Part shown: positions 1-38,449 of the stretch, one piece after another
How positions within the stretch are numbered: the stretch's first letter is position 1
Layout of the letters: every line of letters begins with the position of its first letter
DNA from: Lachnospiraceae bacterium
GTDB lineage: Bacteria; Bacillota; Clostridia; Lachnospirales; Lachnospiraceae
DNA: 38,449 nt
Direction: 5' to 3'
Assembly: GCA_017476665.1 (NCBI GenBank)
Contig: JAFUZJ010000063.1
Location: forward strand, 1-38,449
Notes under the pieces: model-generated
Told to the model about the DNA's origin: nothing
Database searches by the model: none
The model's input: the letters and a program-made list of their open reading frames with translations, nothing else
Made by a program: the position numbers and the translations under genes

Positions 1-712
1 AATCAATGCCCAGCTTTGCACTTTTCAGCCCGAAATATCTGGCCACAGAATGGGCATCCGCCCGTCCGAAGGCTTTATAGTCTTCTGCATTTTTTACAAA
101 ATCCGCATCCCGTTCTTCATCCACATAGCAGTGTTCTATGATAACGGCCGGTACTTCTCTGTCCGCAGATTCCCTGAGGATCCCGTAATAATCCTGCCCG
201 GGATGCTCTGTACTGAATCTGGTCTTTGCGCCTCTCACAAAAAGCCCCATTTCCCGGAAAGACTCTAAGTGCTGATAGCCAAACTGGTAGCCGTAGGCAT
301 TGTAGGGCGGCATACAGGAAACCCATACTTCCGTGCCATACATCGTGTGAAACTCAGAAGCGTTGTAATGAATACTGAACATAAAATCCGCATTGACACT
401 CTGTGCATACTCCGCTCTTTCATACAGCTCCAATCCCACATCCTTCGTGCGGGTCATGTAAACCTGCACATTATCAAATTGCGTCAGCTCGTCGTACATT
501 GCCTGGGCTGTGATCAGCGTCATCTCTTTCTCCAGAGTATGACCGGAATTGGTTCCGTTGTTTTTTCCACCGTGTCCCGGATCGATCACCACTGTGACCA
601 CGCCGTCCACGGGCTGTACCCTGTCAGCCGCCTGTACGCTGAGAGAAAGATTCAAAAACAATATCACACCGATCAATATGCCCCAAAGTCCCGGAGTTAC
701 TCTACGACTCAT
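1..712 (-). CDS. N-acetylmuramoyl-L-alanine amidase (Amidase_3), partial at window edge
   Basis: Zinc amidase that cleaves the bond between MurNAc and the stem peptide of peptidoglycan, acting outside the membrane. The ATG at 712 follows a GGAG site. An N-terminal hydrophobic stretch (about residues 9-28, ending SVQAA) is a likely signal peptide. The Amidase_3 core follows at once: DPGHGG (44-49, zinc His47), LEKE (60-63, second ligand Glu), SIHYNAS (113-119, zinc His115) and further on IIEHCYVDEE with the catalytic Glu. The C-terminus lies beyond base 1, so any wall-binding domain is unseen. It is the last visible gene of the minus-strand series from the topoisomerase cluster, but a hairpin separates it from the coiled-coil gene upstream, so it may have its own promoter. 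Family assignment is firm; the biological role (division, sporulation or autolysis) is not determinable here. Confidence 0.9.
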   Translation of the reverse strand, partial: MSRRVTPGLWGILIGVILFLNLSLSVQAADRVQPVDGVVTVVIDPGHGGKNNGTNSGHTLEKEMTLITAQAMYDELTQFDNVQVYMTRTKDVGLELYERAEYAQSVNADFMFSIHYNASEFHTMYGTEVWVSCMPPYNAYGYQFGYQHLESFREMGLFVRGAKTRFSTEHPGQDYYGILRESADREVPAVIIEHCYVDEERDADFVKNAEDYKAFGRADAHSVARYFGLKSAKLGID

Positions 713-746
713 TCTTCCATTCTCCTGCCGATTTTTCTACAATCGC

Positions 747-781
747 AAAAACCGGCTTTCGCGGAAAGAAAACCGGTTTTC
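747..781 (-). terminator. Hairpin, probable rho-independent terminator
   Basis: On the minus strand AAAACCGG and CCGGTTTT form an outer stem, with an inner CTTTC/GAAAG stem, and the U-rich right arm runs on into more U. It lies just past the stop of the coiled-coil gene and upstream of the amidase gene. Confidence 0.6.
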
Positions 782-813
782 TATGATCAATTTATCATCA
801 AATACGTACGAGC

Positions 814-1413
814 TTATGAGATAACGTCATCTCCGTCTTCAGCATCGTCCAGGATCACTGTTTCCAAATCCTCTTCTGCCGGATGAAGCTCCTGACGATT
901 CGATACGATAATGTCTCTGTACTGATTCATGGAACTGATCAGATTCTCATAATTGCTGTTTGCCGATCGGGTGGTCGCATCAATCACCTTCTCCAGATGC
1001 TCCAGCATATCGTCCATATACTGCATTGCCGCCGTACGTACGGCATTGGCTTCGTTAGTCGCGTTGTCCAGAATTTCCTGCGCCTGTGCCGTTGCCATTG
1101 TCACTACTTCGTTCGCCTGGTCGTAAGCCTGGCGCATGATCTCATGTTCACTGATCAATTCGTTGGTATGTACGGTAGCCTCCTCGATCAATGCATCCGC
1201 CTTGTCTCTGGCATCCTGCAGGATGGCCTCCTTATTGCTGATGATCTTTTGATATCTCTTGATCTCATCGGGAGTTTTCATTCGAAGCTCACGCAGCAAT
1301 TCATCGATTTCTTCTTTATTTACGATGATCTCTGTGCTGGACATAAATTTGGGCTTGCAATTCTCGATGTACTCTTCAATTTCATCAATCAGTTGTTCGA
1401 TTCTGCTACTCAT
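814..1413 (-). CDS. Coiled-coil protein of unknown function (often labelled ATPase-like)
   Basis: About 199 residues, almost wholly helical. The start at 1413 (MSSRIEQLIDEIEEY) has AGGAG just upstream; the longer reading from 1467 would run into coaD and lacks such a site. Heptad-like stretches at about 55-160 are rich in Ala, Glu, Gln and Asn, resembling the b/H stalk subunits of rotary ATPases, which explains the ATPase label such proteins sometimes get. No nucleotide-binding motif is visible. The tail is acidic (EEDLETVILDDAEDGDDV). There is no signal peptide or membrane segment, so it is probably cytoplasmic. It starts 10 bases after the coaD stop and is almost certainly cotranscribed with coaD and rsmD. 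Its function is not known to me. Confidence 0.75.
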   Translation of the reverse strand: MSSRIEQLIDEIEEYIENCKPKFMSSTEIIVNKEEIDELLRELRMKTPDEIKRYQKIISNKEAILQDARDKADALIEEATVHTNELISEHEIMRQAYDQANEVVTMATAQAQEILDNATNEANAVRTAAMQYMDDMLEHLEKVIDATTRSANSNYENLISSMNQYRDIIVSNRQELHPAEEDLETVILDDAEDGDDVIS

Positions 1414-1423
1414 TGGCTTCTCC

Positions 1424-1912
1424 TTACCGTTTCTGATTATATTTTGCATAAAGCAGTTCCGCAACAAATTCAGGGACGCACTCGCTGAGATCTCCGCCGA
1501 AGCAGGCGATCTCTTTTACACCCGAGGAACTCAGGTAGGAATATTCCAGACTTGCTGTAAAAAATACCGTATCCAATTTCCCGTGCGACAGCTTGCTGTT
1601 GGTCTGGGCAATCTGCAGCTCATACTCAAAATCCGTGATAGCACGCAGACCTCTGACCGATACCGGAACATCGATCCGCTTTGCATAATCGATCAGCAAT
1701 CCGCTGAAGCTGTCTATCTTCACATTCGGAATATCCTTTGTTGCTTCCTCTAGTATTTTAACACGTTCTTCTACAGAAAACAACGGATTCTTTGCTTTAT
1801 TATCCAAAACACTGACAATTACTTCGTCAAAATTTCGTGCAGCACGCTTGATAATGTCAAGGTGTCCATATGTCATGGGATCAAAACTTCCCGGATAAAT
1901 CGCTCTTTTCAT
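1424..1912 (-). CDS. coaD: Phosphopantetheine adenylyltransferase
   Basis: Makes dephospho-CoA from 4'-phosphopantetheine and ATP, the penultimate step of coenzyme A synthesis, in the cytoplasm. The 162 residues are the normal length. The nucleotidyltransferase motif is GSFDPMTYGH (8-17, His17), and the C-terminal motif is YLSSSGVKE, a version of the ISSTxVRE box that contacts ATP phosphates. The core VRGLRAITDFEYELQ is also typical. A GGAGAG site precedes the ATG. It follows rsmD by 37 bases; rsmD-coaD adjacency is common in bacteria and supports both calls. Confidence 0.97.
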   Translation of the reverse strand: MKRAIYPGSFDPMTYGHLDIIKRAARNFDEVIVSVLDNKAKNPLFSVEERVKILEEATKDIPNVKIDSFSGLLIDYAKRIDVPVSVRGLRAITDFEYELQIAQTNSKLSHGKLDTVFFTASLEYSYLSSSGVKEIACFGGDLSECVPEFVAELLYAKYNQKR

Positions 1913-1949
1913 GATCCTGTCTCTCCATACATAAGATTAAACTCTTCCG

Positions 1950-2498
1950 TCACGCTCTGCGCAGAAAAACATGCTGATTTGTCTTATATCGTTTCACCTT
2001 GGTGCATACAAAACCTAATTCTTCCGCATAGTCAAAATCCGTCTGCAGATCCGCTTCCACCACGATCAACGTGTCCTCTGTTACACAGGAAAGATGACGC
2101 AAAAGCTCCAATACACGTTTCTCATGCTCCTGCCCGTAGGGCGGGTCCATAAAGACAATATCCAGCTCTTTTTCGTGAATACCGGATAGGGCAGCAAGCA
2201 CATCCTGTTTTATTACTATACCACGGTCTTCGAATTTCGTAAATGCCAGATTTTGCCCGATACAGGAAATCGCCTTGGGCGCCTGCTCCACAAAATAGGC
2301 TTTCCTGGCGCCACGGCTCAGCGCCTCAATGCCGATGCCGCCGCTTCCGCTGAACAGATCCACAAACACACTCTCCGGCACATAGGGTTGGAGCATATTA
2401 AACAGCGTCTCCTTGATGCGGTCTGTGGTGGGTCTGGTATCCAGTCCCTCCGGCGCCTTTAACGGAAGGCTCCTGGCCGTACCTGCGATCACTCTCAT
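1950..2498 (-). CDS. rsmD: 16S rRNA (guanine(966)-N(2))-methyltransferase
   Basis: Methylates N2 of G966 of 16S rRNA using S-adenosylmethionine. It opens with the family signature MRVIAG, then LDTRPTTDRIKETLFNML. The SAM site is VDLFSGSGGIGIEAL (46-60), and the base-flipping amino-methylase motif is DPPY (118-121). Its 182 residues match the family. The ATG overlaps the stop of the topoisomerase A gene in an ATGA arrangement, so translation is probably coupled. coaD follows downstream. Confidence 0.95.
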   Translation of the reverse strand: MRVIAGTARSLPLKAPEGLDTRPTTDRIKETLFNMLQPYVPESVFVDLFSGSGGIGIEALSRGARKAYFVEQAPKAISCIGQNLAFTKFEDRGIVIKQDVLAALSGIHEKELDIVFMDPPYGQEHEKRVLELLRHLSCVTEDTLIVVEADLQTDFDYAEELGFVCTKVKRYKTNQHVFLRRA

Positions 2499-4738
2499 GC
2501 GCGAATTTTCACTCCTTTTTGGTCTCGCTTGGCAAGCTTGATGCTGTTTAACAGCAGATGCTTTGACTTGTATTCAATGGCAGCTTCCGAGGTGGCTTCG
2601 GTGTAATAAACCGCTTCCAGGCTGTCTTTTTCGCCCAGCTTCATGCCTCTGACGCCTACAGCGCCTTTCTTCTTCTCCGGGATCTCCTCCACGGAAAACC
2701 GCAGGAAATATCCTTCTTTGGACTGCAGGATCACATTGCGCTGGTCATACAGGGTGACAACACTTAATAGAGTATCTCCCTCGCTCAGCTTGGTAGCTGC
2801 CACGGTGCGTTTGCTCACATCGAACTCGCCGCCGTCCACAACTTTCATCATAGCCTGTGAAGTGACAAAAAGCAACTGTTTTAAATTCAATTCAGACTGA
2901 CTTGTGGCGTACACAATCTGCTCTTTTTCCGTGCTGTAATTGCTCACATTGTCCACCGGGACACCCTTGTCACGGAATTTTCCGAAGGGAAGATCCAATA
3001 CCTTGATCGTATGGAGCTGTCCCTGGTCGGTAAACAGGCAGATCCTGCCGGTGTTTTTGCAGGGGAAGATAAACTTGTTTTCCGCATCTGCAGCTTCTTT
3101 GTTGCGTTCGTAGGTTGCCATGTCTATGGTCTTGGCGTAGCCGAACCGGTCCATCAGGAACATGACATCCATCTCCTCCAGCTCTTTCTCTTTATAGACA
3201 GCCTCCTCACCGTTCTCAATCACAGTTTTGCGGGGGCAGCCGTACGCTTTCTTAAATTCGTCCAGTTCATTCATGATGACCTGGGCCATGGAATCCCTGC
3301 GCTCCAGGATATCTTCATAGCGGTAGATATTCGCCATGGTTTCCTCGTGCTCATTGATCAGAGCTTCAATCTCCAGACCGATCAACTTATACAGCCGCAT
3401 CTCCAGAATTGCGTTCGCCTGGTTCTCCGTAAAGGCAAGCTGCTCTGCCATGATCTTGGATTCTTTGGATTTGAATTTGATGCCCTCCGTCTTACCTTCC
3501 ACCAGACAGGCTTTGGCCATATTGCGGTCCTTGGAACCGCGCAGGATCTCAATGATCAGGTCAATAACATTGCAGGCTTTGATCAGGCCTTCCTGAATCT
3601 CCTTGCGCTCCATCTCTTTTGCCAGCAGGTTTGTATATTTTCTGGTGGCAACCTCATACTGGAAGTCCACGCAGGCCTTGATGATCTGCTTCAGGCTCAT
3701 GGTTTCCGGCCTGCCGTTTGCAATGGCCAGCATGTTGACGCCGAAAGTATCTTCCAGCCGGGTCTTTTTGTAAAGCATGTTCACAAAGTTCTCCGGATCC
3801 GCATCTTTCCTGAGCTCAATGACGATACGGATGCCCTCCTTGGAGGACTGATTGGAAATATCCACAATATCCTGAGTCTTTTTGGTCTCGGAAAGGGCCG
3901 CCACGTCGGACAGAAATTTTCCGATGTTGGCGCCAATCATGGGGTAAGGAAGCTCTGTGATGACAACATTGGTCTTGCCGCCTTTTACCTGCTCAAATTC
4001 CACTTTGCCGCGGATTTTGATCTTGCCCACGCCGGTCTCGTAGATCTCCGGCAGTTCATCCTTGTTGATGACAATACCGCCTGTGGGAAAATCAGGACCT
4101 TTTAAATATTTCATCAATTCCCGGTTGGTGATGTTTTCATCCATCATGTATGCCTTGGTGGCGTCGATGACTTCTTTCAGATTATGGGGCGGAATGCTGG
4201 TCGCCATACCTACGGCGATTCCCTCCGAACCGTTTACCAACAGATTCGGAATCTTTACAGGCAGGACGGACGGTTCTTTCTCTGTCTCATCAAAATTCGG
4301 CACAAAGTCCACTACATCTTTGTCCAGATCGGCAAGAAAAGCTTCCTGGGTGATCTTCTGTAACCTTGCCTCCGTATAACGCATGGCTGCTGCGCCGTCC
4401 CCCTCAATATTGCCGAAATTGCCGTGACCGTCGATCAGCGGCATTCCCTTTTTGAAGTCCTGGGTCATGACCACCAGCGCCTCATAGATGGAGCTGTCGC
4501 CGTGAGGATGATATTTACCCATGGTATCGCCAACGATACGGGCACTTTTTCTGTAAGGTCTGTCGTAACGGATACCCAGCTCATGCATATCATAAAGCAC
4601 CCTGCGCTGCACCGGCTTCAGACCGTCCCGCACATCCGGCAGCGCACGCGCCACAATAACGCTCATGGCATAGTCGATAAAAGACTTCTGCATCTCCTCC
4701 GAATATTCTGTTCTGATGATCCTGTCGTTTGTGTTCAT
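2495..4738 (-). CDS. parC: Type IIA DNA topoisomerase subunit A (ParC/GyrA-like)
   Basis: Breakage-reunion subunit that works with the B subunit encoded at 5745-7670. The 747-residue protein begins with the winged-helix domain; the active-site tyrosine is Tyr121 in AMRYTEARL. The quinolone region reads HPHG-D-S82-S-I-Y-E86, so it carries the Ser and acidic residues usually linked to quinolone susceptibility. The C-terminal beta-propeller is present (blades around FTDQGQLHTIK and LFVTSQAMMKVV), but I see no QRRGGKG-type GyrA box; the nearest sequence is KGAVGVRGMK near residue 700. By known biochemistry this favours a decatenating, topoisomerase IV-like enzyme over a supercoiling gyrase, although the symbol is an inference. 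The start overlaps the AlkD stop (ATGA); GAGGA lies upstream. rsmD overlaps its end. Confidence 0.9.
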   Translation of the reverse strand: MNTNDRIIRTEYSEEMQKSFIDYAMSVIVARALPDVRDGLKPVQRRVLYDMHELGIRYDRPYRKSARIVGDTMGKYHPHGDSSIYEALVVMTQDFKKGMPLIDGHGNFGNIEGDGAAAMRYTEARLQKITQEAFLADLDKDVVDFVPNFDETEKEPSVLPVKIPNLLVNGSEGIAVGMATSIPPHNLKEVIDATKAYMMDENITNRELMKYLKGPDFPTGGIVINKDELPEIYETGVGKIKIRGKVEFEQVKGGKTNVVITELPYPMIGANIGKFLSDVAALSETKKTQDIVDISNQSSKEGIRIVIELRKDADPENFVNMLYKKTRLEDTFGVNMLAIANGRPETMSLKQIIKACVDFQYEVATRKYTNLLAKEMERKEIQEGLIKACNVIDLIIEILRGSKDRNMAKACLVEGKTEGIKFKSKESKIMAEQLAFTENQANAILEMRLYKLIGLEIEALINEHEETMANIYRYEDILERRDSMAQVIMNELDEFKKAYGCPRKTVIENGEEAVYKEKELEEMDVMFLMDRFGYAKTIDMATYERNKEAADAENKFIFPCKNTGRICLFTDQGQLHTIKVLDLPFGKFRDKGVPVDNVSNYSTEKEQIVYATSQSELNLKQLLFVTSQAMMKVVDGGEFDVSKRTVAATKLSEGDTLLSVVTLYDQRNVILQSKEGYFLRFSVEEIPEKKKGAVGVRGMKLGEKDSLEAVYYTEATSEAAIEYKSKHLLLNSIKLAKRDQKGVKIRA

Positions 4739-5439
4739 AGTACTTTAAGTCCTCTCAAATATTCTTTCTGCTCCGATGTGATCCGGTAGCTTTCTATTGC
4801 CTTTTGGATGGTCTTATTGTGCGTCCACACATCCAGTCTGTTCTCCTCAAGATAAGGCAAGATTGCGTCATACTGTTTGGCGAGCGCTGTCGCGAAATAC
4901 CACGCCCGCATCATGTTGATATAATACTCCGGCGAAGAAACCGCCGCGACCATATCCGCATATTCCGTTTTGAAATCCTCGTCCAGAAAATGTCGCATCA
5001 GCATGCCGACGGCAAAACGCACTTCATAGACAGGCTCCGCAACAATCCATCTGCGGATGGCAAACAGCAGCTTTTTCTTTTCTTTTCCCAGGACTTTGGG
5101 CGCCATCATGTCGCAGGTTGCCCAATTGTCCACATAGGGGAGAAATCGGTCCAGCGCCGCAATACAGGTATCAAAGTCTTCTATCTGTTCGATAAACAGG
5201 CCGTGCAGATTGTTTTCTTCGTAATAGTGATGCGGGAGTTCGGACATAAAAGCATCTATGGAGAATTGCCCCTTTATTTGGGCTTCCCGCCATAATTCCT
5301 TTGCGAGCTTCCTGAGTTTTGGCGTACGAATACCAATGATCCGGTCCGCATCAATCGTGGGCATCAATTTAGAATGAAAAGCCTTATATTCTTTGTCTTG
5401 TAATGCAAATAACTGTTCTCTGTAACTATCAATACTCAT
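4735..5439 (-). CDS. DNA alkylation repair protein, AlkD-like HEAT-repeat glycosylase
   Basis: Family PF08713: all-helical HEAT-like glycosylases that remove positively charged alkylated bases such as 3-methyladenine or 7-methylguanine derivatives without base flipping. Recognisable features are IIGIRTPKLRKLAKELW, HGLFIEQIEDFD, the DNWATCD motif (family VDNWATVD/NNWDLVD type, with the catalytic Asp) and the ending NKTIQKAIESYRITSEQKEYLRGL (split here only for description). The start at 5439 (MSIDSYREQLF) fits the family N-terminus; an upstream ATG at 5472 adds 11 residues, and neither has a strong Shine-Dalgarno. It sits between the two topoisomerase subunit genes, its stop overlapping the A-subunit start, and directly downstream of one of the paired GACTAA elements. 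Confidence 0.85.
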   Translation of the reverse strand: MSIDSYREQLFALQDKEYKAFHSKLMPTIDADRIIGIRTPKLRKLAKELWREAQIKGQFSIDAFMSELPHHYYEENNLHGLFIEQIEDFDTCIAALDRFLPYVDNWATCDMMAPKVLGKEKKKLLFAIRRWIVAEPVYEVRFAVGMLMRHFLDEDFKTEYADMVAAVSSPEYYINMMRAWYFATALAKQYDAILPYLEENRLDVWTHNKTIQKAIESYRITSEQKEYLRGLKVL

Positions 5440-5506
5440 TTCTTCGCCATTTTTTGTTGTTCTGTGTTTCATCTCACGTGTGATTATTATTACGTTTTAT
5501 ATAATC

Positions 5507-5697
5507 TCGACTAAATCATTAAAATCACCCCAGCCTTAGTCGAAACATATCTGTATTTCAAATAAACCCATTCGTAAAAACGTTTCATTTTCTGATTTTA
5601 CACCAAAAACAAATTGTTTTACATAATGCAATAAGGAAATAATCGCAATATTGATATTTCTCGACTAAAAAAGGGATATTTGTATTATTTTAGTCAA
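5507..5697. repeat. Paired GACTAA/TTAGTC element, copy A
   Basis: This AT-rich gap between the topoisomerase B and alkD genes holds two inverted pairs. Pair A1: GACTAA at 5509-5514 and TTAGTC at 5536-5541; its arms extend to TCGACTAA/TTAGTCGA. Pair A2: GACTAA at 5663-5668 and TTAGTC at 5690-5695; its arms extend to GACTAAAA/TTTTAGTC. Both pairs have exactly 21 bases between the hexamers, and the pairs start 154 bases apart. Copy B at 36563-36753 has the same geometry. Other conserved traits are ATAATCGCAAT before the second pair (copy B has ATAATTGCAAT) and AAATCGG after it (copy B AAATCTG). No convincing gene lies in this gap. Function unknown: protein-binding control site, MITE-like repeat or structured RNA are all possible. 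Confidence 0.7.
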
Positions 5698-5744
5698 ATC
5701 GGTTTTCTGATGGTATTCATGTAAAATCCCACCTGTTACCCGTA

Positions 5745-7670
5745 TCAAATATCCAGCGCCGCATCCTGCGCATGCTCATAGATAAACGCCTTACGGGGCG
5801 GAACCTCCGTGCCCATCAAAAGCTCAGTCATCTCGCTGGCCATGCGGGCATCCTCAATCTCCACCTGCTTCAACAGTCTGCGCTCCGGGTCCAGCGTGGT
5901 CTCCCAGAGCTGGGTGGCATCCATTTCTCCCAGACCTTTGTAGCGCTGCAGGGTAAAGGAACCTTTGTGCGTCTTTCTGTATTTTTCCAACGCCTTGTCG
6001 TCGTAGAGATACTCCTCTGCGCCCTTATTCGGCATGGCCTTATACAGGGGCGGCATGGCAATATATACATGCCCCTCAAAGATCAGTTCCGGCATGAACC
6101 GATAAAACAATGTCATCAACAGATTGGAAATATGCGCGCCGTCCACATCCGCATCCGCCATGATAATGATCTTGTCATAGCGCAGCTTGGAAATATCGAA
6201 ATCATTTCCGTATCCTTCGGAAAAACCGCAGCCAAACGCATTGATCATGGTCTTGATCTCGGCGTTGGCAAGCACCTTGTCGATGCTGGCTTTCTCCACA
6301 TTCAAGATCTTGCCGCGGATGGGCAGAATGGCCTGATAATTGCGGTCTCGTGCCATCTTGGCGCTGCCACCTGCGGAATCTCCCTCCACGATGAATATCT
6401 CGCATTTGGAGGCGTCCTTGGAGATACAGTTTGCCAGCTTCCCGTTGGAATCAAAGGAAAACTTCTGCTTGGTCAGCATATTGGTCTTGGCTTTTTCCTC
6501 GGTCTTACGGATCTTGGCCGCCTTCTCCGCGCAGGAAATGATCGTTTTCAAGGTCTCCAGATTACGGTCAAAGAAACGGACAATCTCGTCGCCGGTGACC
6601 TTGCTGACCACCTTTGCCGCATCCTGGTTGTCCAGCTTTGTCTTGGTCTGCCCCTCAAAACGGGGATCGGGATGCTTGATGGACACCACCGCCGTCATAC
6701 CGTTTCGCACATCGGCGCCGGTGAAATTGATATCCTTTTCCTTTAAAATTCCCAGTTCTCTGGCATAGGTATTGATCACGTTGGTGAACATGGTCTTAAA
6801 ACCGGTCAGATGGGTACCGCCCTCGGAATTATAGATATTATTACAAAATCCCAGCACATTCTCGTGAAATTCATTGATATACTGGAACGCTACCTCCACG
6901 GAGATGCCTTCGCTCTCACCGGAGAAATACACCACATCATGTACCGCCTCGGCACTCTTATTCATGTCTTTTATAAAACCAACGATACCTTCCGGCTCGT
7001 GGAAGGTAACCTGCTCTATCTCTTCCTTGCGCTTGTCCGTAAACTGAATGGTCAGATTCGGATTCAGATATGCGGTTTCATGAAGTCTGCTCTTTACCTC
7101 ATCCTCTTTAAAACGCGTTTTATCAAAAATGGTGTCGTCCGGCAGGAAATTGATGGTCGTACCCGTCTCCCTGGTCTTTCCCACCACAGGCAAAAGACCG
7201 TTTTCCAATTCGATGACCGGCACGCCTCTCTCATACTGATCCTCATAGATGTAGCCATCCGACTTGACTCTTACGGTCAAACGCGTGGACAATGCATTTA
7301 CCACCGAGGAACCCACACCATGCAGACCGCCGCTGGTCTTGTAAGCGGTATTGTCAAATTTACCGCCCGCATGCAGTGTTGTGAACACCAGCCGCTCCGC
7401 ACTCATGCCCTTCTCATGCATGCCCACCGGAATCCCTCGTCCATTATCGGAAACCGTCGCAGAGCCGTCTGCCTCCAACGTCACGGAAATCATATCGCAA
7501 AAACCCGCTAAATGCTCATCCACAGAGTTATCTACGATCTCGTAGATCAAGTGATTCAAACCCTTCGTCGAAACACTGCCGATGTACATACCCGGGCGTT
7601 TGCGGACCGCCTCCAGTCCCTCTAACACGGTAATGCTGGATGCGTCATAGTTATTCGTAACTTTAGCCAT
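5745..7670 (-). CDS. parE: Type IIA DNA topoisomerase subunit B (ParE/GyrB-like)
   Basis: ATPase and TOPRIM subunit, partner of the A subunit at 2495-4738. The start at 7670 (MAKVTNNYDASSI) has AAGGAG upstream; an in-frame start at 7724 would put translation inside the promoter repeat. GHKL ATPase motifs are EIVDNSVDE (44-52, Glu44 and Asn48), DNGRGIP (75-81) and GGLHGVGSSVVNAL. The transducer holds QTKTKLDN. TOPRIM motifs are EGDSAGG and DADVDGAHI, and the end has RYKGLGEMD. The 641 residues suit GyrB or ParE without the proteobacterial insert. Pairing with a subunit A lacking a GyrA box suggests topoisomerase IV. Its promoter carries a perfect inverted repeat (7696-7731). Confidence 0.9.
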   Translation of the reverse strand: MAKVTNNYDASSITVLEGLEAVRKRPGMYIGSVSTKGLNHLIYEIVDNSVDEHLAGFCDMISVTLEADGSATVSDNGRGIPVGMHEKGMSAERLVFTTLHAGGKFDNTAYKTSGGLHGVGSSVVNALSTRLTVRVKSDGYIYEDQYERGVPVIELENGLLPVVGKTRETGTTINFLPDDTIFDKTRFKEDEVKSRLHETAYLNPNLTIQFTDKRKEEIEQVTFHEPEGIVGFIKDMNKSAEAVHDVVYFSGESEGISVEVAFQYINEFHENVLGFCNNIYNSEGGTHLTGFKTMFTNVINTYARELGILKEKDINFTGADVRNGMTAVVSIKHPDPRFEGQTKTKLDNQDAAKVVSKVTGDEIVRFFDRNLETLKTIISCAEKAAKIRKTEEKAKTNMLTKQKFSFDSNGKLANCISKDASKCEIFIVEGDSAGGSAKMARDRNYQAILPIRGKILNVEKASIDKVLANAEIKTMINAFGCGFSEGYGNDFDISKLRYDKIIIMADADVDGAHISNLLMTLFYRFMPELIFEGHVYIAMPPLYKAMPNKGAEEYLYDDKALEKYRKTHKGSFTLQRYKGLGEMDATQLWETTLDPERRLLKQVEIEDARMASEMTELLMGTEVPPRKAFIYEHAQDAALDI

Positions 7671-7695
7671 TTGTGTATTACTCCTTAAATCTATC

Positions 7696-7731
7696 AATAC
7701 ATATGTTCTCCAAAATCCGAACATATGTATT
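7696..7731. promoter_or_regulatory. Perfect 13-base inverted repeat at the topoisomerase B start site
   Basis: AATACATATGTTC (7696-7708), ten bases, then GAACATATGTATT (7719-7731). Each arm contains GAACATATGT, half-matching a Firmicute LexA/DinR box. It lies immediately downstream of a probable extended -10 on the minus strand, so it could be an operator over the start site or a hairpin at the 5' end of the mRNA. The ribosome binding site AAGGAG follows it. Confidence 0.65.
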
Positions 7732-7740
7732 AGTATACCA
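7732..7740 (-). promoter_or_regulatory. Probable extended -10 promoter of the topoisomerase B gene
   Basis: On the minus strand the sequence reads TGGTATACT, an extended -10 (TGn plus TATACT). No good -35 is found at 16-18 bases, which is compatible with an extended -10 promoter. Transcription would begin inside or at the edge of the inverted repeat. Confidence 0.45.
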
Positions 7741-7785
7741 CATATTTTGTGGAAAGGGAAGCAAAAAGATACAATATATATGTAA

Positions 7786-7819
7786 GAAAAAGGGATATCC
7801 AGTCCATGGAATATCCCTT
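7786..7819 (-). terminator. Rho-independent terminator of the small membrane protein gene
   Basis: On the minus strand AAGGGATAT...ATATCCCTT forms a long stem followed by TTTTTCTT. It lies 64 bases past the stop of the gene at 7883. Confidence 0.75.
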
Positions 7820-7882
7820 CAGATTATTTTTTATTGATTTTTATATTGGAACAGTTCAATTTGAGCGAATCCTCCCTACACC

Positions 7883-8104
7883 TTACGCAAACAGCACACC
7901 GGTGACCAGCATAAAAATTGCAGCCAGAATGAGGATCCCCAGAGCAACATATGCCAACCCGGCCATGCATAACCCTATGAGCACAAGCGGTAACAGCAAA
8001 ATGGTACAGACGAGTTTCGCAATCCCCCATGCCGCTTTCAGACCAAAGATCACAAATTTAAAGGTTACCCAGATCAATGCCAGAGTAAAAATAATCATCA
8101 ACAT
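7883..8104 (-). CDS. Small two-helix membrane protein, unknown function
   Basis: 73 residues, preceded by a near-perfect AAAGGAG site, with its own promoter-like sequence and a terminator, so it is very probably a real single-gene unit. It is almost entirely hydrophobic: a first segment at about 1-18 (IIFTLALIWVTFKFVIF), a basic turn, then a long stretch from about 30 to 72 that could make one or two further passes (TILLLPLVLIGLCMAGLAY and ALGILILAAIFMLV). There is no signal-peptidase site and no known motif. I do not recognise a family. Confidence 0.7.
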   Translation of the reverse strand: MLMIIFTLALIWVTFKFVIFGLKAAWGIAKLVCTILLLPLVLIGLCMAGLAYVALGILILAAIFMLVTGVLFA

Positions 8105-8157
8105 AGTATACTCCTTTCTGCAAACGCGAGCGTTTCACCATTTTTCTCTCTATGTAT

Positions 8158-8166
8158 AGTATAGCA
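8158..8166 (-). promoter_or_regulatory. Probable extended -10 promoter for the 73-residue membrane protein
   Basis: On the minus strand TGCTATACT gives a TGn-extended -10 about 55 bases before the start codon. A small AAACGC/GCGTTT hairpin lies in the leader between it and the ribosome binding site. The -35 is poor. Confidence 0.4.
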
Positions 8167-8250
8167 CATGGTACGTTCTGTGTTTCTAAACATTTTCTAA
8201 ATCTTTGTTTCCCCATTATCCGCAAGTTTACAATTCCAATCAGCCATGAT

Positions 8251-8281
8251 AAAAGGCTCCCGCAAAATTGCGGAAAGCCTC
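8251..8281 (-). terminator. Terminator of the DegV gene
   Basis: Minus strand: AGGCT and CCGCAA pair with TTGCGG and AGCCT across a small loop, with U-rich sequence after the stem. It sits directly after the DegV stop. Confidence 0.6.
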
Positions 8282-8290
8282 TCTTATTAT

Positions 8291-9154
8291 TTATTCAATC
8301 ACCTGACTGCACGCCACTGCCAGTGCCCCGGGACCAATGTGACAGGAAACGCTCAATGACAGTGGATCCATATGGATGTCATACTCCGGAAAAGCCTCCT
8401 GTACTTCCTGTTTCCAGGTATTCGCAGCTTCCAGATCATAGGTATATGCGATCTCCAGATGCACCTTTTTGTTCTCCACACCGCCAAACCGAGTGTTGAT
8501 ATCGTTCTTCATGGCGTTCAGCATGATGCTCTTACCCTGGCTTGTGGTACGTGCTTTTGCAAAAGCATCCAGCTTTTCTCCCTGGATCTGCAGCACCGGC
8601 TTGATTTTGAGCAGAGCGCCGATCGCAGCTGCCGCCGGTGTGATCCTGCCGCCCTTTTTCAGATAAGACAAGGTATCCAGCATGATATAGATGCTGCTGT
8701 TGAATTTCTCGTTTTCCAGGATCTCTTTGATCTCTGCTGCGGTCTTGCCCTTTGCCGCAAGCTGCTTTGCATCCAGTGCCGACTGTCTCTGGGTCACGGA
8801 AATACGCTGATTGTTCACAACCTGCACTTTGCCGTCGTAGTCCTGCGCCAGCATCAATGCGCTCTGACAGGAACCGGAAAGCCCGCTGGACATGGGAATA
8901 TGTACGATCTCGTCATATTCATTCAGCAGCTCATTCCACAGCTTCATCACGGTATCCGGAGAAGGCTGGCTGGTGGAGATTTCCGCGCCACCGGCAAGTT
9001 TCTCATAAAATTGTTCCTGCGTCAGATTAATGTCCTCCAGATAGTCCTGACCATCTATTGTGAACGGCATGGGAATGACATATATCCCCAATTCCGCCGC
9101 CTTAGTCTGTGTAATGCCACTGTTGCTGTCTGTGACGATTGCAATGTTAGACAT
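8291..9154 (-). CDS. DegV family fatty acid-binding protein (FakB-like)
   Basis: DegV/FakB proteins hold one fatty acid and present it to the kinase FakA for phosphorylation, feeding exogenous fatty acids to phospholipid synthesis. The start at 9154 (MSNIAIVTDSNSGI) has GGGAG upstream; a start at 9172 adds six residues. Family signatures: VTDSNSGI at the N-terminus, TSQPSPD with the conserved Thr-Ser, PMSSGLSGSCQSA (the second ligand-binding Ser motif), LKKGGRITPAAAAIG, and VSCHIGPGALAVAC near the end. 287 residues is the usual length. The next genes upstream on this strand are recG and fakA, so a FakA partner lies within 3 kb. Which fatty acid is bound cannot be read from the sequence. Confidence 0.9.
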   Translation of the reverse strand: MSNIAIVTDSNSGITQTKAAELGIYVIPMPFTIDGQDYLEDINLTQEQFYEKLAGGAEISTSQPSPDTVMKLWNELLNEYDEIVHIPMSSGLSGSCQSALMLAQDYDGKVQVVNNQRISVTQRQSALDAKQLAAKGKTAAEIKEILENEKFNSSIYIMLDTLSYLKKGGRITPAAAAIGALLKIKPVLQIQGEKLDAFAKARTTSQGKSIMLNAMKNDINTRFGGVENKKVHLEIAYTYDLEAANTWKQEVQEAFPEYDIHMDPLSLSVSCHIGPGALAVACSQVIE

Positions 9155-9227
9155 ATGTACTATCTCCCTCATCGTTTCGATCGTATGATGCCTTTAAAAA
9201 TAACATTCTTATTCTTCTATTTTACTT

Positions 9228-11285
9228 TTATATGGATCGAAAGTCAACAGAATTTCCCGCGGTTGCAAAATGCCGCTTTAATCCGGCATGTTCCGGCATG
9301 CTCAATCCCGGATCCTCCGCCAGCAGCCGATCCACTGCCGCAGCTGCTCCCTGCAGGACATTTGCGTCCGTATAGACATCCCCCAGCCGGAAAGAAAAAT
9401 CGCCGCTCTGTCTGATTCCAAACAGATCCCCCGGCCCCCGAAGCTTTAAATCCTGGGCTGCGATCTGAAATCCGTCATTGGAATGATTGAGGATATCCAG
9501 GCGCTCCATGGTTTCTTTTTTCTCGTTGGTGCTGATAAAAATACAGTAACTCTGGGCATCTCCTCGTCCGACTCTGCCGCGGAGCTGGTGCAATTGCGCC
9601 AGTCCGAAGCGCTCCGCATTCTCCACCATCATCACAGTGGCGTTCGGAACATTGATGCCCACCTCGATGACTGTCGTGGAGACAAGAATATCTGTTTCAT
9701 GTCGGGAAAATGCATCCATGATGCGGTTTTTATCGGCAGCAGACATTTTGCCGTGCAGATACGCGATCCGGATATCGGCAGGCAGCGCCGCCCGCAGTTT
9801 CTCCGCGTATTCCACCACATTTTCCAGATCCTCCATCTCCCCCTCTTCCACCTGTGGACAGATCACATAGGCCTGATGGCCTTCCCTGACCTGTTTTTCT
9901 ATGAAAGAATAGGCCTTGGGGCGATAGGAGGTGTTGACCACACAGTTTTTGATGGGCAGACGGTTGGCAGGGAGCTCATCAATGACAGAAATATGGAGAT
10001 CGCCGTATAAAATGATCGCCAATGTCCTGGGAATGGGCGTTGCACTCATAACAAGCACATGCGGATGTCCCTCTCCCTTTTCCGCAAGTTTTTCCCGCTG
10101 CCTGACTCCGAAACGGTGCTGTTCGTCCGTCACCACCAGTGCTAGCTTTTCAAAATGTACCTTATCCTGTATCACAGCATGGGTGCCAATCACCAGATTC
10201 GCTTCTCCTGCGGCAATCATAGTATAGGCTGCCCGTTTCTGGGCGGCAGTCATGCTTCCCACCAGAAGGATCGGCTTGAGATTCAACCCGTATTCCCGAA
10301 TATATCCCTGAACGGTCTCAAAATGCTGGGCTGCCAGCACCTCAGTGGGTGCCATCAGCGCGCCCTGATAACCGTTTGCGGCACACATCAGCAGCGCCAG
10401 CACAGATACAATGGTCTTCCCGCTTCCCACATCTCCCTGGATCAGTCGGTTCATGCAATGACTGCCTTCCAGATCTTCCTTGAGTTCTCCCCAGACTTTT
10501 TTCTGAGCCTTGGTCAGCGGAAAAGGCAGCTGCTCCAGGAAACGCACCGTATCCGAGGTTTCATGCATGGGATAGTCATTGGACAGTTCTTCCGTCATAT
10601 CCTTATTTTGACGCAGCATCAGCAAAAATCCAAAGAATTCGTCAAAGACAAGACGCTTTCTCGCCGCCTTCATTTCATCAAAAGTTTTCGGAAAATGCAG
10701 ATTTTCCAATGCTTCCTGTGCCGAACAAAGGTCATACTGCTCAATCACCGACGGCGGATAATATTCTTCCTCCGTCGCGCAAAGTCCCAATGCCTGCTTC
10801 ACCGCCTTTTGCACGGCCTGATTGGTCAGTCCCTTTGTCAGGGCATATTTGGGCATCAGCTGCCCGCATTGCTTCCGATAGTCATCCAGCCCATAGATTT
10901 TGGGCTGTTCCATGATCTTACTCGCTCCTCTGGACTGGATCAGACCGCGAAATACATAATAACCGCCCGGCCGCAAGGTCTTCTTTAAAAAGGGCATATT
11001 AAAAAATGTCAGCTGCATAGCGCCGGAGACATCCTTTACATTTACATTCAATATGGTCAGGTTACGGATCTTCTTTGCATTCGGTATGCCTGTGACCATC
11101 CCGTGAATGGCACAGGTATCTCCCGGCATGGCATCCGCAATGGGAACCGGCAGCGCAAAGGTCTCGTAATCCCTGGGATAATGCGCCAGCAGATCGCCCA
11201 CGGTAAATATATTTAATTTGCCAAATAAGGCGCTTGATTTTTCGCCAATGCCTTTTAATTCAATGATCGAGGTGCTGCGTGTCAT
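9228..11285 (-). CDS. recG: ATP-dependent DNA helicase RecG
   Basis: Branch-migrating helicase that remodels stalled forks and Holliday junctions. The start at 11285 (MTRSTSIIELKGIG) is favoured by an AGAGGA site; the reading from 11306 adds seven residues. The N-terminal wedge/OB domain includes GDTCAIHGMV. Helicase motifs follow in order: RLIQGDVGSGKT (Walker A), MAPTEVLAAQH, VVTDEQHRFGVRQR (DEQH box), SATPIPRTLA, then AYLHGKM, STTVIEVGINVPNA and QLRGRVGRG. 685 residues is the family's normal length. It lies between fakA and the DegV gene; recG beside fakA is a common Firmicute arrangement. Confidence 0.97.
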   Translation of the reverse strand: MTRSTSIIELKGIGEKSSALFGKLNIFTVGDLLAHYPRDYETFALPVPIADAMPGDTCAIHGMVTGIPNAKKIRNLTILNVNVKDVSGAMQLTFFNMPFLKKTLRPGGYYVFRGLIQSRGASKIMEQPKIYGLDDYRKQCGQLMPKYALTKGLTNQAVQKAVKQALGLCATEEEYYPPSVIEQYDLCSAQEALENLHFPKTFDEMKAARKRLVFDEFFGFLLMLRQNKDMTEELSNDYPMHETSDTVRFLEQLPFPLTKAQKKVWGELKEDLEGSHCMNRLIQGDVGSGKTIVSVLALLMCAANGYQGALMAPTEVLAAQHFETVQGYIREYGLNLKPILLVGSMTAAQKRAAYTMIAAGEANLVIGTHAVIQDKVHFEKLALVVTDEQHRFGVRQREKLAEKGEGHPHVLVMSATPIPRTLAIILYGDLHISVIDELPANRLPIKNCVVNTSYRPKAYSFIEKQVREGHQAYVICPQVEEGEMEDLENVVEYAEKLRAALPADIRIAYLHGKMSAADKNRIMDAFSRHETDILVSTTVIEVGINVPNATVMMVENAERFGLAQLHQLRGRVGRGDAQSYCIFISTNEKKETMERLDILNHSNDGFQIAAQDLKLRGPGDLFGIRQSGDFSFRLGDVYTDANVLQGAAAAVDRLLAEDPGLSMPEHAGLKRHFATAGNSVDFRSI

Positions 11286-11319
11286 AAATAGATCCTCTTT
11301 TCCCAAACCTTTAAATTGT

Positions 11320-11352
11320 AAAGAGGGAGAACTGCCATCCTCCCTCTTTTTT
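11320..11352. terminator. Strong 10-bp hairpin between fakA and recG
   Basis: AAAGAGGGAG pairs perfectly with CTCCCTCTTT across a 10-base loop. On the plus strand the right arm runs into TTTTTT, a textbook terminator, although no plus-strand gene ends here. On the minus strand, the direction of fakA, only three U follow. It may attenuate readthrough from fakA into recG or act mainly against antisense transcription. Confidence 0.5.
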
Positions 11353-11390
11353 CAAGCTTATCAGATATAAATTCCGTACGCCCTATGGTC

Positions 11391-13217
11391 TTATTCCACG
11401 GAAACCACATAATAGTAAATGGGCTGTCCTCCATACTGCAATTCCACGTCGCAGGAAGCATGTGTGCTCTTGATCGCATCACACAAGCTCTGAGCCGTCG
11501 CCTCATCCACATCAGAACCGTAGTATACGCTGATCAATTCGGAAGCTTCGTCCACCATGCCGGCAACCATTTCTTCTGCAACCTTCATGATATCCTGTCC
11601 GGCAGAAATGATACCTTTATCGCCGATTCCCATGTAGTCATCCTTCTTGATCTCGATATCATCGATCACAGTATCTCTCACTGCGTAAGTAACCTGACCG
11701 GTCTTGACATTCTCGATCTCTGCCATCATGGACTGCATATTGTCGTCCGCAGACAGATCCGGCACAAAGTTGATCACAGCCGTGATACCCTGAGGGATCG
11801 TCTTGGTAGGGATCACACAGATCTTCTTATCCTGTGACAGGATTGCTGCCTGGTTCGCCGCCAGGATAATGTTCTTATTGTTGGGCAGCACAAATACGGT
11901 GTCTGCATTGACCTTCTCAACCGCATCCAGAATATCCGCGGTACTGGGATTCATGGTCTGACCGCCTTCGATAATGTAATCTACGCCGAGGCTCTTAAAG
12001 ATCTCATTCAGTCCGTCGCCTGCAGACACTGCAATAAATCCCATTGCCTTGCGGGGTTCTTCGCTCCCGTCAGTTCTTACAGCGCCCTGTGATTTGTCCT
12101 CGGTCTGCGCATTATCTCCGGCTTCTGTTTCGAAAGAAATATTTTTTAACGTCTGTGCCATATGTTCTTCCTTGGAGAAAGGTCTGTCTGCCTGACCGGT
12201 GATCTCCACATCCAGCTCAATTGCTTTGCCGTCAGATAGCATCTTGAACAGCTTCTCCCGGTGCTCCATGCGCATATTGTCCACTTTTATATTGGACAAC
12301 TGACCGTAAAGCAAAGCTTTCTGTAAAGCCAGACCGGGATCGTTGGTGTGCACATGCACTTTCACCATCTCATCATCGGATACGCAGACAATGGAATCGC
12401 CAATGGACTCAAGAAAAGACTTGAAATCGCGCTCGGTTTTTACATTCAAGGGTTTATTTAATAAAATAATAAATTCTGTGCAGTATCCGAATTTGATGTC
12501 TGCATTGGCCTGTGCCTCATAGGAACCGGTGCGGCTGCCACTCTTCATTTTCACGTGAGTCGCGGCACTGGTATCCAGATTCATGTCCACTTCTTTGCCC
12601 ATATAGGCATCGAAAGCACCATGCAATACCTCTACCAGACCCTGCCCGCCGGAGTCTACCACGCCAGCCTGCTTCAGTACTGGTAACATTTCCGGGGTCT
12701 GACTGAGTACATATTCCGCCTGCTCTATGATCGCGCGGAAAAAGGTCTCCATATCCTCACAACCGTCTTCTACCAGGCTCTGGGCACATTCTGCCGCGCC
12801 CTTTGCAACCGTCAGGATCGTACCTTCCTTGGGCTTCATGACCGCTTTGTATGCGGTTTCCACTGCCTTATCAAAAGCCTCCGCTATGAGCGGCATATCC
12901 AGAGCAGTTTCTTTTTTGGCAATCTTGGTGAATCCGCGGAACAACTGGGACAGAATCACGCCGGAGTTACCTCTGGCGCCCCGCAGGGAACCGGAGGAAA
13001 TGGCTTTGCAGATTTCTTCCATGCTGCCGGTCTCACCAAGCTCTTTCACTTCCTTGGCAGCCGACATGATGGTCATTGTCATATTGGTACCCGTATCGCC
13101 GTCAGGAACCGGGAATACATTTAATTCATTGATCCACTCTTTTTTATTTTCCAGATTTTTCGCACCGGCTAAGAACATCTTTGCAAGCATCTTAGCATCG
13201 ATTTGTTGTAAGCTCAC
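11391..13217 (-). CDS. fakA: Fatty acid kinase catalytic subunit FakA (YloV, DAK2 domain)
   Basis: ATP-dependent kinase that phosphorylates FakB-bound fatty acids. The start is GTG at 13217 with AAGGAGG upstream. The N-terminal DAK2 domain shows FPVPDGDTGTNM (35-46, the Asp residues that hold Mg-ATP), GSLRGARGNSGVILSQ and DSGGQGLVEVLHGAF. A middle domain and a C-terminal DegV-like fold domain (VSAGDGLNEIF, LPNNKNIILAANQA, IPTKTIPQGI) complete it. At 608 residues it is about 50 longer than the B. subtilis type; the excess is a polar linker around 365-395 rich in Glu, Asp, Gln and Ser. It sits 12 bases after the Asp23-family gene and upstream of recG. Confidence 0.93.
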   Translation of the reverse strand: MSLQQIDAKMLAKMFLAGAKNLENKKEWINELNVFPVPDGDTGTNMTMTIMSAAKEVKELGETGSMEEICKAISSGSLRGARGNSGVILSQLFRGFTKIAKKETALDMPLIAEAFDKAVETAYKAVMKPKEGTILTVAKGAAECAQSLVEDGCEDMETFFRAIIEQAEYVLSQTPEMLPVLKQAGVVDSGGQGLVEVLHGAFDAYMGKEVDMNLDTSAATHVKMKSGSRTGSYEAQANADIKFGYCTEFIILLNKPLNVKTERDFKSFLESIGDSIVCVSDDEMVKVHVHTNDPGLALQKALLYGQLSNIKVDNMRMEHREKLFKMLSDGKAIELDVEITGQADRPFSKEEHMAQTLKNISFETEAGDNAQTEDKSQGAVRTDGSEEPRKAMGFIAVSAGDGLNEIFKSLGVDYIIEGGQTMNPSTADILDAVEKVNADTVFVLPNNKNIILAANQAAILSQDKKICVIPTKTIPQGITAVINFVPDLSADDNMQSMMAEIENVKTGQVTYAVRDTVIDDIEIKKDDYMGIGDKGIISAGQDIMKVAEEMVAGMVDEASELISVYYGSDVDEATAQSLCDAIKSTHASCDVELQYGGQPIYYYVVSVE

Positions 13218-13229
13218 AATACTTCCTCC

Positions 13230-13589
13230 TTAATCAATCACTCTTACACCTTCGACAAAGATGTTGATTTTTTCTATTTCAAGGCCGGTAAATTCCTCAA
13301 CCTTATACTTCACGCTGTCGATCAGATTATCGGACACTGCAAGAATACTCACGCCGTATGCCACAATTACATGAAAATCCAAAATCAGCTTGTGATCCTT
13401 CACCGTAACATTGATTCCCCTGGTCAGACTGTCCATTTTCAAAAGTCTTACCAGACCATCCTTCACATTTACGCCTGCCATACCAACAATGCCGAAACAC
13501 TCTACTGCCACACTGCCTGCGTACTGTGCGATCACGTCATTGTCCACTACTATATTTCCCATATGGGTATTTATAGAAGATTTCTTCAT
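13230..13589 (-). CDS. Asp23/Gls24 family envelope stress protein (YloU-like)
   Basis: 119 residues of the Asp23/Gls24 family. Typical features: an N-terminal GNIVVDNDVIAQYAGSVAVECFGIVGM, a central DFHVIVAYGVSI, and VKYKVEEFTGLEIEKINIFVEGVRV at the end. No membrane segment. AAAAAGGAGGTA gives a very strong ribosome binding site. In many Firmicutes this gene (yloU) directly precedes fakA (yloV) and lies opposite rpmB, exactly as here, which confirms the assignment. The molecular role is not settled. Confidence 0.9.
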   Translation of the reverse strand: MKKSSINTHMGNIVVDNDVIAQYAGSVAVECFGIVGMAGVNVKDGLVRLLKMDSLTRGINVTVKDHKLILDFHVIVAYGVSILAVSDNLIDSVKYKVEEFTGLEIEKINIFVEGVRVID

Positions 13590-13678
13590 ACGCTACCTCC
13601 TTTTTGTACAGACATATTCATTTTCTATTCTATCAGATAACACAAAAAAAGGAAATACAAAAATATTTAAAATTTTGC

Positions 13679-13707
13679 TTGCTTTTATGAAACATTTCTG
13701 TTAATAT
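13679..13707 (+). promoter_or_regulatory. Sigma-A type promoter of rpmB
   Basis: TTGCTT (13679-13684), a 17-base spacer, then TAATAT (13702-13707). Transcription would start near 13714, giving a leader of about 30 bases before the L28 start. Confidence 0.6.
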
Positions 13708-13746
13708 ATCAATGTTGTGAATCTTTTGTGTTTAGGAGGTGTCAAA

Positions 13747-13932
13747 ATGGCTAAATGTGATGTTTGTGGCAAAGGCGTTCATTTCGGTAATAACGTAAGC
13801 CATTCTCATAGAAGAAGCAACGCAATTTGGAATTCTAACGTTAAGAGCGTGAAATGCAAAGTAAATGGCGGAGCAAAGAGAATGCATGTGTGCACAAGCT
13901 GCTTAAAGTCCGGTCTGGTTGAGCGCGCTTAA
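13747..13932 (+). CDS. rpmB: 50S ribosomal protein L28, zinc-binding form
   Basis: Component of the large ribosomal subunit. The start at 13747 (MAKCDVCGKG) has AGGAGGTG upstream; an in-frame start at 13717 would begin inside the leader and is rejected. 61 residues. Cys4 and Cys7 at the N-terminus and Cys49 and Cys52 (HVCTSCLKSG) form the four-cysteine zinc site of the C+ type. VSHSHRRSNAIWNSNVKSV is the typical core. It is one of only two clear plus-strand genes here, with its own promoter and terminator, and diverges from the Asp23-family gene. Confidence 0.97.
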   Translation: MAKCDVCGKGVHFGNNVSHSHRRSNAIWNSNVKSVKCKVNGGAKRMHVCTSCLKSGLVERA

Positions 13933-13958
13933 TTTTCGCACATATTTACGAACAATGT

Positions 13959-13988
13959 AAAAAAGGAATCGTTTTCGATTCCTTTTTT
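13959..13988 (+). terminator. Rho-independent terminator of rpmB
   Basis: AAAAAAGGAATCG pairs with CGATTCCTTTTTT across a TTTT loop, ending in a T run. It is symmetrical and so could also stop minus-strand transcripts arriving from the J-domain protein gene. Confidence 0.85.
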
Positions 13989-13991
13989 CTT

Positions 13992-14058
13992 GTCCGTAAG
14001 GACGCGTTCATATCAGGAGTTGCGAAGCAACTCGCAGAATGCGGCAAAGCCGCATTCT
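13992..14058. repeat. Run of three perfect hairpins after the J-domain protein gene
   Basis: Three dyads within 67 bases: GTCC-GTAA-GGAC (13992-14003), GAGTTGC-GAA-GCAACTC (14017-14033) and AGAATGCGGC-AAA-GCCGCATTCT (14036-14058). The last begins two bases beyond the stop codon of the minus-strand gene. None ends in a T run, unlike the neighbouring terminator, so the cluster looks more like a REP-type palindromic unit or an mRNA 3' protecting structure. I see no second copy in this window. Confidence 0.6.
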
Positions 14059-14060
14059 TG

Positions 14061-14642
14061 TTACGCTTCTTCTCTTTTTCTTCTGGAAAACTCTTTGTTG
14101 ATCATCTGGACCAGCTCTTCATCTCCGGCCAGATTGTCAGGGTGAAAAATCTTCATCAAATCCTTATAGCGCTTCCGCAAAGTTAACGGATTCGTCGCAT
14201 TCCGGAACAGAATTCCGACAATGGAGGTACCGTCCGAATAATCATAATAGTCCGACGAACGTCTGGAACTCCGTTCCTTTTCCTGATAGAATTCATACTT
14301 CTCACGTTCAAAATTCCTGCGGTCAATATCCAGCTGCAAGAATCCGTTCTGCAAGATCGCCATCTTCTTGTCAAAGAAAAGCTTCTCATCCTTCATGCGC
14401 TTGCGTTCGATCACACTTTTGTGGTTTAAAGCATTCATCTCGTCTTTGAAACACATGCGTTCACTATTAAACTTGTCCCTTGCCTCTTCCAGCGTCTTGC
14501 GTTCCTGCGTCAGCCTGTCCAAATCCTGCTCCAGCTTCATTTTCTCCTGTTCCAGACGCATATTTTCCTGAAACAGCCAAAGCTTGGCCTCCCGCAATCC
14601 TTCATTGTCTTCCGCTTTCAGGACATCTTCCCAGTTGATCAT
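14061..14642 (-). CDS. Coiled-coil protein with C-terminal J-like domain
   Basis: 193 residues. After a short N-terminal segment, residues about 25-125 form a charged coiled coil (LEQEKMKLEQDLDRL, then KRMKDEKLFFDKK). A Ser/Tyr/Asp-rich hinge (126-139) leads to a compact J-domain-like end: LTLRKRYKDLMKIFHPDN, with the HPD triad at 167-169 and a following helix QMINKEFSRRK. J domains stimulate Hsp70 (DnaK) ATPase; here the domain is at the C-terminus and short (about 45 residues), lacking an obvious full helix I. There is no membrane segment. The client and partner are unknown; the HPD triad makes a DnaK link a fair inference. Confidence 0.75.
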   Translation of the reverse strand: MINWEDVLKAEDNEGLREAKLWLFQENMRLEQEKMKLEQDLDRLTQERKTLEEARDKFNSERMCFKDEMNALNHKSVIERKRMKDEKLFFDKKMAILQNGFLQLDIDRRNFEREKYEFYQEKERSSRRSSDYYDYSDGTSIVGILFRNATNPLTLRKRYKDLMKIFHPDNLAGDEELVQMINKEFSRRKREEA

Positions 14643-14672
14643 ATCAACCTCCGTGTCACAAAACGTTTCCCT

Positions 14673-14825
14673 TTAGTCACAAAACAGGCAATTATATCCC
14701 ACAAACAGCAATAGAATAACAACAACCAAACCCGCAAAGCGGTTGGTGATCATCATCAGGATCATTCCCGCCGCGATCAAAACGCATGCGATTCCGATCA
14801 CTTTCTTGGAAAAATAATTCTTCAT
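14673..14825 (-). CDS. Tiny membrane protein, unknown function
   Basis: A 50-codon reading frame too short for routine ORF calls. It encodes MKNYFSKKVIGIACVLIAAG at the N-terminus, a basic head followed by one hydrophobic helix (about 9-26), a short ITNRF turn, then a second helix (LVVVILLLFVGYNC) and a Cys-containing end. Two-helix topology with a positive N-terminus is typical of real small membrane proteins. An alternative ATG two codons upstream (14831) exists; GGATGG just before the second ATG is a modest ribosome binding site. It sits in the 240-base gap between gerW and the J-domain gene, which otherwise has no content. Confidence 0.5.
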   Translation of the reverse strand: MKNYFSKKVIGIACVLIAAGMILMMITNRFAGLVVVILLLFVGYNCLFCD

Positions 14826-14883
14826 ATCCATCCGCACAATGCATCTATACTCTTACTAAGATATGTCTTGGGCAGTCACTTTG

Positions 14884-15297
14884 TTACTGTTTCTTCTCTG
14901 GGAAAGCAATATCTACAACCTCATCATCCGTCATAGTGCCGGCGGCATTCTCCTTGGGCTGCGTAAATTTATCCACCAGTTCCGGGATCAGATCCAGGAT
15001 CTTCGTTACGGAATCCTGATTCTTGATATTCACCAGTTTCACCGCACCGTCCCGGATCACCAAAACCGCGCTGGGTGTCATTTTACCTCCGATCCCACCT
15101 GCGCCGGAACCGGACCCCTTTTGTGTATTGCTGCCAGCCCCCGCGCCGACGCCAAACGTCACATCCACCAGCGGAAGGATAACCGTGTCGCCAACCTTAG
15201 TGGGTTCGCCGACTACCGTCTTCGTAGAAAGGACGCCGTCCATACCCTTCAATAAGGATTCCACAACACCCTGAAATTCATTGTCTTTACTTGCCAT
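14884..15297 (-). CDS. gerW: Spore protein GerW (YtfJ) family
   Basis: 137 residues. In Bacillus subtilis YtfJ (GerW) is a forespore protein needed for normal L-alanine germination; homologues are widespread in Clostridia. Family traits visible: VVGEPTKVGDTVILPLVDVTFG, a Gly-rich loop (GAGAGSNTQKGSGSGAGG), then KMTPSAVLVIRDGAVKLVNI and a C-terminal acidic end. There are no membrane segments. The start overlaps the DUF2953 stop by 11 bases, and the gene pair ytfI-ytfJ is conserved, so cotranscription is very likely. It is the clearest hint that this organism makes spores, although GerW-like proteins also occur in non-sporulating relatives. Confidence 0.9.
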   Translation of the reverse strand: MASKDNEFQGVVESLLKGMDGVLSTKTVVGEPTKVGDTVILPLVDVTFGVGAGAGSNTQKGSGSGAGGIGGKMTPSAVLVIRDGAVKLVNIKNQDSVTKILDLIPELVDKFTQPKENAAGTMTDDEVVDIAFPEKKQ

Positions 15298-16204
15298 GTT
15301 TTTTCTCCTTCTTTACTTTGGAAATAAAATGCCAAAGCTTTTTATCCAGTACAAGCAGGATTCCCTGCCATAGAATCTTTACCAGCATGATATGTCCGGC
15401 TATATAAACCCGTCCTTTCAAAACCTTGTCCTCAAAATCCGGGGTCAGCAGAAACATATTTCCCACAAAAGGCGAAAGCATTCCGTAAACTCCAAGGACA
15501 TATCCTGTCGTATCCGGCGAACCTGTTCCGAAAAGCAGATTTCCCTCCATCTTGCGGGGGCGGATACTTTTCAGGATCTTGCCCACCCGCAGCAATGCAT
15601 GATCCAGCAGCTGGCGCGTTTCATTGTCGGTAAGAACTTCTTTGTAATAACTTATATTTTCCCATGTATCTTTTATTTTATCACAGGTACTACGGATTGT
15701 GTACCGAATTTTATCAAATTTTGACTCCGGCTTCTCCCCGCGCAGTCTGGCCTCCACTTCACGCCATGCCTCTGCATGCTCCTGCGCCTTCCTGTTTTCC
15801 TCGGTGCTCTCATTGTCCTCAGTGCTGATATTGTCATCGGAGTTTCCGGTGTTCACAACGGGCCCTGTTTTTTCGGTACTTTCATCTGCTCCAATGGGGG
15901 ACACAGCCTCTTTTTCACTCTTGTCGCCTCCGGCACCATCCGGCTCTTTCGGCGTTGAATCATATACTGTGAAGCATAAAACTTTCACCTGCAGTTGTCC
16001 GGGATCCGGATAGACAAAACTCACACGCAGAAGTCCGAACAGCCATCGGACTTTCGCCTCTGCCTTGATTTCCTCCTGCTTCTCTCCTCTGATCCGATAG
16101 ACGATCGGCATAAACAGGATCAGCAACAGCAGAAACAGAATAATTCCCAGAAGAATCAGCAAGACCAGACCGATGATCCGGAGCACACTCAATATCACGG
16201 TCAT
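15287..16204 (-). CDS. DUF2953 membrane protein (YtfI-like)
   Basis: Start at 16204 (MTVILSVLRIIGLV), with GGGAG upstream and an ATGA overlap with the preceding gene. One long N-terminal hydrophobic helix (about 5-33, LVLLILLGIILFLLLLILF) is followed by a cytoplasmic-type region. A low-complexity acidic insert lies at about 90-150 (repeated Glu, Asp, Ser and Thr such as NSDDNISTEDNESTEENRK). The DUF2953 part is recognised by VRWLFGLLRVSFVY and the later NLLFGTGSPDTTGYVLGVYG. Function unknown; always found beside ytfJ, so a sporulation link is an inference from context. Confidence 0.8.
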   Translation of the reverse strand: MTVILSVLRIIGLVLLILLGIILFLLLLILFMPIVYRIRGEKQEEIKAEAKVRWLFGLLRVSFVYPDPGQLQVKVLCFTVYDSTPKEPDGAGGDKSEKEAVSPIGADESTEKTGPVVNTGNSDDNISTEDNESTEENRKAQEHAEAWREVEARLRGEKPESKFDKIRYTIRSTCDKIKDTWENISYYKEVLTDNETRQLLDHALLRVGKILKSIRPRKMEGNLLFGTGSPDTTGYVLGVYGMLSPFVGNMFLLTPDFEDKVLKGRVYIAGHIMLVKILWQGILLVLDKKLWHFISKVKKEKKHGK

Positions 16205-16521
16205 AGCAGATACTCCCTCAACTTGCAATCTCCTCTGCTGTTCAGACATTCCTCAGTGATCCTGGTCACCAACTGCAGCGCATCCGCATAATCCTTCGCA
16301 ATTCCGATCACTTTGAGTGGATATTCTCCATAATAATGCTGTACCATTTGTCTGGCATCAAAAAACTCCAACTGATCCCGGCTATTATGCGCAAAGGTCA
16401 ACACATACACGTTGGACCACAGTGGTTTGCAGAGCAGATCATGTTTAATTTTTCCCAGTTTCTTCTCCTCTATCCCGTCGCCAAGATATAATCGGGAGGA
16501 AAACAGCAGTCTGCTTCTCAT
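16201..16521 (-). CDS. Conserved small protein of unknown function
   Basis: 106 residues. Start MRSRLLFSSRLYLGDGI with a GGAG site nine bases upstream. The body contains WSNVYVLTFAHNSRDQLEFF and YPLKVIGIAKDYADALQLV, suggesting a small alpha/beta fold; no membrane segment, no metal motif. It forms an ATGA overlap with the DUF2953 gene and so belongs to the gerW transcription unit. I do not recognise a family. Confidence 0.65.
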   Translation of the reverse strand: MRSRLLFSSRLYLGDGIEEKKLGKIKHDLLCKPLWSNVYVLTFAHNSRDQLEFFDARQMVQHYYGEYPLKVIGIAKDYADALQLVTRITEECLNSRGDCKLREYLL

Positions 16522-16621
16522 AACAATTCGCTCCGATAATCATCTTCTCAAAAGAACGCTTATTTTAGTATACCATATATCTTTTTTAAAAACAATTTTT
16601 TGTTTGTAATCCTGTTTTTAA

Positions 16622-16649
16622 TTGACATATTTTGAGAATATATTATACT
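16622..16649 (+). promoter_or_regulatory. Strong sigma-A promoter of the HD-GYP gene
   Basis: A perfect TTGACA (16622-16627), a 16-base spacer and TATACT (16644-16649), in an AT-rich context. The leader would be about 37 bases, ending in a strong GGAGGAGG site. Confidence 0.75.
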
Positions 16650-16692
16650 TAAATTATAAATTATTTATAAATTCTGGAGGAGGACATCGGCT

Positions 16693-17745
16693 TTGAAACT
16701 GATCGCGACAGATGATTTACAGCCTGGAATGGTTTTGGGTGAAAATGTGGTCTCACACGGCAATTTGTTTTGTCCGGCCGGCACAGAGCTCTCTCCTTTT
16801 TTGATCAAAGAATTTAAACGATGTTCTGTTCTTCGCGCCGCGATCATGGAAGAAGTGGATTATGCCAAAACACATTTTGAAAAAATACGCTTTGACGAAT
16901 CTTTTCTACGCTTTGAAACAGTCTATAATACGGTACTCATGAATTATAAATCCGTTATGCTCTCCTATCTTCAGACCGGAATCCAGGTTCCGGATCAGGT
17001 TCTTTTCGGCTTTTATGACGAAATTAACAAGACAATCCCCTCCGGTGCAAAATTGCTGGATTATTTATATAATATGATGCCAAATGAAGACGAACTTACC
17101 TTTACCCAGTGTCTCAACGCCGCTTTGTTTGCCGGAACCGTTGCCGGATTGATCAATATGGACGAGCAGTCCAAACGGATCCTGATCCTCTGCGGATTTT
17201 ATTATGACATCGGTAAACTGCAGCTCCCCTATCAGCTATTATGGAAACGGGGCAAACTGACGCCGGAAGAATTCAATATTGTGAAAACACATCCTATAGT
17301 GGGATATAATATGGTCTGTAGACTGAATCTGAACGAACATGTGAAAAATGCCGTGATCATGCATCACGAAAGATTGGACGGCAGCGGCTATCCCTATCGG
17401 TTAGAGGGACAAAGAATCGATGTCTACGCACGGTACATTGCCATTGTGGATGCCTATATTGCCATGGCATCTCCCCGATCTTATCGCAATGCCCTGACGC
17501 CGTTACAGATTCTTGGGAATTTTGAGGGTGATCTCTCCAAGTTTGACATTGAACTGCTCATGCCGGTCATGAAAAAGATTGCAGATGCCCAGATTGGCTC
17601 CCGCATCCAGACAAACGACGGCAAAGTGTGGGAAGTTCTGATCATTCACAATCACAAACTGTCGCGCCCTGTTCTGATGGGGGATAAACGGGAAGTTCTG
17701 GATCTTCTCGAACATCCGGAACTTGAGATCGTCAAAATGGTCTGA
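16693..17745 (+). CDS. Degenerate HD-GYP domain protein
   Basis: 350 residues starting at TTG (16693); GGAGGAGG lies at the correct distance and residues 4-20 (IATDDLQPGMVLGENVV) match the usual N-terminus of HD-GYP proteins, so TTG is preferred to the ATG at 16729. HD-GYP enzymes hydrolyse cyclic di-GMP. Here the fold is clear (YDIGKLQLPYQLLWKRGKLT, KTHPIVGYNM, HHERLDGSGYP, AIVDAY), but metal ligands have changed: the first His is Gln139 and the HD pair is Tyr171-Asp172. His200, His224, His225 and Asp253 remain. The downstream DALTSDRPYR-like motif is DAYIAMASPRSYR. It may bind a nucleotide without cutting it, or use a reduced metal site; either is inference. Confidence 0.85.
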   Translation: MKLIATDDLQPGMVLGENVVSHGNLFCPAGTELSPFLIKEFKRCSVLRAAIMEEVDYAKTHFEKIRFDESFLRFETVYNTVLMNYKSVMLSYLQTGIQVPDQVLFGFYDEINKTIPSGAKLLDYLYNMMPNEDELTFTQCLNAALFAGTVAGLINMDEQSKRILILCGFYYDIGKLQLPYQLLWKRGKLTPEEFNIVKTHPIVGYNMVCRLNLNEHVKNAVIMHHERLDGSGYPYRLEGQRIDVYARYIAIVDAYIAMASPRSYRNALTPLQILGNFEGDLSKFDIELLMPVMKKIADAQIGSRIQTNDGKVWEVLIIHNHKLSRPVLMGDKREVLDLLEHPELEIVKMV

Positions 17746-17760
17746 TCTGATGCAGATTTT
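17745..17760 (+). terminator. Weak hairpin after the HD-GYP gene
   Basis: ATCTG-ATG-CAGAT followed by TTT, between two convergent genes that are only 16 bases apart. The stem is short, so function as a terminator is uncertain. Confidence 0.3.
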
Positions 17761-17761
17761 A

Positions 17762-18214
17762 TCAGGACGGCTTGGCCTCAAAATGATAGCTGTTCTTACG
17801 CAAAGACTGATATTCCGCATAAGCCTGTTCCAAAATTTGTTTTTCATTCACAAATTTGAGTAGATGGTATGCCTCATGATACTTATAATATCCGGAATCC
17901 GTAAAGAACTCCTCTCTCTGCGGTTTGCTGTAATAGCTGTCTGAATACATCAGATACCAATGTACTTCCTTTTCCACCGTATCTTCCGGTACCACAAAAG
18001 AATACTGGCTTTTTCCGATATATTTGATGATCGAGGCCTTTACATCCGTTTCCTCTTTCACTTCCCGAAGCGCCGTCTCTTCATGTGTTTCCCCTTCTTC
18101 TACCGTTCCTTTGGGCAAAACCCAGCCGTCATATTTATTCTTATAGTTTTTATACAAGAGCAAAATCTTTCCCCGAAAAATAACAACTCCTCCACAACTG
18201 ACCGCTTCGATCAT
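17762..18214 (-). CDS. Nudix hydrolase
   Basis: 150-residue Nudix protein; such enzymes hydrolyse a nucleoside diphosphate linked to another moiety using Mg2+. The Nudix box spans residues 36-57: Gly36, Glu42, then Arg-Glu-Val-Lys-Glu-Glu (50-55); the usual final Gly is replaced by Asp57. The N-terminal CGGVVIFRGKILLLYKN and GWVLPKG are typical of the Ap4A or mutator-type members. The start overlaps the PBP stop by four bases (ATGA), so it is the last gene of the zapA-PBP unit. The substrate cannot be inferred. Confidence 0.88.
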   Translation of the reverse strand: MIEAVSCGGVVIFRGKILLLYKNYKNKYDGWVLPKGTVEEGETHEETALREVKEETDVKASIIKYIGKSQYSFVVPEDTVEKEVHWYLMYSDSYYSKPQREEFFTDSGYYKYHEAYHLLKFVNEKQILEQAYAEYQSLRKNSYHFEAKPS

Positions 18215-19692
18215 TGTGCAACCTCCTGTGTATTTGTTTTTTCTCTGAAATACGCGTCAAAAATCCTTCGCGCGATCGGCACTGCGTAATCACCGCCGGA
18301 ACCTGCGCCCTCAACAATGATGGTAACGCACACTTCCGGATCTTCAACCGGTGCAAATCCCGTAAACCAGGCATGACTGTCACCCTTAACATTATTGTAT
18401 TCTGCCGATCCCGTCTTACCGGCTGCAGTGTATGCCTGATCCTTTAATTTGGTCGCCGTACCTTTTTCCACCACGGCAGACATCAGCTGGGTGATCATGG
18501 CGGCTTCCTCCTCCGACATCAAAGTTCCGTATGTGGTTGGCTTAAAACTTTTGACTACGGTTCCGGCATCATTTTCAATCCTGTCGATCACGTACGGTTT
18601 CATCAGTTTCCCGCCGTTTGCCACCGCGCAGGTGATCATATTCAGATGGATCGGTGTAATCTGGGTCTTACCCTGTCCGATCGCAGTCTGAACCATGTCT
18701 TCATCATCCATATCGGCAGAGACCACCGTATTACTCTGCGCATAGAGCATGGAGAGCGGCAGTTCTTTGTTAAACAATAGTTTCTCCAGCGTTTTCTGAA
18801 ATTCTCCCCGATCCAGCCGCATACCAATATTTGCAAACGATGCATTGCAGGATTTTGCGAACGAATTCTCAAAGTCCACATATCCGTGATTGGTTCCATG
18901 ATAGCAGTTGATCTTGCTTGTTCCGTAGCGGAATGCTCCGTTGCACTGATAGCCGTATTTTTTCCAGGAATCTGTGTTTTCCCTGTAATATTCCAAAGCT
19001 GTTACGATCTTAAAGGTCGATCCCGGAGGATATAACCCCTGCGTTGCGCGGTTCAACAGCACGGAACTGTTGCTGTCCGTGATCAGGTCGTCCCACATGG
19101 CAGCAATCTTATTCGGATCAAAATCGGGATGGGAAACCATCGCCAAAACCTTTCCGGTGGAAACCTCCGTCACAACGACTGCGCCCTTGTAAATGCTGAG
19201 CTGTTCGTCTGCCACCTGCTGGATCTGAACATCCAGTGTCGTATAGACATTATCGCCGGGATTTTTTAACCCTGCCATATCATTCGCAACCTTATTGTTG
19301 ATAGACGTATTGGTGTTGATCAGATAATAATTGGCCTGTGCCTCTACGCCCATCCGCCCCTGCGTCGAATATCCTACCACATGAGCAAACAGATTGGAAA
19401 ACGGATATACCCGGGTCTCGTTCTGATCTTCATCCATGACCGTCTGCGCCAAAACCTCTCCGTCGCGGGAATAGATCGCACCGCGATAATTTCTGGACAG
19501 CAGAATTTCCTGACGGGAATTATAGCTGTTGTTGATCATGTCCTGTTCACTGGTGGCAACAAAATGAACCAGATAAGCAGACATGACGAGAAACAAAGCC
19601 GTAAACATCACCATCGTCAGTACGATTTCCGAGAAATTCTTCACTCTTATTCTTTTTTTCTTTTCCGAGTTATTTCTTTCCGGTTTTTCCAC
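18211..19692 (-). CDS. Penicillin-binding protein, class B-like transpeptidase (PbpA/FtsI-like)
   Basis: Cross-links peptidoglycan outside the membrane. I place the start at GTG 19692 (VEKPERNNSEKKK), nine bases after AAGGAG; an ATG at 19728 has no ribosome binding site and would overlap ftsW by 59 bases. A Lys-rich N-terminus is followed by one transmembrane helix (about 22-46). The transpeptidase motifs, numbered from GTG, are STFK (225-228, nucleophile Ser225), SCN (281-283) and KTGSAE (426-431). The short N-terminal pedestal resembles the PbpA group that pairs with an FtsW/RodA glycosyltransferase, and exactly such a gene lies directly upstream. Confidence 0.92.
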   Translation of the reverse strand: MEKPERNNSEKKKRIRVKNFSEIVLTMVMFTALFLVMSAYLVHFVATSEQDMINNSYNSRQEILLSRNYRGAIYSRDGEVLAQTVMDEDQNETRVYPFSNLFAHVVGYSTQGRMGVEAQANYYLINTNTSINNKVANDMAGLKNPGDNVYTTLDVQIQQVADEQLSIYKGAVVVTEVSTGKVLAMVSHPDFDPNKIAAMWDDLITDSNSSVLLNRATQGLYPPGSTFKIVTALEYYRENTDSWKKYGYQCNGAFRYGTSKINCYHGTNHGYVDFENSFAKSCNASFANIGMRLDRGEFQKTLEKLLFNKELPLSMLYAQSNTVVSADMDDEDMVQTAIGQGKTQITPIHLNMITCAVANGGKLMKPYVIDRIENDAGTVVKSFKPTTYGTLMSEEEAAMITQLMSAVVEKGTATKLKDQAYTAAGKTGSAEYNNVKGDSHAWFTGFAPVEDPEVCVTIIVEGAGSGGDYAVPIARRIFDAYFREKTNTQEVAQ

Positions 19693-21040
19693 TGTGTACT
19701 GCTCCTTCCTGCCCCGAATGCGGTACATTATGCTTTGTTTTTTCCTGCTGCAGGCGCATAAAGATACCTTGGATCACAAAGAACATGATCATCGTGGACA
19801 TAACGGAACTTCCGCCGTAACTGATGAACGGAAGCGTCACGCCGGTCAACGGAATAAACTTGATTCCGCCTCCTATGGTTAAAAAGATCTGAAAAATATA
19901 CATAGCTCCAATTCCATATACCAGCAGCTGATAGAATCTATCATAAATTCTCAGCGAGATCAGCATAATCACCAGGAAGCAATTAATACAAATCAGGATC
20001 AGGCAGATTCCAAAGATAACACCCAGCTCTTCACAGATAGATGAAAAGATAAAATCCGCCGAGACATAGGGGATCACCGTAGGATTACCCTTCAGCAGAC
20101 CCATACCGAACCAGCTTCCGCTTCCCACCGCAAACAGAGACTGGGTGATATGATAACCCTGATTATCAATATAACTCCATGGATCCCGCCAGGCTAGCAC
20201 GCGGATCCTTACATGGGCAAACAGCTTATAGGCCAGCACCGCAGCCGCACTCCCTCCCACCGCGCCGGCAAACAGATATAGATAGTTTTTGGTCGCCACA
20301 AATACGACCAATACATAAGCCACAAAGAAGATCAAGGCACTTCCCAGATCCGTTGACAACACTAATATAATCACATGGATTCCGGCCAACACCGCAGTGA
20401 TCGCCACCCGCAAAAAAGAGGTATCCTCCCAGAGCGCCCCTGCCAGGAAAAACAAGAACAGGATCTTGACGAACTCCGAAGGCTGGAAAGTCACCCCCGC
20501 AATCTCCATGGAAATATTGGCTCCGTGTGTCACATTACCGATGATCAGCACGGCGCTCAGACATCCAATGCCTATCGCGGCGTACAGCCAGGTAATCTTC
20601 TTCAGAAAGCGAACTTTTGTAAACAGATACGGCAACAGCAGGCAGATGATCAAAGAGATCAGTACACTGACATACTGCCGGATCGCCTTTGTATAAGACA
20701 GTCTGGACACCATCATCAGGCCGATTCCCAGGAGCATACTCATATTATTTAACAGCTGCCTGTTACAATCTTCATAAATGGCAGGTACAAGCGTCACAAC
20801 GATCAGCAGAAAGATCTCCACAAAACCAAACAGGAAAAAATACTGCAATTCATCGCTGAGCACGACCAGATTCGCAAAACAAAATACCTGCATCAAAAGC
20901 ATGATCAGATTCTGCACAATATAAACCGGACGTTTCCTGTTCTCCGCAGCATGCGGAAGGGCATAGAAACAGCTCAGCGTATAGAATACCATGAGTGCAC
21001 ATATAAAATATTTGGATAATTCAACAATGTATTCTTTCAT
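19670..21040 (-). CDS. FtsW/RodA/SpoVE family peptidoglycan polymerase
   Basis: Multi-pass membrane glycosyltransferase of the SEDS family, which polymerises lipid II with a partner class B PBP. 456 residues, about ten or more hydrophobic helices. Diagnostic residues: TFQPSEFVKI, LSTDLGSALIFF (the conserved Asp-Leu-Gly) and FIPLTGVTLPFISYGGSS near the end. The N-terminal part is longer than a classical FtsW and includes a polar VLSDELQYFF loop. A GGGGAG site precedes the ATG; the start is three bases from the U32 stop. The overlap with the following PBP gene indicates a coupled pair. Division, elongation or sporulation role not decidable, although ZapA in the same unit hints at the septum. 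Confidence 0.92.
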   Translation of the reverse strand: MKEYIVELSKYFICALMVFYTLSCFYALPHAAENRKRPVYIVQNLIMLLMQVFCFANLVVLSDELQYFFLFGFVEIFLLIVVTLVPAIYEDCNRQLLNNMSMLLGIGLMMVSRLSYTKAIRQYVSVLISLIICLLLPYLFTKVRFLKKITWLYAAIGIGCLSAVLIIGNVTHGANISMEIAGVTFQPSEFVKILFLFFLAGALWEDTSFLRVAITAVLAGIHVIILVLSTDLGSALIFFVAYVLVVFVATKNYLYLFAGAVGGSAAAVLAYKLFAHVRIRVLAWRDPWSYIDNQGYHITQSLFAVGSGSWFGMGLLKGNPTVIPYVSADFIFSSICEELGVIFGICLILICINCFLVIMLISLRIYDRFYQLLVYGIGAMYIFQIFLTIGGGIKFIPLTGVTLPFISYGGSSVMSTMIMFFVIQGIFMRLQQEKTKHNVPHSGQEGAVHSGKTGKK

Positions 21041-21043
21041 CCG

Positions 21044-23347
21044 TTATTCTGCTCCCCGCTTTTCATGACCGCCCGTAAATTCAGCGTAAGGTCTGTTTCC
21101 CGCACATCCCGTCATAAAATATCGCAGTACGCGCATGGTCTGCGCTTTATCCTCCAGCGTAAAATCAACCCTGAAATCTACCGTACCCTGCCATTTCATA
21201 AGTTCTCCGTGAAGAGATAACGGCAGACAATTGTAGATAATATTTATACAATGAGTACAATTCCTCACTACCGGAAATTTCTTTCTATACCGATCTGTCA
21301 AATAAGCGGTACCTTCCTCCGGACTCTTCCGGCACCCGTTCAGCGTCCGGAAGACACAGTTTGCGGTATGCATCAACGGAATATATCCGTATACAATCTT
21401 TTCCGCATTTGCATCTCCGGCCTGTTCCAACAGTCTGTGCTGATCTGCAGCCTTCAGCTCATAAGGCAGACAAAATCCGTCCGCAGGCACAGCATACAGG
21501 CTATCTGCATTCCATGTGTAGAAACCTGCATCGGTATAAATTTGAAATCTTTCATCCGCCGGCTGCATCTGGGCGGTCAAATACCCCATTCCGTCCATCG
21601 AGCGCACCAGAAACCCTTTGATCTCATTATGCTGCAGTGCAATCCCCGAAAGCGTCTTTAAATAATCCACATCTCTCTGACGAATGATCTGGGGCAGCGC
21701 AATCATCAGTTCACAGTTTGACTGCCGACTCAGGAATGCTTCCAACCTGGTTCGCAGTTCCCTCTGGGTATCTTCCGTGTAGATCCGAGATGCAAGATCC
21801 CCCTCCAGATAAATACGTCCGACAGGATAATGCATCTTTGCATCTGATGAATTTTCCGGAATATTTTCCGAATCCAGCACATCCAACACTCCGGCCAACT
21901 GTTCAGGTGAATGTACCAGGACATGCAGCATACTCTGGCCTGTTTTCCTGTTCTTACTTTTCAAGAGACCGGAATCGTTCCGCCGATTCGTCTGCTCAGA
22001 CTCCGTTTTCCTTCCGACGCAAAGTCCGTGCCGGACAATTAACCGGTCCTCCATTTGACGAACCGCAGTCCGACGCAATTCATTCAACGCTTTCAGCGAA
22101 TAAAAACAATCCGGATCAAGTGATATATCCATTTTGCTTACGGTAAATACCGTGTCGCCCAGCTTTCCCAACTGTTTTTGTATATTTTCTTTCGTAATGG
22201 GCATTTTCTGTGCGGGAGCCACCTGATCTCCGGTCACCGTGATCTGTAGGTCATCTCTTTCCGCATTTACAATCCAGGTCAATCTGGCAGGCTTACCTGT
22301 CTGAAACTCCGCCTGTACCATGACCGGGATTTTCTTTGCCTGCTCAATATATTCAGCCCGGATTGCAGCATTCAGACTCTCATTTGTATTGCCATAAGAC
22401 GGATTGTGTAAAGTCACCATATCGGCGCCGTTATGCCGATAATAATAACCATCCTGGCGTTCACTTCGGATATATAATTCGCTTAATTTCCGAAGATCTT
22501 CTCCGGAAACCGTACAATCCTCTCCCAGATAATACCGGTCTATGTATTTGCGATAGATTGCGGTTACGCCCGCCGCATACTCCGGCTTTTTCATACGGCC
22601 TTCAATCTTAAAAGAATCGATTCCAGCATGGATCAGATCTGGAATGTGTTCGATCGTACACATATCTTTTAAACTCAACGGATAACTCTCCGCAGAAGTT
22701 TTCCCGTCAATCTCAACAGCATACGGCAGCCGGCAAGGCTGTGCACACTTGCCGCGGTTCCCGCTCCTGCCCCCCAGAATACTGCTGAACAGGCACTGTC
22801 CGGAGTAACAATAACACATGGCGCCATGAATGAAACATTCAATTTCCAGACCCGTTTCGGATTTCAGGAGTTTAATCTCCTCCAGACTTAATTCCCTGGC
22901 CGGCACGATTCTGTTCGCCCCCATCTGCTTTAACAGCTTTCCGCCGTACCCGGAAGTCAATGTCATCTGGGTACTGACATGAAGCTCAAGATTCGGAAAA
23001 TGCTCTCTGATATAGCAAAACACGCCGATATCCTGTATGATCACGCCATCTAACCCCGCCTCATAAAACGGAGTCAGAAAGGGGTGAAGCTCCGCAAGTT
23101 CCGATTCCTTGACCAAAGTATTGACCGTCAGATAAACCTTGCGCCCCCATATATGGGCATATCTGATACACGCAACCAATTCTTCCGTGGTAAAATTATC
23201 CGCATAAGCTCTGGCGCCAAACCGATCCCCCGCCAGATAAACCGCTTCGGCTCCTGCGTGGATCGCGCCGTAAAAGCCTTCCGGATTCCCGGCCGGTGCC
23301 AAAAGCTCCACTTTTTTTCGTGTCGTTTCAATCCTGTTCCTATCCAT
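21044..23347 (-). CDS. U32 family peptidase/tRNA or rRNA hydroxylation-type protein with DUF3656
   Basis: 767 residues. The N-terminal 400 carry the U32 signature: KVELLAPAGNPEGF, GAEAVYLAGDRFGARAYA, then CFIHGAMCYCYSGQCLFSS, GGRSGNRGKCAQPCRLPY and DSFKIEGRMKKPEYAAGV. The cluster of Cys residues matches U32 members such as RlhA and TrhP, which take part in RNA base hydroxylation rather than proteolysis; whether this copy does so is not shown. The C-terminal half fits the long U32 form with DUF3656. The ATG at 23347 has no clear Shine-Dalgarno. It lies between zapA and ftsW. Confidence 0.85.
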   Translation of the reverse strand: MDRNRIETTRKKVELLAPAGNPEGFYGAIHAGAEAVYLAGDRFGARAYADNFTTEELVACIRYAHIWGRKVYLTVNTLVKESELAELHPFLTPFYEAGLDGVIIQDIGVFCYIREHFPNLELHVSTQMTLTSGYGGKLLKQMGANRIVPARELSLEEIKLLKSETGLEIECFIHGAMCYCYSGQCLFSSILGGRSGNRGKCAQPCRLPYAVEIDGKTSAESYPLSLKDMCTIEHIPDLIHAGIDSFKIEGRMKKPEYAAGVTAIYRKYIDRYYLGEDCTVSGEDLRKLSELYIRSERQDGYYYRHNGADMVTLHNPSYGNTNESLNAAIRAEYIEQAKKIPVMVQAEFQTGKPARLTWIVNAERDDLQITVTGDQVAPAQKMPITKENIQKQLGKLGDTVFTVSKMDISLDPDCFYSLKALNELRRTAVRQMEDRLIVRHGLCVGRKTESEQTNRRNDSGLLKSKNRKTGQSMLHVLVHSPEQLAGVLDVLDSENIPENSSDAKMHYPVGRIYLEGDLASRIYTEDTQRELRTRLEAFLSRQSNCELMIALPQIIRQRDVDYLKTLSGIALQHNEIKGFLVRSMDGMGYLTAQMQPADERFQIYTDAGFYTWNADSLYAVPADGFCLPYELKAADQHRLLEQAGDANAEKIVYGYIPLMHTANCVFRTLNGCRKSPEEGTAYLTDRYRKKFPVVRNCTHCINIIYNCLPLSLHGELMKWQGTVDFRVDFTLEDKAQTMRVLRYFMTGCAGNRPYAEFTGGHEKRGAE

Positions 23348-23377
23348 ATTTCAAATATAATACATCTCAAAAAATGT

Positions 23378-23401
23378 AAGGCTGCCCTTTACGGACAGCC
23401 C
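23378..23401 (-). terminator. Hairpin between zapA and the U32 gene
   Basis: On the minus strand GGCTGTCC pairs with GGGCAGCC over a GTAAA loop, with TTACATTTTTTG following. It could reduce readthrough from zapA into the U32-ftsW-PBP genes. Confidence 0.5.
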
Positions 23402-23407
23402 GCAATC

Positions 23408-23812
23408 TTATTTTCTTGTATTCAGTTCCGCTTCCAGGCGAACAATCTTCTTGGAATCTTCATCACTGGCGTTCCGCAGCTCTTTCACCTTATTCTCAGC
23501 GGTTTCCAATTTGATCTGTGCCGAGATCAGCTCATGCTTCAAAGTATACAATTCTTTCTCTTTATTCTGAAGTTCTTCTTCCAATACGCTGATCTGCTTT
23601 TTCGCCTTGAAAAAATCGTCCGCAATATTCAGCTGAAGGAGAACATTCTGCATTTCCACCGGCTGACGGGTAAAACTGTCCATCTTATTATACTCGTTGA
23701 TCTTATTGTTGATATAAGACGCTACCCGCTGCAGGTACTCTTCGCTTTCATTTCCGCTTAAAGTGAGCACCTTGCCACCGATCAGTACCTCTGCATCTGT
23801 TTTTGCCGACAT
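23408..23812 (-). CDS. zapA: Cell division protein ZapA
   Basis: 134 residues. ZapA binds FtsZ polymers and promotes Z-ring assembly. The N-terminal globular part is VLIGGKVLTLSGNESEEYLQRVASYINNKI; a long coiled coil follows from about 70 to 134 (KKQISVLEEELQNKEKELYTL and later KVKELRNASDEDSKK). The C-terminal extension is longer than in the shortest ZapA forms, as is usual in Clostridia. AGAGGTG precedes the ATG. It heads the unit with the U32 protein, FtsW and PBP, and has a strong promoter 116 bases upstream. Confidence 0.9.
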   Translation of the reverse strand: MSAKTDAEVLIGGKVLTLSGNESEEYLQRVASYINNKINEYNKMDSFTRQPVEMQNVLLQLNIADDFFKAKKQISVLEEELQNKEKELYTLKHELISAQIKLETAENKVKELRNASDEDSKKIVRLEAELNTRK

Positions 23813-23934
23813 AACTGCACCTCTTTGGCTTTCTCATGTACAGGTATCTCTCCCGGACATGAAACAATCGTTTTCTGATGATAGATTCAAAACTACAATA
23901 TGTGTCATCTGACGACAACATACATACAACATCT

Positions 23935-23963
23935 ATTATATATCAGATTATAGGTACAGGCAA
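23935..23963 (-). promoter_or_regulatory. Sigma-A promoter of the zapA unit
   Basis: On the minus strand TTGCCT (23963-23958), a 17-base spacer and a perfect TATAAT (23940-23935). It predicts an untranslated leader of about 115 bases before zapA. Confidence 0.7.
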
Positions 23964-24031
23964 TACTTTTCTGAAATTTACAGAATTTAATTTATAGCTC
24001 AATTCATATGCGGTTCGTTCGATTGGTTCGG

Positions 24032-25024
24032 TTATGCCAGAGATCCCAAATGCCGATAAGCAGCCTCTGTCACCACACGTCCTCTGGGCGTCCGGTTGAT
24101 CAGTCCCGTCTTGATCAGATACGGTTCGTATACATCTTCAATGGTTCCCGCATCTTCTCCGATGGCCGCTGCCAGCGTATCCAGTCCCACCGGTCCGCCG
24201 TCAAATTTGTGGATCATGGTGAGCAGCATATTCCGGTCAATATGATCCAATCCCAGCTTGTCCACATCCATCAGATCCAGTGCCGTATGCGCCACATCCT
24301 CCGTGATGATACCGTCGTATTTTACCTGAGCGAAATCCCGCACGCGCTTCAGAATTCGGTTCGCCAGTCTGGGCGTGCCACGGCTTCGTCTTGCCATCTC
24401 CAGAGCACCGGCAGGCTCAATCTCCACATTCAGCACCCTGGCGGAATGCATGATGATCTGCTGCAATTCCGGGATCTCATAAAATTCCAGATGATGGATC
24501 ATCCCAAACCGATCCCGCAGCGGTGCCGTGAGCAGACCGGCTCTGGTGGTGGCTCCCACCAGCGTAAATTTGGGTAGATCCAAACGCACGGACCTCGCAG
24601 AGGAACCCTTTCCGATCATGATGTCAATGCAATAATCCTCCATGGCCGGATAAAGCACTTCCTCCACCTGCCTGTTCAGGCGATGGATCTCATCCACAAA
24701 GAGCAGATCTCCCTCCTCCAGATTGTTCAGGATTGCCGCCATTTCCCCGGGTTTCTCAATGGCAGGGCCGCTGGTGATCTTGATATGTACGCCCATTTCA
24801 TTGGCGATGATCCCTGCAAGGGTGGTCTTGCCCAGCCCGGGTGGACCATAAAACAGCACATGATCCAGCGCATCTCCCCTCTGCTTGGCAGCCTCAATAT
24901 AGACTTTTAGCGTCTCTTTGGTCTTCGCCTGCCCGATATAATCCTTTAAAGTCTGGGGACGCAGGGAACCCTCGATCTTGATATCCTCTTCCGTCAGATT
25001 GGTTTCTATTGTTCGCTTCTGCAT
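24032..25024 (-). CDS. ruvB: Holliday junction branch migration ATPase RuvB
   Basis: Hexameric AAA+ motor that drives branch migration with RuvA. Residues: [20 protein letters not shown] at the start, Walker [10 protein letters not shown], Walker [15 protein letters not shown], sensor region [20 protein letters not shown], and the C-terminal winged helix [20 protein letters not shown] and LINRTPRGR. 330 residues, normal. AGGAAG precedes the ATG. ruvA lies upstream, 48 bases away. No ruvC is seen, as is usual in Firmicutes, where RecU takes that role. Confidence 0.98.
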
Positions 25025-25072
25025 AATTGCTTCCTATTCTTCAAAACATTTTTGTATCTTCTTTTACAATTT

Positions 25073-25693
25073 TTAAAACATTCTCTTTAGTGCCGCTTTC
25101 AAAATAGCGCCGGAATCCATATTTTCTATCTCCGGAATGGAATTGACCGCCTTGATGCTCTCGGTCTGCCCATAGCCCAATGCCACCAGAGCCTCCACCG
25201 CCTCTTTCTTCTGCGGTGTGTCCGCAAGAGGATTCCCTGCGCCTGCACCTGCAGCAGTCTCCGCGATCTCTCTGCCGATCAATGCATCATCTATCTGGAT
25301 CTTATCCTTCAGGTCCAGGATCAGCCGTTCCGCCGTTTTTGCGCCGATACCCGGTGCTTTACTGATTGCTTTGGCGTCTCCCGTCATGATCGCATAACGC
25401 AGCGAATCCACATCCATCACCGACAGGATTGCCAACGCACCCTTGGGCCCGATCCCGTTCACCGTGATACATTTTTTAAACAGCTCCAACGCACTCCTGC
25501 TCAGGAACCCATACAGCCACTGTGCATCCTCCCGCACGCTGAAATAGGTATATAGCTTCGCCGGCTCACCGATGCCCGGCAGCTTCGACGCCGTGTCCGC
25601 AGAGATTCGCACATTGTAGCCGATCCCGCCCACATCAATCACCACATTATCCTCCGAAATATCCTCTATAATACCGTTCACATATGCTATCAT
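25073..25693 (-). CDS. ruvA: Holliday junction-binding protein RuvA
   Basis: DNA-binding partner of RuvB. It has the OB-fold start MIAYVNGIIEDISEDNVVIDVGGIGYNV, the helix-hairpin-helix pair NGIGPKGALAIL and PGIGAKTAERLILDLKDKI, and the flexible third domain (EAVEALVALGYGQTESIKAV). 206 residues. A strong AGGAG lies before the ATG. No LexA-type box is visible in the 59 bases upstream, so SOS induction of this pair is not evident here. Confidence 0.97.
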   Translation of the reverse strand: MIAYVNGIIEDISEDNVVIDVGGIGYNVRISADTASKLPGIGEPAKLYTYFSVREDAQWLYGFLSRSALELFKKCITVNGIGPKGALAILSVMDVDSLRYAIMTGDAKAISKAPGIGAKTAERLILDLKDKIQIDDALIGREIAETAAGAGAGNPLADTPQKKEAVEALVALGYGQTESIKAVNSIPEIENMDSGAILKAALKRMF

Positions 25694-25752
25694 AACATTT
25701 TATCTCCTGTTGTGTCTTTTTTTTACAAAAGTCATTATATAACGCAATAGAA

Positions 25753-26529
25753 TTATACCAGTTGCCCTAATATTGTGCCAATGCTGTCATGCAGTACCAG
25801 ATCCGCTTTGCCGTCCATTTTGGTCTTATCCCTGTTGATGATCACTATGCGACCGCCATGTTTATGGTTCAGGAACATCTGTGCCAATCCCGCCGCGGAG
25901 CCTACCTCCAGCGAAGTTCCTCCGATGATCAGACAGTCTGCATTTGCAATCAGACGAATCGAATTGTCGTATGGTACACTGGGCAAAAATTCTCCATAGA
26001 GCGTGACATCCGGCCGCACCATCGCTCCGCAGACGGGACAACGGGGAACCTCATCCTTACTGTCAAAGATGAAATTCGCATCATACTTTGCCTTGCACGA
26101 CACACAATAGCTGCGCATGGCGCTGCCGTGGATCTCCTGCACCTTTTTGCTCCCGGCCTTTTGATGCAGCCCGTCAATATTCTGCGTAATGACGCCATCC
26201 AGCCGTCCGGCTTGTTCCATCTTAGCAAGCGCCAGATGTGCCGCATTCGGCTGTACATTTCTCGCATCCAGATTCTCACGAAAATAGGCAAAAAACAACT
26301 CCGGTTTCTTTTCCAGACAACCTATACTGAGCAGATATTCCGGCTTGTATTTTGCGTATTTACGATCCCGTTTCCGGTATAGCCCATCCTTACCGCGAAA
26401 ATCCGGTATCCCGCTCTCCGTTGACACACCGGCTCCACCCAGAAATACGATATGCTCTGATGTGTCAACAATATCCTGCAACGCTTCCTTTTTCGAGTTT
26501 TCAGTTTGTGTTGTTTCCTGCTTACGCAT
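25753..26529 (-). CDS. Sir2-type NAD-dependent protein deacylase
   Basis: Sirtuin that removes acetyl or other acyl groups from lysines at the expense of NAD+. Visible motifs: GGAGVSTESGIPDFRG (31-46), TQNIDGLH (115-122), the catalytic His134 in EIHGS, and the structural zinc cysteines Cys142, Cys145, Cys164 and Cys167, then GGTSLEVGSA. 258 residues; a charged 15-residue head precedes the core. AAAAGGA lies before the ATG, which is only 15 bases after the end of the decayed RhuM-Fic frame. Cytoplasmic. Targets unknown. Confidence 0.93.
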   Translation of the reverse strand: MRKQETTQTENSKKEALQDIVDTSEHIVFLGGAGVSTESGIPDFRGKDGLYRKRDRKYAKYKPEYLLSIGCLEKKPELFFAYFRENLDARNVQPNAAHLALAKMEQAGRLDGVITQNIDGLHQKAGSKKVQEIHGSAMRSYCVSCKAKYDANFIFDSKDEVPRCPVCGAMVRPDVTLYGEFLPSVPYDNSIRLIANADCLIIGGTSLEVGSAAGLAQMFLNHKHGGRIVIINRDKTKMDGKADLVLHDSIGTILGQLV

Positions 26530-26544
26530 ATATGTCCTTTTTCT

Positions 26545-27131
26545 TCACCCTATGCAATTCATCACAACCGTAATCATCATTTCCATCTCTTCCGGTCGTG
26601 ACTCAGCTATCATGATGGTCAATGCCACCAGCGTGTGATCATCAATCCGTTTGCTGCCATTTCAAATAAAGCTCCATTTTTATCAAGGAAATAAAGAAAC
26701 ATGGCAGCAGCAATTCTCTTATTTCCATCGAAAATACTATGGTTTTTCGTAACAAAATATAAAAGGTGCGCGGCTTTCTCCTCCAGCTTTAACACAGAGT
26801 TCGACCATTTGCGGAACTCTACACCCCGTTTTGACTTTACACGATATCCCACAGATATTATCACATCTAAATTATAAAATTTTACAGGGCGGTCTGAATT
26901 TGCAATGTGCAAAATTTGCACATTACTTTCTCTTTTAAGTTCTCCCTCCTTAAAAACATTATTGATATGCCTTGTAATTACCGTTCGATCAACACCAAAA
27001 AGTTCTGTCATTTGCGCCTGCGTCAGCCATACAGTTTCATTTTCTATTTTCACAGCAAGTGAAACATCTTCATCTTTGCTTGTAAAAATCACTATTTCAT
27101 TTTCCCTGATTTTTTCATTCAGTTCACTCAT
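26545..27131 (-). pseudogene. Broken RhuM-Fic fusion gene (internal deletion plus frameshift)
   Basis: Residues 1-115 match the RhuM N-terminal domain (VWLTQAQMTELFGVDRTVITRHI, KFYNLDVIISVGYRVKSKRG, EFRKWSNSVLK). The frame then jumps straight into the late Fic core: LEEKAAHLLYFVTKNHSIF and DGNKRIAAAMFLYFLDKNGALF, so the middle of a normal RhuM-Fic protein (well over 100 residues) is missing at about 26786. The annotated stop comes early (MITRWWH), but after a one-base shift at about 26658-26664 the family ending continues in another frame: GSKRIDDHTLVALTIMIAES to NCIG, stopping at 26545. Fic proteins AMPylate targets; this one is very unlikely to work. It sits in an AT-rich patch with two other broken genes. 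Confidence 0.8.
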
Positions 27132-27247
27132 TCTATATCCCCATTTCGCCTATCTCGCAGTATCTGGTCTTGCTTACTTTCAATCTGTTTCGCTCCATTG
27201 GCGTCTTGCTTGCACGATCTTCGTATCCGCGGCAAACCGGAAGTTGT

Positions 27248-27818
27248 CTAATTAAGCTCCATAACATAATAAGAACCGTATTTTGTCCCATCAAATCCTA
27301 TTAAAAATTGGTCTGATAACCGAAACCCATATTCTTTAAGCGCAGAAATACGATTATTCGCTTCTGTGATGGCTTTTGTCGCTATCATATCACATTGAAA
27401 TAATTCTTTTGTCTTTGGAACAATTATGTTAAGTACATCTAATACGCAATTATATGTTTCATAATCACTTCTCAAATCTAGCCGCAATAACCCACAATTA
27501 TTAAAATAATCTTCGGATTTTCTATTGAATAACTCTATTGCTCCTATAACTTTGTTTGTTAATTTGTCCTCAATCGCCATACGAACATAATATTTTTTAT
27601 GATATTCAAGATTCCAAAAGTCTATTGCCTGTTGCATTCGTTCTTTGGTTTTATATATAGAATGTATCGCCATGGCAATTATCAGAATTAAAAAAAGGTA
27701 CAGCTTTCACATCAGAATAAACCGCAAGTAAGTCATTCAAATCCTTGTCGGAATCAATCGCTCTCAAAATTAGATTTTTATTATTTAAAATGGGGATAAC
27801 TTCGTAAATATCACGCAT
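27248..27818 (-). pseudogene. Frameshifted GNAT acetyltransferase
   Basis: A good start with AGAGGTAG lies at 27818 and reads MRDIYEVIPILNNKNLILRA to NCHGDTFYI, then stops. A second frame from 27673 carries the rest (KTKERMQQAIDFWNLEYHKK, VIGAIELFNR, ALKEYGFRLSDQFLIGF). They join in the (TA)n run at 27652-27659: removing two bases gives a continuous protein of about 190 residues of GNAT type, so slippage in this repeat is the likely cause. Base composition is more AT-rich than in the flanking genes. A sequencing error is possible, but a second frameshift occurs in the very next gene. Confidence 0.75.
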
Positions 27819-27902
27819 TTAACTACCTCTATCTAATGTGTAAAATGGTACGGGCTCCATCAACACGCATTTTTTGCGTTATCTTCTAGCTCAATTCATG
27901 AT

Positions 27903-27918
27903 CGAAAGTTTACTTTCG
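27903..27918. repeat. Short inverted repeat in the gap between two GNAT remnants
   Basis: CGAAAG-TTTA-CTTTCG, with a further CGAAAG copy 12 bases on. It lies just past the stop of the second GNAT remnant on the minus strand. Without a T run it is a weak terminator candidate at best. Confidence 0.35.
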
Positions 27919-27931
27919 TAAATCGAAAGCA

Positions 27932-28454
27932 TCATTTCAAGTGAATCCAATATCTTTCAAGATAGACATCCTTCTGAGGCTCATATACAGTGCATTCATA
28001 CACTCCGCCATTTTTGAGAATGGTTCTTCTGCTACCCTCATTATCATCCAGACAACAAATAAGAACATCAAATATCCCTAATGACTTGCAGACAGGCAAA
28101 ACTGCCCCCAGCATCTGGGTTGCATACCCTTTTCTTCGTTCACTAGGGCAGACTGCATAACCAATATGTCCACCGTATTTCTCTAGATAATCATTGAAAT
28201 AATGGCGAATGTTGATCATTCCAACAATTTTACCATCAACCTCATTCATACAGATATACTGTGATGGGCACCATATGTGACGGCGTTGTATCCGCGGTTT
28301 TCAATTGTTCAACCATATATATCCAGTCTTTTATATTATCCATTTGTCTTAACGAACCACAGCCATCCATAGTTCCTCCACAAGATAAGAATTCCTGTTT
28401 GAATGCTTGAATTGCTTTCTCATGTTCCATAGTTGGCTCTATTAGTTTCAACAC
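27932..28454 (-). pseudogene. Frameshifted GNAT acetyltransferase with LexA-like promoter
   Basis: Starts at GTG 28454 after GGAGG and reads MLKLIEPTMEHEKAIQAFKQ to TADTTPSHMVP before changing frame. The second half (QYICMNEVDGKIVGMINIRH, GYAVCPSERRKGYATQML, the latter being the acetyl-CoA loop) is one frame over. Deleting one base of the triple G at 28256-28258 restores a continuous GNAT of about 174 residues. So this is a recent frameshift or a sequencing error in a homopolymer. The promoter is intact and carries a LexA-like box (28534-28547). Confidence 0.75.
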
Positions 28455-28463
28455 ACAACCTCC

Positions 28464-28473
28464 ACATATGTTC
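28464..28473. promoter_or_regulatory. Second GAACATATGT site in the GNAT leader
   Basis: ACATATGTTC on the plus strand (GAACATATGT on the minus strand), just before the ribosome binding site of the frameshifted GNAT gene. It is 61 bases from, and inverted to, the match inside the LexA-like box upstream. Confidence 0.4.
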
Positions 28474-28520
28474 TCTATAAACTGCGATATGTTTCCCCCC
28501 TACCACATCTACACATATAT

Positions 28521-28549
28521 ATCATACCACGGTCGAACATATGTTTCAA
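28521..28549 (-). promoter_or_regulatory. Promoter with overlapping LexA/DinR-like box
   Basis: On the minus strand TTGAAA (28549-28544), a 17-base spacer and TATGAT (28526-28521). CGAACATATGTTTC (28534-28547, plus strand) matches the Firmicute LexA consensus CGAACRNRYGTTYC at all positions and covers the -35 and part of the spacer, as an SOS operator would. It faces the frameshifted GNAT gene. Confidence 0.65.
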
Positions 28550-28557
28550 CTATTATT

Positions 28558-29919
28558 TTACACCGTCTGCCTCTTCAGCAGCCTCCGGTACACCACCGCA
28601 AAACAGATCACATGCACGAACAGGGTCAAAAACCAGCTGATCGGATAAGAAATATACAGGCACCACAAACTATGCACACTGCGGAAGATCGTATAGATCC
28701 ACACGATCCGGAACAGGCAGGCGCCGGTCAGAGACACTAACATCGGCATAACGGAATACCCCATGCCCCTCAGAACGCCTACCATCACATCCATCATACC
28801 GCATAGACAGTAAGTGGTGCAGATCACACTGAGGCGCAGTACGCCGAACCGGATCACTTCTGCATCAGAGGAATAAATCTGCAGCAGTACACCCGATCCC
28901 AGGTACGCCAGATTGCCGAACACCAACCCTACAAAAGCCACCATCACCTGACAGAGTAGCAGAATCTTTCCGATATTTTTGTATTGCTTTGCGCCGTAAT
29001 TCTGCCCGGTAAAGCTGATGATGGTCTGGGAAAAGGCGTTCATGGAAATATAGATAAAGCCTTCGATATTGGAGGCTGCGGTATTGCCCGCCATGGCAAT
29101 GCTGCCAAAGGAGTTTACGGAAGACTGGATCAGCACATTGGAGATGGAAAACAGGGAGCTCTGCAATCCCGCCGGCAGACCGATCTGCATCATCTTGAGC
29201 AGCTTGTCCTTTTTGATGCACAATTCCTTGAGATTCAGCTTATAATCCGCATCCGACAGCGCCAGGCACCGGATCACCAGAATCGCAGAAATTGCCTGGG
29301 AGATCACCGTCGCCAGCGCCACGCCCGCTACAGACATGGAAAAGACGATCACAAATAGCAGATTCAGCGCCACATTGACAATTCCGGCACCCAGCAGGTA
29401 ATAAAGCGGCCTTTTTGTATCCCCGATGGCGCGCAGGATCGCCGCGCCGAAATTATACGCCATGGTGAAGGGCATGCCGATAAAATAAATCCGCATATAG
29501 AGAATGGACTTGTCGATCACATCCTCCGGCGTACCCATCGCCCGCAGCGCCGGTCCTGCCACCAAGATTCCGGCAAATACCAGGATTACGCCGCTAATCA
29601 GTGCTGTCATGATACTGGTATGTACCATCTCCGAAAGCTCCTTCTTCTGCCCCGCGCCGTAAAACCGCGCCACCAGCACGTTAGCACCGATGGATAACCC
29701 GATAAAGAAATTCACCAACAGATTGATCAGCGAGCTGGTAGAACCCACCGCCGCCAGCGCCTGATTTCCTGCAAACCGCCCTACGACCACGATATCCGCT
29801 GCATTGAACAAAAGCTGCAGCACGCTGGACAACATCAGCGGAATATAAAAGATCAATATTTTCCCCAGAAACGGACCGCTACACATGTCCATCTCATATT
29901 TGGCAGCACTCTTCGCCAT
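28558..29919 (-). CDS. MATE family multidrug/metabolite exporter
   Basis: 453-residue, 12-helix cation-coupled exporter. It opens MAKSAAKYEMDMCSGPFLGK, then LSSVLQLLFNAADIVVVGRFAG, the usual first helix pair of the NorM/DinF group; the second half repeats the fold (PAGLQSSLFSISNVLIQSSVNSFG, EGFIYISMNAFSQTIISFTGQNYG). The ATG is preceded by AGAGG and follows the 421-residue unknown gene by about 29 bases, so the two are probably cotranscribed. Substrate unknown. GC content rises again here compared with the pseudogene patch. Confidence 0.93.
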   Translation of the reverse strand: MAKSAAKYEMDMCSGPFLGKILIFYIPLMLSSVLQLLFNAADIVVVGRFAGNQALAAVGSTSSLINLLVNFFIGLSIGANVLVARFYGAGQKKELSEMVHTSIMTALISGVILVFAGILVAGPALRAMGTPEDVIDKSILYMRIYFIGMPFTMAYNFGAAILRAIGDTKRPLYYLLGAGIVNVALNLLFVIVFSMSVAGVALATVISQAISAILVIRCLALSDADYKLNLKELCIKKDKLLKMMQIGLPAGLQSSLFSISNVLIQSSVNSFGSIAMAGNTAASNIEGFIYISMNAFSQTIISFTGQNYGAKQYKNIGKILLLCQVMVAFVGLVFGNLAYLGSGVLLQIYSSDAEVIRFGVLRLSVICTTYCLCGMMDVMVGVLRGMGYSVMPMLVSLTGACLFRIVWIYTIFRSVHSLWCLYISYPISWFLTLFVHVICFAVVYRRLLKRQTV

Positions 29920-29948
29920 TTTGATACGCCTCTTTTCTAAAGTGCATA

Positions 29949-31214
29949 CTACTGCACCAATGTTTCATCTGCATAGCTGCAGATCCTATCAGCCTCATCC
30001 TCAGATAATAATCGACAATTCTCCACTTCTGACTTGAGTCTGCAGTCTTCCCCGTATTTGGGTTGAAATTCCTGCAGATATCTTTCTAGAAGCTCTTTTC
30101 CATATCGTTTCGTTATATTCTGTACAAATTTTTCTTTGCGTTCTTTCTTGTCACGTTTAAAATCGATATACCATTTAGTAGTCACATAAAAAGTCAGAAA
30201 AAGCTCGCCGGTCTCTCTCCCATACTCTTCCAAGATCGTATTTAAGATCAGTCCGATGTGCTTATGTCCGTCATATCGAAAACCTGTAAATTCGTAGACA
30301 GACAGAAAATACCGATATGCCAGCACACACTGCATGAGCGCATCTTTCTCCACGGAAAAAAGCGGTAAAAATTTTTCGCGATAGACCAGATCAATCTGTG
30401 CATCTATCGGGGTAACACACCGATGTTTCTCCGACGTTAATTCTTCCTGTTTCCTCTGCCCCTCATAATAGGAATGGGTTGTGCCATCGCGGAAAATCCA
30501 GCCCACACCATACTCAAAGCCCCAAAGCGCAAACATATATTTATTGGGGTCGCTCACATAATTCGCCAGAGAATCCGAAACTCTCTTCTCATTCTTAAAC
30601 CTAGAGGTTTCATACAGATAGGTCGCAAGGCTGTTTTCAATCATTCCTTTATAAAGATCAATTGCAATGTCCGGGTGTTCATAGGTTCGGAACTCCTCAT
30701 AGGACATTTCCATGTCCTCCGCCATGATCGCCCGCAGCAATTCCTCATGCGTGGTATAACCCTGCCTGAATAAGCGCTCCACACGGTTATATTCCGACTC
30801 GCTCAACTCCCTGTATTCAAATTTAAATTTCTTGCTCTCCCAATAACTCTGTGCCAGCCCGTAATCGTCCGTAATCTGAATCGTGTTAAAATTGCTTTTC
30901 GCCTTATAAAGCAGATCCAAGAGCGTCATCATGAGGGTACGATCTTCCTCGTTTGTCGTTTCATCTAAGGGCAAAAATAGCTTACAACATCCGCTGAAAG
31001 CACCTTTTTCATCAAACTCCAGCGTAAAGGTCTCACTCTCCCCGTCCCCAAACCAGATACTGATGCATTCGTTTTCCGGAGCAAATTCGCATGTCCAATC
31101 TTTGGTTTGGCCCTTTTTCTTGATGCCAGCTTTCAGTTTTTCATAAATTTTTTCCGAAGGAACAGTGCGCTTTTTCTTGCCGCTGTAAAAAACGGTATCG
31201 GACATATACTCCAT
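29949..31214 (-). CDS. Uncharacterised 421-residue protein
   Basis: The start at ATG 31214 (MEYMSDTVFYSGKKKR) has GGGGAG upstream; a TTG two codons earlier is less likely. No signal peptide or membrane helix. An N-terminal mixed region (WTCEFAPENECISIWFGDGE, FTLEFDEKGAFSGCCKLFLP) precedes a helical charged region (LSESEYNRVERLFRQGYTTH, then a YRYFLSVYEFTGFRYDGHKH stretch) and a Lys/Arg/Glu-rich tail. Several aromatic-rich motifs recur (YYEGQR, WYIDFKRDKK). I do not recognise a family and assign no function. It lies directly upstream of the MATE exporter and may be cotranscribed with it. Confidence 0.75.
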   Translation of the reverse strand: MEYMSDTVFYSGKKKRTVPSEKIYEKLKAGIKKKGQTKDWTCEFAPENECISIWFGDGESETFTLEFDEKGAFSGCCKLFLPLDETTNEEDRTLMMTLLDLLYKAKSNFNTIQITDDYGLAQSYWESKKFKFEYRELSESEYNRVERLFRQGYTTHEELLRAIMAEDMEMSYEEFRTYEHPDIAIDLYKGMIENSLATYLYETSRFKNEKRVSDSLANYVSDPNKYMFALWGFEYGVGWIFRDGTTHSYYEGQRKQEELTSEKHRCVTPIDAQIDLVYREKFLPLFSVEKDALMQCVLAYRYFLSVYEFTGFRYDGHKHIGLILNTILEEYGRETGELFLTFYVTTKWYIDFKRDKKERKEKFVQNITKRYGKELLERYLQEFQPKYGEDCRLKSEVENCRLLSEDEADRICSYADETLVQ

Positions 31215-31289
31215 AAACAATCTCCCCTGCTAAACCATACAACAAAAATTTCGATTTTATTGCAAAAATTTTATTGCAAAAATATAAAC

Positions 31290-31340
31290 GAAAAAATTCC
31301 ACCCACGCAGCAGCAATTTGCTGAGCCACACAGGTGGAAT
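31290..31340 (-). terminator. Terminator of the leuCD unit
   Basis: Minus strand: ATTCCACC pairs with GGTGGAAT, with an inner CAGCAAATTGCTG palindrome, ending in TTTTTT. It begins 12 bases after the leuD stop. Confidence 0.8.
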
Positions 31341-31351
31341 AAAAGTTTCCC

Positions 31352-31843
31352 TTATTTACCGCTGTTGATGTAGTTCACAAGTCCCTCCGCAGCGATGATC
31401 TTCTGCATAAACTCCGGAAATGCCTGTCCTTTGAACGTTGTTCCCTTGGTCACATTGGTAATGATGCCGGTGTCGAAATTCACTTCCACCTCATCGCCTG
31501 CCTCGATTCCCTTGGACGCCTCCGGGCACTCAATGATGGGAAGTCCGATATTGATGGCGTTGCGGTAAAAAATTCTGGCAAAGGTCTCCGCGATCACGCA
31601 GCTCACGCCCGCCGCTTTGATGGCGATGGGGGCATGCTCTCTGGAGGAGCCGCAGCCGAAGTTCTTGTCCGCCACAATGATATCGCCCTTTTTCACGTTT
31701 TTGATGAAATCCTTGTCAATATCCTCCATACAGTGCGTCGCCAGCTCCGCCGGATCGGAAGAATTTAAATATCTTGCGGGAATGATCACATCCGTATCTA
31801 CATTGTCACCGTATTTGAATACAATTCCTTTTGCGTTTTTCAT
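31352..31843 (-). CDS. leuD: 3-isopropylmalate dehydratase small subunit
   Basis: Swivelling-domain subunit of isopropylmalate isomerase (leucine synthesis, 2- to 3-isopropylmalate). The start at 31843 ([18 protein letters not shown]) follows AGGAGA; the longer reading adds 12 residues. Motifs: [31 protein letters not shown] (the substrate-binding GCGSSREHA) and [12 protein letters not shown]. 163 residues, the archaeal/Clostridia short type. It follows leuC after about 57 bases. Close homologues include homoaconitase small subunits, but pairing and context favour LeuD. Confidence 0.95.
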
Positions 31844-31900
31844 GATATGTCGTCTCCTATTTTCTTTTACTATATCCAACTGGAATCCAACTCAAATGCC

Positions 31901-33172
31901 TTATGCCAGCTCACAAGGGCAGGAAATCTTGCCGGTCACGGCGCTTGCCGCTGCTACTGCAGGGCTTGCCAGGTAAATCTCGGAATCCACATGTCCCATA
32001 CGTCCGACAAAGTTACGGTTGGTGGTGGAAACACAGCGCTCGCCTTCCGCCAGAATACCCATGTAACCGCCAAGACACGGTCCGCAGGTAGGCGTGCTCA
32101 CAATAGCGCCTGCCTCAATAAAGGTCTTCAGAAGCCCTTCCTCCATAGCCTGCATATAGATGTTCTGGGTGGCGGGGATCACGATACAACGCATCCCCTT
32201 TGCCACATGGCGTCCCTTCAGCACATCAGCCGCGATGCGCAGATCGTCCAGACGGCCGTTGGTACAGGAACCGATTACCACCTGGTCGATGTTGATATCG
32301 TCCATCTCATGAATCTCATCAATGGTGTGGGTATTTTCCGGCAGATGCGGGAATGCCACTGTAGGACGCAGGGTGCTGAGATCAATGGTATATACCGCGT
32401 CATACACCGCATCCTCGTCCGCCTCGTAAATCTTGTATTCTTTCTTGCTATGCTCTTTCATATAGGCGATCGCCAGATCGTCCACGGGGAAGATACCGTT
32501 CTTTCCGCCGGCCTCGATCGCCATGTTCGCAATGGTAAAACGGTCATCCATGGTCAGATCGGCAATGCCGTCCCCCACGAACTCCATGGACTTGTACAAT
32601 GCGCCGTCCACGCCGATCATGCCGATGATATGTAAGATTACATCCTTACCGCTGATCCATTTTGCCTTCTTGCCGGTCAGCACAAACTTGATCGCGGACG
32701 GAACCTTGAACCATGCCTTTCCGGTCGCCATGCCCGCAGCCATATCCGTACTGCCCACGCCGGTGGAAAATGCGCCCAAAGCACCGTAGGTACAGGTATG
32801 GGAATCCGCACCGATGATCACGTCACCCGCCACCGTCAGACCCTGCTCCGGAAGCAATGCATGCTCGATGCCCATCTCACCCACTTCAAAATAATTGGTG
32901 ATCTCATTCTTCTTTGCAAACTCGCGGACACACTTGCAGTGTTCCGCAGACTTGATATCCTTATTGGGTACAAAGTGATCCGGCACCAGCGCAATCTTGT
33001 CCTTGTCAAACACGCCGTCCACCTTCATTTTGTCCATTTCCTTGATTGCAACAGGGCTGGTGATGTCATTGCCAAGCACCAGATCCAGATTCGCCTCGAT
33101 CAGCTGCCCTGCTTCCACGCGCTCAAGTCCCGCAGCTGCCGCCAGAATCTTCTGTGTCATTGTCATACCCAT
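31901..33172 (-). CDS. leuC: 3-isopropylmalate dehydratase large subunit
   Basis: Fe4S4 subunit partner of LeuD. I choose ATG 33172 ([15 protein letters not shown]), with GGAGG eight bases upstream, over the start at 33196. Aconitase-fold signatures: [32 protein letters not shown] and [14 protein letters not shown], which supply the three cluster cysteines. 423 residues, the shorter LeuC type common in Clostridia and archaea. A promoter lies upstream after the anti-sigma gene, and a terminator follows leuD, so leuCD is its own unit. Confidence 0.96.
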
Positions 33173-33220
33173 GATCTCTTCCTCCATACAAAACATTTTC
33201 CTATGAAACGCTTAAAAAAT

Positions 33221-33249
33221 ATCATAACATAAAAAACAGGAATTTGAAA
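33221..33249 (-). promoter_or_regulatory. Candidate promoter of leuCD
   Basis: On the minus strand TTTCAA (33249-33244), a 17-base spacer and TATGAT (33226-33221). The -10 is good and the -35 weak. It overlaps the terminator stem of the sigma/anti-sigma unit. Confidence 0.4.
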
Positions 33250-33258
33250 CTGTTTTTC
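33229..33258 (-). terminator. Terminator of the sigma/anti-sigma unit
   Basis: Minus strand: AAAAACAG pairs with CTGTTTTTT over a TTTCAAATTC loop, ending in a T run. It follows the anti-sigma stop. Confidence 0.7.
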
Positions 33259-33289
33259 GGAGTGAATTTACATAAAATTTCTTAATCCT

Positions 33290-33979
33290 CTATTCTGCTT
33301 TCCAAAGCAAAATTGAAGTATCTTTAAGAGCTTCTATTTCCTCATCAACATTATCATCCGACCATTTGATAACCTTCATTAACTGCCTTGCTCCTTGCTC
33401 CGGGATATAATAGATTTCTCTGCACACCTGTTCTGTACGATTTCCGTTATCATCCTCAACAACCATGGTCAAAGCATCACCTGTTAAGCTAATGACCGGC
33501 CAGCCTGTTTCTAGTCCATTACCTTTCAGTTCGGTATATGTCGTTGTAGTCATATACATGAAAAGAGTCTCTCCATCCGGTGTATAAATCCCGGAGCTTT
33601 TATAAAATTCTCGATTCGATCTTATAGCCTCATCCGAAACATATAAACCTGCTTCCTCATACGGAATATAATTTTCACGAACCACGATTCCATAAAATAG
33701 TCCTCCCGCAATCGCAGCAATACATACAGCCGTAACAATTGCAGTCATAAGACGTTTCTTTCTAATTTTGTTTCTGATCTTCTTCAGCGTCTCTTTATCA
33801 GCCGAATGTTTCGCACTATCATCGGCTGCAGCAGGATTCTTCATCTTTTGAAAATAATCGGTGCACTCAGCACAGACAGCGATGTGTTCATCAACTACTT
33901 TTCGGCTATCGTCAGACAGCACATCATCCACATAAAGCGGAAGAAGATCTTTTACTACGTTACATGTTATATCAGCCAT
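33290..33979 (-). CDS. Membrane-anchored anti-sigma factor with zf-HC2 zinc finger
   Basis: 229 residues. The N-terminal zinc-binding anti-sigma domain shows Cys6, then EHIAVCAECTDYF with His32, Cys36 and Cys39. A Lys/Arg-rich stretch (RNKIRKKRL) precedes one transmembrane helix (about 76-99, TAIVTAVCIAAIAGGLFYG), and the rest is an extracellular sensor domain (YIPYEEAGLYVSDEAIRSNR). It starts eight bases before the end of the sigma gene, so the two are translated together. The domain order supports sequestration of the sigma factor at the membrane until an external signal arrives; the signal is unknown. Confidence 0.88.
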   Translation of the reverse strand: MADITCNVVKDLLPLYVDDVLSDDSRKVVDEHIAVCAECTDYFQKMKNPAAADDSAKHSADKETLKKIRNKIRKKRLMTAIVTAVCIAAIAGGLFYGIVVRENYIPYEEAGLYVSDEAIRSNREFYKSSGIYTPDGETLFMYMTTTTYTELKGNGLETGWPVISLTGDALTMVVEDDNGNRTEQVCREIYYIPEQGARQLMKVIKWSDDNVDEEIEALKDTSILLWKAE

Positions 33980-34448
33980 TATCCAATTCCTCCCTGATCA
34001 TGATTCGGGCCCGGTGATATGTCACCCTTGCCCAACTTGTTGTTTTTTCAAATAGTTCAGCAATCTCCGAAAAAGACAATTCTCCATAGGTACGGAGTGT
34101 AAAAACTTCTTTGTATGGTTCTTTGAGAGAATGCAGGATCTTGTTGATCGCCTTTCTGTCAGTCTCCCTGACCATGTCGTCCTCCGGTGATAATGCTGAT
34201 TCACCATACTCCTCCGGCAGTTCCTCAAAACGGGATTGCTTCTTAAGATGATCGTAATATAGGTTTTTGGCAATCTGGCAAAGCCAAACCCTGATACTAC
34301 AATCTCCCCTGAAAGATTCTATCTTTTTCATTGCCCTAAAGAAGGTTTCCTGTGTAATCTCTTCGGCCGTCAGAGGATCACGGGACATGGATAAGATATA
34401 TTTGTATACCACAGAAAAGTATTCCTGATACAGTTTTTCTATATCCAC
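33972..34448 (-). CDS. ECF-type RNA polymerase sigma factor
   Basis: 158 residues, starting at GTG 34448 with AAGGAGGTGAAAAT upstream; an overlapping ATG in another frame stops after two codons. Region 2 is seen in DPLTAEEITQETFFRAMKKI and region 4 in LKEPYKEVFTLRTYGELSFS followed by EIAELFEKTTSWARVTYHRA. No region 3, as usual for ECF factors. It overlaps the anti-sigma gene. A possible self-recognised promoter is upstream. Confidence 0.93.
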   Translation of the reverse strand: MDIEKLYQEYFSVVYKYILSMSRDPLTAEEITQETFFRAMKKIESFRGDCSIRVWLCQIAKNLYYDHLKKQSRFEELPEEYGESALSPEDDMVRETDRKAINKILHSLKEPYKEVFTLRTYGELSFSEIAELFEKTTSWARVTYHRARIMIREELDNG

Positions 34449-34471
34449 ATTTTCACCTCCTTCGTATGTAT

Positions 34472-34497
34472 GACTGCCGAATCCGTTAAACGTTACA
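34472..34497 (-). promoter_or_regulatory. Candidate ECF-type autoregulatory promoter
   Basis: On the minus strand TGTAAC (34497-34492), containing the AAC common in ECF -35 elements, is followed after 17 bases by GTC (34474-34472), the -10 core common to many ECF factors. Only the pattern supports it. Confidence 0.35.
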
Positions 34498-34510
34498 GAT
34501 TTTTTTGCAA

Positions 34511-34541
34511 AAAAACAGCCCTTTATACAAGAGCTGTTTTT
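34511..34541 (-). terminator. Terminator of the ABC exporter gene
   Basis: Minus strand: AAAAACAGC pairs with GCTGTTTTT across a 13-base loop, followed by more T. It lies past the ABC stop. Confidence 0.75.
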
Positions 34542-34587
34542 CCTGTTTGTTTGACGATTGATTTCAAAATTTATTTTTCTCGTATTC

Positions 34588-36447
34588 TCAGCTCTGCAGC
34601 ACCTTCATCTGATAGAATCTGCCCTTCTTCTCCATCAGTTCCTCAAAGGTTCCGTACTCCACGCACCTGCCTGCGTCGATCACGGCAATCTTATCTGCAT
34701 TTCGGATTGTGGAAAGTCTGTGTGCCACAATAAAGGTAGTACGGTTTTCGGTCAGTCTGTCCACCGCCTCCTGGATCAGCTTCTCGGAAATGCTGTCCAG
34801 CGCCGAGGTAGCCTCATCCAATATGATGACACTGGGCTCCCGCACCAAAGCCCTCGCGATCGAGATACGCTGCCTCTGCCCGCCAGAGAGTTTGCCGCCA
34901 TGTTCGCCTACCTTAGTTTCCAACCCTTCCGGCAGGGAATCGATCAGGTCCTTTAGGTTTGCCGCCTGAATGACCTCCTGCAGTTTCTCCTCAGTCACAC
35001 CCTCACACCCATACAGAATATTTTCCCGGATCGTACCGGAAAACAGAATAGAGGTCTGCGGAACTACGGCCAGATGCTTACGATAGCTGCGCAAATCAAT
35101 TTCATTCAGGTTCTCCCCGTCGATCAAAACCTCTCCGTCACGGGTCAGATAAAAACCGATCACCATATTCAAAATTGTGGTCTTACCTGCGCCGGACTCT
35201 CCCACCAATGCGATAGTCTCACCTTTGGTCACTTCCAGGTTCAAACCGTTCAGTGTGGCTCTACCGCCGCCTTTATACTGAAAATTCACATTGTGAAATG
35301 AGAAATTTCCCTGCACATCCGCAATCTCTTTCTTGCCTTCATTATCCTCGATATCTTCGGACAGCAGAATCTCCCCGATGGAGCTTACAGATTCAATGCC
35401 TTTTGCGATCACCGGCACCAGAGTAATAATTGCGGAAAACTGGTTTACGATGGTGGCAAAATAGTTCTGATATAACGCGATATCGCCCACCAAAATATTC
35501 CCTTCCAGCGCCAGATAACCGGTAAAGCCCAGGCAGATCACCTGGAAGATCTGGAACACCGCCCAGCCCACCGAACCAAATAACGCCTGCACCAGATCCA
35601 GCTTATACCCCTTCTCTGCCACGCTAAAGAGCTGGTCGCTCATCTTGGAAACCTCTTCCTCTTCCAAAGCATGAGCTCTGGTCACCGGGATCAACTCCAC
35701 CATCTCCATCACTCTGGCTGAAGTCTCCTCCATCTCTTTTCGGAACTCTCTGTTGCGCTTCTTCATCACGCCCCGAAAAGATACCATCGTCACGGCTGCC
35801 AGCGGCGTAGTGATCAGGAAGAACAAAAATACCACCCAGCTCTTGGAGATGGTCACCACCAGCGCCACGATAATATTCATGGCGATATTCAGGATATTGA
35901 TGAACATCTGCGTGGAAAGACTCTCCACCGCCTCCACATCGCGCATGATCTTGGACTGCAGTTTACCGGATTGGGTCTCCACGTGATACGCAATGGAAAG
36001 CTGCTGGAGTTTGCGGATCAACGCCTTTCTAAGCCCTGTCTCCGCATACCTTGTCGCCTGACTCTTATAATCCGTGTAAAGATAATTCATCGGTACATTC
36101 AGCGCGATCAGTCCGATCATCATCACGACATACATCACAATATTCCGCATTACATCCGGATTACCCGTAGTGACATCATTGATGATGTTTGCCATCACGA
36201 TCGGCAGAATCCAGACGCAGGCATGCTTGATAAAGAAAAAGAAAATCGCAAGGAAAAATTTACGATAATTCCCTTTATACAAAGCGATCAGGGTCAGGAT
36301 TGGATGCCCTTCGTGCTTGCGGTACATTTCCGTAAACCAGACCGCCGGCTCAATGCCCTTGGGCGGACTCATTTTCTTTTCGAAAGAAGTTTTTGTGATT
36401 TTATCTGTCTTTTTTGCTTTGGCTGTATTAGCTTTCTTTATGCTCAT
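34588..36447 (-). CDS. ABC transporter, fused permease and ATPase (exporter type)
   Basis: About 619 residues from ATG 36447 (MSIKKANTAKAKK), chosen because AGAGGA lies upstream; in-frame starts at 36459 (ATG) and 36474 (GTG) cannot be excluded. A Lys-rich head precedes a six-helix exporter domain (FFLAIFFFFIKHACVWILPIV onward) and the ATPase: Walker A GESGAGKTT, Q-loop VVPQTSILFSG, signature LSGGQRQRISIARAL and Walker B VIILDEATSALDS, then the switch His in IVAHRLSTI. It works as a dimer, homomeric unless a partner is elsewhere. Between it and ilvC is the second paired GACTAA element. Confidence 0.92.
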   Translation of the reverse strand: MSIKKANTAKAKKTDKITKTSFEKKMSPPKGIEPAVWFTEMYRKHEGHPILTLIALYKGNYRKFFLAIFFFFIKHACVWILPIVMANIINDVTTGNPDVMRNIVMYVVMMIGLIALNVPMNYLYTDYKSQATRYAETGLRKALIRKLQQLSIAYHVETQSGKLQSKIMRDVEAVESLSTQMFINILNIAMNIIVALVVTISKSWVVFLFFLITTPLAAVTMVSFRGVMKKRNREFRKEMEETSARVMEMVELIPVTRAHALEEEEVSKMSDQLFSVAEKGYKLDLVQALFGSVGWAVFQIFQVICLGFTGYLALEGNILVGDIALYQNYFATIVNQFSAIITLVPVIAKGIESVSSIGEILLSEDIEDNEGKKEIADVQGNFSFHNVNFQYKGGGRATLNGLNLEVTKGETIALVGESGAGKTTILNMVIGFYLTRDGEVLIDGENLNEIDLRSYRKHLAVVPQTSILFSGTIRENILYGCEGVTEEKLQEVIQAANLKDLIDSLPEGLETKVGEHGGKLSGGQRQRISIARALVREPSVIILDEATSALDSISEKLIQEAVDRLTENRTTFIVAHRLSTIRNADKIAVIDAGRCVEYGTFEELMEKKGRFYQMKVLQS

Positions 36448-36501
36448 ATCATCTTTCATCCTCTGATGTTCCACATCTAAATAACTTCCATCTATCCTTG
36501 C

Positions 36502-36519
36502 TCAAATAAGCCTATTTGA
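36502..36519. promoter_or_regulatory. 18-base palindrome upstream of the ABC exporter gene
   Basis: TCAAATA-AGCC-TATTTGA. It lies 28-72 bases before the possible starts, where an operator would be expected. Its regulator is unknown. Confidence 0.35.
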
Positions 36520-36562
36520 ATATAGCAAAACCTACGTTATCAACACCTAAGTAAAATGTATT

Positions 36563-36753
36563 TCGACAAAAAAATCAATATAGTCCCCAATTTAGTCCAA
36601 ACTATACGCTAATTCGTTATTAAAAAATTGCAATATTGTTTATTTTAAATATTTTTATCGTGATAATCGACATATTAACGCAATCATGTAAAAATATAAT
36701 TGCAATTAAAATTTTTCAGACTAAAATCAAACAATTATATTTATATTAGTCCA
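36563..36753. repeat. Paired GACTAA/TTAGTC element, copy B
   Basis: Lies in the 417-base gap between the ABC exporter gene and ilvC. Pair B1: GACAAA (36565-36570, one mismatch) and TTAGTC (36592-36597). Pair B2: GACTAA (36719-36724) and TTAGTC (36746-36751). Each pair has 21 bases between the hexamers and the pairs start 154 bases apart, exactly as in copy A (5507-5697). TCGAC opens both copies, and ATAATTGCAAT precedes B2 as ATAATCGCAAT precedes A2. The rest of the sequence is AT-rich and diverged. Apart from this element, the small palindrome and the ilvC terminator, I see nothing in the gap. Confidence 0.7.
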
Positions 36754-36835
36754 AATCTGCCTTCTTTCTTGACAAACATCAATAACCGGTCTCGCCTTTC
36801 CATTAATATACCGGATTCCTAAATAATCTTCCATA

Positions 36836-36869
36836 AAGAAAACAGAGGATGAGAGAACCCTCACCCTCT
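36836..36869 (-). terminator. Terminator of ilvC
   Basis: Minus strand: AGAGGGTGAG pairs with CTCATCCTCT (one G-T pair) over GGTTCT, followed by GTTTTCTTTAT. It is 23 bases past the ilvC stop. Confidence 0.8.
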
Positions 36870-36891
36870 ATCTTTATTTCAATCCATTCGC

Positions 36892-37968
<1,077 letters not shown>

Positions 37969-37985
37969 CTATATAGCTAACGTTC

Positions 37986-38449
37986 TTATAAGATCGTAAC
38001 GTTTTCAATGCCCCTGCACAGACCGGCAATACCGGTGCGCGCCAGTTCCAGGATCTCATATCCGTTCAACAAATCCAGGAATGCATCCACTTTGGACTGA
38101 TTCCCGGTGATTTCTATGATCAGACATTCCGGCGCCACATCAATGATCTTTGCGCGGAAGATATCCACCACCGCCACAATACTTTGACGCTGTTCCGCGC
38201 TGGCCTTCACCTTGATCATAGCCAATTCGCGGTAAACGCTCTCCTCCGGCTTCAGCTCTTTGATATCGCGGATATCCACCAGCTTTGCCAGCTGTTTCTC
38301 GATCTGCTCCAAGATCTCGTCATCACCACTTGTCACAATGGTGATGCGGGTATATCTGGGATCAGCCGTCACACCGGCGGTAATGCTCTCAATATTATAT
38401 CCTCTGCGGGAAAACAAGCCCGAAATACGGCTCAAAACACCCGATGTGT
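37986..38449 (-). CDS. ilvN: Acetolactate synthase small (regulatory) subunit, partial
   Basis: The N-terminus lies beyond the window; the frame is open through base 38449 (TSGVLSRISGLFSRRGYNI), so the TTG inside it is not the true start. The ACT domain is seen at the start of the fragment (NIESITAGVTADPRYTRITI) and the C-terminal domain in SAEQRQSIVAVVDIFRAKII and ECLIIEITGNQSKVDAFLDL. The subunit confers valine feedback and boosts the catalytic subunit, which is presumably just outside the window. Symbol ilvN or ilvH depends on convention. Confidence 0.95.
   Translation of the reverse strand, partial: TSGVLSRISGLFSRRGYNIESITAGVTADPRYTRITIVTSGDDEILEQIEKQLAKLVDIRDIKELKPEESVYRELAMIKVKASAEQRQSIVAVVDIFRAKIIDVAPECLIIEITGNQSKVDAFLDLLNGYEILELARTGIAGLCRGIENVTIL

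Follow-up and report, generated by a model that had tools for sequence, protein, structure and literature searches.

A rare intergenic unit of four GACTAA half-sites at fixed spacing in a Lachnospiraceae genome: a possible small mobile element recognizable by its geometry

Introduction

Serine resolvases act at res sites, which contain dyads of about 28 to 34 bp at fixed spacing; the recognition bases lie toward the outside of each dyad, and its middle is AT-rich. Moved upstream regions have a named concept of their own, horizontal regulatory transfer. Small mobile elements are usually recognized by their look-alike copies. The target duplications that MITEs leave fade with time, according to an excerpt of the literature (PMC10969869), and an excerpt on the Clostridioides difficile flagellar switch describes a 154-bp segment and 21-bp repeats (PMC5386303). 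Here we describe a unit whose copies can be linked only by spacing, so that similarity searches would miss them. It was noticed in a 38,449-nucleotide stretch of a Lachnospiraceae bacterium genome (contig JAFUZJ010000063.1 of assembly GCA_017476665.1), referred to as the window.

Results

Four inverted GACTAA/TTAGTC pairs, claimed in an earlier note made from the letters of the window, are present as described, by both direct reading and pattern search (Table 1). They form two copies, A and B, of a unit with the layout GACTAA-N21-TTAGTC, N121, GACTAA-N21-TTAGTC, 187 bp in total at A and at B. Modules A1, A2, and B2 are exact dyads, and B1 carries a single mismatch in its first hexamer, the only nonexact half-site among the eight. 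The fixed spacing was likewise borne out, with 21 bases between the hexamers in all four pairs and 154 bases between pair starts at both loci. Of the islands of identity proposed between A and B, TCGAC is in register, but ATAATYGCAAT and AAATC[GT]G are shifted by one base between the two copies.

Table 1. Positions of the units, their modules, and the adjoining genes (in the window unless another contig is named)
Feature	Position	Strand	Basis or remark
Copy A, 187-bp core	5509..5695	none	Four exact half-sites; pattern search and four-hexamer scoring
Copy A half-sites	GACTAA 5509-5514, TTAGTC 5536-5541, GACTAA 5663-5668, TTAGTC 5690-5695
Module A1, dyad GACTAA-N21-TTAGTC	5509..5541		Pattern search
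Module A2, dyad GACTAA-N21-TTAGTC	5663..5695		Starts 154 from A1; pattern search
Central part of core A (core positions 54-124)	5562..5632		Holds all 8 substitutions relative to G063
Copy B, 187-bp core	36565..36751		23/24 hexamer letters
Module B1	36565..36597		First hexamer GACAAA; pattern search
Module B2	36719..36751		Exact; 154 from B1; pattern search
AlkD-like gene behind copy A	4735..5472	-	DNA_alkylation, PF08713
Type II topoisomerase subunit B gene (GyrB/ParE family) before copy A	5745..7724	-	Stop 49 bases from core
ABC exporter gene behind copy B	34588..36474	-	Start probably 36447, 117 bases from core
Ketol-acid reductoisomerase gene (ilvC) before copy B	36892..37911	-
Copy E	G000 C8:2006-2192		Hexamers GACTAA/TTATTC and GACTAA/TCTATC, exactly 154 apart
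Protein behind copy E	L122 (G000:C8) 2303-3100	+	265 aa, no Pfam match

The window contained five single-module matches with at most two mismatches, against a shuffle mean of 0.72 and a largest value of 3 in 100 shuffles; four of these are A1, A2, B1, and B2, and the fifth, with two mismatches, lies at position 3846. A genome-wide excess of the single module was not found: over the 3.64 Mb and 72 contigs of the window's genome (G000), five matches with at most one mismatch were counted, against 21 for a reversed control, and the module alone is not enriched. All five genomic matches belong to double units: four are the modules of A and B, and the fifth is the first module of copy E, described below. 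When all four hexamers were scored together, A and B reached 24 and 23 of 24 letters, respectively, against best scores of 15 to 18 per window in 20 locally shuffled windows. Copies C and E, found on other contigs, scored 24/24 and 20/24. A chance meeting of short palindromes in AT-rich gaps would agree with the genome holding the single module no more often than its reversed control, but it is scarcely credible given the scores of the double units, and the identical spacing recurs in other genomes. For A, B, and C, these results practically rule out chance; the case for E is weaker.

Of 138 genomes of the genus, three contain the double unit (at most three mismatches): G000 as A and B, G063 as D, and G055 as C, the latter two being other genomes of the same genus. 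D is the orthologue of A. Exact single modules occurred in 4 of 61 genus genomes, and the two matches in G055, 154 bases apart, constitute copy C. A search for three hexamers (at most two mismatches, 138 genomes) returned the same copies plus E in G000, leaving the number of positive genomes at 3 of 138. The runner-up place on the contig of E scored 14, compared with 20 for E itself. A covariance model (R1) gave E 13.1 bits at an E value of 2.1, and because this score is weak, its membership rests on spacing and hexamers; E is the weakest member, a degenerate copy. The geometry of two modules 154 bases apart thus recurs exactly at C and in degenerate form at E.

Under strict filters, R1 recovered no further copy above noise in the 138 genomes, among the 19 first-look candidates scored in each genome listed, so that weak copies may escape. 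Its matches in G017, G129, and G130 (E values of 0.3 to 1.0) were taken as noise. Single exact modules in G046 and G005 were set aside as lone hairpin-like sites with no further modules in their flanks, and three two-mismatch matches (G032, G083, and G086) were excluded from the counts as chance, since the reversed control gave about 60 rows in that search. A sample of 397 genomes from across the family, G000 and two further genus members among them, yielded no double unit with at most three mismatches in the 396 genomes other than G000. An exact scan of about 85,000 species, in which the middle gap was free between 106 and 136 bases, returned five loci: C and D (both with a gap of 121) and three repeat arrays. 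The arrays, in Fibrobacter (L015) and Neobacillus (L018 and L019), were set aside because they hold at least three modules at other spacings. Those in Neobacillus are 52-bp tandem repeats of GACTAA-N21-TTAGTC-like modules, and that in Fibrobacter has three such modules at 74 and 95 bases; both kinds look unrelated.

A scan of viral contigs returned no exact double unit. A phage or plasmid origin was rejected on searches with A and C against plasmids and with A and B against phages: A had one 35-base match in plasmids (E = 0.02) and none in phages, C had none in plasmids, and B had one short phage match of about 35 bases, in four records (E = 0.01). The suggestion of a nucleoid or segregation site is disfavored and was rejected as the main reading, because the unit is rare (3 of 138 genus genomes) and occupies differing loci.

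At copy C, the two states of one site could be compared. The window's own genome, G000, has the MoxR locus of C without the core, a near-isogenic empty counterpart. Toward MoxR, G055 and G000 agree at 6,287 of 6,337 positions; in the opposite flank, only two of the first 437 positions differ, both within 8 bases of the junction. Between the flanks, G055 has a 304-bp insertion that holds copy C (BLAST pieces, 99.2% over 6,337 and 98.4% over 3,809 bases). The insertion site lies between two genes that are adjacent in most relatives examined. Within the 420 bases shown for each, the core was absent from all five further MoxR loci compared, four from different species and one a second locus of G055, and the upstream homologue ends close to MoxR at four of the five, lying farther off in L087; for these reasons, G055 was read as the inserted state.

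The insertion starts inside or just after TTGAT, with a placement ambiguous by three bases, and contributes part of the stop codon of the preceding gene (TGA for TAA). The two differences near the junction are synonymous (AGT for AGC and TTC for TTT). The four readable other MoxR loci have TTT in all cases and AGC in three, indicating that the gene end in G055 is the changed one, either because it was carried by the incoming DNA or because the junction mutated. No target duplication was found at the junction of C, and no inverted ends are visible in the 304-bp insertion, the 3' end of which is ACAG as placed. TTGAT overlaps the stop of the preceding gene at A as well as at C; at B, it lies 31 bases from the core, and at E, there is none in the 55 bases before the core. 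The flanks of A and C gave p values of 0.03 to 0.04 on the right and 0.18 on the left, and right-flank comparisons of A with B (p = 0.98) and of A with E (p = 0.78) revealed no common ends. The junction at C could also stem from the transfer of a whole upstream region.

The C locus of G055 (L124, C12 4506-14934) is 98 to 99% identical to G000:C43 over about 10 kb, compared with 90% for ilvC of the same two genomes, which suggests a recent exchange between the species. The contig of C also carries genes for a serine resolvase and a PD-(D/E)XK-family transposase (L124, G055:C12, 356-967 and 1192-2118), about 9 to 10 kb from the copy.

The claim that spacing is conserved despite drift was confirmed across the enlarged set, because the interiors of A, B, C, and E are nearly unalignable and no spacing is altered. 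Without gaps, the 121-base middles are near shuffle level (A-B, 49/121, p = 0.03; A-C, p = 0.18; B-C, p = 0.60). A gapped alignment of the A and B middles beats all 400 shuffles, and A against the reverse of B also gives a p value of 0.015, a result of the palindromic character of A. A and B thus keep a weak trace of common origin, and C is not clearly alignable. When half-elements were laid out from the outside in, 65 ungapped columns aligned for A, B, and C, and also with E, and what they have in common is GACTAA, TTAGTC, and a few neighboring bases. Even within one copy, the left and right modules share the hexamers but differ in their 21-base middles. A common orientation of all copies relative to the genes is not supported by the pairwise scores, which favor one direction for A-B (91 versus 72) and A-C (86 versus 76) and the opposite direction for B-C (85 versus 79), A-E (87 versus 79), and C-E (89 versus 72). 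Copy A itself has the same orientation in G000 and G063.

Interiors so divergent, combined with spacings that are all intact, suggest that the geometry is constrained, either in the host or via selection for mobility. One could go further and propose an element defined by geometry rather than by sequence, in which four hexamers at exact distances make a ready-made four-site complex; we consider this unlikely. The corollary, that copies stay functional as nearly every other base changes and that the same architecture comes to stand before new genes, is doubtful to the same degree.

Between A and its orthologue D, all eight substitutions in the core fall into its central part, and the flanks differ by one substitution in 36 left bases and one in 49 right bases. 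Under a simple binomial model, the probability that none of the eight falls in the outer 116 bases is about 4e-4 (for a region picked post hoc), and that for the absence of substitutions from the two 33-bp modules is about 0.03. Copy A therefore looks constrained in place relative to G063, which counts against mobility, since a dead insertion would not need constraint.

Such constraint is what the main rival explanation would predict, namely, an operator for a looping or wrapping transcription regulator, with two dimers or a tetramer on the four half-sites, spread by the transfer or insertion of whole upstream regions (horizontal regulatory transfer). Besides the avoidance of the outer 116 bases and the fixed spacing with drifting interiors, it is favored by gene context. 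At each of the four loci (A, B, C, and E), both neighboring genes run the same way, so that every copy precedes a gene; the core lies 69, 117, 89, and 110 bases, respectively, ahead of the probable start. For the AlkD-like gene, this start is probably 5439, where the orthologue matches begin. We nevertheless regard an operator, and its spread with whole upstream regions, as rather unlikely. The genes behind the copies are unrelated (AlkD-like protein at A, ABC exporter at B, MoxR ATPase at C, and a protein with no Pfam match at E), and promoter-like matches are near shuffle level (4 versus 1.9 for A, 4 versus 2.7 for B, and 1 versus 1.7 for C).

Orthologous genes in other genomes of the genus also lack the unit, which argues against an operator. 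An alkD gene was found in 65 of the 138 genomes; of the 30 loci compared, the 28 outside G000 and G063 had no module with at least 10 of 12 matching letters. The topoisomerase gene lies upstream on the same strand in seven of these 28, at 67 to 140 bases in three and at 555 to 801 bases in four; its interval to alkD is 280 bases in both G000 and G063. For ilvC, found in 123 of the 138 genomes, 30 loci were compared, 29 of them from relatives, and 28 of the 29 had no module at this threshold, the exception (L057) having one lone 10-of-12 match. In several relatives, the ABC gene follows ilvC closely. The B site of G063 has a gap of roughly 380 bases, filled with unrelated sequence and free of modules. 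Conservation of the hexamers in orthologous gaps, raised in the earlier note, thus holds for A in G063 and fails at the B site of G063 and at the 28 alkD loci. As the single module does not exceed its control across the genome either, the refuting conditions set in that note yield a mixed outcome.

Several features of the surrounding DNA were recorded alongside. A terminator-like hairpin (36862-36845) lies between ilvC and core B. Window positions 2495-7724 (- strand) encode a type II topoisomerase A/B pair with the AlkD-like gene between the subunits, both of which score below the equivalog cutoffs for gyrA/gyrB and parC/parE. Downstream of the ABC exporter, positions 33290-34448 (- strand) encode an ECF-size sigma-70 region 2/4 protein and a zf-HC2 anti-sigma-like protein. 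The A locus (window 5303-5900) is 97% identical to that of G063 (L081, G063:C28), compared with 92% for ilvC and 84 to 87% for the ABC gene, and is another high-identity tract at an element-bearing locus.

Core A is an imperfect palindrome: its middle is self-complementary in register at 62 of 121 positions (versus 39; p = 0.0025), and R1 also matches A on the opposite strand with 47.6 bits. The middle of C is weakly palindromic (46/121; p = 0.21), and that of B is not (34/121 versus 41; p = 0.86). Another rival is a structured RNA leader, in which the gene strand would form one long hairpin with outer GACUAA/UUAGUC and inner UUAGUCGAGA/UYUYGACUAA helices. The gene strand of A (z = -4.5) and that of its orthologue D (z = -4.3) indeed fold in this way, and none of the 10 inner pairs is broken in any of the four sequences A to D, with one pair changed on both sides. 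However, z reaches only -1.8 for C and -0.6 for B; once the hexamers are fixed, the four values become -1.0, -1.8, -0.2, and +0.15. The level of covariation was reached by 146 of 500 shuffles, E retains three of six outer pairs, and no match at the Rfam gathering level was found in the window, where A and B, which were tested, gave only chance-level ones. An RNA leader, as a whole and in its individual helices, is thus improbable; an RNA role is possible but not supported.

Two inverted dyads in an intergenic position upstream of genes could also form an invertible promoter switch (inverton) or its remnant, in which a segment is bracketed by inverted recombination sites. Both 154 and 21 also turn up in the C. 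difficile flagellar switch as excerpted, where they mean other things, and the flagellar repeat given there differs in sequence (PMC5386303). We consider an inverton highly improbable, because, hexamers aside, the paired modules of a copy fall short of near-identical inverted repeats and because inversion leaves the insertion at C unexplained.

Discussion

Our tentative reading, to which we assign a likelihood a little short of even, is a rare, lineage-restricted, nonautonomous MITE-like element of the foldback type, about 0.3 kb long and without a gene of its own; in the gap of A, the only open reading frame of at least 30 aa has 31 aa. Constraint would act on a single feature, the AT-rich core of 187 bp, whose four GACTAA half-sites make up two dyads of 33 bp at a distance of 154 bp. 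A recombinase or transposase provided in trans would bind each dyad as a dimer, and the joining of both dyads in one complex would fix the distances of 21 and 154. Copies that keep the geometry would stay mobile while their remaining sequence drifts, and copies such as E would lose half-sites and then die.

Mobility is supported by the insertion polymorphism with an empty site, seen for one copy (C), and the MITE-like reading draws further on the palindromy of A and on the lack of the unit at orthologous alkD and ilvC loci. Against it stand ends that are not common to the copies, the lack of a target duplication at C, and a core middle that is not palindromic at B and only weakly so at C; against a MITE in particular, the copies are very few and not alike in sequence. 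The general idea of the earlier note, that such rigid geometry reflects either a MITE-like repeat or four half-sites occupied by a protein complex, gained support from the recurrence at C and E. Its MITE-like part is favored by C being an insertion with an empty counterpart, a mobile element being somewhat more probable than a looping regulator.

If the mobile-element reading is true, searching by geometry could bring to light mobile or regulatory sites of low copy number that form a class hidden so far. The empty and filled pair at C offers a direct route to testing the effect of the element on the gene behind it.

In the portions of the open-licence PMC literature that were retrieved, nothing recognizable as the four-hexamer unit was found, and the comparisons below refer to excerpts of the papers cited. 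The invertible switches of C. difficile resemble the unit in having two inverted sites upstream of a gene, but their flanking repeats are near-identical and invertible, whereas here the hexamers alone are repeated and the whole insertion is polymorphic (PMC5386303, PMC5903667). With IS200/IS605 elements and group A IStrons, the unit shares the lack of a target duplication and, broadly, subterminal palindromes, and it may share the insertion of C beside TTGAT, given a placement ambiguous by three bases; in contrast, TTGAT is missing from the 55 bases that precede core E, the dyads here have 21-base loops, and the 3' end is TCAG in those elements and ACAG at C as placed (PMC4227781). Bacterial MITEs and small palindromic elements (ERIC, RUP, BOX, and Correia) are likewise short, noncoding, AT-rich, and intergenic, with a palindromic tendency and insertion polymorphism, but their copies resemble one another in sequence and come with terminal inverted repeats and target duplications, whereas little but spacing is common to the copies described here (PMC10969869, PMC2229807). 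The copy number, one to three, and the absence of a visible duplication also set the unit apart from MITEs. In layout alone, the dyads are like those of res sites and of fixed arrays of dimer sites, with which they share the arrangement of dyads at fixed spacing.
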